Source: Salinibacterium sp. G-O1
Lineage (GTDB): Bacteria; Actinomycetota; Actinomycetes; Actinomycetales; Microbacteriaceae
Length of the DNA: 64,000 nt
Direction: 5' to 3'
Assembly: GCF_030063305.1 (NCBI RefSeq)
Contig: NZ_JASISV010000003.1
Span: forward strand, 62,001-126,000
Shown: piece by piece, positions 1 through 64,000 of the stretch
Numbering within the stretch: position 1 is the first letter of the stretch
Layout: the number at the start of each line of letters is the position of its first letter
Program-made: the position numbers and the translations under genes
Notes under the pieces: model-generated
What the model was told of the DNA's origin: nothing
What the model saw: the letters and a program-made list of their open reading frames with translations, nothing else
Database searches by the model: none

Positions 1-254
1 ATGGCGCCTAAACGCAGGTCGAGAGTGCCAGTTGTTTGCCCAGTCACGTCATAGTCTTCGGAGCGAGCGGGCGGGCGGTTGCCTTCGAACAGCAGAATTC
101 GGCGCGTGGCAGGTAACGATTGCATTGCGGCCAAGGTGTCATCGATGGCGGCCGCCGCGAGGCTGGCGGCCTGTTCGAGAGTCAGCGGGGGATGCAGTCT
201 GGTCTTCGCTTTGCCGGGCAGCGGCTCTTTGGCGATGAGAACGAGGGTAGTCAC
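1..254 (-). CDS. CofC-like / DUF2064 (TIGR04282-type) glycosyltransferase, 3' end cut by the window
   Basis: The open frame starts at a GTG at 254 and runs off the window edge, so only about 84 N-terminal residues are visible. They contain VLIAKEPLPGKAKTRLHPPL and then an AA-rich stretch ending in DDTL, which is the nucleotide-binding start of the DUF2064 / rSAM-selenodomain-associated transferase family. The GTG overlaps the TGA of the upstream GT2 gene by 4 nt (GTGA), so the two are translationally coupled. In other genomes this family often sits beside a GT2 protein, as here. The real substrate is unknown. The family call is made from the N-terminus alone. Confidence 0.75.
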   Translation of the reverse strand, partial: MTTLVLIAKEPLPGKAKTRLHPPLTLEQAASLAAAAIDDTLAAMQSLPATRRILLFEGNRPPARSEDYDVTGQTTGTLDLRLGA

Positions 255-937
255 GTCAGGGTATTCGGAGCCCTACGCTGAGCGGCTAGGAGCCGTGACA
301 TATCTTTTACCGCGATGATCGTGCCCTTGAGGGTGCCGGTGACCTTCGACCTGCCGACTCTGGGGGAGTACGGAGTGTCGACCTCGGTAATGCGCCAGCC
401 CGCGTTGTGAGCCTTGAGCACGAATTCGAGGGGGAAGCCGCTGCGGCGGTCACGCAGGTCGAGGGCGACGACCGCGTCGCGCCGGGCGGCGCGCATCGGC
501 CCGAGATCGCTGAAAGTGATGCCGGTCGCGCGTCGCATCAGCAGCGCGAGGGCGCGATTGGCGATGCGGGCATGGATGGGCCAGGCCCCGCGGGTGGTCG
601 GCTTTCTGCGCCCCAGCACGAGGTCGCTCGTTCCGGCGCGCACAGGGTCGACGACTTTTGGCAGGTCTGCCGGGTCCATGGACGCGTCAGCATCGCAGAA
701 CGCCACGATCGGAGCCGTCGCCGCGGTGAGTCCGGCGTGCGCGGCAGAACCGAAGCCGCGGATCGGCTCAGTGACAACGAGAGCACCGTGTTCCAGGGCC
801 ACCTCGGCCGAGCGATCTGTCGACCCGTTATCGACGACGATCGCGCGGTAGCCCTCCGGAAGTCGTGACAGCACCCAGGGCAGCGCGCCCTCCTCGTTGA
901 GGCAGGGAAACACGACGTCAACGATGGGGGTGGGCAC
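251..937 (-). CDS. Family 2 glycosyltransferase (dolichyl-phosphate-mannose-synthase-like)
   Basis: A 228-residue GT-A fold enzyme. It opens with VVFPCLNEEGALPWVL, then VVDNGSTDRSAE near residue 40 and the metal-binding FCDADASMDP around residue 80. No membrane anchor is obvious, so it is probably cytosolic or peripheral and transfers sugar from a nucleotide donor to a lipid or small acceptor. The start is GTG, 3 nt after the DedA stop, and the end overlaps the CofC-like gene by 4 nt. The set DedA / GT2 / CofC-like reads as one minus-strand transcript. Donor and acceptor cannot be told from sequence. Confidence 0.85.
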   Translation of the reverse strand: MPTPIVDVVFPCLNEEGALPWVLSRLPEGYRAIVVDNGSTDRSAEVALEHGALVVTEPIRGFGSAAHAGLTAATAPIVAFCDADASMDPADLPKVVDPVRAGTSDLVLGRRKPTTRGAWPIHARIANRALALLMRRATGITFSDLGPMRAARRDAVVALDLRDRRSGFPLEFVLKAHNAGWRITEVDTPYSPRVGRSKVTGTLKGTIIAVKDMSRLLAAQRRAPNTLT

Positions 938-940
938 TCG

Positions 941-1627
941 TCAGATGCTAGCGGTGTCGGCAGTGTGATCGCCGGGATCGGCTTCGCGCCGAGCCGAGCG
1001 GTCCATCACGAGCGCCCTGATTCCGGCGATGATGGATGCGAGGATCACGAGCCCGGCGACGACATAGGCGATCGGACGGAGCTGCGGTTGCGAGCCTGCC
1101 GCGTAGCCGACGACGGTGATCAGGACTCCCCACGACACCGCGCTCACGAGGTTGGCGGTGAGGAATCGCCAATAGGCCATGCCCGCGATTCCGGCCACCG
1201 GGGGAACAAACACCCGGCCCCAGGGGATGTACCGGGCCACCACCACAGACCACCAGCCGAACAGTTCATAGAAGCGCTCGGTGCGCGCGATGCCCGCCTG
1301 CATCCATCGTCCGCGGCGTCGACTCAGGTAGGGGCGCCCGAAGTGGCGGCCCAGAACGAAACCGACCTGGTCGCCCGCAAAGGCGGCAACGCCCACCCCG
1401 ATCGCGAGAACCCAGATCGACAGCCTGTCGTTGGTGGCCGTGGCGATCCCGGCCGCGAAAAGCAGTGAATCGCCGGTGATGAATGGGATGAAGACACCCA
1501 CGAACAGCGCGGTGCCGACAAAAACGAGGCCCCACACGGCGAGATAGAAGGCGATCGGGCCCACCTGGGTCAGCAGGTCGGCGAGCTGATCACCGATCGT
1601 GGGGGATGCCGTCACGCTGGCGGGCAT
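941..1627 (-). CDS. DedA/VTT family membrane protein
   Basis: A 228-residue polytopic membrane protein of the DedA (SNARE-associated/VTT) superfamily, whose members are implicated in lipid-carrier or phospholipid flipping. Family marks are FVGVFIPFITGDSLLFAAG, then GDQVGFVLGRHFG, and the RYIPWGRVFVPPVAGIAGM reentrant segment with its conserved arginine and glycine residues. I chose the ATG at 1627 over an upstream in-frame ATG at 1729 because GGAGGA lies just before it, and because the longer frame would run across a 61-bp palindromic repeat. It is followed at 3 nt by GT2. Confidence 0.85.
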   Translation of the reverse strand: MPASVTASPTIGDQLADLLTQVGPIAFYLAVWGLVFVGTALFVGVFIPFITGDSLLFAAGIATATNDRLSIWVLAIGVGVAAFAGDQVGFVLGRHFGRPYLSRRRGRWMQAGIARTERFYELFGWWSVVVARYIPWGRVFVPPVAGIAGMAYWRFLTANLVSAVSWGVLITVVGYAAGSQPQLRPIAYVVAGLVILASIIAGIRALVMDRSARREADPGDHTADTASI

Positions 1628-1673
1628 GTCTCCTCCAGGTCGGACTCGGGTCGGATCAAGCATAGGCCGCGTC

Positions 1674-1734
1674 ATCCATAGTGCAGTTGTGGCCGTTTCG
1701 AGTCGCCGAAAGCGGCAACAATCGCACACTCGAT
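1674..1734. repeat. 61-bp intergenic palindromic element, family A, copy 1
   Basis: An imperfect inverted repeat of exactly 61 bp between the DedA and epimerase genes. The left arm begins ATCCATAGTGCAGTTGTGG and the right arm ends GCACACTCGAT; the arms pair around a short variable centre. The same length and arm sequence recur at 8677-8737 and 9743-9803. There is no T-tract, so it is not a typical intrinsic terminator. Confidence 0.75.
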
Positions 1735-1793
1735 TGTGGGAGGAGCGGCGCGGCGGCGCGGCGGCGCGGCGGTGCAGCGGCGGGGGATCCCGC

Positions 1794-2846
1794 CTAGGTC
1801 ACCGCGGGGCGCAGCGGGGCGGTGGCGAACTCGCGCATGCCGTCGTCGAAGCTGACGGCGGGCATCCACGACAGTTCATTTCTGAGGCGGGCGGATGACG
1901 CGGTGATGTGCCGCACGTCACCGAGCCGGTACTCGCCCGTGGTTACGGGCGGCAGACCGCCGGAGTGCAGGCTCACCTGGGCCGCGAGCTCCCCGATGGT
2001 GTGCACGACTCCGCTGCCGACGTTGAAGGCCCGGAAGCTGCCGCTGGTGGCACTGAACGTCCAGTCGATGGCAGCGAGGTTCGCCGACGCGACATCCCGA
2101 ACGTGTACGAAATCGCGGCGCTGCCCGCCATCCTCGAACACCTTCGGCGCTTCGCCGCGCTCGACCGCGCTGCGGAACAGCGACGCGACTCCCGCGTACG
2201 GGGTGTTCTGCGGCATCCCAGGCCCGTAGACGTTGTGATACCTCAGCGCCACGGCGGTGCCGCCGGTCGCGCGCGTCCAGGAGCTGGCGAGGTGCTCCTG
2301 CGACAGCTTCGTCGCGGCGTAGACGTTGCGCGGGTCGAGTGGGGCATCCTCGTCGATGAGCTCCGGCACCAGCGGATTGCCGTCGGCGTCGAGCGGATCG
2401 AAGCGGCCGGCGTCGAGGTCCGCGACGGCGCGCGGTGCGGGTCGGGTGAGCCCATTCGGGCCGGAGTACGCCCCCTCGCCATAGACGACCATGGAGCTGG
2501 CGACCACAAGCCTGCCGACGCCGGCGGCCGTCATGGCGGCCAGCAGCATGGCGGTGCCGAGGTCATTCGAGCCGACGTAATCCGGGGCGTCGAAGAAGTC
2601 GACGCCGAGCCCTACCTTGGCGGCCTGGTGGCAGACGACCGAAACCCCGTCGAGGGCGGATGCCACTGCAGCAGCATCGCGCACGTCGGCGTGCACGAAC
2701 TCGACGCCCTGCGGCGCCACGGGTGCGTCGCCGTGCACATCGGCCCGCAGCGAGTCGAGCACCCGCACCGTCTCGCCGCGCTGGAGCGCTTCGGCGACGA
2801 TCGCGCTGCCGATGAACCCGGCTCCGCCGGTGATCAGGATGGTCAC
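1794..2846 (-). CDS. NAD-dependent epimerase/dehydratase (extended SDR)
   Basis: A 350-residue extended SDR. The Rossmann motif GGAGFIGS is at residues 7-14, ADVRD lies near residue 54, SSMVVYGEG carries the catalytic serine, and YAATK is the YxxxK pair. A long central insertion (about residues 130-165) separates the serine strand from YAATK. It probably acts on a UDP/dTDP-sugar, as a UDP-glucose 4-epimerase-like enzyme. The start is GTG and overlaps the MTAP stop by 4 nt, which couples it to MTAP. No metabolic link between the two is evident. Substrate unknown. Confidence 0.8.
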   Translation of the reverse strand: MTILITGGAGFIGSAIVAEALQRGETVRVLDSLRADVHGDAPVAPQGVEFVHADVRDAAAVASALDGVSVVCHQAAKVGLGVDFFDAPDYVGSNDLGTAMLLAAMTAAGVGRLVVASSMVVYGEGAYSGPNGLTRPAPRAVADLDAGRFDPLDADGNPLVPELIDEDAPLDPRNVYAATKLSQEHLASSWTRATGGTAVALRYHNVYGPGMPQNTPYAGVASLFRSAVERGEAPKVFEDGGQRRDFVHVRDVASANLAAIDWTFSATSGSFRAFNVGSGVVHTIGELAAQVSLHSGGLPPVTTGEYRLGDVRHITASSARLRNELSWMPAVSFDDGMREFATAPLRPAVT

Positions 2847-3646
2847 GATGCGCTCCGGGCAAGCACCGCGGCGACTTCGGCGGGGGAGATCAGCTCGCGC
2901 GGAGCGTAACTGTCGGGGATCGCCGCCACGACAGCCTCGAGCGCAGCGATGATGCGGGGCTGAGCCTCGGCAAACCTCGCGAACACGAGCTCTGCGCTCA
3001 GCTCCTCATCGGCGGGCGCCGCGTCGGCATCCGTGACGTAGGCGATGTTGACGGTGCCGATGTTCAGCTCCGACGCCAGCGGCACCTCCGGGTACAGGGT
3101 CATGTTGACGATGTCGGCCCCTGCGGCGCGAAACCAGTGCGACTCTGCCCTGGTCGAGAATCGCGGGCCCTGGATGACCACAACCGTGCCGGCCATGATG
3201 GCGACGCCGGCGAGGGCGTCTTCCGCTGCCTCGTGCAGGGCGGGGCAGAACGGGTCTGCCGACGAGAGGTGCTGCACCGAGCCCCGGTCGTAGAACGTGT
3301 CGGCGCGGCCCCACGTCCGGTCGATGTATTGGTCGGCGAGCACGAGGCTGCCGGGCGGGTACGCGGGATTGACCCCTCCCACGGCAGCGGTCGACACGAT
3401 CGCCCTCACACCAAGAGAGGCGAGCGCCCAGACGTTGGCCCGGTAGTTGATCAGGTGAGGAGCGGCGGTGTGGCCGACCCCGTGGCGCGGCAGGAACGCC
3501 ACGCTGCGACCGGCGAGCACCCCGGTGGTGACATCCACTGGCCCATAGGGCGTGGCAACGGTCTGGGTCTCAGAGTCGGCTGGCGGGAACAGCGAGTAGA
3601 GGCCCGAACCGCCAATGACGGCGATGGATGTGCTGGTGATGCTCAT
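2843..3646 (-). CDS. S-methyl-5'-thioadenosine phosphorylase (PNP/MTAP family)
   Basis: A 267-residue cytosolic phosphorylase that cleaves methylthioadenosine or a purine nucleoside with phosphate (methionine or purine salvage). It starts IAVIGGSGLY, with FLPRHGVGHTAAPHLINYRAN as the phosphate/ribose site, STAAVGGVNPAYPPGSLVL in the middle, and IQGPRFSTRAES plus NMTLYPEV for base and ribose binding. The ATG at 3646 matches family length; an in-frame extension upstream would run over the divergent aminotransferase gene. A CAGACT hexamer lies 6 nt before the ATG. MTAP and PNP activity cannot be separated by sequence here. Confidence 0.85.
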   Translation of the reverse strand: MSITSTSIAVIGGSGLYSLFPPADSETQTVATPYGPVDVTTGVLAGRSVAFLPRHGVGHTAAPHLINYRANVWALASLGVRAIVSTAAVGGVNPAYPPGSLVLADQYIDRTWGRADTFYDRGSVQHLSSADPFCPALHEAAEDALAGVAIMAGTVVVIQGPRFSTRAESHWFRAAGADIVNMTLYPEVPLASELNIGTVNIAYVTDADAAPADEELSAELVFARFAEAQPRIIAALEAVVAAIPDSYAPRELISPAEVAAVLARSAS

Positions 3647-3652
3647 GGCACG

Positions 3653-3658
3653 AGTCTG
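3653..3658 (-). promoter_or_regulatory. Putative -10 of MTAP (leaderless type)
   Basis: CAGACT on the minus strand, exactly 6 nt before the ATG at 3646, so the mRNA would begin at or next to the start codon. It lies back to back with the plus-strand -10 at 3676. Confidence 0.35.
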
Positions 3659-3675
3659 CCACCACGGTTCCTTGA

Positions 3676-3681
3676 TAGATT
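3676..3681 (+). promoter_or_regulatory. Putative -10 of the aminotransferase operon (leaderless type)
   Basis: TAGATT, 8 nt before the ATG at 3690. No Shine-Dalgarno sequence is present, which fits a leaderless start. Confidence 0.45.
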
Positions 3682-3689
3682 TACTGCCG

Positions 3690-4901
3690 ATGCCCATCCC
3701 TTTCTCCCTGCCCCTGATCGATGACGATGTCATCGCCGAGGTGAACGACGCTCTCACGGGCACAGGCTGGCTCACGACCGGCCCCAAGGTGCGCGAGCTC
3801 GAGGCCGAGATCGGCAAGATCACCGGCACCCCCGTGTTGTGTGTGAACTCCTGGACCTCCGGCGCGATGCTGATGCTGCGCTGGTTCGGGGTCGGCCCCG
3901 GCGACGAGGTCATCATTCCCGCGTACACCTACAGCGCCACCGCGCTGTGCGCCATGAACCTCGGTGCGACAGTCGTGATGGTGGATGTCGACGACGACTT
4001 CACGATCTCCGCCGCCAATATCCGCGCCGCGATCACCCCACGCACGAAGGCCGTCATCCCGGTCGACATGGCCGGCTGGCCCGCAGACTACGACGCCATC
4101 AGGGCGGTGCTGGCGGAGCCAGCGGTGGTCGCACAGTTCGCCGCGTCGACCGAGCGCCAGCACAAGCTGGGGCGCATCCTGCTCATCTCGGATGCCGCGC
4201 ATTCGATCGGCTCGACCTACAAAGGCCAGCCGAACGGCAAGCAGGCCGATGCCGCCATCTTCTCGCTGCACTCCGTGAAGAACATCACCACGGGGGAGGG
4301 CGGCGCGATCTGCATCAACCTGCCCGAGCCGTTCGACAACGACGACGAGTACGTTTTCCTTCGCGCCTTCGCGCTCAACGGCCAGACCAAGAGCGCGTTC
4401 GAGAAGAACCAGCCGGGTGCCTGGCGGTACGACATCATCGACCAGGGCATGAAAGTCAACATGCCCGACATCGGTGCCGCGATCGGGCTCGCGCAGATCC
4501 GCAAGTACGAATCGACGCTGCTGCCCGACCGCAAACGCATCTTTGCCCAGTACCAGGACGGTTTCGCCGACCGCGACTGGGCGATCCTGCCGGTGTCGAA
4601 GAACGATGAGCGCGAAAGCTCGTGCCACCTCTACATGCTGCGCATCGCCGGCGCGAGCGAGACCGCGCGGGACGCGATCATCCAGGAAATCGCCGACCGT
4701 GGAGTCGGCGTCAACGTGCACTACATCCCGATGGCGAGCCTCACCCTCTTCAAGAACCGGGGATACGACATCGCCGACTACCCGAAGACGCTCGAACTGT
4801 ACTCGAACGAGATCACCCTGCCGTTGTTCAACGGGCTCACCGACGAGCAGGTCGCCGAAGTGATCCGCGTCGTAATCGAGTCCGTCGAGAGCGTGCTGTG
4901 A
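3690..4901 (+). CDS. DegT/DnrJ/EryC1/StrS aminotransferase
   Basis: A 403-residue PLP-dependent sugar aminotransferase that would convert a 4-keto or 3-keto nucleotide sugar to the amino sugar. Visible marks are the VNSWTSGAMLML cofactor loop, PAYTYSATA, the LISDAAHSIGS aspartate that contacts the pyridine nitrogen, and FSLHSVKNITTGEGGA with the Schiff-base lysine. It is the first gene of a three-gene operon (1-nt TGATG overlap with the next). Together with a FlaA1/PglF-like dehydratase and a PglC-like transferase it suggests an amino-sugar-headed glycan such as exopolysaccharide. The exact sugar is inference. Confidence 0.88.
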   Translation: MPIPFSLPLIDDDVIAEVNDALTGTGWLTTGPKVRELEAEIGKITGTPVLCVNSWTSGAMLMLRWFGVGPGDEVIIPAYTYSATALCAMNLGATVVMVDVDDDFTISAANIRAAITPRTKAVIPVDMAGWPADYDAIRAVLAEPAVVAQFAASTERQHKLGRILLISDAAHSIGSTYKGQPNGKQADAAIFSLHSVKNITTGEGGAICINLPEPFDNDDEYVFLRAFALNGQTKSAFEKNQPGAWRYDIIDQGMKVNMPDIGAAIGLAQIRKYESTLLPDRKRIFAQYQDGFADRDWAILPVSKNDERESSCHLYMLRIAGASETARDAIIQEIADRGVGVNVHYIPMASLTLFKNRGYDIADYPKTLELYSNEITLPLFNGLTDEQVAEVIRVVIESVESVL

Positions 4902-6109
4902 TGCTCGACCTCGAGAGCTTCATCGCGAAGCATGTGACGGGCCGCGACGAGTCGCTGTTCGCCGCAGACCTCGCCGCCCACGAAGACGAACTGCGCGAGG
5001 CCATCGCCGGTCGTTCCGTGCTTGTCATCGGGGGAGCCGGCACGATCGGGTCGTCGTTCATCCACGCACTGTTGCCGTTCGAGCCTGCGCGACTCTTCGT
5101 CGTCGACCTCAACGAGAATGCGCTGACCGAGCTCACCCGCGACCTGCGCAGCGTCGCCGGGCAGTTCGTGCCGGACGATTACAAGACCTACCCCATCAGC
5201 TTCGGTGACCCCGTCTTCGCCAGGATGATGCGCCGCGAGGGCCCGTTCGATGTCGTCGCCCACTTCGCCGCCCACAAGCACGTGCGCAGCGAGAAAGACC
5301 GCTACTCCATCGAGGCGATGCTCGAGAACAACGTGATGAACACCGTCGCGCTGCTCGAATTGCTTCTGGAGCAGCCGCCGCAGCACTTCTTCTGCGTCTC
5401 CACCGACAAGGCGGCCAACCCCGCCAATGTGATGGGCGCCTCCAAGAAGCTCATGGAGGAGGCAGTGCTCGCATACTCTTCGCTGCTGCCCGCCGTCACC
5501 GCTCGCTTCGCCAACGTCGCGTTCTCCAACGGCAGCCTGCCCGCCGGGTTCCTCGAACGGATCACCAAGGGCCAGCCGCTCTCGGCCCCACACGACGTGC
5601 GCCGCTACTTCGTCTCGCCGGCGGAGAGCGGCCAGCTGTGCCTGCTGGCCTGTGTACTCGGCGCGCCGGGGGAGATCTTCTTCCCCGAACTCGACGAACC
5701 CCGGATGCTCACCTTCTCGACCATCGCCGACGCGTTGTTGCGCGACCTCGGTTACGAGCCGGTGCTGTGCGCCAGCGAGGATGAGGCGCGAGAGGCCGCC
5801 GCGCGGCACGTCGCCGGGGATTCCACCTGGCCGGTGTACTACTTCGCGTCAGAGACCTCGGGCGAGAAGCCGTTCGAGGAGTTCTTCACGGCCGACGAGG
5901 AGGTCGACCACGCGCGGTTCGACTCCCTCGGCGTGATCGCCGGCAGCACGCACAACGATGTGGCGAGCATCCGGTCGACCATCGCCGACCTGCGCACCCT
6001 GTTCGAAAGCCCCGACCTCGCCAAAGGCGCCATCGTCGAGACCCTCACCAGGCTTGTGCCGAGTTTCCACCACGTGGAGACCGGCAAGAGCCTGGATGCG
6101 AAAATGTGA
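4901..6109 (+). CDS. Nucleotide-sugar 4,6-dehydratase/epimerase, CapD/FlaA1/PglF-like (soluble)
   Basis: A 402-residue SDR of the polysaccharide-biosynthesis CapD group. The Rossmann motif is VIGGAGTIGSS (about residues 41-51). The active-site stretch STDKAANPANVMGASKKLME has methionine in place of the usual SDR tyrosine, four residues before lysine, as FlaA1/PglF-type dehydratases do. It lacks their N-terminal membrane domain, so it is cytosolic. It overlaps the aminotransferase by 1 nt and the sugar transferase by 4 nt. It probably makes the keto sugar used by the aminotransferase. The roughly 100-residue C-terminal extension is less familiar. Confidence 0.8.
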   Translation: MLDLESFIAKHVTGRDESLFAADLAAHEDELREAIAGRSVLVIGGAGTIGSSFIHALLPFEPARLFVVDLNENALTELTRDLRSVAGQFVPDDYKTYPISFGDPVFARMMRREGPFDVVAHFAAHKHVRSEKDRYSIEAMLENNVMNTVALLELLLEQPPQHFFCVSTDKAANPANVMGASKKLMEEAVLAYSSLLPAVTARFANVAFSNGSLPAGFLERITKGQPLSAPHDVRRYFVSPAESGQLCLLACVLGAPGEIFFPELDEPRMLTFSTIADALLRDLGYEPVLCASEDEAREAAARHVAGDSTWPVYYFASETSGEKPFEEFFTADEEVDHARFDSLGVIAGSTHNDVASIRSTIADLRTLFESPDLAKGAIVETLTRLVPSFHHVETGKSLDAKM

Positions 6110-6783
6110 CCGTGAGCCGTTTCTTCAAGAGGTTCTTCGACGTGCTGGTCGCCGCCGTCGCTTTGCTGATCCTGACCCCATTGCTGCTGCCCGTCATGCT
6201 CGCGCTCAGGCTCACAGGCGAGGGCGAGGTCTTCTACCGGCAGAAGCGAATCGGCTTCCAGAACGACACCTTCAACATCCTGAAATTTGCGACGATGCTG
6301 AAGAACAGCCCCAACATGGGCACCGGCAGCCTCACGGTGCGCGGCGACCCGCGCGTCACCCCGCTCGGGCACGGGCTGCGGGCAACCAAGGTCAACGAGC
6401 TGCCGCAGCTTATCAACGTGCTCGTCGGCGACATGAGCTTCGTCGGGCCGCGGCCGCAGATGCAGATCGACTTCGACGTGTATCCCCAGCATGTTCGCGA
6501 GCGAATCTACGAGGTTCGGCCCGGAGTGACCGGTATCGGGTCGATCGTCTTCCGCGACGAGGAACGACTGCTGTCGCGAGAGGGCATCGAGCCGCGCGAG
6601 TTCTACACCGAGAAGATCGCGCCATACAAGGGCGAACTCGAAATGTGGTACCTCGAGCACCAGTCGCTGTGGCTGGATGCCCAACTCATGATGCTCACCG
6701 TGCACGCCGTGCTGCGGCCGGAGTCCGACGCCGTGTACCGCCGGTTCCCCGACCTGCCGGCCCGTCCCGAGTGGATGGACTGA
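6106..6783 (+). CDS. Sugar transferase (monotopic phosphoglycosyl transferase, PglC/WcaJ C-terminal type)
   Basis: A 225-residue enzyme that would move a sugar-1-phosphate onto a polyprenyl phosphate to start glycan assembly. An N-terminal hydrophobic reentrant helix covers residues 7-30; then come FYRQKRIGFQ, the ILKFATM box and GDMSFVGPRPQ. The catalytic dyad of the family is Asp-Glu before LPQL. Here the codons give Asn97-Glu98 (KVNELPQL), so the usual nucleophile position is Asn. The GTG start overlaps the previous stop by 4 nt (GTGA). It is the last gene of the operon. Confidence 0.85.
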   Translation: MTVSRFFKRFFDVLVAAVALLILTPLLLPVMLALRLTGEGEVFYRQKRIGFQNDTFNILKFATMLKNSPNMGTGSLTVRGDPRVTPLGHGLRATKVNELPQLINVLVGDMSFVGPRPQMQIDFDVYPQHVRERIYEVRPGVTGIGSIVFRDEERLLSREGIEPREFYTEKIAPYKGELEMWYLEHQSLWLDAQLMMLTVHAVLRPESDAVYRRFPDLPARPEWMD

Positions 6784-6801
6784 ACTCACAATTGCGAGCG
6801 T

Positions 6802-6807
6802 TAGCAT
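6802..6807 (+). promoter_or_regulatory. Putative -10 of the molybdopterin oxidoreductase (leaderless type)
   Basis: TAGCAT, 7 nt before the ATG at 6815, with no Shine-Dalgarno sequence. Confidence 0.4.
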
Positions 6808-6814
6808 CACGACT

Positions 6815-8380
6815 ATGGAGCGCAGGCGAGTAACCCTTTGGTCCGCGGTCACCGGAGTGCTCGCGGCCGTGGTGACCCTGGCCATCGCCGAGGTCTTCGC
6901 GGCGTTCATGGCGACGCCGGGCAGCAGCCCGCTTTTCGCGGTCGGCTCCGCGGTCATCGACCTGGTCCCGGCGTGGTTCAAAGAGCTCGTGATCTCGCTC
7001 TTCGGCACCGGCGACAAGGTCGCCCTGTTCGTGGTGCTCGGTGTGCTGGTGCTAGCCCTCGCGGTTGTCGTCGGCGTGCTGCAGTACCGCAGGCCGCCGT
7101 GGGGCTCCGTTGTCCTGGCCGCTGTCGGAGCTGTCGCTGTCGTCGCCGTCGCGACCCGGCCGACCTCCTCGGCGCTGTGGGCGTTGCCGACGCTCGCCGG
7201 GGTGTTTGGCGGCATCCTGGTGCTTCGAGCGACCTCCAATAAGTTGCGCGACTGGGTCGACTCCACGGCTGCCGCCCCGACCGCGCAGCGCGCCGCCACC
7301 CGTACCTCGGTCACCCGCCGCAGATTCTTCATCCTGCTCGGCGGAACCGCGGCAGGAGCGGTGGTCGTGGGTCTCGGAGCACGGGCGCTCAACGCGGGAA
7401 GTGCGGCCGTGAACGTGGTCCGTGAGGCCCTGTCGCTGCCGAAACCCACCACCCCGGCACCGCCGATTCCCGCGGGGGCCGCACTCGACATCCCCGGGAT
7501 CACCCCGCTGGTGACGAGCAACGACACTTTCTATCGCATCGACACGGCGCTGCAGGTGCCCGTCATCGATGCCTCGACGTGGAGGCTGCGCATCACCGGC
7601 ATGGTCGACAACGAGGTCGAGATCGGTTTCGACGAGCTGCTGGCGCTGCCCATGACCGAGCACGTTGTGACGCTGATGTGCGTCTCGAACGAGGTCGGCG
7701 GCTCCCTCGTCGGCAACGCGACCTGGCTCGGCTACCCCATCAGGGAGCTGCTGAAGCGCGCCGGCCCGCCGGCCGGCGCCGACATGGTGCTCTCCACGAG
7801 CATCGACGGCTTCACGGCCGGAACGCCGCTCGACGTGCTGCTCGAGGAGGATCGCGAGTCGCTGCTGGCGGTCGGGATGAACGGTGAGCCGCTGCCCATC
7901 CAGCACGGCTTCCCGGTGCGGATGGTCGTGCCCGGGCTCTACGGCTACGTCTCGGCCACCAAGTGGGTCGTCTCCCTGAAGGTCACCACCTTCGCCGCAG
8001 ACATGGGCTACTGGACCCCGCGCGGCTGGGACGCCCTCGGGCCCGTGAAGACGGCATCCAGAATCGACGTTCCCTCGAGCGGAGCCTCAGTGCCCGCCGG
8101 AACCGTCGTTGTCGCCGGCGTCGCCTGGGCGCAGCACCGCGGTGTCGAAGGCGTCGAGGTGCGGGTCGACGACGGTGACTGGCAGCCAGCGTCGATGGCG
8201 GAAGCCATCTCGATCGACACCTGGCGCCAGTGGCACTTCGAGTGGGATGCGCCCAGCGGCAACCACACCGTCGCCGTGCGCGCGACCGGCGCTCCCGGCG
8301 ACACCCAGCGCGAGAATCGGGTTCCCGTCGCGCCGAACGGCTCTGAGGGCTTTCACACCATCACGGTCAACGTCACCTGA
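6815..8380 (+). CDS. Membrane-anchored molybdopterin-dependent oxidoreductase (sulfite-oxidase/YedY-like)
   Basis: 521 residues. The first 140 hold hydrophobic segments at about 8-32, 69-90, 98-113 and 118-138. These are followed by an internal twin-arginine motif RRRFF (168-172) with its own hydrophobic stretch (171-190), so the catalytic domain would be exported folded by Tat after Sec inserts the earlier helices. The cofactor domain has Cys289 in VTLMCVSNEVGGSLVGNA, the expected molybdenum ligand, and a C-terminal immunoglobulin-like Mo-co dimerisation domain (about 405-521). Actinobacterial Rieske proteins and a Streptomyces molybdoprotein of this layout are known Sec/Tat dual-targeted proteins. 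Substrate unknown. Confidence 0.87.
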   Translation: MERRRVTLWSAVTGVLAAVVTLAIAEVFAAFMATPGSSPLFAVGSAVIDLVPAWFKELVISLFGTGDKVALFVVLGVLVLALAVVVGVLQYRRPPWGSVVLAAVGAVAVVAVATRPTSSALWALPTLAGVFGGILVLRATSNKLRDWVDSTAAAPTAQRAATRTSVTRRRFFILLGGTAAGAVVVGLGARALNAGSAAVNVVREALSLPKPTTPAPPIPAGAALDIPGITPLVTSNDTFYRIDTALQVPVIDASTWRLRITGMVDNEVEIGFDELLALPMTEHVVTLMCVSNEVGGSLVGNATWLGYPIRELLKRAGPPAGADMVLSTSIDGFTAGTPLDVLLEEDRESLLAVGMNGEPLPIQHGFPVRMVVPGLYGYVSATKWVVSLKVTTFAADMGYWTPRGWDALGPVKTASRIDVPSSGASVPAGTVVVAGVAWAQHRGVEGVEVRVDDGDWQPASMAEAISIDTWRQWHFEWDAPSGNHTVAVRATGAPGDTQRENRVPVAPNGSEGFHTITVNVT

Positions 8381-8471
8381 CGTGTCCCCATTTTTGGGGC
8401 ATCCGTTGGGCGTTGCTGTGCCCGTACAGTGGAGTTGGCGCGGGGGCGTCGCAAGAAAAACGGGGGAAATA

Positions 8472-8651
8472 ATGTCCGTTACGACGCACGATCGACTTCT
8501 GTCATCGAATATCCGGGCGATCCAGCTGGGCAGTGACGAAGCAGAGGGCAACCGTCGCGGCCAGGGCTGGCTTATCGTTCTGGGAACCTCGGCATTGCTG
8601 TGGACGGGCATCATCGTCGCAGTGGTCGGCATCGCGGGTCTCGGCGTCTAG
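8472..8651 (+). CDS. Small single-pass membrane protein, unknown function
   Basis: A 59-residue open frame with a strong purine-rich site (GGGGGAA) just before its ATG, so translation is likely. The N-terminal 30 residues are polar and charged. One transmembrane helix follows at about residues 33-56 (WLIVLGTSALLWTGIIVAVV), and only a few residues come after it. I do not recognise the family. It stands alone after the molybdoprotein and before a 61-bp palindromic element. It could be a membrane peptide or a subunit of the neighbouring oxidoreductase; neither is supported beyond position. Confidence 0.55.
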   Translation: MSVTTHDRLLSSNIRAIQLGSDEAEGNRRGQGWLIVLGTSALLWTGIIVAVVGIAGLGV

Positions 8652-8676
8652 GGCACGCTTCGTGCGCTGATGCGTC

Positions 8677-8737
8677 ATCCATAGTGCAATTGCTGTCGTT
8701 ATGACCTGGTCATAGCGGCATTACGCGCACTATCGAT
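8677..8737. repeat. 61-bp intergenic palindromic element, family A, copy 2
   Basis: Shares the first 12 bases (ATCCATAGTGCA) with copy 1 and the last bases (GCGCACTATCGAT) with copy 3. The centre is a near-perfect hairpin, TATGACC-T-GGTCATA. It lies 25 bp before the DUF559 gene start, on the other side of that gene from copy 3. Confidence 0.8.
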
Positions 8738-8762
8738 TGCCGTCGCGCATAACTGGGGATGG

Positions 8763-9719
8763 ATGTCGCGGCAGAAGCCGCACCTCGGCCACACTCGCCG
8801 CATGCGACCTCCGTCCGACCTGCCGATGGAACTCGGCCATCACTTCTCCTGCGATGCCGCCGTCAGCGTCGGAGTCTCACGCCGACGTCTCAGGGGCGGC
8901 GACCTCGATTCTCGATTCCGGGGTTCGCGCTCAGTGCCGGTTGCGACGCGGCACACCGACGAATTCGCGCGGCTGCACCACGCACTGGTGCAACGATGCC
9001 TCGCGTTCATCCCCGTGGCGCCAGCCGAATTTTGTTTCAGCCACGGCACGGCCGCCACGCTGTACGGGATACCGCTGCCTCTGCGACTCCGACGCGACCT
9101 GCGAATCGACGTGAGTGTGCCGGTGGCTCGGCCCCAGCCCCGAGCATCCGGGGTACGCGGTCACCGGCTCAACCTGTGGGAGGTGCGCGTTTTTCGCGGC
9201 ATGCCGCTTGTTGCACCAGCTGTCGCGTGGGCGCAGGTCGCGAATGTGCTGACCCTGGACGAACTCGTGATTGCTGGCGATTATCTCGTGCAACGCAAGC
9301 ATCCGAAGTCCTCCCCGGACGATCTCGTCGCGGCGGCGAGCGTACCGAGGCGAGGCGCACGGCAGGCGCGACGAGCGCTGCTGGATGTGCGCGTTGGCAC
9401 CGATTCGCCTCCCGAATCCGAGCTGCGCCTCGTACTGGTGCGCGCGGGACTGCCCGAACCGCTGATCGGCCACACGGTCATCCACGAGGGATATTTCGTG
9501 GGAACCCCCGATCTGGCCTATGTCGAGCAGAAGGTCGCGATCGAGTACCAGGGCAGCGGCCACTGGCTGGATCGTGACGTCTTCGAGGACGACATCATCC
9601 GTCGGGAGCTGTTCGAGCGTGCCGGCTGGAAGGTCATCCTCGTCACGGCGCCGAGACTGCGGCAGCCGGCGCAGTTGGCGGCAGAGGTCGCCGCGGTCCT
9701 GCGCGAGCGAGCGGTGTGA
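8763..9719 (+). CDS. DUF559/VSR-like endonuclease-domain protein with AbiEi-like N-terminal half
   Basis: 318 residues. The N-terminal two-thirds contain a winged-helix-like start and SHGTAATLYGIPLP, resembling AbiEi-type antitoxin/regulator proteins. The C-terminal 100 residues carry a PD-(D/E)xK-like layout typical of DUF559: PESELRLVL (Glu), GTPDLAYVEQKVAIEYQG (Asp and Glu), then the HW / RRELFERAGWKVI helix. Such proteins are common in actinobacteria and their function is not established. An alternative start is ATG 8802. No partner toxin is next to it. The gene is bracketed by two copies of the 61-bp palindrome, ending 25 bp before and starting 23 bp after it. Confidence 0.7.
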   Translation: MSRQKPHLGHTRRMRPPSDLPMELGHHFSCDAAVSVGVSRRRLRGGDLDSRFRGSRSVPVATRHTDEFARLHHALVQRCLAFIPVAPAEFCFSHGTAATLYGIPLPLRLRRDLRIDVSVPVARPQPRASGVRGHRLNLWEVRVFRGMPLVAPAVAWAQVANVLTLDELVIAGDYLVQRKHPKSSPDDLVAAASVPRRGARQARRALLDVRVGTDSPPESELRLVLVRAGLPEPLIGHTVIHEGYFVGTPDLAYVEQKVAIEYQGSGHWLDRDVFEDDIIRRELFERAGWKVILVTAPRLRQPAQLAAEVAAVLRERAV

Positions 9720-9742
9720 CGGTCTCGAGCGAGCCCGAACCG

Positions 9743-9803
9743 ATCGAGTGTGCAGTTGTGGTCGCTTGGCGCGAGCAATAGCGACAACAAGTGCGCTATC
9801 GAT
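9743..9803. repeat. 61-bp intergenic palindromic element, family A, copy 3
   Basis: The left arm ATCGAGTGTGCAGTTGTGG pairs with a right arm that ends GTGCGCTATCGAT; 19 of 24 outer positions are complementary. It starts 23 bp after the DUF559 stop. Confidence 0.8.
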
Positions 9804-9825
9804 GCGCGGGGAGACGGCAGCGCGG

Positions 9826-10374
9826 CTAGAACAGGCGCGCCGGCTCCGTGGATGCCACGGCGCGGCGTACGACGGCGGGGCCGAGCAGCAGCGTTCCGCT
9901 GGTGAGCGGCTCGCAGCGCATGCCGCCACGCTGGCGAAGTGCCCGGTGGGCGCCGGGGGCCAGCACCACGTCCATCCACGCGCACGGATTCGCGGGACGG
10001 TGGGCGAGCAGCACGACCGGGCCGAGTCCGCTGTCGATGCTGAACGTCTCGCCGCGCATCGCATCGATATCGAGCCCGCGCACGATCACGTTGCGGCGGG
10101 TGTCTGCCGCGTCAAGTTGCGCCGTAGCGAGGGTGCGCGCGACATGCTCCACCGATTCGGCGGCCATCACGGTCACCGAGGCGGTGAGGTGCGCCCGCCG
10201 CCCGAAGTGACGGTCGCCGACGATACCCAGCCCCGCCCGAACCTCGATGGATTCGTGCAGCTCGCGGGTAGTGGCATCCAGTGGTCCGTCCGCAGGTCGG
10301 CCTTCGTATCTGTGCCGCGACGAGGCGAGCAGCAGCTCGATCGTCACCTCGGTCTCGAACGGTAGCTGCTGCAC
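9826..10374 (-). CDS. MOSC-domain protein
   Basis: A 182-residue protein with a MOSC (molybdenum cofactor sulfurase C-terminal) fold, a family that binds or carries the molybdenum cofactor. Family features are LGIVGDRHFGRR, RRNVIVRGLDIDAMRGETFSI, and the NPCAWMD segment with the conserved cysteine. The GTG start has TAGCGT 6 nt upstream, back to back with the ABC-F promoter. A molybdopterin oxidoreductase lies 1.4 kb away, so a role in the same cofactor system is plausible but not shown. Confidence 0.8.
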   Translation of the reverse strand: MQQLPFETEVTIELLLASSRHRYEGRPADGPLDATTRELHESIEVRAGLGIVGDRHFGRRAHLTASVTVMAAESVEHVARTLATAQLDAADTRRNVIVRGLDIDAMRGETFSIDSGLGPVVLLAHRPANPCAWMDVVLAPGAHRALRQRGGMRCEPLTSGTLLLGPAVVRRAVASTEPARLF

Positions 10375-10380
10375 CCAACA

Positions 10381-10386
10381 ACGCTA
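10381..10386 (-). promoter_or_regulatory. Putative -10 of the MOSC gene (leaderless type)
   Basis: TAGCGT on the minus strand, 6 nt before the GTG at 10374. Only 15 bp separate it from the plus-strand -10 at 10402. Confidence 0.4.
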
Positions 10387-10401
10387 CCCGCCGAGCGCGG
10401 A

Positions 10402-10407
10402 TAAGCT
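10402..10407 (+). promoter_or_regulatory. Putative -10 of the ABC-F gene (leaderless type)
   Basis: TAAGCT, 7 nt before the ATG at 10415. This supports that start over in-frame codons further upstream. Confidence 0.45.
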
Positions 10408-10414
10408 TGCGCGA

Positions 10415-12193
10415 ATGGCACACCTTCTGGGCGCTGAGGCGCTGCACCTCGAATATCCGACCCGCGTTATCTTCGACAAGATCACGATCGGGCTCGACGA
10501 GGGCGATCGCATCGGCATCGTCGGCCGCAACGGCGACGGCAAGTCCACCCTGCTCCGGATGCTCGCGGGCCGCCTCGAGCCCAACTCGGGCCGCGTCACC
10601 CGCCGTGGCGGTGTCACGATCGGCATGCTCGACCAGGCCGACGAGCTCGAGGGCTCCCTCACGGTGCACCAGACCGTCATCGGAGACATCGACGAGCACG
10701 TGTGGGCCGGAGACCCGAAGGTTCGCGACGTCATCGCGGGGCTCATCGCCGACCTTCCGTGGGAGGCGAGTGTCGCAGACCTGAGCGGTGGCCAGCGCAG
10801 GCGCGTCGCGCTCGCGGCCCTGCTGATCGGCGACTACGACATCATCTTCCTCGATGAGCCCACCAACCACCTCGACGTCGAGGGCATCACCTGGCTCGCC
10901 CGGCACCTCAAGCGGCGCTGGTCGCCGAACGCCGGTGGGCTCGTGGTGGTCACTCACGACCGGTGGTTCCTGGACGAGATCTGCACCGCCACCTGGGAGG
11001 TGCACGACCAGCTGATCGAGCCGTTCGAGGGCGGATACGCCGCCTACATCCTGCAGCGCGTCGAGCGCGACCAGATGGCGGCGACGGTGGAAGCGAAGCG
11101 CCAGAACCTCATGAAGAAGGAGCTGGCGTGGCTGCGTCGTGGCGCACCCGCGCGCACCGCGAAGCCCAAGTTCCGCATCGACGCCGCCAACGAGCTGATC
11201 GCGAACGAGCCGCCGGCGCGTGACAGCGTCAGCCTCGCATCCATGGCTATGCAGCGTCTCGGCAAAGACGTCGTCGACCTCGAGAACATCTCTGTCGCGT
11301 ACGGCGACAAGAAGGTGCTGACGGATGTCACGTGGCGGATCGCCCCCGGAGAGCGCACGGGAATCCTCGGGGTGAACGGCGCGGGCAAGAGCACGCTGCT
11401 GTCTCTCGTCGCCGGGAGCCTCCTGCCGACGAGCGGCAAGGTGAAGCGCGGAAAGACCATCAAGGTCGCCACCCTCACGCAGCAGCTCGCCGAGCTGGAA
11501 GACGTGTGGAACGACCGCGTCAGCGACGTCATCTCGCGCCAGAAGAGCACGTACATCACCGGCGGCAAGGAGATGACGCCGAGCCAGATGCTCGAGCGCG
11601 TCGGGTTCGCCAGTGCGCAGCTCAGCACCCAGGTCAAAGACCTCTCTGGTGGACAGAAGCGCCGACTGCAGCTGCTGCTCATCCTGCTGTCCGAGCCGAA
11701 CGTGCTGATTCTGGATGAGCCCACCAACGACCTCGACACCGACATGCTCGCCGCCATCGAGGACCTGCTCGACACCTTCCCAGGGACGCTGCTGGTGGTG
11801 AGCCACGACAGGTACCTGGTCGAGCGCGTCACGGACCAGCAGTACGCGGTGATGAACGGTTCGTTGCGTCACCTGCCCCGCGGTGTCGACCAGTACCTCG
11901 AGCTGCGCGCCGAGCAGGACAAGGCCGCCAACAGCACCTCGAGCGCCTCGACGAAGGCCGCCCCGAAACTGGGTGGCGCCGAACTGCGCACCAGCCAGAA
12001 GGAGTTCGCGGCCGCCGGTCGCAAGCTCGAGAAGTACGCCGGCCAGATCGCCGAGCTGCACAGCAAACTCGCCGCGCACGACCAGGGCGACTACGTGGGA
12101 CTCGGCGCGATCTCGAAAGAACTGCAGGCAGTGGAGGCAGCACAGTCTGAGCTCGAGCTGCGTTGGCTCGAGCTCGAAGAACTGCTCGGCTAG
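10415..12193 (+). CDS. ABC-F family ATPase (Uup/EttA-like, ribosome-associated)
   Basis: 592 residues with two ABC cassettes and no membrane segments. Cassette 1 has Walker A GRNGDGKST near residue 36, signature LSGGQRRRVALA and Walker B DIIFLDEPTNHLD. Cassette 2 has GVNGAGKST, LSGGQKRRLQLL and VLILDEPTNDLD. A C-terminal charged coiled region follows. ABC-F proteins act on stalled or antibiotic-bound ribosomes. The next gene, a thiolase, starts only 4 nt later, so the two may be co-transcribed. A self-resistance role for the downstream cluster is possible, but housekeeping is just as likely. Confidence 0.9.
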   Translation: MAHLLGAEALHLEYPTRVIFDKITIGLDEGDRIGIVGRNGDGKSTLLRMLAGRLEPNSGRVTRRGGVTIGMLDQADELEGSLTVHQTVIGDIDEHVWAGDPKVRDVIAGLIADLPWEASVADLSGGQRRRVALAALLIGDYDIIFLDEPTNHLDVEGITWLARHLKRRWSPNAGGLVVVTHDRWFLDEICTATWEVHDQLIEPFEGGYAAYILQRVERDQMAATVEAKRQNLMKKELAWLRRGAPARTAKPKFRIDAANELIANEPPARDSVSLASMAMQRLGKDVVDLENISVAYGDKKVLTDVTWRIAPGERTGILGVNGAGKSTLLSLVAGSLLPTSGKVKRGKTIKVATLTQQLAELEDVWNDRVSDVISRQKSTYITGGKEMTPSQMLERVGFASAQLSTQVKDLSGGQKRRLQLLLILLSEPNVLILDEPTNDLDTDMLAAIEDLLDTFPGTLLVVSHDRYLVERVTDQQYAVMNGSLRHLPRGVDQYLELRAEQDKAANSTSSASTKAAPKLGGAELRTSQKEFAAAGRKLEKYAGQIAELHSKLAAHDQGDYVGLGAISKELQAVEAAQSELELRWLELEELLG

Positions 12194-12197
12194 CCCC

Positions 12198-13205
12198 TTG
12201 CGCGCAGCGTCAGCCCGGATCGCGGCCGTCGGCGTTTATCTGCCAGAGCACACCCGCACCACAGCCGAAACCGAGCGGCAGTTGCGCGCGCTGAATCCGA
12301 CCCTGAACCTGGCGACCGGCCTGATCCATCGCCTGACCGGTGTCGACACCGTGCACCTGCGCCCGGCAGGCTGGCAGTGCTCTGATCTGGCTGTCGCAGC
12401 CTCGACGGTGGCGCTCGCCGAGTCGCCCGGCCCCATCGACCTCCTGATCTTTGCCAGCGCCAGCCAGGACCTGGTTGAACCCGCCACGAGTCACATCGTC
12501 GCAGCCAAGCTGGGGCTCGAGTGCCCGGTGATGGACGTGAAGAACGCGTGCAACAGCGTGCTGAACGGCATGCAGGTCGCCGAGGCCCTCATCGCCAGCG
12601 GGCAGTACCGCCGCGTGCTGGTGGCCTGCGGCGAGGAACCGTCCCTCGGGGTGCGCTGGCAGGTGAGCAGCCACGACCAGTTCATCAGGTCGTTCCCCGG
12701 CTACACGATGAGCGACGGCGGGGCCGCGGTCATCCTCGAGGCGACGGACGACCCGCACACGGGCATCCTCGACTCGTCATTCATCGCCGTGTCGAGCAAC
12801 TGGAACGTCGGCACGCTCTCGATCGGGGGTTCCCTGAACCCTCGCGACGCCGAGTTGAGCTACTTCGACATGGACGGCGCCGCTCTGCAGAAGGCGTTCC
12901 TTGACCTCGGCCCGCAGCCGGTGCTCGACATCCTCGGACGCAACCGGCTGAGTTGGGACGACATCGACCTGGTCGCGATCCACCAGGTGGCGCTGCCGTA
13001 CCTGCCGCCGATCTTCGACCGGCTCGGGGTAGCCCAGGGCAAATCCGTGATCACCGTCGCGGATCACGGCAACCTCGCCTCCGTGACGCTGCCACTGCAG
13101 TTGTCGCTGGCGAAGGCGAGCGGGCAGGTCGGTCCCGGCAGCCTCGTGCTGCTGATCGGGCTCGCCGGCGGCATCAGCCTCGGGCTCATGCTGGTGCGAC
13201 TGTGA
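12198..13205 (+). CDS. OleA-like thiolase-fold condensing enzyme (KAS III family)
   Basis: 335 residues from a TTG start placed 4 nt after the ABC-F stop; the frame before it belongs to the ABC-F gene. The catalytic triad is present: Cys118 in DVKNACNS, His262 in VAIHQV, Asn292 in DHGNLA. Glu94 in DLVEPAT sits where OleA enzymes carry the glutamate that acts across the dimer (LEPST in Xanthomonas OleA), which favours head-to-head Claisen condensation of two acyl-CoAs over ordinary FabH. Product and acyl chain are inference. It leads an operon of overlapping genes up to 18486. Confidence 0.72.
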   Translation: MRAASARIAAVGVYLPEHTRTTAETERQLRALNPTLNLATGLIHRLTGVDTVHLRPAGWQCSDLAVAASTVALAESPGPIDLLIFASASQDLVEPATSHIVAAKLGLECPVMDVKNACNSVLNGMQVAEALIASGQYRRVLVACGEEPSLGVRWQVSSHDQFIRSFPGYTMSDGGAAVILEATDDPHTGILDSSFIAVSSNWNVGTLSIGGSLNPRDAELSYFDMDGAALQKAFLDLGPQPVLDILGRNRLSWDDIDLVAIHQVALPYLPPIFDRLGVAQGKSVITVADHGNLASVTLPLQLSLAKASGQVGPGSLVLLIGLAGGISLGLMLVRL

Positions 13206-13978
13206 CCGGGCCACGGCTGGCGATCGTCGTCCCCGTGTTCAACGAGGCGGCGGGCATCCAGCCGACACTTCGCGCGCTGGCTGGCCAGCACGACCGCGAC
13301 GTCGACGTGGTGTTCGTCGACAATTCTTCGACGGATGCCTCGACCGCCGTCATCCGGGATTTCATCGAGTCGAACGGCCTCAGCCGCTGGCGCGTGGTCA
13401 CCGAGACGCAGAAGGGAACCGGCGCCGCCGCCGATACCGGGATGCGCGAGGCCATCGCGGCTGGCGCCACGATGCTGGGCCGCACCGACGCCGACTGCCT
13501 CCCTCGCGCCGACTGGACAGCGTCGCTGCGGCGCGCGCTCACCGCGACTGCCGACGGTGGGCTCGGTCTGCGGCTCGTGGGTGGTGAACTCGTGCCCCGC
13601 CACGACGAGGGTCTCAGCATCGGCAAGCGCGTGTTGCTTCGCGCCGCCGTCGAGCTCGCCGAGGCGTTCGGGCGCATCCGGCCGGGAAATCGTGGCGGCG
13701 ACTACCGGGGGCCGTACATGATGGCCGCGGGATGCAACGTGGGGATCACGGCCGAGCTGTATGTGGCGGCCGGCGGGTTTCCGCGCACGGCGATCGAGGA
13801 TCTCCACGAAGACCGCGCGCTCGTCAACGCGGTGCGCAGGCTGACCTCCGACTACGCGCGACGGAGGGACGTCGTCGTCTTCGGCTCGTCGCGCCGGGTG
13901 GAGGCGTGGGGACTCAAAAACACGCTGCTTTGGTACAAGGATCACGCGTACCGGCCCGACCACGTGGACATCAGGTGA
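13202..13978 (+). CDS. Family 2 glycosyltransferase in the OleA-like cluster
   Basis: 258 residues, GTG start overlapping the thiolase stop by 4 nt. GT-A features are IVVPVFNEAAGIQPTL, VFVDNSSTDAS and the DAD metal site in GRTDADCLPRADW, with a late ED dipeptide in TAIEDLHEDRAL as probable catalytic base. No transmembrane helix is clear. Its place between a condensing enzyme and a P450 suggests it glycosylates the lipid product, or a sugar carrier used with it; that is inference. Confidence 0.82.
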   Translation: MTGPRLAIVVPVFNEAAGIQPTLRALAGQHDRDVDVVFVDNSSTDASTAVIRDFIESNGLSRWRVVTETQKGTGAAADTGMREAIAAGATMLGRTDADCLPRADWTASLRRALTATADGGLGLRLVGGELVPRHDEGLSIGKRVLLRAAVELAEAFGRIRPGNRGGDYRGPYMMAAGCNVGITAELYVAAGGFPRTAIEDLHEDRALVNAVRRLTSDYARRRDVVVFGSSRRVEAWGLKNTLLWYKDHAYRPDHVDIR

Positions 13979-15147
13979 TGACGCTCGCGCCGGCACCGCT
14001 CGCCGCGCGCTGGGAGGAGCGCGTGATGCGTTCGGCGCATCCGCTGGCGTATCCACTGCTCAACGCGGTGAAGCGACCGGTGTTGCGGGTGCCTGGTCTG
14101 GGTGTGCTGGTGACGGATGCCACGCTGCTGCGGGCCGTGCTCATGGACACCACGGGGTTCACGAAGACCGGCCCCGGCAGCCCGAGTGACCTGTGGACGC
14201 CTGTGCTCGGCCCGAGCGTGCTGCTGAACATGGAGGGCGCCGACCATCTCGCGCTCAGGCGCAGACTCGGCCCGCTCTTCGCGCCGTCGTATGTCGATCC
14301 GCTCGCTGCAGCCTCGCTGGGGGAGCCGGCCGCTCAGCTGACGGCTCGACTGCGCTCGGGTGAGAGCGTCGACCTCGTCGAGGTTGTCAAAGGTTTCGCC
14401 AGCGCGATGATCGGCCAGCTGGTCGGGCTGACGGCGGTCGACGACGAGCTGTTCGACCGGGTCTCGTCGATCACGCGGTTCGTGCGGCTGTCCAGACCCA
14501 CACTGACGCCGCCCCAGGTTGCCAGCGCGAGGAGCATTCTCGACGAGCTGACTGTGCACGCCCGCGCCGCGTGGGCGGAGGGGGATGACGCGACGGTGCC
14601 CGGCCGGATGCGGTCGCTCGGCCTGTCTGAGGCGGAGGCGATGGGGGCCGTCGGGGCGTTCGTGCTCACCGGAACCGAGACCCTCGTGTCGTACATCCCG
14701 CGGCTCATCGCACTGTTGGTCGATTCGGAGTGGCTTCCCCTGGTGGCCGCCGACCGCGCTCTCGCCGAACCGGCGATCGCCGAGGGCCTGCGGGTGACCA
14801 CCCCGTCGCCCGTCATGCTGCGCAGCGTCTCAGCGTCGAGCCCGCCGGATGCCGCCATCGGCTCCGTGCGCGTGCACCCCGGCGACCGGGTGATCCTGGC
14901 CACCTTCGCGGCGAACCGGGCGCTCGGAGCCTTCGACCCCGCCGCCAACGTCGCCGGCACGCTGAAGCAACTGTGGTTCGGCGCTGGCACCCACTTCTGC
15001 CTCGGTGCGCCGCTCGCGATGGCGCAGATCCGCCTGACGCTCGACGCGATCCTGGATGCCGGCGGGGCGCTCAGCATCACCTCGCGAACTCCGGCACGCG
15101 GTGTGCTCATCCCGTCCTACGCATCGCTCACGGTGCGCTCAACATGA
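13978..15147 (+). CDS. Cytochrome P450 (first of two paralogues)
   Basis: A 389-residue soluble bacterial P450. The haem-binding loop is WFGAGTHFCLGAPLA with ligand Cys341. The K-helix ExxR is EGLR in AIAEGLRVTTPSP. The I-helix is TGTETL, so the acid-Thr pair (Glu-Thr) is kept. It overlaps the GT2 stop by 1 nt and the AMP-ligase start by 4 nt. Its C-terminal VLIPSYASLTV matches VLIPAYESLVV of the P450 at 18483-19721, so the two are paralogues. No ferredoxin or reductase gene is near. It probably hydroxylates the cluster's product or precursor. Confidence 0.9.
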   Translation: MTLAPAPLAARWEERVMRSAHPLAYPLLNAVKRPVLRVPGLGVLVTDATLLRAVLMDTTGFTKTGPGSPSDLWTPVLGPSVLLNMEGADHLALRRRLGPLFAPSYVDPLAAASLGEPAAQLTARLRSGESVDLVEVVKGFASAMIGQLVGLTAVDDELFDRVSSITRFVRLSRPTLTPPQVASARSILDELTVHARAAWAEGDDATVPGRMRSLGLSEAEAMGAVGAFVLTGTETLVSYIPRLIALLVDSEWLPLVAADRALAEPAIAEGLRVTTPSPVMLRSVSASSPPDAAIGSVRVHPGDRVILATFAANRALGAFDPAANVAGTLKQLWFGAGTHFCLGAPLAMAQIRLTLDAILDAGGALSITSRTPARGVLIPSYASLTVRST

Positions 15148-16649
15148 CCGACATCCTCGCGGCTGTTCTGGCCGCCTGCGACCGGTGGCCAGACGCCCCG
15201 GCGATGACCCTCGGGCGTCGCACGCTCAGCTACGCCCAGCTACGATCCCGGGTGCTTGGCGTCGCGGGCGCGCTCGCGGAGCGTGGGCTTCAGCCCGGCG
15301 ACCGGGTGCTCTTCTCGGTGCGGCCGGGGCTCGACGGCATCAGCCTCGCACTCGGGATCATCGCGGCCAGCGGCACAGTGGTGTTCGCCGACCCCGGTGC
15401 GGGCGAGGCAATGTTCCGTGCGCGGGCCGCGCTCGCCGCCCCACGCTGGGTGGCCGCGGAATCACTGCTGTACGCGGCGTCTGCCGGAGCCCTGCGGGGG
15501 ATAGCGCGCCGCCGCGGGCTCGAACTGCCCGACTACGCCAGCGTCGTGCCGGGGGCGCTGCACCTCCACGCCGGCCCCTGGCTGCCCGGGGTGCCGAACG
15601 GATCGATCCCCGTGCGCACGCTTCTCGCGGAGCACGGTGGAGGGACGCTGGCCGGTGACCCCAGCGGCGAGGCACTCATCATCTTCACGAGCGGCACCAC
15701 GAGTCATCCGAAAGCCGTCGTGCACTCACGCAGTTCCCTCGGCACCGGGCTCGCCGACTTCGCCGACCGGGTCGGGTTCGTTGCCGGCGAGCGGGTGCTC
15801 ACCGACCAGCTGATGGTCGGCATTCCCGCCCTGATTTCGGGAGCGCACTGGAGGCTGCCACCGGCGGGCGCCGACCCCGGCGCGAAGCCCGCCGCCTACC
15901 TCGACCTGCTCCCGCGCGCCGACGTTCTGTTCGCCGTGCCGGCCGCCCTCGACGCCATGCTCAGGATGCTCGAACGCGAGCCAGCGAAAACTCCGACGCT
16001 GCGGGCGCTGCTCATCGGCGGGGCTCCCGTGCTGCGCCCCCTGCTGGAGCGTGTGCGTCGGCAACTGCCCGGCACCCGCGTTCTCGCGATCTATGGCATG
16101 ACCGAGATCCTGCCCGTCGCCATCGCCGACGCCACCGAGAAGCTCGACTGGACGGAACCCGGCGACCTCGTGGGCGAGCTGATGAGTACCGTGGATGCGC
16201 GCATCGAGGAGGGTGAGCTTGTCGTCGCCGGCCCCGGCCTCGCCCTCGGCTACCTGGGGCAGCCGCCGCTCAACGAGCTGCACACGGGCGACCTTGCGTT
16301 GATCGACGGTCGTCGACTCGTGTTGTCTGGCCGAAGCAAAGACATGTTCATCCGGGGCACGACCAACGTCTATCCGGGCCTGTACGAACCGGTGATCGCC
16401 GGCATCCCGGGCGTCGCTGAGGCGGCGATGGTGGGCGTGCCTGACGAGGTCGGCGACGACGCGATAGTGCTCGTCATCGTGCCGGGGGCGGGGTTCGACG
16501 AGGCAGCGGTGCGGCGGGCACTGCCCGGGCTGATCGATGCCGCGGTGATGCCCGACCGCATCCAGCTGATGGATGCCCTGCCCAGGGCCGGCCGCAGCAG
16601 CAAACTCGACCGGGCTGCGCTCACCGCGATCGTGGCGGGCTCAGCATGA
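15144..16649 (+). CDS. AMP-dependent ligase, OleC-like (candidate beta-lactone synthetase or acyl-CoA ligase)
   Basis: 501 residues of the ANL superfamily. The P-loop is FTSGTTSHPK (181-190), the A5 motif is IYGMTEILPVA and the A7 aspartate sits in LHTGDLALI. The usual RGGENI region reads FIRGTTNVYPG, and the A10 lysine is in GRSSKLDRAAL. The substrate-binding half is short. With an OleA-like enzyme upstream and an OleD-like SDR downstream, the parsimonious role is the OleC step (beta-hydroxy acid to beta-lactone). A plain fatty acyl-CoA or acyl-AMP ligase cannot be excluded. Confidence 0.68.
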   Translation: MTDILAAVLAACDRWPDAPAMTLGRRTLSYAQLRSRVLGVAGALAERGLQPGDRVLFSVRPGLDGISLALGIIAASGTVVFADPGAGEAMFRARAALAAPRWVAAESLLYAASAGALRGIARRRGLELPDYASVVPGALHLHAGPWLPGVPNGSIPVRTLLAEHGGGTLAGDPSGEALIIFTSGTTSHPKAVVHSRSSLGTGLADFADRVGFVAGERVLTDQLMVGIPALISGAHWRLPPAGADPGAKPAAYLDLLPRADVLFAVPAALDAMLRMLEREPAKTPTLRALLIGGAPVLRPLLERVRRQLPGTRVLAIYGMTEILPVAIADATEKLDWTEPGDLVGELMSTVDARIEEGELVVAGPGLALGYLGQPPLNELHTGDLALIDGRRLVLSGRSKDMFIRGTTNVYPGLYEPVIAGIPGVAEAAMVGVPDEVGDDAIVLVIVPGAGFDEAAVRRALPGLIDAAVMPDRIQLMDALPRAGRSSKLDRAALTAIVAGSA

Positions 16650-17551
16650 GGGTGGCGGTCACCGGGGCGAGCGGCTTCGTCGGTGGGGCCATCGCCACGG
16701 CGCTGGCCGAGCGCGGCCATGACGTCACCGGCTTCGGCCGCGCGCCGGCCGGCTGGCACGGCAACTACGAACAGTGGGACATCACCGACGGCGTTCGGGC
16801 GCTGAGCTCAGACGCGGTGGTGCACTGCGCCGCGCTCGCCGACGACTGGGCGCCGCTCAGTCAGTCACTGCGCGTGAACCGGCTCGGCACGCGTACCGTC
16901 GTCGCCAGCTTTCCCGGGGCCCGGGTCGTGCACCTCTCCACCTCGAGCGTGTACGACGCTTTCGTGCCCAACGTCCGGGTGCGCGAATCGCAGATCGCGA
17001 CGCGGTTTTTGAACTCGTACCCGGAATCGAAGGCGGCGGCAGAGGCCGAGGTCGGCGACAACGCAGTCATCCTGCGGCCGCACGCCGTCTACGGTCCGGG
17101 GGATACGACGCTGCTCCCGCGTCTGGTGGCCGGAGTTCGGGGCCGCAGGCTCGTGCTGCCGGAGGGCGCGAAGGTCAGGCACACCCTCACCCACATCGAC
17201 AACCTGGTGGATGCCGCGGAGCTGGCGCTCACCGGTCCCGTGGGCACCTACAACATCGGCGACGACGGCGACGTGCTGCTGTCTGACGTGCTCCGCGAGC
17301 TGCTCGACCGGCGTGGGCTGCGGGATGTCGCGATCGCCAGCATCCCGTATCGGGCCGCCTTCGCGACCGCCGGTGCCCTCGAGGCGATCCACCGGGCGAC
17401 CGGGCGCGGGCCCGGGGCGGCAGCGCCGAGGCTGACCCGCTATGCGGTCAGCCAGCTCGGCCTCGAGCGCACCCTCGACCTCACCGCTGCGCGGAACGCG
17501 CTCGGGTACTCGCCCAGGCCCACGAGCCTGGCGAATGCGGAACAATGGTAG
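16646..17551 (+). CDS. NAD(P)-dependent extended SDR, OleD-like
   Basis: 301 residues. TGASGFVGGAI (6-16) is the cofactor loop, HLSTSSVYD carries the catalytic serine and YPESK the Tyr/Lys pair. HAVYGPGDTTLLPRL and THIDNLVDA are typical of the 3-beta-HSD/OleD branch, which reduces 2-alkyl-3-oxoalkanoates. The ATG overlaps the ligase stop by 4 nt (ATGA). In this context it would reduce the beta-keto acid from the OleA-like enzyme before the ligase acts. OleB, the decarboxylating hydrolase, is not encoded here. Confidence 0.72.
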   Translation: MRVAVTGASGFVGGAIATALAERGHDVTGFGRAPAGWHGNYEQWDITDGVRALSSDAVVHCAALADDWAPLSQSLRVNRLGTRTVVASFPGARVVHLSTSSVYDAFVPNVRVRESQIATRFLNSYPESKAAAEAEVGDNAVILRPHAVYGPGDTTLLPRLVAGVRGRRLVLPEGAKVRHTLTHIDNLVDAAELALTGPVGTYNIGDDGDVLLSDVLRELLDRRGLRDVAIASIPYRAAFATAGALEAIHRATGRGPGAAAPRLTRYAVSQLGLERTLDLTAARNALGYSPRPTSLANAEQW

Positions 17552-18486
17552 CGATGTCTCACGATCACGGGAGCCCCGCCACCGGCCACAACCACGGCGC
17601 CCGGTCGAGCCGCACGCGGCTGGCCCTCGCCCTCGGCATCACGGCGGCGGTGCTGGTCGCCGAGGTGATCGGGGCCATCATCACCGGCAGCCTCGCGCTG
17701 CTCGTGGATGCGGCTCACATGCTCACGGACGCCGGCGGGCTGACCATCGCCCTGCTCGCGGCGACCCTCGCCGGCCGCCCAGCCACGAAGAACCGCACGT
17801 GGGGGTTTGCCCGCAGCGAAGTGCTGGGCGCCACGGCCCAGGCGGCCGTGCTGCTCGCGGTCGGCATCTTCGTGGTGGTCGAAGCCGTTCAGCGCCTGTT
17901 CAACCCGCCCGAGATCGAGAGCGAACTTCTGCTGGTCTTCGGTGTGATCGGACTACTCGGCAATGTGGCATCCATTGTCATTCTGGCCAGCGAACGCGGC
18001 AAGAACCTCAACATGCGCGCGGCGTTCCTCGAGGTCATCAACGACGCGCTTGGCTCGGTCGCGGTGATCGTGGCCGCGATCGTGATCACGCTGACGGGCT
18101 TCCAGTTCGCCGACGCGATTGCCGCGATCCTCATCGGCGCGCTCATCGTGCCCCGGGCCGTGCTGCTGCTGCGCGACTCGACCAGCGTGCTGCTCGAGTC
18201 GACGCCGAAGGGTGTCGACCTCGACGCGGTGCGCGGCCACATCCTGAACCTCGACCACGTGACCGGCGTGCACGACCTGCACGTGAGTCAGATCGCGACC
18301 GGGCTTCCCGTGCTCACCGCTCACGTGGTGGTCGAAGACTCCTGTTTCTACGACGGCCACACCGCGCAGATGCTGGATGCCCTGCAGCACTGCGTTGCCG
18401 AGCACTTCGCCGTGCAGATCGAGCACTCCACATTCCAGCTCGAACCTGCCGCGCACGCCGCCCACGAGCATCCGACACACGACTAG
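17545..18486 (+). CDS. Cation diffusion facilitator (CzcD/ZitB-type Zn2+ efflux)
   Basis: 313 residues with a His-rich N-terminus (SHDHG, GHNHG) and six predicted helices. The HxxxD metal site is in LVDAAHMLTDAGG (helix 2) and its partner is EVINDALGSVAV (helix 5). A cytoplasmic C-terminal domain carries further histidines (AHAAHEHPTHD). It exchanges zinc or a similar ion for protons. The start at ATG 17545 overlaps the SDR stop; ATG 17554 is also possible. The coupling to the OleD-like gene may be incidental. Its 3' end overlaps the stop of the convergent P450 by 4 nt (CTAG). Confidence 0.88.
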   Translation: MVAMSHDHGSPATGHNHGARSSRTRLALALGITAAVLVAEVIGAIITGSLALLVDAAHMLTDAGGLTIALLAATLAGRPATKNRTWGFARSEVLGATAQAAVLLAVGIFVVVEAVQRLFNPPEIESELLLVFGVIGLLGNVASIVILASERGKNLNMRAAFLEVINDALGSVAVIVAAIVITLTGFQFADAIAAILIGALIVPRAVLLLRDSTSVLLESTPKGVDLDAVRGHILNLDHVTGVHDLHVSQIATGLPVLTAHVVVEDSCFYDGHTAQMLDALQHCVAEHFAVQIEHSTFQLEPAAHAAHEHPTHD

Positions 18487-19721
18487 GCCTTCTGCACGAC
18501 CAGGCTCTCGTAGGCCGGGATCAGCACGCGCCTGCCATACCGGCGCGACACCACGCGGAACGGTCGGCCATCGCCCACCAGCAACTGCACGATCTTGGTG
18601 AGTTCGGCCCTCGCGAGCGGTCCGCCGAGGCAGAGGTGGCGGCCGGCGCCGAACCACAGCTGACGGTTCTGCGGGATGTACTCGCGGTCGACGCGAAACT
18701 GTCCAGCCAGATTGTTGGCCGTCCAGGTGAGCACGACTATGCGCTCCCCGGCTTTCAGGCGGTGCCCGCCGATATCGAGATCGGCCAGCACCGAGCGGCC
18801 GATAATCGGGGCGGGCGAGGTGACCCTCAGCGCCTCGCGAACCGCGCCATCCATCAACTCGGGATGCTCGATCAGCCTGTGCTGCTCACCCGTGTCGTAC
18901 AGCAGGGCCGCCGTGCGCGCCATCGCGGACGCCGCCGTCTCGGTGCCGGCGACCATGAGCAGCGTCGAAAGCCCCTTCGTCTCCGTGAGGGTCAGGCCGT
19001 GGTCGCGGCATCGGCCGATGACCGTGTCGCCGGCGGCGGTCGCGAACGATCCGTCGATGTGACCCGTGAGCTTCTCGACGATCACCCTGGCGGCCGCGAT
19101 CTTGTGCGGCGGCAGCACGGTGTCTGCGGTGGTTCCGAGGGCGGTGGCCGCGAGCTCTTCACCCGTGCGGAAGATGTCGAGGTATGCCTCGTCGGTGTCA
19201 GCGACATCCATTCCGAGCAGAGTGACGACCATCTGGCCGACCAGGATGCGCGAGAGGTCAGCCAGATCGATCGGTTCGCCCGCGTCGAAAGCGCGGCGGG
19301 CGTCGGCGATTCTGGAGCCCCACGCGCGCTCGACGAACTCGAAACTGGTTTTCTCGGTGAACAGTTCGCGGCTCTTCGTGCGCAGGTCGTAATGGCCGGG
19401 GCCGTCGAACAGGCCGTAGACCCAGTCGCCGAGAATCTGCGCCCACAGATGGCCGACGCCGCCCTCGCTCAACAGCGTGAAGTGGTCTGGGTCGTTGAGC
19501 ACGGCGCGCGCGGTGAGCGGATCTGCGGTGATCCAGCCGAGCCTTGGCACCTTCAGCAGGGGCTTCGCGAACATCCCCAGCCAGTTCAGGATGGGCAGCT
19601 CGGGCCGGGCCGCGCTGAGCAGCCGATGTTCGTGCGCGGCGGCCGACCGCCCGATGCCGTCAGTGAGCGGGTTCAGCGTGCGTTCGCGCCGCGGCGGTCG
19701 AAGGTCAGCGGCAACGGGCAC
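18483..19721 (-). CDS. Cytochrome P450 (second paralogue, convergent to the OleA-like operon)
   Basis: 412 residues from GTG 19721. The haem loop is WFGAGRHLCLGGPLA (Cys364), the I-helix AGTETAAS, and the ExxR is EALR in AVREALRVTSPAPI. The latter aligns with RVTTPSP of the P450 at 13978-15147, and both end in VLIP-x-Y-x-SL-x-V. It is transcribed towards the operon from its own promoter (TAGATT 6 nt before GTG) and shares a 4-nt CTAG overlap with the CDF stop. It may act on the same product as the operon. Confidence 0.9.
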   Translation of the reverse strand: MPVAADLRPPRRERTLNPLTDGIGRSAAAHEHRLLSAARPELPILNWLGMFAKPLLKVPRLGWITADPLTARAVLNDPDHFTLLSEGGVGHLWAQILGDWVYGLFDGPGHYDLRTKSRELFTEKTSFEFVERAWGSRIADARRAFDAGEPIDLADLSRILVGQMVVTLLGMDVADTDEAYLDIFRTGEELAATALGTTADTVLPPHKIAAARVIVEKLTGHIDGSFATAAGDTVIGRCRDHGLTLTETKGLSTLLMVAGTETAASAMARTAALLYDTGEQHRLIEHPELMDGAVREALRVTSPAPIIGRSVLADLDIGGHRLKAGERIVVLTWTANNLAGQFRVDREYIPQNRQLWFGAGRHLCLGGPLARAELTKIVQLLVGDGRPFRVVSRRYGRRVLIPAYESLVVQKA

Positions 19722-19727
19722 CGCCCC

Positions 19728-19733
19728 AATCTA
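19728..19733 (-). promoter_or_regulatory. Putative -10 of the second P450 (leaderless type)
   Basis: TAGATT on the minus strand, 6 nt before the GTG at 19721; an AT-rich patch (CAAAATTGAAAG) lies just upstream of it. Confidence 0.45.
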
Positions 19734-19770
19734 CTTTCAATTTTGGGGAGCTGGCGGGCCTGGCGAGGCG

Positions 19771-20778
19771 TCAGCGCAGGGCCGGAACCCCGGCTGCGGT
19801 GGCAACGGCGACGGCCCCGAGTGACATGGCAGCGATGGCGACCCAGGAGATCGCGGCGACCGCCAGCGGTCGCGCTCCCGTGCGGATCAGCTTGCCCACC
19901 CTGATCGCCGCGCCCAGCCCGAACAGGGCCATGCCCAGCAGCACCAGCTGGGCCGTGTCCGCGGCCTGGAGCAGGGCATCCGGAACCGGCACGAAGGTGC
20001 GCACGAGCACGGCGGCGATGAAGCCGACGAGGAACAGCGGAACCAGCGGAGGTCGTTTGCCCTCGCCGTCACGCTTCACGATGAGGCCCGTGATGGCGAC
20101 CATCGGGGCGAGCATGGCGACGCGCGTCAGCTTCACCACGATGGCGATGGCGAGGGCGGAGGCTCCGGCGATCTGGGCGGTGGCCACCACCTGGCCGACA
20201 TCGTGCACACTCGCGCCGGTCCACATGCCGAACTGTTCCGCGTCGAGGCCGAGCAGCGGCTGAAGCGCGGGCAGCAGCGCGATCGCGAGGGTGCCGCACA
20301 GGGTGACGAGCGCGATCGGGGTGGCCTGCTCCTCCTGCTTCGACCGCGTGACCCCGCTCATCGCTCCGATGGCGGATGCCCCACAGATCGAGAAACCGGC
20401 GGCGATCAACAGGGGCTGGTCGCCCGGCAGGCGCAGCAGCTTTCCGACGCCGAGCGTGAACAGGAAGGTCGCGATGACGATGAGCACGATCATCCCGAGC
20501 ACCAGCCAGCCGAGCCCGGCGATGTCGACGAGACTGAGCTTCAGGCCCAGCAGCACGATCCCGATGCGCAACAGGCGCCGGGCCGCGGTGGCCAGGCCGG
20601 GCTGCAGGATTGCGCGCACCGCCGGGGGCCACGGCAGGGACGTGAACACGACGCCGAGCACGACGCAGACGGTGAGCGTCGGCGCCCACGGCAGCGCGGC
20701 GTTGGTGAGGCTCGCGAGAGCGAACGCGGCGAGCGCGAGGCCAAGACCCGGCAGCACCGCCCATAGTTTCTTAGTCAA
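19771..20778 (-). CDS. YeiH/UPF0324 family putative sulfate exporter
   Basis: A 335-residue protein with about ten hydrophobic helices. Family marks are RIGIVLLGLKLSL, AAGFSICGASAIGAM and GMWTGASVHDVGQVVATAQ. YeiH-family proteins are called inner-membrane transporters, with sulfate or sulfite-related export proposed for some. It overlaps the MarR regulator by 8 nt, so the two form one transcript and the MarR protein is the likely controller of this transporter. Confidence 0.85.
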   Translation of the reverse strand: MTKKLWAVLPGLGLALAAFALASLTNAALPWAPTLTVCVVLGVVFTSLPWPPAVRAILQPGLATAARRLLRIGIVLLGLKLSLVDIAGLGWLVLGMIVLIVIATFLFTLGVGKLLRLPGDQPLLIAAGFSICGASAIGAMSGVTRSKQEEQATPIALVTLCGTLAIALLPALQPLLGLDAEQFGMWTGASVHDVGQVVATAQIAGASALAIAIVVKLTRVAMLAPMVAITGLIVKRDGEGKRPPLVPLFLVGFIAAVLVRTFVPVPDALLQAADTAQLVLLGMALFGLGAAIRVGKLIRTGARPLAVAAISWVAIAAMSLGAVAVATAAGVPALR

Positions 20779-21262
20779 AGTCGAGGCTCAGCTTGCGCAG
20801 CAGGGCGCTGAGTCGCTCCTGTTCGGCCTTCGGCAGCGACGCGAGCAGCTCATGTTCGGCTTCGAGCAGCATGCGGATCGCGGCATCCACCCGGTCACGC
20901 CCCGTCGCCGTCATCACGACCAGGATGCCGCGACCATCGTGCGGGTCGGTGCGGCGCTCGACCAGCTCACGGGTGACGAGCCGGTCGATGCGGTTGGTCA
21001 TGGTGCCGCTCGAGACGAGGGTCTGCTGCAGCAGCGCCTTGGGGCTCAGCTGGTACGGAGCGCCAGCGCGACGCAGCGCCGAGAGCACGTCGAACTCCCA
21101 CAATTCGAGGTCGGATGCCTCGAACGACGTCTTGCGTGCCCGCTCCAGGTGGCGGGCCAGCCGTGCCACGCGCGACAGCACTTGCATGGGGGAGAAGTCG
21201 AGGTCGGGGCGCTCACGCGACCACCCGTCGACGATGCGGTCGACTTCGTCGTTGGTGGGCAT
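20771..21262 (-). CDS. MarR-family transcriptional regulator
   Basis: A 163-residue winged-helix protein. The DNA-recognition helix region is SSGTMTNRIDRLVTRELVERR and the wing is DPHDGRGILVVMT. It is the first gene of a two-gene unit with the YeiH transporter. GATAAT lies 6 nt before its ATG. MarR proteins usually repress their own operon and are released by small phenolics or oxidants; the ligand here is unknown. Confidence 0.88.
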   Translation of the reverse strand: MPTNDEVDRIVDGWSRERPDLDFSPMQVLSRVARLARHLERARKTSFEASDLELWEFDVLSALRRAGAPYQLSPKALLQQTLVSSGTMTNRIDRLVTRELVERRTDPHDGRGILVVMTATGRDRVDAAIRMLLEAEHELLASLPKAEQERLSALLRKLSLDFD

Positions 21263-21268
21263 CCGTCA

Positions 21269-21274
21269 ATTATC
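21269..21274 (-). promoter_or_regulatory. Putative -10 of marR-yeiH (leaderless type)
   Basis: GATAAT on the minus strand, exactly 6 nt before the ATG at 21262. Confidence 0.5.
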
Positions 21275-21416
21275 GCCCCTCGCGCGCGTGGCGGCCCACG
21301 GTGCGGCACGCGGTGCGGCGGCACGCGCGGCGGCGCCGGGTCGCGGTGCGGCTCGCGCGGCGCCGTGGTGCGGCGCGAGCCCGGCGGTGCCCGCGAGCGC
21401 CCGGGTCGGGCATCCA

Positions 21417-21497
21417 CCCAAATGAAGGAGATTTCCGTTGGGAGTGCCGGTTTGCCAGGCAGAAGTGCCTGCATCCGCGATATCTCCTTCATTTGGG
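21417..21497. repeat. Palindromic element, family B, copy 1 (loop type 1)
   Basis: The left arm CCCAAATGAAGGAGATTTCC pairs with the right arm CGATATCTCCTTCATTTGGG, with one mismatch in the core. The roughly 40-nt loop (GGGAGTGCCGGTTTGCC...) is almost identical to that of the copy at 21593. The hairpin stem contains AAGGAGAT on one strand and its complement on the other. Confidence 0.85.
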
Positions 21498-21592
21498 GGT
21501 GAGATGGATGCGCCGGGGGAGCACCTCGCCGATGCCAACGGCGGCCCGCCGGGCCCGGGTTCGCCGCGCGAGCGCCCCGGTCCCGGCATCCA

Positions 21593-21673
21593 CCCAAATG
21601 AAGGAGATTTCCGCTGGGAGTGCCGGTTTGCCAGGCAGAAGTGCCTGCATCCGCAAAATCTCCTTCATTTGGG
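21593..21673. repeat. Palindromic element, family B, copy 2 (loop type 1)
   Basis: The same 81-bp length and nearly the same sequence as the copy at 21417, including the GGCATCCA flank before the left arm. The arms pair perfectly over CCCAAATGAAGGAGATTT. The 95-bp DNA between the two copies is not repeated. Confidence 0.85.
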
Positions 21674-21739
21674 GTGAGGGATGTGACGAATCGGCGGCAG
21701 CGCTGTGATCTGGCAGACTTATCCGGCACGCATGTGTGG

Positions 21740-21811
21740 TCCGCCTTGGTGTAATGGCAGCACGACAGCCTTTGGAGCTGTTAGGTCTAGGTTCGAGTCC
21801 TGGAGGCGGAG
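21740..21811 (+). tRNA. tRNA-Gln (anticodon TTG)
   Basis: 72 nt. The acceptor stem TCCGCCT pairs with AGGCGGA, the D-arm follows (TGGTGTAATGGCAGCA), and the anticodon loop CTTTGGA gives TTG, reading CAA. The T-loop GTTCGAGTC is canonical and the discriminator base is G. CCA is not encoded. It sits directly before glmU, the arrangement usual in actinobacteria. Confidence 0.95.
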
Positions 21812-21835
21812 CCGAAGCTCGCGATCGATTCGCAG

Positions 21836-21893
21836 CGAGATCGCCACTTTTGCTGCCTCCGACGCGGCTGACCCAGCAGAAGTGGCGATCTCG
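21836..21893. repeat. Single-copy palindrome between tRNA-Gln and glmU
   Basis: Arms CGAGATCGCCACTTTTGCTG and CAGCAGAAGTGGCGATCTCG pair at 19 of 20 positions around an 18-nt loop. It lies 24 bp after the tRNA. No T-tract follows on either strand, so it is more likely a palindromic element than a terminator, though it could act as a 3' processing barrier. Confidence 0.7.
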
Positions 21894-21939
21894 ACGCGCA
21901 CGGTGGCGGAGCCGATGACCCTGATGAGCCGGGGTGCGC

Positions 21940-21945
21940 GAGAAT
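21940..21945 (+). promoter_or_regulatory. Putative -10 of glmU (leaderless type)
   Basis: GAGAAT, 6 nt before the ATG at 21952. The first base deviates from TANNNT. Confidence 0.3.
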
Positions 21946-21951
21946 GGCAGC

Positions 21952-23388
21952 ATGACTGACCACAATCTCGCCGTCATCGTTCTCGCCGCAGGCCAGGGCA
22001 CCCGTATGAAGTCGGCACGCCCGAAGGTGCTGCATTCGATCGCGGGCCGAACCCTCATCGGGCACGTCCTCGCGACGGCCCGGGAGCTCGATCCCAGCCT
22101 CGTGATCGCTGTCGTGCGCCACGAGCGCGACACGGTTGTCGCCTCCATCGCCGAACTCATGCCCGATGTCGTGTTCGTCGATCAGGATGACATCCCCGGC
22201 ACCGGTCGCGCCGTCGAGGTCGCCCTCGCGGCACTGCCCGAGGGCTTCGAGGGTGACGTCATCGTGGTCAGCGGCGACGTTCCGCTGCTGGATGCCCGCA
22301 CCCTCGCCGCGCTGATCACCGAGCATCGCGCTGCCAGCGCGGCCGCGACACTCCTGTCTGCGGTGCTGGAGGATTCGACCGGCTACGGGCGCATCATCCG
22401 CAACTCGGACGGAGCGCTCGACCGCATCGTCGAGCAGAAGGACGCGACGGAGGCCGAGCGCGCCGTCACCGAAATCAACTCGGGCACGTACGTGTTCAGC
22501 GTCGGGCCTCTGCGGGTGCAGCTTCCGCTGGTCGGAACGCAGAACTCCCAGGGCGAGAAGTACCTCACCGACGTGGTCGGGATGCTGCGTGCCAGCGGTT
22601 CCGCTGTGTCAGCGGTTCCCGTGTCGGACGGCTGGATGGTGAGCGGCGTCAACGACCGCGTGCAGCTGGCCGAGGCATCCCGCCGCATGAATGAGCTGAT
22701 CGTGCGCCGCTGGCAGGTGGCCGGTGTGACAGTGCACGACCCCGCGACCACGTGGATCGACGCCGATGTGACCCTTGCGGAAGACGTCGAACTGCTGCCG
22801 GGCACGCAGCTGAAGGGCGCGACGCTCATTCAGCGCGGCGCGATCGTCGGGCCAGACACCACCCTCGTCGACTGCGAGATCGGTGAGAACGCGGTCGTGA
22901 AGAGAACGGATGCCACGCTGGCGGTGATCGGCGCCGGTGCGAGTGTTGGCCCGTTCGCCTACCTGCGGCCGGGCACGTATCTCGGAACCGACGGCAAGAT
23001 CGGCACCTTCGTGGAGACCAAGAACTCCACCATCGGCGCTGGTAGCAAGGTGCCGCACCTGAGCTACATCGGCGACACGACGGTGGGGGAGCAGTCCAAC
23101 ATCGGCGCCGGCACCATCACCGCCAACTATGACGGCGTGAACAAGAATCCGACCGTCGTCGGCTCGCACGTGCGCACAGGTTCGCACAACGTGTTTGTGG
23201 CTCCCGTCACCATCGGTGACGGTGCGTACACGGGCGCAGGAACCGTGGTGCGGAAAGAGGTTCCCGCTGGTTCCCTCGCGATCACCGTCGCTCCCCAGCG
23301 CAACATGAGTGGATGGGTGGCCACGCACCGGCCGGGAACGGCGGCGGCTCAGGCGGCGGCCGAGGCATCCGGCGAAACTGAGGTTTAG
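21952..23388 (+). CDS. glmU: Bifunctional UDP-GlcNAc pyrophosphorylase / GlcN-1-P acetyltransferase
   Basis: 478 residues. It acetylates glucosamine-1-phosphate and couples it to UTP to give UDP-GlcNAc for cell wall and glycans. The N-terminal nucleotidyltransferase has LAAGQGTRMKSARPKVLH and VSGDVPLL. The C-terminal left-handed beta-helix has FAYLRPG, GTFVETKNS, GAGTITANYDG and NKNPTVVGSHV. ATG 21952 was chosen over an in-frame ATG at 21934 because a -10-like hexamer lies 6 nt before it and the protein then begins at the conserved beta-strand. The order tRNA-Gln/glmU/prs is typical. Confidence 0.97.
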   Translation: MTDHNLAVIVLAAGQGTRMKSARPKVLHSIAGRTLIGHVLATARELDPSLVIAVVRHERDTVVASIAELMPDVVFVDQDDIPGTGRAVEVALAALPEGFEGDVIVVSGDVPLLDARTLAALITEHRAASAAATLLSAVLEDSTGYGRIIRNSDGALDRIVEQKDATEAERAVTEINSGTYVFSVGPLRVQLPLVGTQNSQGEKYLTDVVGMLRASGSAVSAVPVSDGWMVSGVNDRVQLAEASRRMNELIVRRWQVAGVTVHDPATTWIDADVTLAEDVELLPGTQLKGATLIQRGAIVGPDTTLVDCEIGENAVVKRTDATLAVIGAGASVGPFAYLRPGTYLGTDGKIGTFVETKNSTIGAGSKVPHLSYIGDTTVGEQSNIGAGTITANYDGVNKNPTVVGSHVRTGSHNVFVAPVTIGDGAYTGAGTVVRKEVPAGSLAITVAPQRNMSGWVATHRPGTAAAQAAAEASGETEV

Positions 23389-23456
23389 CGCCGGGTCTGC
23401 CCGGATAAGATTGGAGCAGACAAACGCCGATGACATGTCGGCAGAGAGCGGGGACC

Positions 23457-24434
23457 GTGTCCGAGATTAAGATCACCGGACAAAAGAGGCTCGTGATTGT
23501 GAGCGGCAGGGCCCACCCGCAGCTCGCCATCGACATTGCTGCTGAGCTCGAGACCGATGTTGTGCACACGGATGCTCGCACTTTCGCGAACGGTGAGATC
23601 TACGCTCGTTACGACGAGAGCGTGCGTGGCTGCGACGCCTTCGTGATCCAGTCGCACACCGACCCGATCAACGAGTGGCTCATGGAGCAGCTCATCATGG
23701 TTGACGCGCTTAAGCGCGCATCGGCCAAGCGCATCACCGTCGTTTCGCCGTTCTACCCGTACGCGCGCCAGGACAAGAAGGGCCGCGGTCGCGAGCCGAT
23801 CAGCGCCCGCCTCATCGCCGACCTGTACAAGGCGGCCGGCGCCGACCGCATCATGAGCGTCGACCTGCACGCCGCTCAGATCCAGGGCTTCTTCGACGGC
23901 CCCGTAGATCACCTCTTCGCCATGCCCGTGCTGCTGAAGCATTTCCAGGAGATCCTCGACCCTTCGACGCTCACCGTGGTCTCGCCCGACATGGGTCGCG
24001 TGCGCGTGGCCGACATCTGGAGCGACAAGCTGGGCGCGCCGCTGGCGATCATCCACAAGCGCCGCGACCCGCTGGTGCCCAACCAGGTCACCGTGCACGA
24101 CATTGTCGGCGATGTCGCTGGCCGGGTCTGCCTGATCGTCGACGACATGATCGACACCGGCGGAACCATCCTCAAGGCGGCCGACGCCCTGAAAGAAGCC
24201 GGGGCCACGCGAGTTGTGGTCGCCGCAACGCACGCCATCTTCTCGGCACCGGCACCGCAACTGCTGCAGCACGCATCCATCGATTCCGTGGTCGTCACAG
24301 ACACCCTGCCGATCCCGGAATCGAAGCGCTTCCCGTCACTCACGGTGCTGCCGATCGCGCCGCTGCTGGCCCGCGCCATCCACGAGGTCTTCGACGACGG
24401 TTCAGTGACCAGCATGTTCGATGGGGCCGCGTGA
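23457..24434 (+). CDS. prs: Ribose-phosphate pyrophosphokinase (PRPP synthetase)
   Basis: 325 residues. It makes PRPP from ribose-5-phosphate and ATP for nucleotide, His and Trp synthesis. The order is FANGEIYARYDESVRG (ATP/flexible loop), SPFYPYARQDKK, the metal-binding VDLHAAQIQGFFD, and the PRPP loop CLIVDDMIDTGGTI. The GTG start has a GCGGGGA ribosome site 2-8 nt upstream. It is followed by an overlapping fadD-like gene (GTGA). In most actinobacteria rplY and pth come soon after prs; here they are 10.6 kb further on. Confidence 0.96.
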   Translation: MSEIKITGQKRLVIVSGRAHPQLAIDIAAELETDVVHTDARTFANGEIYARYDESVRGCDAFVIQSHTDPINEWLMEQLIMVDALKRASAKRITVVSPFYPYARQDKKGRGREPISARLIADLYKAAGADRIMSVDLHAAQIQGFFDGPVDHLFAMPVLLKHFQEILDPSTLTVVSPDMGRVRVADIWSDKLGAPLAIIHKRRDPLVPNQVTVHDIVGDVAGRVCLIVDDMIDTGGTILKAADALKEAGATRVVVAATHAIFSAPAPQLLQHASIDSVVVTDTLPIPESKRFPSLTVLPIAPLLARAIHEVFDDGSVTSMFDGAA

Positions 24435-26134
24435 GTTTCTTCCCACCGAGGCCCTGGCTCGCGTCATACGCCGAAGGGGTTCCCGAGGAGCTCGAACTTC
24501 CGCAGGGCTCGCTGTACGACCTGGTCGAGGCATCCATCGCGGAGTTTCCGAACAGTGTTGCGCTCGAGTTCTTCGGCCGCGAAACAACGTATGCCGAAAT
24601 GGGCATGCAGATTTCGCGGGCCGCTGAGGGGCTCCGCCTGCTCGGGGTTCAGAAGGGCGACACCGTTGCGCTCGTGCTGCCGAACTGCCCTCAGCACATC
24701 ATCGCGTTCTACGCGGTGCTGCGTCTCGGCGCGATCGTGGTCGAACACAACCCGCTGTACACGCCGCGCGAGCTGCGCCACCAGTTCGAAGATCACGCGG
24801 CGAAGGTTGTTGTCGCCTGGACCAACGTGGTCGACACCATTCAGGAGTTCCCGGCTGACGTCGCCGTCGACACGATCATTTCGGTGGATGTCACGAGGGC
24901 GATGCCGCTCGCCACGCGCGCGTTGCTCCGCCTCCCGATCAGCAAGGCGCGCGAGTCCAGGAAGGCACTGACCGCCGGGGTGCGAGGCACCATCGTCTGG
25001 GAGGAGCTGCTGAAGGCTAAGCCGATCACGCCCGCGATCGTGCGTCCTGCCGCCTCCGATGTGGCGCTCATCCAGTACACCAGCGGCACCACCGGCAGGC
25101 CCAAGGGCGCCACTCTCACTCATCTCAACCTGACCATGAACGCGGCCCAGGCACGCGCGTGGGTGCCGACGGTCACGCGAGGCGAGGGCTGCGTCGTCTA
25201 CGCGGTGCTGCCGATGTTCCACGCGTACGGCCTCACGCTGTGCCTCACCTTCGCGATGAGCATGGGCGCGCGGCTCGTGCTCTTCCCCAAGTTCGATCCG
25301 GACCTCGTGCTCAAGGTGGCGAAGAAGCGCCCGGCCACCTTCCTGCCGGCCGTTCCTCCGATCTACGAGCGGCTGCGCGCCGCGGCGAACGAGCAGGGCG
25401 TCTCACTGCAGGGCATCGAGATCTCGATCTCAGGGGCCATGCCGCTCTCGCCATCCGTCGTCGAGCCGTGGGAGCAGGAGACGGGGGGATACCTCGTCGA
25501 GGGCTACGGCCTGAGCGAGACGAGCCCCGTGCTGATGGCCAACCCGGTCGGTCCCACCCGAGTCGCCGGAACCGTCGGACTGCCCCTGCCGAACACCGAG
25601 ATCCGTGTCGTCGACCCCGAGAACCCGACCGACGACCGTGCGCCGGGCGAGGAGGGTGAGCTCATCGTTCGCGGCCCGCAGGTCTTCTCCGGCTACTGGA
25701 ACAAGCCGGATGAAACCGCCGAAGTATTCGTGCCATGCTCCGATGGCGGGGCCGACTGGTTCCGCACGGGAGACATCGTCACTGTCGATGCGGCCGGGTT
25801 TGTGCGCATCGTGGATCGCATCAAAGAACTCATCATCACGGGCGGCTTCAACGTCGCGCCCAGCGAGGTCGAGGAAGTGCTGCGCCGACATCCGGCGGTC
25901 GCGGATGCCGCGGTCGTCGGTCTTCCGAGCGCCCACAGCGGTGAGGATGTCACTGCTGCCGTGGTGCTCGCACCCGGCGCGACCCTGGATGTGGAATCCA
26001 TTCGCGACTTCGCCAGATCGAACCTCGCCGCCTACAAGGTGCCACGCCACGTGCATCAGGTCGAGGAGTTGCCGCGCTCGCTCATCGGCAAGGTGCTGCG
26101 GCGCGAGGTTCGCCAGAACCTGAGCGCGGGCTAG
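24431..26134 (+). CDS. Long-chain fatty-acid--CoA ligase (FadD-type)
   Basis: 567 residues of the ANL superfamily. The P-loop is YTSGTTGRPKGATLTH, A5 is EGYGLSETSPV, A7 is WFRTGDIVTVD, A8 is VDRIKELIITGGFNVAPSEVE, and the terminal lysine is in SLIGKVLRREVR. It activates fatty acids as acyl-AMP and transfers them to CoA. The GTG start overlaps the prs stop by 4 nt. Its stop overlaps that of the convergent membrane-protein gene by 4 nt (CTAG). Confidence 0.9.
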   Translation: MSFFPPRPWLASYAEGVPEELELPQGSLYDLVEASIAEFPNSVALEFFGRETTYAEMGMQISRAAEGLRLLGVQKGDTVALVLPNCPQHIIAFYAVLRLGAIVVEHNPLYTPRELRHQFEDHAAKVVVAWTNVVDTIQEFPADVAVDTIISVDVTRAMPLATRALLRLPISKARESRKALTAGVRGTIVWEELLKAKPITPAIVRPAASDVALIQYTSGTTGRPKGATLTHLNLTMNAAQARAWVPTVTRGEGCVVYAVLPMFHAYGLTLCLTFAMSMGARLVLFPKFDPDLVLKVAKKRPATFLPAVPPIYERLRAAANEQGVSLQGIEISISGAMPLSPSVVEPWEQETGGYLVEGYGLSETSPVLMANPVGPTRVAGTVGLPLPNTEIRVVDPENPTDDRAPGEEGELIVRGPQVFSGYWNKPDETAEVFVPCSDGGADWFRTGDIVTVDAAGFVRIVDRIKELIITGGFNVAPSEVEEVLRRHPAVADAAVVGLPSAHSGEDVTAAVVLAPGATLDVESIRDFARSNLAAYKVPRHVHQVEELPRSLIGKVLRREVRQNLSAG

Positions 26135-26532
26135 GTCTCGCTCGTCGGGGCGCCTGGGCTCGTGGGAATCCTGGCGCCGCCCGGGATGATCCCCATCGCC
26201 GCGAGCAGCGTCTCTTCGCCGCCGAAGCCGACCGCGTAGCAGTTCCAGCCGGTTCCGGACGGGCTGGCGAGTTCGAAGCGCGCCGAGAAGGTCACGGCCT
26301 CCGGCGCGAGATAGCTGGTGTAGACCGCGCACGACCGCTGGGCGGTGTTGTTGGCCGTCGATATGCCGATCAGGATGCCCGGCAGCACCAGCCCGATGAG
26401 GCCGAGGACCACCACGACGCGCATGACCCTCAGCAGGTGCGGGCTGCGCAGCGGCCTGCCGCCGTGCGGCTCATACCCGGCGAGCTCGGGCTCGTCGTCG
26501 TACTCGTGTGAGTTCTCTGAAGGGGATGCCAT
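26131..26532 (-). CDS. Single-pass membrane protein, unknown function
   Basis: 133 residues. An acidic N-terminus (about 1-30, rich in E, D, Y) is followed by one helix at residues 37-58 (MRVVVVLGLIGLVLPGILIG). An extracytoplasmic domain comes next with two cysteines (RSCAVY and WNCYAV) that could form a disulphide. I do not recognise the family. The 3' end overlaps fadD by 4 nt, and the gene lies 59 bp downstream of gnd on the same strand, separated by a hairpin. Confidence 0.7.
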   Translation of the reverse strand: MASPSENSHEYDDEPELAGYEPHGGRPLRSPHLLRVMRVVVVLGLIGLVLPGILIGISTANNTAQRSCAVYTSYLAPEAVTFSARFELASPSGTGWNCYAVGFGGEETLLAAMGIIPGGARIPTSPGAPTSET

Positions 26533-26550
26533 GACCTCACCATTGTGTCA

Positions 26551-26578
26551 CCGGGCACTGTGCAGCACCCGTGCCCGG
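26551..26578 (-). terminator. Hairpin downstream of gnd, candidate terminator
   Basis: A perfect 8-bp stem, CCGGGCAC with GTGCCCGG, around a 12-nt loop, 13 nt past the gnd stop. No U-tract follows, so efficiency is uncertain. Confidence 0.4.
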
Positions 26579-26591
26579 CGACAGAAGGTTG

Positions 26592-28034
26592 TTAGTGCGT
26601 GTCCGTGGCTTCGATCTCGGTGCGGTCGCCGCTCCACAGAGTGTGGAAGGTGCCGTCCTTGTCGACGCGCTTGTAGGTGTGGGCGCCGAAGAAGTCGCGC
26701 TGACCCTGCACCAGGGCGGCGGGCAGGCGGTCTGCACGCAATCCGTCGTAGTAGGCCAGTGACGACGAGAACGCCGGGGTCGGGATGCCGGACTGGGCCG
26801 CTCCCGAAACCACTCGGCGCCAGGCATCCTGAGTCGATGCCATCACGTCGACGAAGAACGGCGCGGTGACGAGAGCCACGAGGCCGGGGTTTTCGGCATA
26901 CGCCTCGGTGATGCGGTTGAGGAAGCGCGCGCGGATGATGCAACCGCCGCGCCAGATCTTGGCGATCTCGCCCTTCTGGATGTTCCAGTTGTACTGCTCG
27001 GCGCCAGCAACGATCGCGTCGAATCCCTGGCTGTACGCGATCACCTTGGATGCGTAGAGCGCGAGGCGCACGTCTTCGATGAACGCGTCGACGTCGCCCA
27101 CGGCGGGAGACGATGGGCCCGGCAGTTCTGCCGCGGCCGCGCGCTGGGCGGGCTTTGATGAGAGCGAGCGGGCGAAGACGGCTTCGGCGATGCCGGAGAC
27201 CGGGATTCCGAGGTCGAGAGCGGTCTGCACGGTCCAGACGCCGGTTCCCTTGGAGCCGGCCTGGTCGAGGATGACATCGACGAGAGGGGCGCCGGTGGAG
27301 GCGTCGACCTGCTTGAGCACCTCTGCGGTGATCTCGATGAGGTAGCTCTCGAGCTCGCCCTTGTTCCATTCGGTGAAGATGTCCGAAATTTCGGTGGGGG
27401 TCTTGCCCGTGCCGCGACGGATGAGGTCGTACGCCTCGGCGATGAGCTGCATGTCTGCGTACTCGATGCCGTTGTGGATCATCTTGACGAAGTGGCCGGC
27501 GCCATCGTGGCCGACGTGTGTGACGCAGGGCTCGCCCTCGGCGACGGCGGCGATGGACTTCAGGATGGGGCCGAGCGTGACCCACGACTCGTCCGAGCCG
27601 CCGGGCATGATCGACGGGCCGAGCAGCGCGCCCTCCTCGCCGCCGGAGATGCCGGCGCCGACGAAGTTGATGCCGGTCTCGCGCACGGCCTTCTCGCGGC
27701 GAATGGTGTCTCCGAAGAGCGCGTTGCCGCCATCGACGATGATGTCGCCGGGCTCGAAGACCTCGGTGAGCGCGTCGATCACGGCGTCGGTTCCCTTGCC
27801 GGCCTGCACCATGATGATCGCGGTGCGGGGCTTCGAGAGGGATGCCGCGAACTCGGCGTAGTCCTTCGCGGGAATGAACTTGGCTTCGGGGTGGGCGTCA
27901 AGCACAGTCTGGGTCTTCTCGTAGGAACGGTTGAAGATCGCGACGGTGTTTCCCTCGCGGCTGGCGAGGTTGCGGGCGAGATTCGATCCCATTACCGCCA
28001 TGCCGACTACGCCGATGTTTGCCTCTGCTGCCAC
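26592..28034 (-). CDS. gnd: 6-phosphogluconate dehydrogenase, NADP-dependent, decarboxylating
   Basis: 480 residues, the full-length (GndA) form. It oxidises 6-phosphogluconate to ribulose-5-phosphate, CO2 and NADPH. NAD(P) site: VGMAVMGSNLARNLASR. Further marks are GGNALFGDTIRREK, the catalytic lysine/His region GHDGAGHFVKMIHNGIEY, and the family signature ILDQAGSKGTGVWT. It starts at GTG with AGGAG 6 nt before. It lies 86 bp after the GntR-family regulator on the same strand, next to the gluconate permease and kinase genes, so it completes gluconate catabolism. Confidence 0.96.
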   Translation of the reverse strand: MAAEANIGVVGMAVMGSNLARNLASREGNTVAIFNRSYEKTQTVLDAHPEAKFIPAKDYAEFAASLSKPRTAIIMVQAGKGTDAVIDALTEVFEPGDIIVDGGNALFGDTIRREKAVRETGINFVGAGISGGEEGALLGPSIMPGGSDESWVTLGPILKSIAAVAEGEPCVTHVGHDGAGHFVKMIHNGIEYADMQLIAEAYDLIRRGTGKTPTEISDIFTEWNKGELESYLIEITAEVLKQVDASTGAPLVDVILDQAGSKGTGVWTVQTALDLGIPVSGIAEAVFARSLSSKPAQRAAAAELPGPSSPAVGDVDAFIEDVRLALYASKVIAYSQGFDAIVAGAEQYNWNIQKGEIAKIWRGGCIIRARFLNRITEAYAENPGLVALVTAPFFVDVMASTQDAWRRVVSGAAQSGIPTPAFSSSLAYYDGLRADRLPAALVQGQRDFFGAHTYKRVDKDGTFHTLWSGDRTEIEATDTH

Positions 28035-28096
28035 GGTGACTCCTTAGCGTCTGTTCTGTTCTCGTCGGGCTCGTGAGCCCCGACAAGACTACTCGT

Positions 28097-28114
28097 GCCC
28101 ACCATTGGGTGGGC
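28097..28114 (-). terminator. Hairpin between the GntR regulator and gnd, candidate terminator
   Basis: GCCCACC and GGGTGGGC pair around a short ATT loop, 6 nt after the regulator stop. A second stem (GTCGG-GCTC / GAGC-CCGAC) follows near 28062-28086. Neither has a U-tract. Together they could separate gnd from the regulator. Confidence 0.35.
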
Positions 28115-28120
28115 CCGTTG

Positions 28121-28825
28121 TTACTGTGCGCGCACCTCTTCGGTGACGATGGTGACGTAGCCGCGCGCGCTGGTTTCAGCGGCATCGGGATCGCCCGCCG
28201 CGACGGCGCGAGCTGTGGCTACGTGGTGCTCGAGGGTGCCATCGGCGGGAATCGCTGGCGTCAGTCCGAGGCCGGCGCGGCCCCGGAGAACCTCCTCGAC
28301 CGGCCCGCTGAGCTGAGCCAGCAGCGGGTTGCCTCCCGAGGTCAGCAGCAGGCGGTGGAATTCGACGTCCACGTCGAGATATTCGGCGGAGTCTCCCTTG
28401 CCGGCAATGCCGAGTGCGTCGAGTTTGTCGGCCAGCTTCGAGAGTTGCCGGCGATCGGTGGCGGATGCCCGTTCAGCGGCCAGTCGGGCGGCGGCAGGCT
28501 CCACGGCCGAACGCAACTCCATGAGCGACAGCAGTTGCTCGCGGCGACCCTCTCCCGCCAGATTCCACCGCACTATGGCGCCGTCCAGAGCTTTCCAGCC
28601 CGGGCGGGCCTGCACCGTCACGCCGACGCGACGACGTGAGCGAAGCATCCCGAGCGATTCGAGAACACGCACGGCTTCGCGGATGACCGTGCGTGATGCG
28701 GCGAATTCTGCCTCAAGGCCGGCGAGGGTGAGCACGGTGCCTTCGGGGATCTCCCCGGCGGTGATCCGCCGTCCGAGCTCGTGCAAAACGAGCTCGTGTG
28801 ATCCGGTACGAGGTGCCTTGGGCAT
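28121..28825 (-). CDS. GntR-family (FadR subfamily) transcriptional regulator of gluconate genes
   Basis: 234 residues. The N-terminal winged helix has VLTLAGLEAEFAASRTVIREAVRVLESLGML, with GVTVQARPGW as the wing. The C-terminal FCD domain is all-helical, with the metal-ligand pattern DVEFHRLLL ... HHVATARAVAAGD. It is divergent from the GntP permease and upstream of gnd, so it most likely represses both sides until gluconate or 6-phosphogluconate binds. A TTGT-G-ACAA palindrome lies in the shared promoter region. Confidence 0.88.
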   Translation of the reverse strand: MPKAPRTGSHELVLHELGRRITAGEIPEGTVLTLAGLEAEFAASRTVIREAVRVLESLGMLRSRRRVGVTVQARPGWKALDGAIVRWNLAGEGRREQLLSLMELRSAVEPAAARLAAERASATDRRQLSKLADKLDALGIAGKGDSAEYLDVDVEFHRLLLTSGGNPLLAQLSGPVEEVLRGRAGLGLTPAIPADGTLEHHVATARAVAAGDPDAAETSARGYVTIVTEEVRAQ

Positions 28826-28916
28826 AGGGGCGAAGCCTTCTCTCAGGCTCGGCCCGGCGAGCGGGCTGAGCGTGGTTGCAAGGGAAAGTGTATGCGTAGT
28901 TGCAAAAGTACTACCT

Positions 28917-28925
28917 TTGTGACAA
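28917..28925. promoter_or_regulatory. Candidate FadR/GntR-type operator
   Basis: TTGT-G-ACAA, a perfect 9-bp palindrome of the type bound by FadR-subfamily regulators, in the 222-bp interval between gntR and gntP. Two GTTGCAA direct repeats lie at about 28875 and 28900. Confidence 0.35.
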
Positions 28926-29047
28926 TGTTTCCGAAGTCACCCGGACCTCGGGCGTGATTCGCCTCGGCAAGCACACGACGTCACGGGCCGCACAGACCTT
29001 CTCGGGTCGGCCGCCCACCATCACTGTCATTCAATGGAGAAGCCACA

Positions 29048-30436
29048 ATGGAAGACTGGACTCAAACACTGGGAGCCGTGCCACTTCTTGGCATCGCGGC
29101 CGGTGCGATAGCCCTCATCCTCGTCCTCGTGATCCGATTCAAGGTTCACGCGTTCCTCACCCTCGTCATCGTCTCGCTGCTCACGGCGATCGCCACGGGC
29201 ATCCCGATAAACCAGGTCGCGAACGTCCTGGTCGGCGGGTTCGGGTCGACCCTCGGTTCCGTCGCCCTGCTCGTCGGGCTCGGAGCAATGCTCGGCCGCC
29301 TGGTCGAATCGAGCGGTGGCGCCAAGGTGCTGGCAGACAAGATGGTCGACATCTTCGGTGAGAAGCGAGCGCCGTTTGCGCTCGGTGTCGCATCGCTCCT
29401 GATGGGCTTCCCGATCTTCTTCGACGCCGGCCTTGTCGTCATGCTCCCGATCGTCTTCGCCGTCGCCCGTCGCATGGGCGGCAAGAACATGTTGCTGTAC
29501 GGCATCACGGCCGCGGCAGCATTCTCGGTCATGCATGTGTTCGTGCCGCCGCACCCCGGCCCCATCACGGCGACCGAAACCTACGGGGCAGACCTCGGGC
29601 TCGTTCTTCTTGTCGGACTCGTGGTCGTCTTCCCGACCTGGTACGTGACCGGATACCTGTGGGCCAAATTCGTCAACAAGCGCAACCCGCTCAACGTGCT
29701 GTCGATCTTCGGCGGCATCGACGACGACCAGCCGACCAATCCGCCCCGGCCGCGCACGGTCATGTTGATTCTCGCCCTGCCGCTCGTTCTGATCCTCATG
29801 AACACCGGTCTGAACTCGCTGCGCTCCATCGGCGTGGTCAACGCGGACGACCTGTGGGTGCAGGCGCTGACCCTCATCGGTACCAGCGCTGTCGCTCTGC
29901 TGATCAGCGTGCTCGTCGCTGCGTTCGTGCTCGGAAAGCGCCGCGGCGTGAACGGCACGGCACTGGAGAAGCTCATCGACACCGCCCTTGGCCCGATCTG
30001 CTCGGTCATCCTGATCACCGGCGCCGGTGGAATGTTCGGTGGCGTGCTGCGCACCTCCGGTATCGGCGGCGCACTGAGCGACACCCTCGGAGACCTCGGA
30101 CTGCCCATCATCTTCGCGGCGTACATCATCGCTGTGATCCTCCGCGTCGCCCAGGGTTCGGCGACAGTGGCCCTCGTGACCGCGGCCGCGCTCGTGGCTC
30201 CCGGTGTACTCGCTGGCGACTTCAACCCGCTTCAGATCGCGGCCATCGTGCTCGCCACTGCTGCAGGATCGGTGTTCGCCGGCCACGTCAACGACTCGGG
30301 CTTCTGGCTCGTTGGGCGCCTCATGGGCATGGATGTGAAAACAACCCTCAAGGTGTGGACTGTGCAGCAGGCTCTCGAGTCTGTAATGGGATTCCTCGTC
30401 GTGCTGGTTATCTACGGCATCGCCTCGGTCATTTAG
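29048..30436 (+). CDS. Gluconate:H+ symporter, GntP family
   Basis: A 462-residue polytopic permease that imports gluconate or a related sugar acid with protons. The family pattern includes GFGSTLGSVALLVGLGAMLGRLVE, the GFPIFFDAGLVVMLPI box, FVPPHPGPI, and near the C-terminus GHVNDSGFW, all typical of GntP/GntT/IdnT. It is first of four plus-strand genes with idnO, idnD and the kinase, divergent from the GntR regulator. It could carry L-idonate or 5-ketogluconate, given its neighbours. Confidence 0.92.
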   Translation: MEDWTQTLGAVPLLGIAAGAIALILVLVIRFKVHAFLTLVIVSLLTAIATGIPINQVANVLVGGFGSTLGSVALLVGLGAMLGRLVESSGGAKVLADKMVDIFGEKRAPFALGVASLLMGFPIFFDAGLVVMLPIVFAVARRMGGKNMLLYGITAAAAFSVMHVFVPPHPGPITATETYGADLGLVLLVGLVVVFPTWYVTGYLWAKFVNKRNPLNVLSIFGGIDDDQPTNPPRPRTVMLILALPLVLILMNTGLNSLRSIGVVNADDLWVQALTLIGTSAVALLISVLVAAFVLGKRRGVNGTALEKLIDTALGPICSVILITGAGGMFGGVLRTSGIGGALSDTLGDLGLPIIFAAYIIAVILRVAQGSATVALVTAAALVAPGVLAGDFNPLQIAAIVLATAAGSVFAGHVNDSGFWLVGRLMGMDVKTTLKVWTVQQALESVMGFLVVLVIYGIASVI

Positions 30437-30509
30437 CACCAACATCACCGCACCACCGAACACGCAGAAGGCAGCTCGTCCAGAGCGGAATGAGCGGAAA
30501 GAGCAGACC

Positions 30510-31277
30510 ATGGTCGACCACTTCACCCTCACTGACAAGCTGGCTTTTGTTACAGGTTCGTCGCGCGGCCTGGGTCAGGGCCTTGCCCTGGCCCTCGCCC
30601 GCGCGGGAGCCAGACTCATCGTGCACGGCCGCGACGACGCCACACTCGACACCACCCGCGACCTCATTGAGCGCGAGACCGGGACGCGCCCTGCGTCGGT
30701 CGTCTTCGATGTCACGGATGCCACGGCAGTCGAGACCGCCATCACGGCGATGATCGCGGAACACGGCGCCCCGGACATCCTGGTCAACAACGCCGGCCTC
30801 CAGCGGCGCGCGCCCTTCACCGAGTTTCTGGTCTCCGACTGGGATGACGTGATCGCGGCGAACCTGTCCGGCGTGTTCTACGTTTCGCGTTTCGTCGCAC
30901 CTGCGATGGTCGAGCGCGGCTCGGGCAAGATCATCAACATCGCCTCGGTGCAGTCCATGCTGGCACGCCAGACGATCGCGCCGTACTCGGCGAGTAAGGC
31001 CGGCGTCGCGCAGCTGAGCAAGGGGATGGCGGCCGACCTGGCCCGCCACAACATCCAGGTCAACACCCTCTCGCCCGGCTATTTCGCCACGGAGATGAAC
31101 AAGGCGCTCGTCGAGGACGAGGCGTTCAACTCGTGGGTCGTTAACCGCACCCCAGCCCAGCGCTGGGGCAACACCGAGGAGCTCGCGGGCACCCTCATCT
31201 ATCTATCGTCGAGCGCGAGCAACTTCGTCTCGGGCCAGAACATTTTCGTCGACGGCGGGATGACCTCGGTCGTCTGA
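30510..31277 (+). CDS. idnO: Gluconate 5-dehydrogenase / 5-ketogluconate reductase (classical SDR)
   Basis: 255 residues. TGSSRGLGQGLA is the cofactor loop, NNAGLQRR follows, and S-x12-YSASK is the catalytic set, ending in SGQNIFVDGG. It interconverts 5-keto-D-gluconate and D-gluconate, the second step of L-idonate use. Only 35 bp separate it from the idnD-like gene. The idonate assignment rests on the neighbours (IdnD-like, GntP, kinase, gnd) as well as similarity; another sugar-acid SDR function is possible. Confidence 0.82.
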   Translation: MVDHFTLTDKLAFVTGSSRGLGQGLALALARAGARLIVHGRDDATLDTTRDLIERETGTRPASVVFDVTDATAVETAITAMIAEHGAPDILVNNAGLQRRAPFTEFLVSDWDDVIAANLSGVFYVSRFVAPAMVERGSGKIINIASVQSMLARQTIAPYSASKAGVAQLSKGMAADLARHNIQVNTLSPGYFATEMNKALVEDEAFNSWVVNRTPAQRWGNTEELAGTLIYLSSSASNFVSGQNIFVDGGMTSVV

Positions 31278-31312
31278 GCCGCCCGACATCAGCACAACAA
31301 AGGGAGCACGCC

Positions 31313-32341
31313 ATGAAGGCGATCTACATCGACGGAAAACTCGAACTATCCGAGCGTGAGGTGCAGACGCCGGAGCCGGCGGCCGGTCAGGTTCGCGTGC
31401 GTGTCGACTTCGTCGGTATCTGCGGCTCCGACCTGCACTACTACTTCGAGGGCGCCAACGGAGCATTCGTGGTGGAGGAGCCGCTGGCTCCCGGTCACGA
31501 GCTGTCTGGTCGCGTCGACCTCGACCCGTCTGGCGTTCTCGCTCCGGGAACCCCGGTGACCGTGCATCCCGCCCGCTTCGGCCACGCCGAGCCGGGAATC
31601 GAGGATGCCCCGCACCTGTGGCCCGGCGGCTCCTACCTCGGCAGCGCCTCGACCCACCCGCACACCCAGGGTGGGCTCAGCGAATACCTGGTCGTGGAGA
31701 GCGACATGATCCGCGTGCTCCCCGCGGAGCTGCCCCTTAAGCGCGCCGCGCTCGCCGAGCCGCTCGCGGTTGCGCTGCACGGCATGACCCGCGCGGGCGA
31801 TATCAGGGGCAAGAAGGTGCTCGTCTCCGGTGCCGGGCCGATCGGTCTGCTGGCGGCGGCCGCAGCGCGCGCTCGCGGAGCTGCCGAGGTCACGGTCAGC
31901 GATGTGCTCGAGCAGCCGCTGGCGCGTGCGACGGCGATCGGTGCCGATCGTGTCATCCGGATCGGTCAGGATGCCCTGCCAGAGAACGCCTTCGACGTCG
32001 TCTTCGAGTGCTCGGGGGCAACACCCGCGATCAGCGCTGCATTCGTCGCCGCGAGGCGTCGTGGCATGGTCGTGCAGATCGGCATGGTGCCCAACGAGCC
32101 GCGTCCGGTGAACCTTGCGCCCTTCATCTCAAAGGAGCTTCAGGTGCTCGGGGTCTTCAGGTTCAAGGATGAGATCGACGAGGCCGTACGTATCCTCGCC
32201 GAGACTCCGGAGCTGGACGCGGTCATCACCCACGTCATCGACGCGAGCGAGTCGGTGGCGGCGTTCGACATCGCGAAGGATTCTGCGGCCAGCGGCAAGG
32301 TCGTCATCGCGGCCTGGCCCGACTCCGGCGCCGCTGAGTAG
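31313..32341 (+). CDS. idnD: L-idonate 5-dehydrogenase-like zinc alcohol dehydrogenase
   Basis: 342 residues of the MDR superfamily. The catalytic zinc ligands are in GICGSDLHYY (Cys) and PGHELSG (His-Glu); NAD binding is VSGAGPIGLLAAAAA. It oxidises L-idonate to 5-ketogluconate for the SDR next door. The structural-zinc lobe, normally four cysteines after the HxE motif, is replaced by PARFGHAEPGIEDAPHLWP with no cysteine, so this enzyme has only the catalytic zinc. Strong AAAGGGAG ribosome site before the ATG. Confidence 0.82.
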   Translation: MKAIYIDGKLELSEREVQTPEPAAGQVRVRVDFVGICGSDLHYYFEGANGAFVVEEPLAPGHELSGRVDLDPSGVLAPGTPVTVHPARFGHAEPGIEDAPHLWPGGSYLGSASTHPHTQGGLSEYLVVESDMIRVLPAELPLKRAALAEPLAVALHGMTRAGDIRGKKVLVSGAGPIGLLAAAAARARGAAEVTVSDVLEQPLARATAIGADRVIRIGQDALPENAFDVVFECSGATPAISAAFVAARRRGMVVQIGMVPNEPRPVNLAPFISKELQVLGVFRFKDEIDEAVRILAETPELDAVITHVIDASESVAAFDIAKDSAASGKVVIAAWPDSGAAE

Positions 32342-32367
32342 GCTCCGATCATGAGGGCGTTCAGCGC

Positions 32368-33933
32368 ATGACCGACCACGGCGAGGCACCGGGGGCCGAC
32401 GACATCGTCATCGGCCTCGATCTGGGCACCACGAGCACGAAGGCCGTGGCGTTCACCGTCTCGGGCGAGCAGCTGGCAACGGCCTCGCACGGCTATCCGC
32501 TCGAAACGCCGTATCCGGGTCATGCCGTTCAGAATCCGGATCTGATCCTCGCTGCCGCCTACGCCGCCGTCGCCGAGGTGGTGGCTGCGGTGGGAGCTGA
32601 TCGCGTGCGCGGCCTGTCGTTCTCCTCCGCGATGCACAGCATCCTGGGCCTCGACCCGCTGTACCGACCGATGACCGAGGTGATCACCTGGGGTGACACG
32701 CGCGCCGGGCTGCAGGCCGAGCGTCTGCGGGCGGCGACGGGCGGGCTCGCGCTGCATCGGCGCACCGGCACGCCCATCCACCCGATGTCGCCGCTGACCA
32801 AGCTGGTGTGGTTTCGGGAGCAGGAGCCGAAACTCCACGAGACCGTCGCGTTCTGGGTCGGCATCAAGGATTACGTCATCGTGCACATGTGTGGGGCTCT
32901 CGTCGTCGACCATTCGCTGGCCAGCGCGAGCGGTCTCATGAACATCCACACCCTCACCTGGGATGACGAAGCCCTCGCCATCGCGGGGGTGTCGCCCGAG
33001 CAGCTCCCCGAGCTCGTCCGCACCCGCGACGTGCTGCCCGGCATCACACCGGATGCGGCGATCGCCATGGGCCTTCCCGAAACGACACCGGTCGTCGTCG
33101 GTGCCGGTGATGGACCGCTCGCCAACCTCGGCGTTGGTGCCGTGCGTCCCGGGGTCGCCGCCTGCTCCATCGGCACGAGTGGTGCACTGCGGGTAGGCGT
33201 GGACAAGCCGGCGGTCGATCCGCTCGGCGGGGTGTTCTGCTACGCCCTCACGGAGGATCGCTGGGTGATCGGCGGCGCCATCAACAACGGGGGAGCCACC
33301 CTCGACTGGGCTCGGAGCATCCTTGCTGATGAACTCGGCCCGGGTTCCGAGGCCGAGCTGCTCGAACTGGCCGCGGCCGCCCAGCCCGGTTCCGGCGGAC
33401 TCATCATGCTGCCGTACCTGCTCAGTGAGCGGGCCCCGCATTGGAGCGCGCTGCCGAAGGGCGCATATATAGGACTCACCCGTGCGCACAAACGTGAGCA
33501 CCTTATCCGCGCCGCGCTAGAAGGCGTCTGCCTGCAACTCGCACTCGTGCTGCAGTCGATGCGCTCTGCTGGGCTCGAAATCACCCAGATTCGTGCGACC
33601 GGCGGGGTCATGAAGAGCGACCTCTGGCGCGAAGTCCTCGCCGCCGCGCTCGGGATGACCGTGGATTTCGCCGAAGGGCAGGAGGGGTCCAGCTTCGGTG
33701 CTGCTGTGCTCGGGATGGAGGCCCTCGGCCTCATCGAGTCCATCGACATCGTCGACCAGCTGATCCCCGTCGACGACAGCGTGCGACCGGATCCGCGCTC
33801 GACCGCCGTGTACGCCTCACTGCTCCCCAGCTTCGGGCAGCTCTACGATGCGCTCGTACCCACCTTTCAGACCCTGCGCAGACTGGCGCCGTCACTCCCG
33901 ATCGATCTCGTGGGCGACGAGCCGGATCGCTAG
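32368..33933 (+). CDS. Gluconokinase, FGGY carbohydrate kinase family
   Basis: 521 residues. ATP-binding phosphate-1 loop IGLDLGTTSTKAVAF, catalytic base region VVGAGDGPLANLG, and the FGGY signatures GGVMKSDLWREVLA and GSSFGAAVLGMEALG. It phosphorylates a sugar acid, most likely D-gluconate, giving the substrate of Gnd. It is last in the gntP-idnO-idnD-kinase series, 26 bp after idnD. FGGY enzymes also include xylulokinase; the operon argues for gluconate. Confidence 0.85.
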   Translation: MTDHGEAPGADDIVIGLDLGTTSTKAVAFTVSGEQLATASHGYPLETPYPGHAVQNPDLILAAAYAAVAEVVAAVGADRVRGLSFSSAMHSILGLDPLYRPMTEVITWGDTRAGLQAERLRAATGGLALHRRTGTPIHPMSPLTKLVWFREQEPKLHETVAFWVGIKDYVIVHMCGALVVDHSLASASGLMNIHTLTWDDEALAIAGVSPEQLPELVRTRDVLPGITPDAAIAMGLPETTPVVVGAGDGPLANLGVGAVRPGVAACSIGTSGALRVGVDKPAVDPLGGVFCYALTEDRWVIGGAINNGGATLDWARSILADELGPGSEAELLELAAAAQPGSGGLIMLPYLLSERAPHWSALPKGAYIGLTRAHKREHLIRAALEGVCLQLALVLQSMRSAGLEITQIRATGGVMKSDLWREVLAAALGMTVDFAEGQEGSSFGAAVLGMEALGLIESIDIVDQLIPVDDSVRPDPRSTAVYASLLPSFGQLYDALVPTFQTLRRLAPSLPIDLVGDEPDR

Positions 33934-33968
33934 ACGCGCAAATCCCACGTGCACAGTGCCGTGGTCGA

Positions 33969-33974
33969 TAGTCT
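33969..33974 (+). promoter_or_regulatory. Putative -10 of the 33981 gene (leaderless type)
   Basis: TAGTCT, 6 nt before the ATG at 33981. Confidence 0.4.
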
Positions 33975-33980
33975 CTGGCT

Positions 33981-34820
33981 ATGGTCCGCATTCTGGTCAG
34001 CATCGTGGTTGCGCTCGTCGCGACCGTGCTCGGCTACGCCGCGCTCTGGCATGGCGGGGCCATCCTGTTGAAGGATGCCGCCCGCTACGTGCCGGTAGCC
34101 CTCGACGTGTCAGCCCTGGTGTTCGTCATAGGTGGGATTGCGTTGCTGAGCGTCGCCATGCTCACCGTCGGGCTGTCATCCATTGGTGTCATCGTGGTGG
34201 GCGCGATCCATGTCGTGACGATGCTGTTGGCGGTGCTCATTCCCGCCGTCCCGATTGTCGAGCTGTCTGAGCAGGTGTTCGGACGCAACTCGGCATTGGG
34301 CGATGGCCTGATCTTCTCGATAGCGACCGGCACCGGGATGCTCGCTGGCGCCATCTTCCTCGTCGGCGGGCTCGCCGCCGTGACCCGACGTTCGCAGAAG
34401 CCCGGCGGGGTTGCCAGGACGGCGAGCGTGATCGTCGCACTCGGCGCCGGACCCATGGGTGTGCTGCTGGCCTTCATGGGCGGCGGTGTCGTCTACGCCG
34501 ACCTGCTCGCCGGTGACCGCACCGAATTCGACGGGATGGGCGGCCTGCTGCTCACGGTTGGTGCCGCGCTGCTCGGACTGGCGCTGCTCACGCTGCGCTG
34601 GTCTTCGCTGGGCACCACGGTGCTCGGGCTTGCGTTCGTGGCAGCCGGGGTCATCGGAATGACCGAGCCGGGGCGGCTGGCATCCATCGCCAAACTGGTA
34701 TCGCCAGAACTGACCACTGCCGTGGAGTTCTCCGGCCCCAACGGCACTCTTGCCTTGCTCGGGGTGCTGCTGATCGCCGCCGCGATCGGTGAGCTGCTGC
34801 GCTCACGTCGCCTGCGCTGA
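33981..34820 (+). CDS. Polytopic membrane protein, unknown function
   Basis: 279 residues with about eight hydrophobic helices and short loops; the C-terminus RSRRLR is basic and probably cytoplasmic. I recognise no motif. It has its own leaderless-type promoter, so it is probably not part of the gluconate operon. It lies between the gluconate block and rplY. Confidence 0.7.
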   Translation: MVRILVSIVVALVATVLGYAALWHGGAILLKDAARYVPVALDVSALVFVIGGIALLSVAMLTVGLSSIGVIVVGAIHVVTMLLAVLIPAVPIVELSEQVFGRNSALGDGLIFSIATGTGMLAGAIFLVGGLAAVTRRSQKPGGVARTASVIVALGAGPMGVLLAFMGGGVVYADLLAGDRTEFDGMGGLLLTVGAALLGLALLTLRWSSLGTTVLGLAFVAAGVIGMTEPGRLASIAKLVSPELTTAVEFSGPNGTLALLGVLLIAAAIGELLRSRRLR

Positions 34821-35006
34821 CGGTATGGGTTTGCCCGAAAATCCGTGTAGAATCGGGCACTGAACTTCGGCGAGGGAACCACACGGTTCCGTTATCGACG
34901 CGGCGGGTGAGTCACTGATCTTAAGTGCATTGGGCTTTTCCTCACGCTGGCAATCATGCGTTCGAGTTGAATACGATCTGGGCACGCGCCCGTTATGGAG
35001 AACATC
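34821..35006 (+). promoter_or_regulatory. Leader region of rplY
   Basis: A 186-bp untranslated interval. TAGAAT at 34848-34853 is a candidate -10, which would give a leader of about 145 nt. It contains a GGGAACC/GGTTCC hairpin at about 34874-34890. A long leader on a ribosomal-protein gene could be regulatory; no known riboswitch class is evident. Confidence 0.3.
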
Positions 35007-35660
35007 ATGGCTGACAAGGCCTCAAAGTCCAAAGACAGCAACCACCTTCTGACCGAGGTGCGCGACACCTTCGGCAAGGGCGTTGCCCGCAAGATCCGCG
35101 CCAAGGGCAAGATCCCTGCCGTCATCTACGGCCACGGCACCGAGCCGCAGCACGTCACCCTCCCCGGCCACGAGACCGCGCTGATCCTGCGCAAGTCGAA
35201 CCAGGTTCTCGAGCTCGACATCCAGGGCAAGGTCCAGCTCGCGCTGGTCAAGGACGTTCAGAAAGACCCAGTTCGCCAGATCATCGAGCACATCGACCTC
35301 ATCGTCGTCCGCAAGGGCGAGAAGGTCATCGTTGACATCCCCGTGCACGTTGAGGGTGAGCCGGTTCCCGGCACGTCAGTCAACCAGGACTCCAACACGG
35401 TGTCGCTCGAGGTCGAGGCAACTCACATCCCCGAGAACGTTGTTGTCTCGATCGAGGGCCTCCGCGAGGGTGCACAGATCCTGGCGAAGGACCTCACGCT
35501 GCCCAAGGGTGCGACCCTGGTCACCGACGAAGACACCCTGATCGTCGGCATCACCGGCGAGACCGAGCAGGACCTTGGCGAAGAGACCGACACTGAGACC
35601 GAAGAGGCCGCCGAGGGCGAAGCCGCCGAGGGCGACGCTGCAGCCGAGGAATCCGAGTAA
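35007..35660 (+). CDS. rplY: 50S ribosomal protein L25 / general stress protein Ctc (long form)
   Basis: 217 residues. The N-terminal L25 domain (FGKGVARKIRAKGKIPAVIYGHG) binds 5S rRNA; the C-terminal TL5/CTC beta domain follows from about residue 100. The last 35 residues are a strongly acidic E/A/T tail. ATG 35007 is preferred over ATG 34995 because GGAG sits at the right distance before it. It is followed by pth and mfd, the usual actinobacterial order. Confidence 0.95.
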   Translation: MADKASKSKDSNHLLTEVRDTFGKGVARKIRAKGKIPAVIYGHGTEPQHVTLPGHETALILRKSNQVLELDIQGKVQLALVKDVQKDPVRQIIEHIDLIVVRKGEKVIVDIPVHVEGEPVPGTSVNQDSNTVSLEVEATHIPENVVVSIEGLREGAQILAKDLTLPKGATLVTDEDTLIVGITGETEQDLGEETDTETEEAAEGEAAEGDAAAEESE

Positions 35661-35704
35661 TTCGAAGGTTTCGGCCAATCTGGTTCTCACGTAAGGCGCA
35701 GCCT

Positions 35705-36289
35705 GTGGATGACCTGTGGCTGGTAGTCGGGCTCGGTAACCCCGGGCCCGGCTACGCCGGAAACAGGCACAACGTCGGCCAGATGGCGTTGTCCCTTCTC
35801 GCCGACCGTGCGTCGACGAGCTTCAAGAATCACAAAGCCAACGCTGCAATTGCGGAGGCTCGCAGCCTTGCCTCCGGCCCGAAGCTGGTGCTGGCCAAGC
35901 CCAACACGTTTATGAACGTGTCTGGCGCGCCGGTGGCAGCGCTTCTGCGGTTTTACAAGATCGAACCGTCGCGGTTGATCGTGCTCCACGACGAGCTCGA
36001 CGTACCGTTCGACACGGTGAAGCTCAAGTTCGGTGGGGGTCACGGCGGCCATAACGGCATCCGCGACATCATCGCCGCGACCGGAACCGGCGACTTCACC
36101 CGGGTGCGCATCGGCGTCGGTCGTCCCCCGGGCAGGCAGCCAGCAGCCGACTTCGTGCTGCGCGACTTCTCCAGCGACGAACGCGCGACGCTGCCCAACC
36201 TGCTCGAAGACGCGGCGGATGCCACGCAGCTCATCGCCGCGGAAGGGCTCACCGCCGCGCAGCTCAAGTTCCACACCGCGCGGCCGTAG
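35705..36289 (+). CDS. pth: Peptidyl-tRNA hydrolase
   Basis: 194 residues, a complete Pth. It frees tRNA from peptidyl-tRNA dropped during translation. GLGNPGPGYAGNRHNVGQM holds the catalytic His and Asn; KPNTFMNVSG and HDELDVPF (catalytic Asp) follow, then GGGHGGHNGIRDI. It starts with GTG, with AAGG about 10 nt upstream. It sits 44 bp after rplY. After it comes a 546-bp interval filled with palindromic elements before mfd. Confidence 0.95.
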   Translation: MDDLWLVVGLGNPGPGYAGNRHNVGQMALSLLADRASTSFKNHKANAAIAEARSLASGPKLVLAKPNTFMNVSGAPVAALLRFYKIEPSRLIVLHDELDVPFDTVKLKFGGGHGGHNGIRDIIAATGTGDFTRVRIGVGRPPGRQPAADFVLRDFSSDERATLPNLLEDAADATQLIAAEGLTAAQLKFHTARP

Positions 36290-36345
36290 CCGCGGGCGGC
36301 GCGCCCCGTCGCCCGGCCCTCGGCGGCCCCCGTCGCGCGCTCCCT

Positions 36346-36430
36346 CATCCAAATGAAGGAGATTTCCAACTTTGCGTTCGTTTTGTGGGCCACTGCGGGG
36401 GTTCGCGGCGAAATCTCCTTCATTTGGATG
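36346..36430. repeat. Palindromic element, family B, copy 3 (loop type 2)
   Basis: Perfect 21-bp arms, from CATCCAAATGAAGGAG inward, around a 43-nt loop. The flank GCGCGCTCC and the loop pattern CAAC...GGGGGTT...GGC are shared with the copy at 36641, not with the copies at 21417 and 21593. Confidence 0.88.
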
Positions 36431-36484
36431 GGAAAGCCGCGCCTCGCCCCGCCGGGCCAGGCCGCGGCTCACCCACCCCGTGTT

Positions 36485-36576
36485 GATAACTCCTGCAGAA
36501 TGCGGGGCCTGGGCCTCCGCGCTCCCGGAAACCTGGGGATGCGGCGGCCAGCCTGCCGCGATCTGCAGGAGTTATC
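36485..36576. repeat. Palindrome between two family B copies
   Basis: Perfect 15-bp arms GATAACTCCTGCAGA and TCTGCAGGAGTTATC around a 62-nt GC-rich loop. The architecture is like family B, but the arms are unrelated. Confidence 0.75.
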
Positions 36577-36640
36577 GCCACCCGGGCGCTGCGAGGGAGT
36601 CAGCCGCAGGAGTCCCGCCCGCAGCCCCGCCGCGCGCTCC

Positions 36641-36729
36641 CTCATCCAAATGAAGGAGATTTCCAACCTCGCGCCCGATTTGCGAGCCAATGTGGGGGTC
36701 TGGGGCAAAATCTCCTTCATTTGGATGAG
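36641..36729. repeat. Palindromic element, family B, copy 4 (loop type 2)
   Basis: Perfect 22-bp arms beginning CTCATCCAAATGAAGGAG. From CATCC to GGATG it is 85 bp, the same as copy 3. The loop resembles copy 3 in most positions. Confidence 0.88.
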
Positions 36730-36735
36730 GGAGCC

Positions 36736-36808
36736 AGCCGCAGCACGCAGCCGCAGCACGCAGCACGCAGCACGCAGCCCCGCAGCCAGCCGCAGCACGC
36801 AGCCGCAG
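36736..36808. repeat. Low-complexity GCAGCACGCA tract
   Basis: Irregular short direct repeats of CAGC/CGCAGCA units just after the fourth family B palindrome. Confidence 0.6.
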
Positions 36809-36823
36809 GTCAGCCGCCCCGCC

Positions 36824-36829
36824 TAGACT
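36824..36829 (+). promoter_or_regulatory. Putative -10 of mfd (leaderless type)
   Basis: TAGACT, 6 nt before the GTG at 36836. No ribosome-binding site precedes the start. Confidence 0.5.
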
Positions 36830-36835
36830 TATCCG

Positions 36836-39800
36836 GTGATACTCGAAGGATTAATCCCGGCCCTTTCGCGCGCCCGGACGTTCGAGAAAGCACTTTCTCT
36901 CGGCGCCAGAAGTGCCGACTTCTCCCTCGTGGATGGCCTTAGGGCACCGCTGCTCGCCGGCCTGCTCACGCGCAAAGGTGGCCCTCGCGCGCTGCTCGCG
37001 GTGGTGGCGACGGGCCGTGAATCCGAGGCACTGCGCCGGTCGCTGGCCAGCTTCCTGCCGGGCGCCACAATCGTCGAGTTCCCCGCATGGGAGACCCTGC
37101 CACACGAGCGACTCAGCCCCAGCTCCGAAACGGTGGGTAAGCGCATCGCGGCGCTGCGTGGCATCCGGGACTGGACCGCCGGCGACCAGAAGACCCCGTT
37201 CGTCATGGTCGCCAGCGTGCGCGCTGCCCTGCAGCCCCTTGCCGACAACCTCACCAGCATCGAGCCGATCATGCTGACCAAGGGCGGCCGCGGCTACGAC
37301 CTGGCCCACCTCAGCCGCAGGCTCGTCGACCTCGCGTACGCGCGCGTCGACATGGTGACCAGGCGCGGCGAGTTTGCGGTGCGCGGCGGCATCGTCGACG
37401 TGTTCGCGCCGACAGACGAGCACCCACTTAGGCTGGAGTTTTTCGGCGACGAGCTCGAGCAGGTTCGCGAGTTCTCCGTCGCAGACCAGCGTTCGCTCAC
37501 CACCGAGATCACCGAGGCTGAACTTCCGCCGAGCCGCGAGATGCTGCTCAGCGACAGCGTGCGCCAGCGTGCCCGCGAAATGCAGCACGAGTTCCCGAGC
37601 CTCTCGACGATGCTCGCCAAGATCGGCGAAGGAATCCCCGTCGACGGCATGGAGTCGCTCGCGCCGGCGCTCGTCGACCGGCTCGTGCCGCTCACCCACT
37701 ATCTGCCTCAGGATGCCGCGATCGCCGTGCTCTCGCCGGAGAAAGTCGCGACGCGCGCGGTGAACCTCGCCGAGACGAATCGGGAGTTTTTGAGCGCTGC
37801 CTGGAACGCGGCCACCGCGGGGGCTGAGGCTCCAATCGATCTGGATGCCGGCGACTTCGTCACCCTCGGCAGGCTGCGCGAATCGGCGGGCAACCGCCCG
37901 TGGTGGACGCTCTCTGCCTTTGACTCCGGCGTTCCCGAGGAGCTGGAGGCGACGGCCCTCGAGTCGTACGTGCGCATCGAGGCGCGAACCGTGCCGAACT
38001 TCGCCGGGCAGCCGGATGGCGCACTCGGTCACGTCGGTGAGCTGCTGCGGGACGGCTGGACGGTGGCCGTGATCTCCGAGGGCCACGGGCTGGTCGAGCG
38101 CACCGCGAACGTGCTCGCCGAACATGAGCTCGCCGGGCGCGCGGTGGACGCCTTCCCGCCGAAGGCCGACGCCGGCGTCGCGTACCTGGTGCAGGCATCC
38201 GTCGACCAGGGTTTCGAACTTCCCGACATCAAGCTGGCGCTGCTCAGCGAGAGCGAGTTTTACGGCCGAACCGCCGGCTACGACACCCGCCAGGTGAAGA
38301 AACTGGCGGTGCGCCGCAAGAACGTGGTCGACCCGCTGCAACTCAAGGCCGGCGATTTCGTGGTGCACAACACCCACGGCATCGGCAAGTTCGTCGAGCT
38401 GGTGCAGCGCGAGGTGTCGACCGGTGGTCGCAACGCGATCAAGACGCAGCGCGAGTTCCTGGTCATCGAATACGCACCCAATAAGCGTGGATATCCGGGG
38501 GACAAGCTCTACGTCCCCACCGACCAGCTCGACCTCCTGAGCCGGTATGTCGGCGGCGAGGCTCCATCGCTCAGCAAGATGGGCGGCAGCGACTGGGCGG
38601 CAGCCAAGGGCAAGGCGCGCAAGGCCGTCCGCGACATCGCGGTCGAACTCGTGAAGCTGTATAGCGCCCGCATGGCGAGCAAGGGTCACGCGTTCGGCCC
38701 CGACACTCCGTGGCAACGCGAGCTCGAGGAAGCGTTCGCGTTCGCCGAGACCCCGGATCAGCTCACCACCATCGACGAGGTCAAGGCCGACATGGAGCGC
38801 CCCATCCCGATGGACCGCCTGCTCAGCGGCGACGTCGGCTACGGAAAGACCGAGGTCGCCGTTCGCGCCGCGTTCAAGGCCGTTCAGGATGGCAAGCAGG
38901 TCGCGATGATCGTGCCGACCACGCTGCTGGTGCGCCAACACATGGAGACGTTCGCGGAGCGGTTCGCCGGCTTCCCCGTTCACCTTCGTGCGCTGTCCAG
39001 GTTCCAGAGCGAGAAGGAGTCGAAGGAGACCATCGCGGGCATGGAGGACGGCACGGTCGACGTCGTCATCGGCACGCATCGCCTGCTCAGCAAGAACATC
39101 GTCTTCAAGGATCTGGGCCTCGTCATCATCGACGAGGAGCAGCGGTTCGGTGTCGAGCACAAGGACGCGCTGAAGAAGCTGAAGACCAACGTCGACATCC
39201 TCGCGATGACGGCGACCCCGATTCCCCGCACGCTCGAGATGGCGGTCACGGGCATCCGGGAGATGTCGACGCTCGCCACCCCTCCCGAGGATCGTCACCC
39301 GATCCTGTCGTTCGTTGGCCCCTATTCCGACAGGCAGGTGGGCGCGGCCATTCGCCGGGAGTTGCTGCGCGAGGGCCAGGTCTTCTTCGTGCACAACCGT
39401 GTCTCGAGCATCAGCCGCACCGCAAACCACCTCGCCGAACTGGTTCCCGAGGCCCGCATCGCGGTCGCGCACGGCCAGCTGCCCGAGCATGTGCTGGAGC
39501 AGGTCATGGTCGACTTCTGGGAGCGCAAGTTCGATGTGCTGGTCTCGACGACGATCATCGAGACTGGTCTGGATATCGCCAACGCGAACACCCTCATCAT
39601 CGACCGCGCAGACAAGTACGGGCTCTCGCAGTTGCACCAGCTGCGCGGTCGTGTCGGGCGCGGGCGGGAGCGCGCGTACGCGTACTTCCTCTACGACGAG
39701 ATGAAGCCGCTCACCGAGACAGGCCACGAACGGCTCAACACGATCGCGGCCAACAACGAGCTCGGCGCCGGTATGCAGATCGCGCTCAAAGACCTTGAGA

Positions 39801-40405
39801 TCCGCGGCGCCGGAAACCTGCTTGGCGGCGAGCAGTCCGGGCACATCGCCGGGGTCGGCTTCGACCTGTATCTCCGGATGATCGGCGAAGCGGTCTCGAC
39901 ATTCCGCGGTGATGTTGCCGAGGGTCAAACCGAACTCAGGCTCGAGTTGCCCGTGGATGCGCACATTCCCGAGGAGTACGTCGAGAGCGAGCGACTCCGG
40001 CTGGAGGCGTACCAGAAGCTGTCCACCGCGTCCGCGCCGAATGCCAGCGCTGACAGCATCGACCGCGTGCTGGAAGAGCTGACCGACCGCTATGGGGAAC
40101 CGCCAGAGCAGGTTGCCAATCTCATTACCGTGTCGCGACTTCGCCGCATGGCGCAGAAGGCCGGGCTGGGCGAGGTCGTCGTCATGGGCGACAAGTTGCG
40201 GCTGGCCCCAGCAAATCTGGTCGACTCGATCCAGGTGAGGCTGCAGCGCATGTATCCCGGAGCCAGATATCACGCTGCCGCGGCCGCCGTGCTGGTGCCG
40301 CTGCCGGACAACCCGACAGACACCCAGCTCATCTCGTGGACGACAGACCTCCTGGTGGCGATCTTCGGGGCCGAAACAGTGGCGCAGCCGGCCGCCTCGG
40401 AGTAG
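36836..40405 (+). CDS. mfd: Transcription-repair coupling factor
   Basis: 1189 residues. It removes RNA polymerase stalled at DNA damage and recruits UvrA. The N-terminal UvrB-like module (about 1-350, EFPAWETLPHERLSP) is followed by the CarD-like RNAP-interaction domain (about 490-560, FVVHNTHGIGKFVEL). The RecG-like helicase has Walker A GDVGYGKTE near residue 665, DEEQRFGVEHK near 767 and QLRGRVGRGRERAYAY. The C-terminal D7 domain completes it. GTG 36836 is supported by the TAGACT 6 nt before it. Standard length. Confidence 0.97.
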   Translation: MILEGLIPALSRARTFEKALSLGARSADFSLVDGLRAPLLAGLLTRKGGPRALLAVVATGRESEALRRSLASFLPGATIVEFPAWETLPHERLSPSSETVGKRIAALRGIRDWTAGDQKTPFVMVASVRAALQPLADNLTSIEPIMLTKGGRGYDLAHLSRRLVDLAYARVDMVTRRGEFAVRGGIVDVFAPTDEHPLRLEFFGDELEQVREFSVADQRSLTTEITEAELPPSREMLLSDSVRQRAREMQHEFPSLSTMLAKIGEGIPVDGMESLAPALVDRLVPLTHYLPQDAAIAVLSPEKVATRAVNLAETNREFLSAAWNAATAGAEAPIDLDAGDFVTLGRLRESAGNRPWWTLSAFDSGVPEELEATALESYVRIEARTVPNFAGQPDGALGHVGELLRDGWTVAVISEGHGLVERTANVLAEHELAGRAVDAFPPKADAGVAYLVQASVDQGFELPDIKLALLSESEFYGRTAGYDTRQVKKLAVRRKNVVDPLQLKAGDFVVHNTHGIGKFVELVQREVSTGGRNAIKTQREFLVIEYAPNKRGYPGDKLYVPTDQLDLLSRYVGGEAPSLSKMGGSDWAAAKGKARKAVRDIAVELVKLYSARMASKGHAFGPDTPWQRELEEAFAFAETPDQLTTIDEVKADMERPIPMDRLLSGDVGYGKTEVAVRAAFKAVQDGKQVAMIVPTTLLVRQHMETFAERFAGFPVHLRALSRFQSEKESKETIAGMEDGTVDVVIGTHRLLSKNIVFKDLGLVIIDEEQRFGVEHKDALKKLKTNVDILAMTATPIPRTLEMAVTGIREMSTLATPPEDRHPILSFVGPYSDRQVGAAIRRELLREGQVFFVHNRVSSISRTANHLAELVPEARIAVAHGQLPEHVLEQVMVDFWERKFDVLVSTTIIETGLDIANANTLIIDRADKYGLSQLHQLRGRVGRGRERAYAYFLYDEMKPLTETGHERLNTIAANNELGAGMQIALKDLEIRGAGNLLGGEQSGHIAGVGFDLYLRMIGEAVSTFRGDVAEGQTELRLELPVDAHIPEEYVESERLRLEAYQKLSTASAPNASADSIDRVLEELTDRYGEPPEQVANLITVSRLRRMAQKAGLGEVVVMGDKLRLAPANLVDSIQVRLQRMYPGARYHAAAAAVLVPLPDNPTDTQLISWTTDLLVAIFGAETVAQPAASE

Positions 40406-40414
40406 AACTGGCTC

Positions 40415-41254
40415 ATGGAGTCTTCTGATGCGGTGTTTGCCGGGTCGGTGCCCGAGAATTACGAGCAGTACACGGTCCCGATGTTTTTTGCGCCGTTCGC
40501 GGCCGACATCGCCGATCGCGTTGCTCAACTCGCTCCCGACAGCGTGCTGGAGACAGCGGCGGGCACGGGGGCGGTGACCCGGCAGCTTGCGGGTGTGCTC
40601 CCCGAGGCGACGCGAATCGTCGCGACGGATCTCAACGAGGGGATGCTCGCCCAGGCCCAGCTCGTCGAAATCACCCGGCCGGTCGAGTGGCTCGTGGCCG
40701 ACGCGCTGCAACTCCCCTTCGACGATGACACGTTCGACGTTGTCGTGTGCCAGTTCGGGGTGATGTTCTTTCCCGATGGAGTGCGCGGGTTTTCCGAGGC
40801 CAGACGGGTGCTGGCGCCGGGAGGGACGTTCATTTTCAACGCCTGGGACAGCATCGAGCACAACGACTTCGCGATGGCGGTTTCGGCGGCGTGCGAGGCG
40901 ATGCTGCCGGATGACCCACCGCGCTTCCTCGAGCGCACCCCGTTCGGCTACTCCGACGAGGCACAGATCCGCGCAGACCTTGCCGCGGCGGGTTTCGTCG
41001 ATGACATCACGATCGTCACCGAGACCAGGCGCAGCATCGCACCGGATGCCGTGACGGCGGCGCTGTCGTTCGTGGAGGGCACCCCTCTCCGCGGCGAAAT
41101 CGAGTCGCGCAAATCGGGATCGCTGGCCGAGGCCACGACCGCGGCCGCGGCCGAATTCGTTGCCCGTTTCGGTGAGGGCGCGGTCGAGGGCTCAATGCAG
41201 GCGCTCGTGGTGACCGCATCCCGGTCTGGCGACGCCGGGGGCAACGTCACGTAA
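40415..41254 (+). CDS. Class I SAM-dependent methyltransferase
   Basis: 279 residues. SAM-binding motif I is [16 protein letters not shown], the acidic residue ending strand 2 is in [10 protein letters not shown], and motif III-like is [15 protein letters not shown]. This is the UbiE/COQ5-like Methyltransf_11 group. The ATG lies 10 bp after the mfd stop, with TAGAAC 6 nt upstream. Substrate unknown; no neighbour suggests one. The ZTP riboswitch of glyA begins directly after its stop. Confidence 0.82.
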
Positions 41255-41261
41255 GCTGTAT

Positions 41262-41356
41262 CCGTCGCAACTGGCGTTGAGATGGGCAACCATCGGGGAG
41301 CGACCGCCGTGCTTGTCGAGGCGGCAGCACGATTGGGCCGTTCGCCTGGGCCCACC
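41262..41356 (+). promoter_or_regulatory. ZTP (pfl) riboswitch in the glyA-folD leader
   Basis: The two conserved blocks of the ZTP aptamer are present: CGCAACTGGCG, a short hairpin, then ACCATCGGGGAGCGACCG, and after a variable linker CCGTTCGCCTGGGCCC. It senses ZTP/ZMP, which accumulate when 10-formyl-THF is short, and turns on one-carbon genes. Downstream, CGGATA/TATCCG can form a stem before a GTTTTT run at about 41382-41389, which may be the expression platform. glyA and folD are expected targets. Confidence 0.87.
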
Positions 41357-41399
41357 GGATACCTTTGTTCTATCCGTTCGAGTGTTTTTAGGAGCGCCC

Positions 41400-42686
41400 A
41401 TGTCTGACACCTTCAACTCACCGCTGTCTGAAGTCGACCCCGAGATCGCGGAGGTCCTCGCGCAGGAGCTCGGCCGCCAGCGCGGCACGCTCGAGATGAT
41501 CGCGAGCGAGAACTTCGTTCCTCGCGCCGTGCTTGAGGCTCAGGGTTCGGTTCTGACCAACAAGTACGCCGAGGGCTACCCCGGTCGCCGCTACTACGGT
41601 GGCTGCGAGTTTGTGGATGTCGCCGAGAGCCTCGCAATTTCGCGCGCCAAGAGCCTGTTCGGCTCCGCGTACGCCAACGTCCAGCCGCACTCGGGCGCCT
41701 CCGCGAACGCCGCCGTGCTGTCCGCGATCGCGCAGCCGGGAGACCGCATCCTGGGTCTGGAGCTTGCTCACGGCGGCCACCTGACCCACGGCATGCGCCT
41801 GAACTTCTCGGGAAAGCTATACGAGGCCCACGCCTACGGTGTCGACCCGCAGAGCTACCTGGTCGACATGGATGTCGTGCGCGAGAAGGCCCGCGAGGTC
41901 AAGCCCCACGTGCTCATCGCCGGATGGTCGGCGTACCCCCGCCAGCTCGACTTCGCCGCATACCGCGAGATCGCCGACGAGGTCGGAGCGAAGCTCTGGG
42001 TCGACATGGCGCACTTCGCCGGTCTGGTCGCGGCGGGGCTCCACCCGTCACCCGTGCCGTTCGCCGACGTCACGTCGTCGACGGTGCACAAGACCATCGG
42101 TGGTCCGCGCTCGGGATTCATCCTGACCAACGACCTCGACCTGCAGAAGAAGATCAACTCGAATGTGTTCCCCGGCCAGCAGGGCGGGCCGCTGATGCAC
42201 GTGATTGCAGCCAAGGCGACGGCGTTCAAGCTTGCTGCTGAGCCCGAGTTCAAGGACCGCCAGGAGCGCACCCTTCGCGGTGCGAAGATTCTCGCCGAGC
42301 GTCTCACGGCCCCGGATGCCGTGGCCGCCGGCATCGACGTGCTCACCGGTGGAACCGACGTACACCTCGTGCTGGTCGACCTGCGCAACGCGCCCATCCA
42401 CGGCCAGGAGGCTGAGGACATCCTGCACGCGGCCGGCATCACCGTGAACCGCAACGCCGTGCCGTTCGACCCGCGCCCGCCGATGACCCCATCCGGTCTT
42501 CGCATCGGAACCCCGGCTCTCGCTACCCGCGGTTTCGGCGACGCCGAGTTCACTGAGGTTGCCGACATCATCGCCGAGGCTCTGAAGCCGACACCGGATG
42601 TCGCGGTCCTCCGCGCACGTGTGCTGAAACTGACCGACGGCTTCCCCCTCTACCCGGGCCTCGAAAGCCCGGGGACGTGGAACTGA
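41400..42686 (+). CDS. glyA: Serine hydroxymethyltransferase
   Basis: 428 residues. A PLP enzyme that moves the serine C3 onto tetrahydrofolate, giving glycine and methylene-THF. Marks are [29 protein letters not shown], the [14 protein letters not shown] aspartate, and the PLP-lysine loop [21 protein letters not shown] lies 7 nt before the ATG. The stop overlaps the folD start (TGATG). It is controlled by the ZTP riboswitch upstream. Confidence 0.97.
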
Positions 42687-43567
42687 TGACGGCGGTAAAG
42701 CTCGACGGAGTCGCCACTGCAAGTGCGGTGAAGGGCGAACTCGCCGAGCGCATCACCGCGCTCAAAGCCAGGGGCATCACGCCGGGGCTGGGCACGCTGC
42801 TCGTGGGCAGCGATCCCGGTTCACAGTCGTATGTCGCGGGTAAGCATCGCGACTGCGCCGAGGTGGGCATCGAGTCGATCCGCGTGGATCTGCCCGAAAC
42901 GGCGTCGGCTGACGATGTGCGGGCGGCCATCGCCGACCTCAACGCGAACCCGGCGGTGACGGGTTACATCATCCAGCTCCCGCTGCCCGCGGGGCTCGAT
43001 GAGAACGCCATGCTGGAGTTGATGGACCCCGATAAGGACGCTGACGGGCTGCACCCGACCAACCTGGGCCGGCTCGTGCTCGGCGTCGGGGGAGAGATCA
43101 ACTCGCCCCTGCCGTGCACCCCCGCCGGAATCGTCGAGATGCTGCAGCGGTACGATGTGCCGATCTCGGGACGCCATGTCGTGGTCGTCGGTCGCGGCCT
43201 GACGGTCGGTCGCCCGCTCGGGCTGCTGCTCACGCGAAAGGGCCTGGATGCGACAGTCACCCTGACGCATTCGCGCACCGTAGACCTCGAGAGCTACGTG
43301 CGCAGGGCCGACATCCTCGTCGCTGCCGTGGGCGTGGCCGGGCTCATCCAGCCGGAGTGGCTGAAGCCGGGCGCCGCCGTGCTCGACGTGGGCATCACGC
43401 GAGTCGTGAACGACGAGACCGGCAAGGCTCGGCTCGTGGGCGATGTGGACCCCGGCGCAGTGGATGTCGCGGGCTTCCTGTCACCCGTGCCGGGCGGCGT
43501 CGGGCCTATGACCCGTGCCATGCTGCTTAAGAACGTTGTGGACGCTGCTGAAAGGATTCTGCCGTGA
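42686..43567 (+). CDS. folD: Methylene-THF dehydrogenase / methenyl-THF cyclohydrolase
   Basis: 293 residues, the bifunctional form. It converts methylene-THF to 10-formyl-THF for purine and fMet synthesis. Marks are [17 protein letters not shown] with the catalytic lysine, the QLPLP motif, [26 protein letters not shown], and the NADP loop [11 protein letters not shown]. It is translationally coupled to glyA by a 1-nt overlap and to a 33-residue frame by GTGA. Confidence 0.96.
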
Positions 43568-43665
43568 ATGGTTTTCCCTGGGGACGGTTTTGGCTTGTCG
43601 TCGCGCTGGTCGTCGGCGTCGCCGGAGTAGTCGGATTCACGCTGAAATTCCTCGAGGTCTTCTAA
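43564..43665 (+). CDS. 33-residue membrane peptide downstream of folD
   Basis: A short frame from GTG 43564, overlapping the folD stop by 4 nt, to TAA 43665. After a short [10 protein letters not shown] start comes one hydrophobic helix (about residues 11-26) and a KFLEVF end. Small membrane ORFs at this position are a recurrent feature I associate with actinobacterial folD operons. Coupling and composition support it; function unknown. Being so short, it could be spurious. Confidence 0.5.
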
Positions 43666-43699
43666 GACCTGCCGCCGTCTGGTCGCTCCTACTGGCGCT

Positions 43700-43760
43700 T
43701 ACCTTCCGCCAGCTACCTTCGCCAGCTACCTTCGCCAGCTACCTTCCGCCGGCTACCTTC
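43700..43760. repeat. Tandem repeat, TACCTTC(C)GCCAGC unit
   Basis: Four full units of 13-14 bp and one partial unit, differing by one base. The last partial unit merges into the left arm of the following palindrome, whose CTTCCG start resembles the unit, so the array may have arisen by duplication at the palindrome edge. Confidence 0.75.
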
Positions 43761-43845
43761 CGAAATGACGGAGATCTCGGTCATCGAGACATCCATGCCC
43801 CCGGAACTACGGGGGCGGATGCTCGGACTTCCGTCATTTCGGAAG
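43757..43845. repeat. Palindromic element, divergent relative of family B
   Basis: Arms CTTCCGAAATGACGGA and TCCGTCATTTCGGAAG pair perfectly. The loop carries a second internal stem (CATCC-x3-CCCCC / GGGGG-x-GGATG). The arm CCGAAATGACGGAGATCTC aligns with CCAAATGAAGGAGATTTC of family B, with one insertion and two changes. Confidence 0.75.
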
Positions 43846-43917
43846 CACGCGGAAGCTTCTGAGTGGCCGCGCGTCACCCGTAGCCCACGCGGTGCGCGGT
43901 GTGCGGTGCGCCATTTT

Positions 43918-43966
43918 CGGGATGTCAGTTGCGACTGATGTCAGTCTGAACTGACATCCCGTTTTT
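43918..43966. terminator. Palindrome with T-run, likely bidirectional terminator
   Basis: Perfect 13-bp arms CGGGATGTCAGTT and AACTGACATCCCG around an 18-nt loop, followed by TTTTT on the plus strand; ATTTT precedes the left arm. It lies between the convergent folD operon and galK. It may also belong to the palindrome families. Confidence 0.6.
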
Positions 43967-44035
43967 GGGGCGCGGGTCGGGGAGGCGTGGCGAAACTTGG
44001 CGCCCGCGCCCGCGCTCGGCGCGGGATGCCGCGGC

Positions 44036-45196
44036 TCAGCGGTCGCGCTGGGCGCCGTTCGATGCCGTGACCGTGAACATGGTCGGCTGGCCGAAGCCGT
44101 GCTCGGCGAACGCGCCATCTATGGCCACCTGGATGCGTGAGATTCCGGATGACGGCACCAACGCGATCGCAGCACCGCCGAAACCGCCGCCGGTCATCCG
44201 CGCCCCGATCGCGCCATTCGCCTGCGCGGTCTCGACCGCGAGGTCAAGCTCCGGAACGCTGATCTCGAAGTCGTCGCGCATGGACAGATGCGAGGCATCC
44301 AGCAGGGCGCCGATAGCCGTCGGGCCCTCGGTGCGCAGAAGCTCCACCGTGTCGAGTACACGCTGGTTCTCGGTGATGACGTGCCGCACGCGGCGGAACG
44401 TCTCGTCGTCGAGGATGGCACGGGCTCTGGGCAGATCATCGACGCTGAGGTCGCGCAGGGATGTGACACCCATCGCGGCGGCACCCGTCTCGCACGACTC
44501 CCGTCGGGCCGAGTAGCCACCGGTCGCGTGGGAATGCTCCACCCCGGTGTCGATGATCAGCAGCTCGAGCCCGGCCTCGGTGAAGCCCAGCGGAACAAGC
44601 TCTGAGTCCAGGCTGCGGCAGTCGAGGAAAACGGCGTGATCGTCGCGGCCGAGCAGCGACGCTGACTGGTCCATGATGCCGGTCGGGGCGCCGACCGCCT
44701 TATTCTCGGCGAGCTGGCCCGCCTTCGCGAGAGTCGGCCGGTCGAGGCCAAGCTGCCACACCTCGTCCAGGGCGACCGCGACGGCGCTCTCGATGGCGGC
44801 CGACGATGACAGGCCAGCCCCCACGGGAACCGTCGACTCGATGTAGAGGTCGACCCCGGGCACGGCGGCAAGATCCGCACCGGCCTCGCCGAGAGCCCAG
44901 GCCACTCCCATCGGGTACGCCGACCAGCCCTCCAGGCGCGACGGGCTGAGATCGGCGAGCGGGATGCCCGCCATTTCGTCCGCGAACTCACTCGCCACAT
45001 TCATGACGGAGTCATCCCGCAGACCGAGCGCGACAACCGTGCGCCGGTTGATGGCAAACGGGAGCACGAAGCCCTCGTTGTAGTCGGTGTGCTCCCCGAT
45101 CAGGTTCACGCGGCCGGGCGCCGACCATATGCCCAGCGGGGCATATCCATGAATCTGTTCGAAGCCCTGCGTGACGTCGTCCCTGATGTCGCTCAT
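44036..45196 (-). CDS. galK: Galactokinase
   Basis: 386 residues, GHMP kinase. It phosphorylates galactose at C1 in the Leloir pathway. The galactokinase signature is GRVNLIGEHTDYNEGFVLP; the ATP loop is PVGAGLSSSAAIESA; the C-terminal GHMP motif is MTGGGFGGAAIAL. It overlaps galT by 4 nt (45193-45196) and is the second gene of the galT-galK unit. Confidence 0.96.
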   Translation of the reverse strand: MSDIRDDVTQGFEQIHGYAPLGIWSAPGRVNLIGEHTDYNEGFVLPFAINRRTVVALGLRDDSVMNVASEFADEMAGIPLADLSPSRLEGWSAYPMGVAWALGEAGADLAAVPGVDLYIESTVPVGAGLSSSAAIESAVAVALDEVWQLGLDRPTLAKAGQLAENKAVGAPTGIMDQSASLLGRDDHAVFLDCRSLDSELVPLGFTEAGLELLIIDTGVEHSHATGGYSARRESCETGAAAMGVTSLRDLSVDDLPRARAILDDETFRRVRHVITENQRVLDTVELLRTEGPTAIGALLDASHLSMRDDFEISVPELDLAVETAQANGAIGARMTGGGFGGAAIALVPSSGISRIQVAIDGAFAEHGFGQPTMFTVTASNGAQRDR

Positions 45197-46290
45197 ATGC
45201 GGCTGATGCCTTCCCTGATGAATGCGGCGGTCTGCTCGGGAAGAATGTCACCGATCCATGCGCCCATCGCGGCTTCCGAGCCAGCGAGGTACTTAAGTTT
45301 ACTTTCCGCACGCCGGGGGCTGGTGACCTGCAGCATGAGCCGGATGTCGTCGCGAGCGACGGTCACGGGTGCCTGGTGCCACGCAGCGATGTAGGGCGTG
45401 GGGGTGTCGTAAAGTGCGTCGATGCCCCGCAGAAGCGTGAGGTACAGCCCCGCGAGTTCGGTTCGCTCGGCATCGTTGGTCGCAGCGAAGTCAGGGATGT
45501 GGCGGTGCGGCAGCATGTGCACCTCGATCGGCCAGCGCGCCGCGAACGGCACAAACGCCGTCCAGTGCTCGCCTGCCAGCACGACGCGCGCGGAGCCGCG
45601 CTCGAAGTCGAGGATCGACTGGAACAGCCCCGGGCCGAACTTCTCGATCGACTCGATGACGCGTTGCGTGCGAGGCGTGATGTACGGGTAGGAGTAGATC
45701 TGGCCGTGCGGGTGACGCAAGGTAACGCCGATTTCCTCGCCGCGGTTCTCGAACGGGAACACCTGCTGCACCCCGGGGATGGCGCTGAGCGCTTCGGTGC
45801 GGTCGGCCCAGGCCTCGATGACGGTCCGGGCGCGAGACTCGGTCAGGGTGCCGAACGATCCCTCGTGCTCGGGGCTGAAACAGACGACTTCGCAGCGGCC
45901 GATGGAGGGCAACGTGCGTCCGAGACCGACCTCGTCCAGCAGCGCGGGGTCGAACGCCTCGTGGGATGGGCCGAACGAGGGGGAGCGGTTCTCGAACACG
46001 ACGACGTCGTAATTGCTCGGCACCTCCGACGGATTCGACGCTGTTGCCGGCGCGAGCGGGTCCTGGTCGGCGGGTGGAAGGAAGACGCGATTCTGGCGGG
46101 ATGCCGCGATCGAAACCCATTCGCCGGTCAGGGGATCCTGGCGCATGTTCGCCGTCGCCGGCCGCGGGTCGAGCGTGCGGGCATCCACAGCGCGGTCCTT
46201 CGGCAGCGTGGAGTCCGCATCGTCGTAGTAGATGAGGTCGCGACCATCGGCGAGCGTGGTCGGGTGGGAGGTGATTCCAGCCATGAGCAT
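45193..46290 (-). CDS. galT: Galactose-1-phosphate uridylyltransferase
   Basis: 365 residues. It swaps UMP between UDP-glucose and galactose-1-phosphate. The active-site HPHGQIYSYPYITPR has the HPH nucleophile, and FENRGEEIG precedes it. The CxxC zinc site seen in many GalT proteins is absent. An open frame extends far upstream, but it runs across the divergent regulator, so I place the start at ATG 46290 (ATG 46284 also possible). TATCGT lies 6 nt before 46290 and overlaps the gal operator, so repressor binding would block transcription directly. Confidence 0.92.
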   Translation of the reverse strand: MLMAGITSHPTTLADGRDLIYYDDADSTLPKDRAVDARTLDPRPATANMRQDPLTGEWVSIAASRQNRVFLPPADQDPLAPATASNPSEVPSNYDVVVFENRSPSFGPSHEAFDPALLDEVGLGRTLPSIGRCEVVCFSPEHEGSFGTLTESRARTVIEAWADRTEALSAIPGVQQVFPFENRGEEIGVTLRHPHGQIYSYPYITPRTQRVIESIEKFGPGLFQSILDFERGSARVVLAGEHWTAFVPFAARWPIEVHMLPHRHIPDFAATNDAERTELAGLYLTLLRGIDALYDTPTPYIAAWHQAPVTVARDDIRLMLQVTSPRRAESKLKYLAGSEAAMGAWIGDILPEQTAAFIREGISRI

Positions 46291-46296
46291 GGCATT

Positions 46297-46302
46297 ACGA
46301 TA
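46297..46302 (-). promoter_or_regulatory. Putative -10 of galT-galK (leaderless type), overlapping the operator
   Basis: TATCGT on the minus strand, 6 nt before ATG 46290. It overlaps the first 5 bp of the 28-bp palindrome. Confidence 0.45.
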
Positions 46303-46325
46303 TCGAAAGTACGCTTTCGATATCG
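46298..46325. promoter_or_regulatory. Palindromic operator of the gal cluster
   Basis: Perfect 12-bp arms CGATATCGAAAG and CTTTCGATATCG around TACG, centred between the divergent galT and DeoR-family genes. It is the obvious binding site for the adjacent DeoR protein, controlling both directions. Confidence 0.8.
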
Positions 46326-46338
46326 GAGATAATCGTAA

Positions 46339-47127
46339 ATGGCACTCTCGGCAACAGCACGGCGGCAGGAACTGGATCGGCTGGTCTCTCAGCGCGGGTT
46401 TGTGCGGGTCACAGACGCCAGCATCGAGCTCGGCGTGAGCGAAGTGACGGTGCGCGGCGACCTCAGCGCGCTCGAGCGGCGCGGCCGGCTTACCCGGGTG
46501 CACGGCGGCGCCATGCCGACCGGGGCTGCCGAACCAACGCTCGAGTCGGCGCTTGACCGCGACCGCGCCGCCAAGATCGCGATCGGTCAGGCCGCGGCGA
46601 GGCTGGTGTCGAGCGGGGACAGCATTTACGTCGACGCCGGCAGCACCTCGATGGCGCTCGCGATCGCGTTGGTCGACCGGCGCGACCTCCACGACGTTGT
46701 CGTCGTGACGAGCGGACTCACCATCGCGCTGGCCCTCGAACCGGCGATCCCGCGCCTGACGGTGATCGTGACCGGCGGCACGCTCAGGCCGCTGCAGCAC
46801 TCCCTGGTGAGCCCGTTCGCGGCCCCGATGCTCGACACTCTCACGCTCGACATTGCCTTCATCGGCTGCAACGGCGTGCACCCGATCGAGGGCGTGACGA
46901 ACATCAACATGGCGGAGGCCGAGATCAAGTCGCGGGTGCTCGCGCGCTCGCGCCGTGGCATCCTGCTGGCGGATGCCACGAAGCTGGGCCGCACGGCACT
47001 GGCCGCGATCGGCGGCATCAGCGACTTCCACACCCTCGTAACCGCGGGTACGGCACCCGGCACCGTGGTGGCCGACCTGCGCGCGGCTGGGATGACCGTC
47101 GTCGACGCCGATAAGCTGTCGGCGTGA
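46339..47127 (+). CDS. DeoR-family transcriptional regulator of galactose genes
   Basis: 262 residues. The N-terminal HTH has RRQELDRLVSQRGFVRV and ELGVSEVTVRGDLSALERRGRLTRVHGGAM, the DeoR signature. The C-terminal DeoRC sugar-phosphate sensor has VDAGSTSMALA, VVTSGLTIAL and DIAFIGCNGV. Divergent from galT-galK and overlapping galM by 4 nt, so it most likely represses the cluster through the palindrome at 46298-46325 until a galactose phosphate binds. Confidence 0.92.
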   Translation: MALSATARRQELDRLVSQRGFVRVTDASIELGVSEVTVRGDLSALERRGRLTRVHGGAMPTGAAEPTLESALDRDRAAKIAIGQAAARLVSSGDSIYVDAGSTSMALAIALVDRRDLHDVVVVTSGLTIALALEPAIPRLTVIVTGGTLRPLQHSLVSPFAAPMLDTLTLDIAFIGCNGVHPIEGVTNINMAEAEIKSRVLARSRRGILLADATKLGRTALAAIGGISDFHTLVTAGTAPGTVVADLRAAGMTVVDADKLSA

Positions 47128-48044
47128 ATCAGCTACAGACCCCACCCACCGGCGAACAGTTCGAGATCACCCGCGAGGGAGCGACAGCGATCATCACCGA
47201 ACTCGCTGCCTCGCTGAGGTATTTCTCGATCGACGGCACGGAGGTAGTCGAGGCGTACGCGGAGGATGCCCTGCCGTCGTTCGCGGCCGGCATTGTGCTG
47301 GTGCCGTGGCCCAACCGCATCGAGGACGGTGTCTGGTCCCTCGACGGGAAGCAGCTGCAGCTCGATATCACCGAGGTCGACAAGAACAACGCGATCCACG
47401 GGCTGCTGCGTAACACCGGCTATCGCCAGCTCGAACGCACCGAGGGGGCGGTGACGCTCGGCGCGACCGTGCACCCGCAGCACGGATACCCGTTCCACCT
47501 CGAGACGACCGTCAGGTACGAACTGGTTGACGGCGGAATGGATGTCACGCACACCATCAAGAACCTGTCGGCCGCGAAAGCGCCGGTTGCGGTCGGAACC
47601 CACCCGTTCTTCAAGATCGGCGATGTTCCCATCGAGCAGCTCGAGCTGACGGTGCACGCCTCCACCTACCTCGAACTGGATGCCAGACTCCTCCCGGTCG
47701 CGGAGCACCAGGTCGACGGCACCAGTTTCGACTTTCGCGAGCCGAAACTCGTCGGCGACCGAATTTTCGACAACGCGTTCGGGGCGGTTAAGACCGTGCA
47801 CGGCGCCAGCGCAGAGCTGCGCGCCCCGGACGGCCGAACCGTTCGCCTGCTCCAGGACGACTCGCACCCCTACGTGCAGGTGTTCACCACCCCGAAATTC
47901 GCGAAGGTCAGCGGCTCTGGCCTCGCCATCGCACTCGAGCCGATGACGGCAGCGCCGAACGCCTTCAACTCGGGAGACGGCCTGCGCTGGGTTGAGCCCG
48001 GCGCGACCTGGACGCTCGGCTGGGGCATCCGGTATTCGGCCTAG
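47124..48044 (+). CDS. galM: Aldose 1-epimerase family protein (galactose mutarotase)
   Basis: 306 residues. It interconverts alpha and beta anomers of galactose or glucose. Expected catalytic residues are His in NAIHGLLRN and VGTHPFFK, and Glu in ALEPMTAAPNAFN. LVPWPNRIEDG is the substrate arginine box. It starts with GTG overlapping the DeoR stop (GTGA). No GalE is in the cluster; the epimerase at 1794 could serve, but that is speculation. Confidence 0.9.
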   Translation: MNQLQTPPTGEQFEITREGATAIITELAASLRYFSIDGTEVVEAYAEDALPSFAAGIVLVPWPNRIEDGVWSLDGKQLQLDITEVDKNNAIHGLLRNTGYRQLERTEGAVTLGATVHPQHGYPFHLETTVRYELVDGGMDVTHTIKNLSAAKAPVAVGTHPFFKIGDVPIEQLELTVHASTYLELDARLLPVAEHQVDGTSFDFREPKLVGDRIFDNAFGAVKTVHGASAELRAPDGRTVRLLQDDSHPYVQVFTTPKFAKVSGSGLAIALEPMTAAPNAFNSGDGLRWVEPGATWTLGWGIRYSA

Positions 48045-48047
48045 GCG

Positions 48048-49115
48048 ATGACGACGACCTCACGGCGCCCGTCTGACATCCGGCGCTGGCGCAGGTACCT
48101 CGCTGCGGAACGCGCGGAGGCCGCCGTGTACCGCGACCTCGCCTCGCGCCGGACGGGCGAGGAGCGCGACATCCTGCTGGCGCTCGCCGATGCGGAGGGG
48201 CGACACGAGCAGCACTGGCTCACGCTGCTCGGTGACGACGTCGGCAACCGCAAAACCGGCGACCCCCGCACCCGGCTGCTCGGGTTTTTCGCCAGACGCT
48301 TCGGGTCTGTCTTTGTGCTGGCGCTCGCGCAACGGGCCGAGTCACGCTCGCCCTACGAGGGCGACGACGATGCGACGGATGCGATGGCGGCGGATGAGCG
48401 CATCCACGAGGAGGTCGTCAGGGCACTTGCGGCCCGCGGTCGTCGGCGGCTTTCCGGCACGTTCCGGGCCGCCGTGTTCGGGGCGAACGACGGGCTCGTC
48501 TCCAACCTCGCGCTCGTGGTCGGGATCAGTGCCGCGGGAGTCGACAATCGCATAGTGCTGCTAACCGGGATTGCCGGCCTCCTGGCCGGGGCATTGTCGA
48601 TGGCTGCCGGCGAATACGTGTCGGTGCGCTCGCAGCGAGAGTTGCTCGACGCCACCACAGAAAATCCTCGGGCCGGGGAGTCCGTGCGGTTCCTCGACGT
48701 CGATGCCAACGAGCTCGCACTCGTGTACCGGGCCAGGGGGATGACGGAAGTCGAGGCGAACATAAAGGCGCAGGAGCTGCTTGCGAGCAGCGACTCGACA
48801 CCGACACCGACCCTGCGACCGCAGGAGCACGAGGCCGTCGGTTCCGCCTTCGGCGCCGCGCGCTCGAGCTTCTTCTTCTTCGCCTCCGGCGCGGTCATCC
48901 CGGTGTTGCCATACCTGTTTGGTGCCGAGGGCCTGCCTGCCGTGATCATCGCGGCCGTGCTGGTGGGGCTGGCGTTGCTCGGCACCGGTGCAATCGTGGG
49001 ACTGCTGGCCGGGGCATCCCCCCTCAAGCGCGCGGTGCGACAACTGGCGATCGGCTTCGGCGCGGCCGGCGTCACCTACCTGCTCGGCCTTCTTTTCGGT
49101 GTGAGTGCAGGCTAG
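48048..49115 (+). CDS. Ferritin-like/rubrerythrin domain fused to VIT1/CCC1 iron-manganese transporter
   Basis: 355 residues. The first 130 form a ferritin-like helical bundle with ExxH-type metal ligands (LAAERAEAAVYRDLA, DAEGRHEQHW, ADERIHEEVVRAL). The remainder is a VIT1/CCC1 transporter (GANDGLVSNLALVVGI, AGEYVSVRSQRELL, then three C-terminal helices). The fusion is a known class, in which the soluble domain probably loads Fe2+ or Mn2+ for export. It starts 3 nt after galM but has no metabolic link to it. Confidence 0.88.
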   Translation: MTTTSRRPSDIRRWRRYLAAERAEAAVYRDLASRRTGEERDILLALADAEGRHEQHWLTLLGDDVGNRKTGDPRTRLLGFFARRFGSVFVLALAQRAESRSPYEGDDDATDAMAADERIHEEVVRALAARGRRRLSGTFRAAVFGANDGLVSNLALVVGISAAGVDNRIVLLTGIAGLLAGALSMAAGEYVSVRSQRELLDATTENPRAGESVRFLDVDANELALVYRARGMTEVEANIKAQELLASSDSTPTPTLRPQEHEAVGSAFGAARSSFFFFASGAVIPVLPYLFGAEGLPAVIIAAVLVGLALLGTGAIVGLLAGASPLKRAVRQLAIGFGAAGVTYLLGLLFGVSAG

Positions 49116-49120
49116 CCGCG

Positions 49121-49126
49121 CATAAT
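49121..49126 (+). promoter_or_regulatory. Putative -10 of the 49133 gene (leaderless type)
   Basis: CATAAT, 6 nt before ATG 49133. A GAAGG sequence in the gap could also act as a ribosome site. Confidence 0.35.
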
Positions 49127-49132
49127 CGAAGG

Positions 49133-49546
49133 ATGATCTCGACTTCGCTTGCCCGTGCCCTCCGCGATTCCGGACTGACGTGGCGCCCCAGCGCGGGTGA
49201 CGCCTTTCGCATCGACAGGGTCGAAGCGGACGACGAGGTCTACATCCTCAGCGATATGACCGTCGAAGCCCACGACTACGGCACCGGCGTCATTCTGGGT
49301 TTCAACGGCACGACCGAGTGGGCGCTCGATTCTGTTGCCCTCGAGGATGCGTTGTGGATGCCGCACGAACACCAACTCCGACAGTTTCTGGCGGGCACTT
49401 TCCGCTCGCTGACCGCCACCGCGGGCCCGGTCGTCGAGATCGAAATCGAGGGAAAAACGCATAGTTTCGGGTCGGATGACGCGGCGAACGCCTATGCGCG
49501 CGCGGCACTCTACCTCCTCGACTCTCTCGCTGTACAGGGGCCGTGA
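49133..49546 (+). CDS. Conserved small protein, unknown function
   Basis: 137 residues, soluble and acidic. The order SGLTWRPSAGDAFRID ... GVILGFNGTTEWALDSVALEDALWMP looks like a protein widely kept in Microbacteriaceae and sometimes mislabelled as a pilus-assembly (CpaE) protein; I see no CpaE ATPase motif in it. No catalytic pattern is evident. Confidence 0.7.
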   Translation: MISTSLARALRDSGLTWRPSAGDAFRIDRVEADDEVYILSDMTVEAHDYGTGVILGFNGTTEWALDSVALEDALWMPHEHQLRQFLAGTFRSLTATAGPVVEIEIEGKTHSFGSDDAANAYARAALYLLDSLAVQGP

Positions 49547-49632
49547 TCATTCCGCGTTCGCGGGTAGGTTTCTGAGGGATCGCAACGTGGCGCTCACGTT
49601 CAGATAATTCCGCTCATGAATAGGAGTTCGAT

Positions 49633-49845
49633 ATGCGCCCCCAATACCTCATCGTCGCCGTCGTCGCTTTTGCCGCGTACGTGCTCGGCGCCAAAGCAGG
49701 CGAGAGCCGCTACAACGAGATCAAAAAGGCTGCTACTCGCTACTGGAACGACCCCCAGGTGAAGAAGGCGCGCGCGAAGGCCAAGAAGGCTCGCGACAAG
49801 GCCAGGAAAGCGACGAGCAAACACATCAACTCATTGTCTCGCTGA
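49633..49845 (+). CDS. Small membrane-anchored basic protein
   Basis: 70 residues. One N-terminal helix (about 4-22) is followed by a lysine-rich amphipathic stretch (KKARAKAKKARDKARKATSK) that could bind nucleic acid or membrane. It resembles the short YtxH-like proteins. GGAG lies 8 nt before its ATG. It overlaps the next gene by 1 nt (TGATG), so the two are co-translated. Confidence 0.7.
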   Translation: MRPQYLIVAVVAFAAYVLGAKAGESRYNEIKKAATRYWNDPQVKKARAKAKKARDKARKATSKHINSLSR

Positions 49846-50129
49846 TGACATCACGGTCGGCTGAGGTCCCGCGGCGTCTGATGCGCGCGGTCGCGTCTGG
49901 TGACGTCGCGGCGTTCTCCCGCCTGTACGACCTTCTCTGCGTTGCGACGTATTCGATTTTCCGACAGCACTTTCCCGTGCAGGAGCATGCCGATCTCGCC
50001 ATGAACGACATGTGGATCTCCGTGTGGAGGAATGCACGCGCGCTCCACAGCCAGCCCGGAACGACAACGGACAAGATCATCGCGGCCGCCGAGGCTCGGG
50101 CCAGAGTGTCGATGGCTCCCGCCGCCTGA
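49845..50129 (+). CDS. Sigma-70 region-2-like protein without region 4
   Basis: 94 residues. RRLMRAVASGDVAAFSRLYDLL and NDMWISVWRNARALHS fit the region 2 fold of ECF-type sigma factors (an acidic DxxQE-like stretch would be expected and is only partly visible). There is no region 4 helix-turn-helix; the frame ends after MAPAA. It may be a domain relic, or a partner that binds core polymerase or an anti-sigma factor. It is coupled to the 70-residue membrane protein upstream. Confidence 0.55.
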   Translation: MTSRSAEVPRRLMRAVASGDVAAFSRLYDLLCVATYSIFRQHFPVQEHADLAMNDMWISVWRNARALHSQPGTTTDKIIAAAEARARVSMAPAA

Positions 50130-50145
50130 GGCCCGTCCTCGGGCC
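50130..50145. terminator. Short hairpin between convergent genes
   Basis: GGCCCG and CGGGCC around TCCT, directly after the stop at 50129 and 4 nt before the stop of the convergent gene. No T-run. Confidence 0.35.
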
Positions 50146-50148
50146 GCG

Positions 50149-50832
50149 CTAGCGCAGCGCGTTTAGGGTGTCGACGATAGCGAAAATGCCTTTTCGGTCG
50201 AACGAACCCTCAACGCCAAACGCCGCATGACCCACGCGGACGAGGAGCGGATCGGGGAAGGGGCGCACGTCCACCGATGCACCGTTCCGTGGGCGCCCCG
50301 CAGCCGACGTAAATGACACCGCCGAGACCTCCCCGATTTCCGACCACTCGATCAGGATGAGTTCCCGAGGCCGAAATCCGCCCGACCACACCGCGATACC
50401 GCGAGAGTCGACGACGGATACGGTCCAGCCTTCCGGCACGTTCGCGGTGTTGTCTTTGCGGTGCTGGTAGGTCTGGAGGTTGGGGTGGCCGGTGGTCTCG
50501 CGCAGAGCCATAAAGACCAGAGCGTCCGGCCGGGAGCGCCGCAACCGGGCGACCGCCAGACCCCGTAGCAGTGGCCCTCCACTCAGCCCGAGTAGCAGGA
50601 ATGCCGCGCCGACGGTGGCGAGGGTCAGCGACGCATTCCACTGCTCATGAATCGTCGTCAGGATCACGCTGCCGCCCGCGAGGATCAGGCCCAACGCAGC
50701 CACGGTCGACGCGGCGATCGCGGCGGAACGCGCAGCGCGTCGCGCGCGTGCGGCTTTCAGCCTCGATGGGATGTCCTCGTGAGAGGTCGCGTCCACCTCG
50801 CGGATGAGGTGGACGATGTTGTGGCCACTCAT
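50149..50832 (-). CDS. Membrane protein with two helices and a C-terminal soluble domain, unknown
   Basis: 227 residues. A basic N-terminus rich in Arg and Ala (RLKAARARRAARSAA) is followed by two hydrophobic helices (about 35-60 and 68-88) and a roughly 130-residue soluble domain. I do not recognise the domain. AAGGGAA lies before the ATG. Convergent with the sigma-like gene. Confidence 0.65.
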   Translation of the reverse strand: MSGHNIVHLIREVDATSHEDIPSRLKAARARRAARSAAIAASTVAALGLILAGGSVILTTIHEQWNASLTLATVGAAFLLLGLSGGPLLRGLAVARLRRSRPDALVFMALRETTGHPNLQTYQHRKDNTANVPEGWTVSVVDSRGIAVWSGGFRPRELILIEWSEIGEVSAVSFTSAAGRPRNGASVDVRPFPDPLLVRVGHAAFGVEGSFDRKGIFAIVDTLNALR

Positions 50833-50919
50833 TCGTGTTCCCTTACCGGTCCGGTTGTCACATAACGACAGTCACGATGATGGACTACCGGAGCCCGGTT
50901 GTGGGGAGCCTCGCCATCT

Positions 50920-52170
50920 CTAGGCGCTTCTGGGTGCCGCCCGCAGGGGGGCGCGCACGGGGGAGGCCCACAGACCGGCCAGGCGCACGGCTCGAAGTGC
51001 GGTGAACAGCTCGGCTGCCTGGGCTGGTTTCGACACGGAACGACCGGTCATCTCTGCGATTCGACCGAGGCGATGGAGGACGGTGTTGCGATGACAGTGA
51101 AGCTGCCGGCCGCACTCAGCGGTCGAGCCGTCGGTGGCGAACCAGCATTCGAGCGTATCGAGCAGCACCCGTGCATCGTCGTGGTCGAGCTCGGCCAGTG
51201 CGCCGAGTACACCGTCACGAAGCTCGGCAGCGTAGGCCGGCTGCGACACGAGCATGGTGTCGATGGGTGCTGCGCCGTAGAGGTGCACCCCGACCGCGGC
51301 GGGGGCGATGCAGCGCATCGCGAGGAGCGCCTGCCGCACGGCAAGAGGGGCGCGCTCGAGCGACTCTAGGGGCAGGCTGGTGCCGATTCGTGAACTGACG
51401 CTTCCGGAAAGGGCGTGCGCTGCGGCGGAGGGGTCGACACCCGCGCCGCTCCCCAGCAGCCCCAGATACTCGCCCTTCCATGGGGCCCAGGCTGAGCTGA
51501 CCCCCATTGACCGCAGTCGTTCGATGATGGCGGGAAGCGGGTCGATGTCCGAGCGCCGCAGTTCGACCGCGAGCACGACATAGCTTGCCTGGTCGGGAAG
51601 ACCGAGCGATCGCACCGCTCGACCGACGTCGCCCGAGAATTCGCCATCGAGGAGGGCGAGCAGCATGACGCTGTTGTTTTTCTGGTCTTTGCGGTCCCGT
51701 TCGTCCACGACTTCCCGATAGGTCTCTGCTGCCGCATTCGAGTACCGGTCGATGATGCCCCAGACGTCGGACGATGCGGCGAGCAGAGCGGTGGCGAGTT
51801 CGGGGGTCGTCGCCTTCGCCATTGCTGCATCCCAGAGGTGCAGGCCGGCGAGCCGGTAGGCGTGCAGCAGGCTCGCCATCGGGATGCCGTTCTCGGCCTT
51901 GACTCGGCCTGCGTGGCGGGGGGCGTCGAGCGAGTCGTTGATGCCCAGCAGGCACTGCAGGATCGCCTCGAGGTTGTCGTGCACGATACCTTCGAGCACG
52001 CCAGCGGCGAGCACGCTCTCGGCATAGTCATGCTCGCCATTGATGATCTGGTCGACGATGGCGTCTGACAGGTCGTCGACCGAGTCGATCATGCCCGAGA
52101 AGAGCTCGCGAGCGGCCTCCACCCTGGCGTCAGGGGTCGGCAGGCTCTGCGGCGCTCCATTGCGTTCCAT
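50920..52170 (-). CDS. PucR/CdaR-type transcriptional regulator
   Basis: 416 residues. A helical N-terminal half (RsbRD-like sensor, about 20-170), a central GGDEF-like region, then the PucR C-terminal [22 protein letters not shown] and [21 protein letters not shown] 52170 was chosen because TACACT sits 6 nt before it. It is divergent from an aldehyde dehydrogenase / acyl-CoA ligase / GMC oxidoreductase operon and most likely activates it in response to the growth substrate. Confidence 0.85.
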
Positions 52171-52176
52171 GCGTTC

Positions 52177-52182
52177 AGTGTA
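52177..52182 (-). promoter_or_regulatory. Putative -10 of the PucR gene (leaderless type)
   Basis: TACACT on the minus strand, 6 nt before ATG 52170. Confidence 0.45.
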
Positions 52183-52203
52183 TCCGGCGGGCACCCCGAC
52201 CCG

Positions 52204-52311
52204 TTGTGCGGCTGCACAATGACAGCGGCCGAAGTCGCAGCGGCGGCCTATCGCTATCAGCCGCCCGGGAGCCGAAACTGGGCTGATACCGCGACCCTGC
52301 ATTTGGGTCGC
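52204..52311. promoter_or_regulatory. Two candidate operators in the PucR / aldehyde dehydrogenase divergent region
   Basis: TTGTGC-x4-GCACAA at 52204-52219 and GCGACCC-x7-GGGTCGC at 52291-52311 are perfect inverted repeats within the 167-bp interval. One or both are likely sites for the PucR protein or the TetR protein of the cluster. Confidence 0.45.
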
Positions 52312-52337
52312 CGTCAGGCAACAATCAAGGGAGATTG

Positions 52338-54089
52338 ATGACTACCACCGAGCCCACGTCGAAGGTGCGGGCCGTTCCCGCGCTCGACCAGCAGCAGCGC
52401 GACGACCTCGATGCCACCATCATCGAGCTGGCCTCGGGGGCAGAGCGTTGGGCGGCCACCGCGCTTGCCGAGCGAGCCGGACTGCTTGCGGCTGTGCACG
52501 CAGCGATGACCGAGACCGCCCAGGAGTGGGCTGAGACTGCCGCCGCGATCAAGGGGCTGGATCCGTCATCCCAGCTCGTCGGAGAAGAGTGGATCGCCGG
52601 CCCGTATGCGAGCCTCGCCGGGGCGGGAACACTAGCCCATTCCGTGGCTGCGCTCGCTGCGGGAGAAAGTCCTCTCGCCAAGGCTCAATTCGGCTCGGCC
52701 CCCGGCGGTCGCATCACCATTCCGGTGCTTCCGAGGAACGGGCACGAATGGTTACTGCTGCACGGTTTCAGCGCAGAGGTATGGATGGCTCCGGGGCGTA
52801 CCGCCGGCCAGATACGAGCCAGCGCCGGTCTCGGTGAGCTCACGCCGACAATCTCGGGCGGGGTGGGGCTCGTCCTCGGCGCCGGCAACATCACCTCGAT
52901 CCCCCCGCTGGATGTGTTGTACGAGATCGTCGCGAACAACCGGTCGGTGCTGCTCAAGCTCAACCCGGTCATGGCAGACATGAAGCCGGTTTTCGATAAG
53001 GCACTGGCCCCGCTGATCGATTTTGGGGTGCTTCGCATCGTGCAGGGTGCCGGGGATGTTGGGGCGTATCTGACCCGGCACGACGGCATTGCACACGTGC
53101 ACATCACCGGGAGTGCGGCGACCCACGATGCCATCGTGTGGGGAACGGGGGAGGACGCAGCGGCCAGGAAGGCGATCGGCGTTCCGCTGCTGTCGAAGCC
53201 CATCACAAGTGAACTCGGCGGAGTATCGCCCATCATCATCGTGCCGAGCGAGTGGACGACGCGCGACCTGCGCTACCAGGCCGAGCACGTCGTCACCCAG
53301 CGCCTCCACAATGGCGGATACAACTGCATTGCCGGTCAGGTTGTCGTGGTCAGCAGCAGCTGGCCGCAGAAGAACGCGTTCCTTGCCGAACTGCGCCGCG
53401 CCCTGGCGGCAGCCCCTCAGCGCCCCGCATGGTATCCGGGCAGCAATGGGCGGCTCGAGGCGGCCTCGGCCGCCTATCCGGGTGGTGAACGGATGGGTAA
53501 AGACGGCTGTCGCCTGCTAATCGACGTGAAAGCCGACGATGACGCATCCAACGTGATCACGACCGAGTACTTCTCCCCGGTGCTCGGCGTGGTGGAGGTG
53601 CCGGGCACGGGGCAAGCTTTCCTCGACGCCGTCGTCGCGCTCGCCAACGACGAATTCGTCGGAACCCTCGGTGCCAACCTGATCGTCGAGCCCAGGGTCA
53701 TCCGGGAGCTGGGCAGCGGATTCCTCGACGCTATCGCCCGACTGCGCTACGGCACCATCGCCATCAACGCGTGGACCGGTCTCGGCTTCCTCACCGCGAC
53801 GGCATCGTGGGGTGCCTTCCCGGGTGCCACGATCGAGGATGTGCAGAGCGGCATCGGGACCGTGCACAACGCGCTGCTCATCGATCGGCCCGAGCGCACC
53901 GTCGTTCGCGGACCGTTCCGGCCGTTCCCGCGATCGTTTGCGCACGGTGAGTTCACGCTGTTCCCGAAACCCCCGTGGTTCGTCCAGGCGCGTTCCGCGG
54001 CCACCACGGGCCGTCGCCTCGCCGGGTTCGCGGCCAAGCCGTCCTGGCTCAAAATGCCGGCGATCTTCCTCGCCGCCTTCCGCGCGTAA
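52338..54089 (+). CDS. Aldehyde dehydrogenase family protein (long form)
   Basis: 583 residues, longer than the usual 480-500. [15 protein letters not shown] is the NAD-binding region, [13 protein letters not shown] holds the general-base Glu and [11 protein letters not shown] the catalytic Cys near residue 330. The extra length is an N-terminal helical stretch and a C-terminal arm. AAGGGAG lies 4 nt before ATG 52338; a TTG at 52335 is less likely. First of three genes that would take an alcohol to aldehyde, acid and CoA ester. Confidence 0.87.
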
Positions 54090-54136
54090 GCGTCGCATTC
54101 CCCCACCGATCATCCAGAACAAGAAGGCGAGTCGCC

Positions 54137-55723
54137 ATGTTCAGCAGTCCTTTCCCCGACGTCGAGATCCCGGATCTCAGCGTGTTCGACTACCTCTTCG
54201 GGTCGCTCGACGGCGCATCCGCTGACCGCGTTGCCCTCACCGACGGCGCGACGGGGGAGACCACCACGTACGGCGAGCTCGTTAGTCAGGTGGAAGCGGT
54301 GGCGGGCGCGCTCTCCGCTCGGGGCATCGGAGTGGGTAGCGTCGTCGCGCTGCACTCCCCGAATCGTCCGGCTTTCGCGGTGGCGTTCCATGGGATCCTG
54401 CGATCGGGGGCGACGGCAACGACGGTCAATGCGCTATCCACGGCCGGGGAGATGGCGACGCAGCTCGCCGACTCGAAAGCGGTCGCGATCATCGCCGCGG
54501 ATGCCCTGTTCGCCGTTGCCGCTGAAGCTGGCGCGCTCGCTGGGGTGCCGGCCGACAGCATCCTCAGCCTCGGGGAGGTCGAGGGGCACCAGAGCCTCGC
54601 CGATCTGGTCGGTGAGGCGCGCACAGCGCCCGAGGTGACGTTCGATCCGGCGACGCACCTGGCGGTGCTGCCATACAGTTCGGGCACGACGGGGAAGGCG
54701 AAGGGCGTCATGCTGACGCACCGCAACCTCGTGGCGAACGTCGCACAGTCTGCGCCCATCGTCGGTGTCTCTGCCGACGATCGCGTTCTGGCCGTGCTCC
54801 CGTTCTTCCATATCTATGGCATGACCGTGCTGCTCAATATCGCTCTCGCGCAGCGGACGACCCTGGTGACGATGGGGCGATTCGATCTCGCCGAATTCCT
54901 CCGTCTCATCCAGTCCGAACGCGTCACCTACGTCTTCATTGCTCCTCCCATCGCGGTGGCGCTGGCGAAGCATCCTCTGGTCGCCGAATACGACCTGACG
55001 AGCCTGCGCACGGTGTTCTCCGGAGCGGCGCCCCTCGATGGCGTCATCGGAGGTGCGGTGTCGGAACGCCTGAACTGCGAGGTGCTGCAGGGCTACGGGA
55101 TGACCGAAATGAGCCCGGTGTCACACGCCATGCCCCGAGGTCGCACCGACATTCCCCTGAACTCGGTCGGACTCACGGTGCCGAACATGCAGTGCCGTAT
55201 CGTCGACCCGCTCACCGGTGACGACATCGACGTGCCGACTGAGGGTGTGAGCGAGCCCGGCGAACTGCTGTGTCGCGGGCCGAACATCATGGTCGGCTAC
55301 CTCGGCAACGACGAGGCGACCCACGCGACCCTCGACGCCGACGGATTCCTGCACACCGGCGACATCGCGACGGTCAGCGCAGAAGGGTACGTGACGGTCG
55401 TCGACCGGCTCAAGGAACTCATCAAGTACAAGGGATACCAGGTGGCGCCGGCAGAACTCGAGGCGTTGCTGCTCGGCCATCCGGAGATTGCGGATGCCGC
55501 GGTCATCGGCGTGCTGGATGCGGACGGCGAGGAGGTGCCCAAGGCGTTCCTCAAGCTGCAGCCCGAGTCGACGATCACCGGAGACGAGGTCATGGCGTGG
55601 GTGGCCGAGCGGGTGGCACCGCACAAGAAGGTACGTCAGGTGGAAATGATCGACCTCATCCCGAAGTCGGCGTCAGGCAAGATCCTGCGCAAGGATCTTC
55701 GGACACAAGGAGCACCAGCATGA
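54137..55723 (+). CDS. Acyl-CoA synthetase (4-coumarate-CoA-ligase-like)
   Basis: 528 residues, ANL superfamily. P-loop PYSSGTTGKAKGVMLTH, A5 QGYGMTEMSPVSH, A7 FLHTGDIATV, A8 VDRLKELIKYKGYQVAPAELE, terminal lysine in KSASGKILRKDL. The A8 and A10 forms are those of 4CL/firefly-luciferase-like ligases. It would form the CoA thioester of the acid made by the dehydrogenase. It overlaps the GMC gene by 4 nt (ATGA). Ribosome site AAGGCGAG. Confidence 0.9.
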   Translation: MFSSPFPDVEIPDLSVFDYLFGSLDGASADRVALTDGATGETTTYGELVSQVEAVAGALSARGIGVGSVVALHSPNRPAFAVAFHGILRSGATATTVNALSTAGEMATQLADSKAVAIIAADALFAVAAEAGALAGVPADSILSLGEVEGHQSLADLVGEARTAPEVTFDPATHLAVLPYSSGTTGKAKGVMLTHRNLVANVAQSAPIVGVSADDRVLAVLPFFHIYGMTVLLNIALAQRTTLVTMGRFDLAEFLRLIQSERVTYVFIAPPIAVALAKHPLVAEYDLTSLRTVFSGAAPLDGVIGGAVSERLNCEVLQGYGMTEMSPVSHAMPRGRTDIPLNSVGLTVPNMQCRIVDPLTGDDIDVPTEGVSEPGELLCRGPNIMVGYLGNDEATHATLDADGFLHTGDIATVSAEGYVTVVDRLKELIKYKGYQVAPAELEALLLGHPEIADAAVIGVLDADGEEVPKAFLKLQPESTITGDEVMAWVAERVAPHKKVRQVEMIDLIPKSASGKILRKDLRTQGAPA

Positions 55724-57348
55724 ACACCAGCACTGAAGTGTTCGACTACATCGTCGTGGGCGCAGGATCGGCGGGGGCTGCGGTCGCCGCTCGCCTGACC
55801 GAAGACGCGAGCATCACGGTGCTGTTGCTCGAGGCCGGCGGGGGTGACGACAAGCAGGAGATCATCATCCCGGCGGCGTTTCCAAAGCTGTTCAAATCGG
55901 ATGCTGACTGGAATTACCAGACCGAGCCGCAGGGCGAGCTCGAGGGGCGTTCGATTTACTGGCCTCGCGGCAAGGTGCTCGGCGGTTCGTCCTCCATCAA
56001 CGCGATGATGTGGGTGCGCGGATTCGCGGCCGACTACGACCACTGGGCGACGCTCGCTGGCGCCGACTGGTCGTACGAGGCATTGTTGCCCTACTTCCGC
56101 AAGGCGGAGGCGGTCGAGGGCAACACCGATCCGGATCAGGGCACGGACGGTGCGGTGTCGATCTCGCATCAGCGCAGTCCGCGATCTCACACCGCGACCT
56201 TCCTTGAGGCTGCGGTTGAGGCTGGCCTGCCCCTCGTTGCTCCGAACTCGGCGAACCCTGAAGGGGTGAGCCAGACGATGGTGAGCCAGCGCGGCGGCAT
56301 GCGGCACAACACTGCGGAGGCCTACCTCGCACCGGCAGCCGAGCGCGCCAATCTCGTGGTTCGCACCGGGGCTCACGCCACTCGCGTGCTCTTCGAGGGA
56401 TCACGCGCCGTGGGCGTCGAGTATCTCAGCGATGGTGCCACGACCTCAGCCTCGGCGCGGCGCGAGATCGTGCTGAGTGGGGGAGCGGTGAACACGCCCC
56501 AACTGCTCATGCTGTCCGGTATTGGCGACGCCGACCATTTGCGTGCAGTCGGCATCCCCGTGCTCGTCGATGCCCCCGAGGTGGGCGCGAACATGCGTGA
56601 CCACCTGTTCGCGGCGCTCGCAGTGGATGCCGACGACGACACCCTCTTCGCGGCAGAGACGGAGGAGCAGCTCAGCGACTTCGTCGCGCAGCAGCGTGGC
56701 ATGCTTACCTCCAACGTCGCGGAGGCCTACGGCTTTGTCAAGACCGACCCCACACTGGCGCATCCCGACATCGAAGTACTGTTCGCCGCTGTGCCGTACA
56801 TCGGCGAGGGACTTGTCGCCGCCCCCCGGCACGGCGTCAGCGTCGGTGCGATTCTGCTGCGGCCCAAGAGCCGTGGCAGCGTGCGGCTCGCATCCTCCGA
56901 TCCGCTTGCCAAACCACTCATCGACCCCAACTACCTGACGGACGCGGACGGTGACGACCGCGCCACGCTGCTCGCCGGGCTCGAGGTGTGCGAGCGCATC
57001 CTTGCCGCGAAAGCGTTCGCGCCGACGCGTGGCGATGGGCGGTTCATCCAGCCAGCCGGATCAGATGCGCAGGCTCCTGCCGATCGCGACGCAACGGTGA
57101 TCGACAAGTTTTCGCAGACCCTCTACCACCCGACGAGCACCGCCCGGATGGGATCGGATCCTGGATCGGTGGTCGACCCTGAGCTGCGCGTTCGAGGGGT
57201 GCAGGCGCTTCGCATCGCCGACGCGTCGATCATGCCTGAGATCATCCGCGGCCACACCAACGCGCCATCCATCATCATCGGTGAGAAGGCGGCCGACCTG
57301 CTGCTCGCGTCAGTGCCGGCCGTCGAGAGCGCGGCTCTGGCTCATTGA
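55720..57348 (+). CDS. GMC-family FAD-dependent alcohol oxidoreductase
   Basis: 542 residues. FAD loop YIVVGAGSAGAAVAARL, GMC signature 1 RGKVLGGSSSINAMMWVRG, signature 2 GGAVNTPQLLMLSGIG, catalytic His in YHPTSTARMG and Asn in HTNAPSIIIGEKAAD. It fits choline-, aliphatic-alcohol- and polyethylene-glycol-dehydrogenase types. It oxidises the primary alcohol that the aldehyde dehydrogenase and ligase then process; gene order is the reverse of the reaction order. Confidence 0.92.
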   Translation: MNTSTEVFDYIVVGAGSAGAAVAARLTEDASITVLLLEAGGGDDKQEIIIPAAFPKLFKSDADWNYQTEPQGELEGRSIYWPRGKVLGGSSSINAMMWVRGFAADYDHWATLAGADWSYEALLPYFRKAEAVEGNTDPDQGTDGAVSISHQRSPRSHTATFLEAAVEAGLPLVAPNSANPEGVSQTMVSQRGGMRHNTAEAYLAPAAERANLVVRTGAHATRVLFEGSRAVGVEYLSDGATTSASARREIVLSGGAVNTPQLLMLSGIGDADHLRAVGIPVLVDAPEVGANMRDHLFAALAVDADDDTLFAAETEEQLSDFVAQQRGMLTSNVAEAYGFVKTDPTLAHPDIEVLFAAVPYIGEGLVAAPRHGVSVGAILLRPKSRGSVRLASSDPLAKPLIDPNYLTDADGDDRATLLAGLEVCERILAAKAFAPTRGDGRFIQPAGSDAQAPADRDATVIDKFSQTLYHPTSTARMGSDPGSVVDPELRVRGVQALRIADASIMPEIIRGHTNAPSIIIGEKAADLLLASVPAVESAALAH

Positions 57349-57361
57349 ATCGCGTGCAGAG

Positions 57362-57985
57362 ATGAAGATCGCGCTTCACCGCTCCTCCACCAGACGCAGA
57401 ATCACGGTCGCGGCCAGGGTCGCTCTCGCGACCGGCGGCGGTGTGAACCAGCGGCTGGTGAGCGATGTGTGTGAGCAGGTGGGGCTTCATCCGCACGCGT
57501 TCCGGTCGCTGTTTCCCACCGACGACGTTCTGCTCGATGCGGTGAACGAACTTCTGGTCGAGGAGTGCGCGGAGCGGCTTCGGGGAGGGGTCTCGGCATT
57601 CGCGCCGACAGGCGGCGATTCAGGATGCGCGGAGGCTGCGCTCGCGCTCGCGCGGTCCTGGCCGCTCGACCGCAGCGCGATGATCATCCGTGCCGACCGC
57701 AGATTCCGTGCCCTGCACAGGGGTGAGGGCGATCGCACGGTAACCGCTGCCGAGCGTCGGTTCGTGGAGGTTCTCACCAGCGTGTTCGACCTGCTTCTGC
57801 TCAAACTCGACCGCACATTCAGCTGGAACCCGACTCTGGCCGTTCGGGTGATTCTCGACACCTGGGAGCGATCGTTCGAGGCGTGGCTTCTCGACGGGCA
57901 CACCGAGTCGACCTTCTCCCAGTCTCCCTACATCGCCAGGACGCTGCCGGCCCTGCTCGAGCAGGTCAGCGAACCCACGTCGTAG
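57362..57985 (+). CDS. TetR-like transcriptional regulator
   Basis: 207 residues. The N-terminal HTH lies at about residues 11-55 (RRRITVAARVALATGGGVNQRLVSDVC... / HPHAFRSLFPTDDVLLDAV) and deviates from classical TetR (longer ALATGGG turn). A helical ligand domain with a WERSFEAWLL helix follows. The ATG is 13 bp after the GMC stop, so it is co-transcribed with the catabolic genes and probably controls them in addition to PucR. Confidence 0.75.
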   Translation: MKIALHRSSTRRRITVAARVALATGGGVNQRLVSDVCEQVGLHPHAFRSLFPTDDVLLDAVNELLVEECAERLRGGVSAFAPTGGDSGCAEAALALARSWPLDRSAMIIRADRRFRALHRGEGDRTVTAAERRFVEVLTSVFDLLLLKLDRTFSWNPTLAVRVILDTWERSFEAWLLDGHTESTFSQSPYIARTLPALLEQVSEPTS

Positions 57986-58007
57986 TCGGTTTGGGGCCTG
58001 CCGCCGC

Positions 58008-58013
58008 TACGCT
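58008..58013 (+). promoter_or_regulatory. Putative -10 of nagB (leaderless type)
   Basis: TACGCT, 6 nt before ATG 58020. Confidence 0.45.
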
Positions 58014-58019
58014 GGCCTG

Positions 58020-58790
58020 ATGGCTGAGGTAGTGATTGTTGGTTCGGTGGATGCCGCGGGCGAGGTAGCAGCGGATGCGATCGAGCAGCTCGTGCTGCGC
58101 AAACCGCGAGCGGTGCTGGGGCTCGCGACGGGCTCGACCCCGCTGACGACGTGGCGTGCGCTCGCCGCCCGCAACCTCGACCTCTCCGAGGTGCGGGGGT
58201 TCGCGCTCGACGAGTACGTGGGTCTTCCTGCCGGACATCCGGAAAGCTACCGGTCGGTCATCACGCGCGAAGTGGTCGAACCGCTCGGGCTTACCCCGTC
58301 GCTGGTGCGCGTGCCCGCCGACGACGGCCCCATCGAGACCGCCGGCGTCGACTATGAAGCCGCTATCGAGGAGGCGGGCGGAATCGACCTGCAGATTCTC
58401 GGGATCGGCCGCACCGGACACATCGGGTTCAACGAACCCGGGTCATCATTCGCGTCTCTGACCCGGATGAAGACGCTGACGGAGCAGACCCGACGCGACA
58501 ACGCGCGTTTCTTCGATTCGCCGGAGCAGGTTCCGTTGCACTGCATCACGCAGGGGCTCGGCACGATCATGCGGGCACGGCACCTGGTGCTGCTCGCCTT
58601 CGGCGAGGCCAAAGCGTCGGCTCTCGCGGGCGCGGTGGAGGGCCCGCTGACGGCCTCGCTTCCGGGCTCCGTGATCCAGCTGCACCCGCAGGTGACAGTC
58701 ATCGTCGACGAGGCAGCGGCCTCAGAGCTGGTGTACGCCGACTACTACCGTTACGCGTGGAAGAACCGCCTCGCCTGGGAGCAGATCTAA
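58020..58790 (+). CDS. nagB: Glucosamine-6-phosphate deaminase
   Basis: 256 residues. It converts GlcN-6-P to fructose-6-phosphate and ammonia. ATGSTPLTTW is the phosphate loop, FALDEYVGL holds the catalytic Asp, and GIGRTGHIGFNEPGSSFASLTR has the His/Glu site. Fructose-6-phosphate is a substrate of the phosphoketolase encoded next to it. The stop overlaps that of the convergent PPOX gene. Confidence 0.93.
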   Translation: MAEVVIVGSVDAAGEVAADAIEQLVLRKPRAVLGLATGSTPLTTWRALAARNLDLSEVRGFALDEYVGLPAGHPESYRSVITREVVEPLGLTPSLVRVPADDGPIETAGVDYEAAIEEAGGIDLQILGIGRTGHIGFNEPGSSFASLTRMKTLTEQTRRDNARFFDSPEQVPLHCITQGLGTIMRARHLVLLAFGEAKASALAGAVEGPLTASLPGSVIQLHPQVTVIVDEAAASELVYADYYRYAWKNRLAWEQI

Positions 58791-59242
58791 CCGCGTGCAC
58801 CCGGTCGCGCCTTGTCGCGAGTCTGCTTAAACCGTCGTCCCGTGATCGATGACGGCACGATCTGGATGTAGTTCCACTTCGACGACGAGGTCATCGTCGC
58901 AAGTTCGAGAACCCCGGAATCGACGATGTCGGTGTCGTACGACATCCGCGTGGCTTCGCCGTGGATCACGACGCTCCAGTGGGTTCGTCGACGACTTCCG
59001 TCGATCTCGAAGGCGACAGACGATGCGTTTGCGATGTCGACAAGCTTCGAGCCGGGGGCGCTGCGCAGATAAACAGCGCCATTCTTGACCGTGAAATTGA
59101 CGGGGAAGATGTCGACGCCATCACCCGCGCGGGCCGCAAGCCGACCGACCGGCGCGGCCTCGAGCAGTGCCCAGCACTCGTCGGTGTCCAGTTCGTCGAC
59201 CCGATCGGTTTCTTCGGGGGTGAGCCATGGTTTGTTGGGCAT
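58787..59242 (-). CDS. Pyridoxamine 5'-phosphate oxidase-family (split-barrel flavin) protein
   Basis: 151 residues. LEAAPVGRLAARAGDGVDIFPVNFTV and VAFEID...WSVVIHGEA are the split-barrel FMN/F420-binding marks. Such proteins are members of the DosR regulon in mycobacteria, where their substrates are mostly unknown. The start is coupled to the phosphoketolase stop (1-nt overlap at 59242), so the two are one transcript behind the DevR-like boxes. Confidence 0.85.
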   Translation of the reverse strand: MPNKPWLTPEETDRVDELDTDECWALLEAAPVGRLAARAGDGVDIFPVNFTVKNGAVYLRSAPGSKLVDIANASSVAFEIDGSRRRTHWSVVIHGEATRMSYDTDIVDSGVLELATMTSSSKWNYIQIVPSSITGRRFKQTRDKARPGARG

Positions 59243-61650
59243 TAGTCAGTCTCTCTCTCGTTGAGCCAACCCCAGTCTGTGACTTCCGGGCTGTCTTCAC
59301 CGTTCTCGTACGCATAGGCTCGCAGCCTCGATCGCTCGTCGTCAAAGAACTCGACGAGGCTGCCGTAGCGATCCTCGAGGTTCGGGATGCGGCGGATGAC
59401 GTTCATCGCGATGCTGTACCGGTCGACGTCATTCATCATGAGCATGTCGAATGGCGTGGTCGTCGTGCCCTTTTCGCAGAATCCGAGCACGTGGAAGTTG
59501 TCGTGATTCGTCTGCTTATACGTGAGCTGATGGATGAGTGACGGGTACCCGTGGAACGCGAAGATGACCGGTTTGCCGGTGGTGAAGATCGCGTCGAAGT
59601 CGCCCGTCGACATCCCGTGCGGATGCTGGGTGCTTGTCTGCAGTCTCATGAGGTCGATGACGTTGACGAAACGCACTGCGATGCCGGGGATGGCGTCGCG
59701 CAGCAGCCTCACGGCGGCCATGGCCTCAAGCGTCGGCACGTCTCCGGCGGAGGCGATGACGGCGTCCGGGGCGGTTCCTGGCTGCTCGGTGCCCGCCCAA
59801 TCCCAGATGCTGATGCCGCGCGCACCATGGTTGCGGGCCTCCGCAATGCTCAGCAACGTCGGCGCTGGCTGCTTACCTGCGACTATCACGTTGACGTAGT
59901 CGCGGGTGTTGAAGCAGTGTTCGGCGGTGACGAGCAGGGTGTTCGCGTCCGGTGGGAGGTAGACCCGCACGATGTCGGCACTTTTGTTGACCACATGATT
60001 GAGAAAACCGGGATCCTGATGAGAGAAGCCGTTGTGATCCTGTCGCCAGACGTGCGAGCTCAGCAGGTAGGTCAGCGATGCTATGGGTCGACGCCAGGGG
60101 ATATCGCGAGCCGATTCGAGCCACTTGGCGTGCTGGTTGAACATCGAGTCGACGACGTGGATGAAAGCCTCGTACGAGTTCATCAGGCCGTGGCGTCCGG
60201 TCAGGAGGTAGCCCTCGAGCAGCCCTTCGATGAGGTTCTCGCTGAGAATCTCGATGACCCGACCCTCGCGCGCGAGGTGCTCGTCGGTGGGCTCGGTGGT
60301 TCCCAGCCACTGCTTGTCGGTGACCTCATAGATTCCGTCGAGTCGATTCGACGCCGTCTCGTCTGGCCCGAACAGCCGGAACGTGTGGGGGTTCAGTCGT
60401 GCGACATCCGTGAGCCAGTTGCCCAACACCCGGGTTGCCTCGGCGGTCACGCCGCGCCCGGCGGTGATGTCGACGGCACGATTCTCGACGGGGGGCAGCA
60501 CGAGATTTTTGAGGAGGAGGCCTCCATTGGATGCGGGAAGGGCGCTCATCCGGTGTGCGCCCTGGGGTCGTATCGACGACAGAATCGGCATCGCGTAGCC
60601 GTCGTCGTCGAAGAGTTCCTCGGGCCGGTAGCTGAGCATCCAGGCTTCAAGCATGGCGAGGTGCTCAGGGTTCTCCGCGACCTTCGCGAGAGGAACCTGA
60701 TGGGAACGCCAGGTGCCCTCGACCGGCAGCCCGTCGACTTTCTTCGGCCCCGTCCAACCCTTGGGGGTGCGCAGGATGATCATGGGCCAGATCGGACGCG
60801 CCCCAGGCTCGGGGGTGCGAGCCGTGTTTCGGATCTCGCTGATGCGGTCTGCCGCGTACTCGAGGGCGGCAGCCATGGCGGCGTGCACGAGCATGGGGTC
60901 TTCCCCGTCGAATCCGCCGGAGACCAGAATCGGCTCATACCCGTAGCCTCGGAACAACTCCAGCAGCTCTGACTCGGGTATCCGGGCGAGCACGGAGGGG
61001 TTGGCGATCTTGTAGCCGTTGAGATTCAGGATGGGCAACACGACGCCGTCGGTGTCTGGGTTGAGAAATTTGTTGAGGTGCCAGCTGGCGGCGAGCGTGC
61101 CGGTCTCAGCTTCGCCATCGCCAACGACGCACGCGACCGTGAGTCCGGGATTGTCGAGAGCTGCGCCGAATGCGTGCACGAGGGAGTAGCCCAGTTCACC
61201 GCCCTCGTGGATCGAACCTGGGGTGCCGGGGGAGGCGTGCGAGGGGATTCCTCCCGGTGCCGAGAACTGGCGGAATAGGTCGAGCATTCCCGTGGCATCC
61301 TGCGAGATTCGAGGGAAGAGCTCTGAGTAGGTGCGGTCGAGCCAGGTGTTGGCGACCATTGCGGGCCCGCCGTGCCCGGGCCCCGCGATATAGAGCACGT
61401 CGAGAGACCGGCGCACGATCAGGTGGTTGAGATGCGCATAGATAAGGTTTAACGCAGGCGATGTTCCCCAGTGGCCGAGCAACCTCGGTTTGATGTGGGC
61501 AGGGGTGAGCGGCTCCCGGAGCAGTGCATTGCCGCGCAGATAGATCTGCCCCACTGTCAGGTAGTTGGCGGCCCGCCACCACGCGTCGATAACGTGCAAT
61601 GGTGACTCGGCGTCGAGCGTGCGCTGATGTGAGGGTGCTGACAACGTCAT
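59242..61650 (-). CDS. xfp: Phosphoketolase (xylulose-5-P / fructose-6-P)
   Basis: 802 residues, full length. A TPP enzyme that splits X5P or F6P with phosphate to acetyl-phosphate plus an aldose phosphate. [35 protein letters not shown], the TPP motif [15 protein letters not shown], and [12 protein letters not shown] are family marks. The ATG has no Shine-Dalgarno; TATGGT lies 6 nt before it inside a palindromic box. Adjacent DevR/DevS and PPOX genes point to induction in hypoxia or redox stress. Confidence 0.95.
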
Positions 61651-61699
61651 GGTCCGACCATAGGTCGCCCACCCCGGCGCCTGAAGGGCCGAAGGTCCC
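61651..61699 (-). promoter_or_regulatory. xfp promoter with two DevR/DosR-like boxes
   Basis: On the minus strand, in order: GGGACCTTCGGCCC (61686-61699), TTCAGG as -35 (61680-61685), a 17-bp spacer, TATGGT as -10 (61657-61662), 6 nt, ATG. The second box GGGCGACCTATGGTCGGACC (61651-61670) is palindromic and covers the -10. The first matches the GGGAC-x4-GTCCC-type DevR core imperfectly and abuts the -35, as activator sites do. Confidence 0.5.
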
Positions 61700-61701
61700 G
61701 C

Positions 61702-64000
<2,299 letters not shown>

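Follow-up and report, generated by a model that had tools for sequence, protein, structure and literature searches.

Genes for a predicted Vsr/EDxHD-like nuclease are bracketed in many actinobacteria by palindromes of a narrow length range, and such palindromes are also dispersed, as families B and C in the Salinibacterium sp. G-O1 genome and as matches to a generic palindrome model (R1) in many other genomes. The arrangement is probably a REPIN/RAYT-like system that employs an unrelated nuclease, in which a gene is accompanied by two palindromes of its own and, in the G-O1 genome, the same repeat also occurs solo. We lean, if only slightly, towards the broader view that these are a class of mobile palindromic elements, widespread in one actinobacterial class, that would be mobilised in trans by cognate Vsr/EDxHD-like nucleases and co-evolve with them family by family.

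The window, that is the whole 64,000-nucleotide stretch analysed here, is G000:C3:62001-126000 of the G-O1 genome (G000; 3.14 Mb in six contigs). The first-pass annotation had reported a gene in it at 8763-9719 and palindromes at 8677-8737, 9743-9803 and 1674-1734; these coordinates are as claimed and the reading frame is open.

8763-9719, plus strand: nuclease gene A, open reading frame of 318 codons
8677-8737, no strand: family A palindrome 5′ of gene A, a degenerate copy that matches the solo copy at E 6e-4 and is missed by R1
9743-9803, no strand: family A palindrome 3′ of gene A, with a 57-bp core at 9745-9801 (R1 E 1.9e-8; copy in the R1 training set)
1674-1734, no strand: solo family A palindrome 7 kb off, with no adjoining nuclease gene, core 1676-1732 (R1 E 5.5e-4; copy not in the training set)
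21836-21893, no strand: solo family B palindrome of 58 bp, found by repeat search and R1, the cognate nuclease gene (G000:C4:93550-94425) being outside the window

The spacings given earlier, 25 bp between the 5′ palindrome and gene A and 23 bp between gene A and the 3′ palindrome, are also correct for the annotated ATG. Judging by the alignment of homologues, translation may start instead at the ATG at 8802, for which the 5′ spacing is 64 bp. The neighbours of the unit, named by eye from their translations, are an oxidoreductase-like gene and a convergent MOSC-like gene. The dyad symmetry of family A alone is no more than chance: of 21 possible pairs the three copies form 14-16, and 72 distant control windows form 12-16. 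Their single-strand fold z-scores are −1.3 (5′ copy), −3.9 (3′ copy) and −2.6 (solo). As a repeat family they do exceed chance, modestly. The solo copy used as a genome-wide query matches the other two at E 6e-4 (5′) and 0.05, in a search in which a 31-base partial match elsewhere in the genome scores E 0.03, and R1 recovers two of the three copies. The genome contains these three degenerate copies in total, and synteny with the sister genome G017 stops at the solo copy. In the flank test described below, the window locus reaches about the 94th percentile of cross-locus scores and is not among the 48 top loci. It is a degenerate member of the class, and the strong evidence comes from its homologues.

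A protein search of the G-O1 genome returned three further homologues, namely L009, L010 and one broken in two pieces (L011/L012). L010 (G000:C4:93550-94425) lies between two 58-bp family B palindromes and L009 between two of family C. We considered whether L009 is itself broken and rejected this: its match is free of stops, and the single TGA of the extended match lies upstream of the likely start, so that the gene is intact. Family B occupies 15 sites in this genome, two bracketing the nuclease gene and 13 solo, a count that omits two weaker partial matches; for family C a cut-off of E≤0.0013 gives 11 sites, of which two bracket the nuclease gene; two of the other nine are at contig starts. 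Thirteen of the 15 family B copies could be aligned, and they have exact CGAG...CTCG ends and conserved arms around a centre that is variable in sequence and constant in length. Beyond these ends most copies are unrelated in sequence, apart from a slight preference for CRY...RYG. R1 found at least 31 sites at E≤1 in the G-O1 genome (61 strand matches; sites counted by eye, with the best 150 of 2286 candidates scored). The first-pass annotation had reasoned that an element equally common beside unrelated genes would tell against a link with the nuclease. Proximity to unrelated genes is indeed the rule for solo copies, as it is in REPINs, whereas pairs in this genome bracket only nuclease genes: among the listed sites, the three intact nuclease genes alone have palindromes of one family at both ends, each no more than 2 kb away. 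Other close pairs stand about 50-110 bp apart (C1:316034/316151, C1:930648/930815 and C1:1-57/150-207).

Several other repeats were seen in the same genome. L134 and L136 (G000:C1:930648-930704 and C1:930815-930871) are near-identical 57-bp palindromes 110 bp apart, with no nuclease homologue there, which by eye look akin to families A and C. The flanks of the broken fourth homologue (C1:1124561-1125257; L011/L012) carry no recognisable palindromes, and this locus may illustrate decay of a unit. Within the window, a 58-bp palindrome at 43911-43968 has 16 of 21 pairs and by eye is unlike families A-C. The window also contains two pairs of repeats with inverted ends around ATCTCCTTCATTTGG, one of 99 bp (21400-21498 and 21576-21674) and one of 111 bp (36328-36438 and 36625-36735). 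Members of each pair lie close together and are 94% and 85% alike, respectively; they may be a different repeat class. The pair at 36 kb surrounds a further inverted repeat (36480-36581).

Homologues of the nuclease are common. They were found at E≤1e-5 in 37 of 60 genomes, G-O1 included. Among 118 genomes sampled over the class, 90 had a match at E≤1e-10, with at most 20 candidates scored per genome. We compared the 300-bp 5′ and 3′ flanks of each gene by best local alignment and set the scores against those for flanks of different genes. The first sample comprised 74 loci from G-O1 and relatives, of which two with short flanks were removed, leaving 72 that include both pieces of the broken G-O1 gene. 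In this sample 48 of the 72 loci exceeded the 99th percentile of the 5112 cross comparisons, against an expectation of about 0.7 loci. The 5′ and 3′ labels were swapped for 14 of these loci; the within-locus test is independent of the labels, and in the cross comparisons the swap brought homologous outer flanks together, which raised the percentiles. A second sample was drawn from 41 named loci found with family B nuclease relatives in Salinibacterium, Leifsonia, Lacisediminihabitans, Cryobacterium, Agromyces, Plantibacter, Microbacterium, Naasia and other genera; removal of five repeats and two short-flank loci left 34. Against 1122 cross comparisons, 29 of the 34 exceeded the 95th percentile and 15 the 99th, the latter being raised because related families recur in different species. 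A class-wide search gave the third sample, 30 loci minus three reused, a few of the remaining 27 belonging to the window's order or family. Here 22 of 27 exceeded the 95th percentile of 702 cross comparisons and five of 27 the 99th, a percentile that is likely to be raised in the same way. The 5′ and 3′ flanks of one nuclease gene therefore share a palindrome far more often than the flanks of different genes do.

Direct counts of palindromes gave the same picture. We defined a strict palindrome as 54-66 bp long with NGA...TCN ends and at least 15 of 21 pairs, a rule fixed after the first loci had been examined. Within 250-bp windows at the gene, strict palindromes were present in 53 of 106 cases on the 5′ side and 59 of 110 on the 3′ side, against 4/106, 0/106, 4/108 and 0/106 in distant windows, 2/110 inside the gene and 0/216 in shuffled sequence. 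A looser rule, applied to 71 loci, gave no palindrome in the 51.8 kb of gene interior, whereas the near flanks (36.9 kb) had 78 and the outer flanks (184.6 kb) 17. Both sides carried one at 27 of the 71 loci, and at least one side did at 50. By the strict rule, 67 of 110 loci have a palindrome on at least one side and 45 on both. Homologues lacking palindromes, which had been named beforehand as evidence against the association, do exist, since 43 of 110 loci have no strict palindrome on either side, although most tested loci share palindromes. Some of these loci have palindromes with other ends or lengths and others look bare. Three loci, L017 (G023), L154 (Cryobacterium sp. MP_M3) and L161 (Microbacterium suaedae), have more than one same-family palindrome per side of the nuclease gene, and in L037 (G053) the homologue is flanked by a repeated short CGAAGTCTGGGACTTCGGGG-like unit, not a single 57-58 bp dyad.

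The palindromes are nearly fixed in length, 89 of 112 strict ones being 57-58 bp in a search that allowed 54-66. Their arms are alike within a locus and diverge along with the nuclease. In 42 of 45 two-sided loci the closest 5′ and 3′ arms differ at no more than five of 20 positions, the between-locus median being 10, and in 40 of the 45 pairs the two palindromes are of equal length. Mean arm mismatches fall from 10.1 below 35% nuclease identity to 1.6 above 70%, and arm distance is correlated with nuclease identity (Mantel r −0.38, 0/1000 permutations, 2102 pairs, syntenic-site pairs included). For a dyad alignment we took 18 palindromes from 18 loci, L009, L010 and the window locus among them, that had been picked for a length of 56-58 and CGA ends; 90.5% of cells pair, which is itself no evidence because the set was chosen for palindromes. 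In this alignment 110 of 358 cells have changed on both sides, against 39 in shuffles, and a count by eye found eight G-T pairs among about 324 standard pairs. Selection for an RNA hairpin would usually leave more G-T pairs, which argues for a dyad at the level of DNA. In a count by eye of 53 scored loci, the two copies paired best in inverted orientation at 32 and in direct orientation at 21, a choice that near-symmetry makes partly arbitrary.

We next compared genomes with and without the nuclease, a genome being taken as nuclease-free if it had no match to the window protein at E≤1e-5. The same-genus set includes Salinibacterium soli (G024), S. metalliresistens (G003) and a metagenome-assembled Leifsonia sp. 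(G020). The training palindromes for R1 came from 12 of the 60 genomes (seven same-genus, five others); R1 counts are lower bounds and R1 absences cover the best 150 candidates scored per genome. Of 15 nuclease-bearing same-genus genomes, 12 had at least four strand matches, with a best E of 0.00425 or lower, and the other three (G009, G013 and G019) had no R1 match among the best 150 candidates each. None of the 12 nuclease-free genomes had a match at E≤0.05 among the best 150 candidates each; two, G016 and G026, had one match each at E 0.07-0.08, about what chance would give at a limit of 0.1, and the other ten had none. At E≤0.05 the same-genus comparison is thus 12/15 with against 0/12 without the nuclease (Fisher 3.7e-5, for related genomes with kinship ignored), and without the seven training genomes it is 5/8 against 0/12 (0.0036, calculated by hand). 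Among 33 more distant genomes, R1 matched at E≤0.01 in 12 of 22 with and one of 11 without the nuclease. The remaining ten of the 22 had no R1 match among the best 150 candidates each, and the nuclease-free genome G049, from the order-level set, had three weak ones. All 60 genomes combined give 24/37 against 1/23 (2e-6, kinship ignored). A Y1/RAYT-type transposase (PF01797) was found in none of the 27 same-genus genomes, in a search for which five of 14 control genomes were positive, and a RAYT was accordingly rejected as the mobiliser of these palindromes.

Orthologous sites show how the unit comes and goes. The MOSC-like gene is present in nine same-genus genomes and the nuclease unit adjoins it in three (G000, G003 and G004); in G004 the match to the nuclease comes as two separate pieces and the 3′ side of the unit alone was read. 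Five sites are empty (G017, G023, G002, G007 and G015), with neither the nuclease gene nor a palindrome above background, and G022 has another gene at the MOSC-side site. By flank similarity, a homologue also occupies that site in G014 (both sides) and G024 (one side), the former locus (L013) having no clear palindrome pair and the latter (L015) one copy only. In the readable cases at the MOSC site, the gene goes together with its palindromes, both being there or both missing. Empty sites that keep one element, which the first-pass annotation had proposed to look for, were not borne out in the five comparable empty sites. When palindrome loci of the G-O1 genome were compared with selected stretches of G017, four of 20 had usable sequence on both sides. 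At the orthologous G017 sites of three family B solos (L098, L102 and L137) there was no palindrome above background; the fourth locus, L134, was too diverged. As for target-site duplication, direct repeats flanking 24 G-O1 sites showed no clear excess, the mean being 6.8 against 6.2 in cross-site controls. One solo family B copy, L098 (G000:C3:155485-155542), is flanked by a 15-bp direct repeat, and G017 has one copy of most of this repeat. Syntenic nuclease genes mostly share site and orientation, the exceptions being L023/L031, and L038/L076 compared with L009, L029, L049 or L055; this suggests that movement of the whole unit is rare. At one shared site L057 and L060 are 81% identical and L066, L071 and L081 61-66%, with 38-41% between the groups and 79-85% DNA identity in the flanks; the nuclease seems to have been replaced there.

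The earlier 'DUF559-like' label for the gene A protein is fair as a description and weak as a match, Pfam giving MTES_1575 at E 0.0087 and DUF559 at E 0.11, both of which fail the curated cut-offs. Among 30 homologues at E≤0.01, MTES_1575 matches 26, DUF559 17 and AbiEi_4 one, and one PADLOC AbiEi model matches 16. None of the NCBIfam and PADLOC models, the AbiEi models included, matches the window protein itself at E≤0.01. Sixteen residues are invariant in the 30 aligned homologues, including S215, E218, R222, D250, Y262, G264, H267, D277 and R280; of these, E218, D250, H267 and D277 are candidate residues of the EDxHD motif. An AF2 model of the gene A protein (pLDDT 95.3, pTM 0.89) gave nothing at E≤0.001 in Foldseek. 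The top two matches were mitoribosome chains that superpose poorly (TM 0.17 by target). They were followed by the catalytic domain of I-Bth0305I (3r3p_B, E 0.0097, TM 0.66; 3r3p_A, E 0.013, TM 0.70 by target) and, further down, by Vsr (E 0.07, TM 0.44 by target) and TnsA (E 0.1-0.2, TM 0.18, rmsd 14). A profile search of solved structures matched 3r3p at E 1.1e-4, over 59 profile positions near its end, and 3hrl at E 0.0043; in the 3r3p alignment a W stands where the nuclease family has H267. The C-terminal domain of the gene A protein is predicted to be a Vsr/EDxHD-like PD-(D/E)XK nuclease. By sequence, its nearest relative among solved structures is the homing endonuclease I-Bth0305I. The N-terminal part appears AbiEi-like through its homologues and is putatively a winged helix, an assignment that comes from AbiEi matches instead of structural ones. 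According to the excerpts of a review (PMC3943268), I-Bth0305I forms a dimer on a target almost 60 bp long. The agreement of that length with the 57-58 bp dyad suggests that the palindrome is the putative binding site of the enzyme. Phage records held one partial match to the window protein, and plasmid records five matches to the family B nuclease.

We infer that binding and cutting of the palindrome by the nuclease, as a dimer, is what spreads the copies. Each 57-58 bp palindrome has two 20-bp arms, which the enzyme, probably a dimer, would bind, most likely with its AbiEi-like N-terminal part, and the Vsr/EDxHD-like domain would nick or cut the DNA. Cutting would in turn cause palindromes to be copied or captured at new sites, and less often the entire palindrome-gene-palindrome unit; joining of the new copies may rest on host repair, and we know of no joining activity for this nuclease type alone.

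Homing offers a different account of much the same data. The palindrome would be a cleavage target, a cut solo copy would be repaired from the nuclease locus so that the gene ends up between two palindromes, and solo copies would be targets or leftovers instead of products of the enzyme. This would explain why the arms within a locus are alike, as expected from gene conversion, and fits the best sequence match among solved structures, the I-Bth0305I domain with its dimer target near 60 bp (excerpts of PMC3943268). However, it leaves the arrival of solo copies at many unrelated sites unexplained, and homing would leave a palindrome in uninvaded relatives, whereas the five empty sites have none above background; we regard it as unlikely, if the most serious competitor. 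Less probable again is that the palindromes are operators, bound by the AbiEi-like part for regulation of its own gene, with co-divergence arising from that alone and spread from ordinary duplication. The AbiEi matches in 16 of 30 homologues and the position of the 5′ copy, between the upstream gene and the start codon, are what this predicts, but a second copy lies 3′ of the gene, 13 family B and nine family C solos stand elsewhere with sharp ends in the aligned copies, and the conserved residues of the nuclease domain are left without a purpose.

A passenger role, in which nuclease genes have been caught between palindromes that another, so far unrecognised enzyme spreads, seems very improbable to us. 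The nuclease type has no known joining activity of its own, which speaks for such a helper, yet arm sequence follows nuclease sequence, the 12 nuclease-free same-genus genomes have no R1 match at E≤0.05 and no RAYT-type transposase (PF01797) was found in the 27 same-genus genomes. We give almost no credence to transcription terminators or mRNA hairpins: palindromes can fold into hairpins and these do flank genes, but copies lie 5′ as well, no T-run follows the stem in the copies inspected, and changes in the arms are Watson-Crick on both sides with few G-T pairs.

A nuclease that spreads its own palindrome would recall systems that are already described. In REPIN/RAYT systems, as represented in the excerpts of two papers (PMC3116915, PMC3733652), short palindromes are dispersed, the gene is flanked by its own repeat, several families each have their own enzyme and the gene is mostly inherited vertically. 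The units described here likewise have a chromosomal gene flanked by its own dispersed palindrome family, with two inverted arms around a spacer, and the parallel with REPs and RAYTs drawn in the first-pass annotation was the right lead, since flanks share palindromes in most loci tested and, at one site, the whole unit is either there or missing. In contrast to RAYTs, which are HUH tyrosine (Y1) transposases, the enzyme has a predicted Vsr/EDxHD-like nuclease domain, and the strict palindromes are mostly 57-58 bp dyads, many ending in CGA...TCG, instead of the 20-40 bp GTAG (or CGTC) tagged REPs. The highest R1 count was 83 strand matches per genome among the best 150 candidates scored; REP families are often larger. 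The units are set apart from REPIN-RAYT by their different type of repeat and by the search for a Y1 transposase, which found none in the 27 same-genus genomes. With I-Bth0305I, an EDxHD homing endonuclease, the enzyme shares a similar nuclease domain sequence and fold, the target there being nearly 60 bp (excerpts of PMC3943268). Unlike the EDxHD homing endonucleases, however, it was not seen in an intron or intein, its gene does not interrupt a target but has a complete palindrome on either side, and its N-terminal part is AbiEi-like in homologues. The position between complete palindromes and the empty sites without palindromes argue that it is not a classical homing endonuclease. The unit is laid out like REPIN-RAYT, with a predicted nuclease domain related to EDxHD homing endonucleases. 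Vsr and TnsA of Tn7 are weak Foldseek matches of the predicted model (Vsr E 0.07; TnsA E 0.1-0.2); Vsr is a repair enzyme, TnsA works with TnsB, and neither is known to be linked with dispersed palindromes. In an AbiE type IV toxin-antitoxin system the AbiEi antitoxin gene adjoins a gene for an AbiEii toxin; by eye, the neighbours of gene A are the oxidoreductase-like and MOSC-like genes. Unlike a DNA transposon with terminal inverted repeats, the units have no systematic target-site duplication and no fixed inverted orientation of their ends.

Our literature search covered open-access PMC articles, and the titles and opening lines of abstracts that it returned showed no report linking DUF559/MTES_1575 proteins to palindromes or this nuclease type to cognate dispersed repeats. 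As far as that search reaches, the pairing of this nuclease type with dispersed cognate palindromes is new, its mobilising role being putative. Among tiny repeats that an enzyme of the chromosome maintains, REPINs with their RAYTs are the most familiar case. The present data suggest a so far undescribed route by which small repeats spread in bacteria and, if this is true, a second system of REPIN/RAYT shape would have arisen from an unrelated nuclease, and such arrangements would have evolved more than once. The arms, specific to each family and almost constant in length, are, moreover, a natural library for studying how such nucleases choose their DNA. If the proposal holds, it would also give a role to a large uncharacterised nuclease family, present at E≤1e-10 in 90 of 118 genomes of the class, and an explanation for a set of actinobacterial palindromes.
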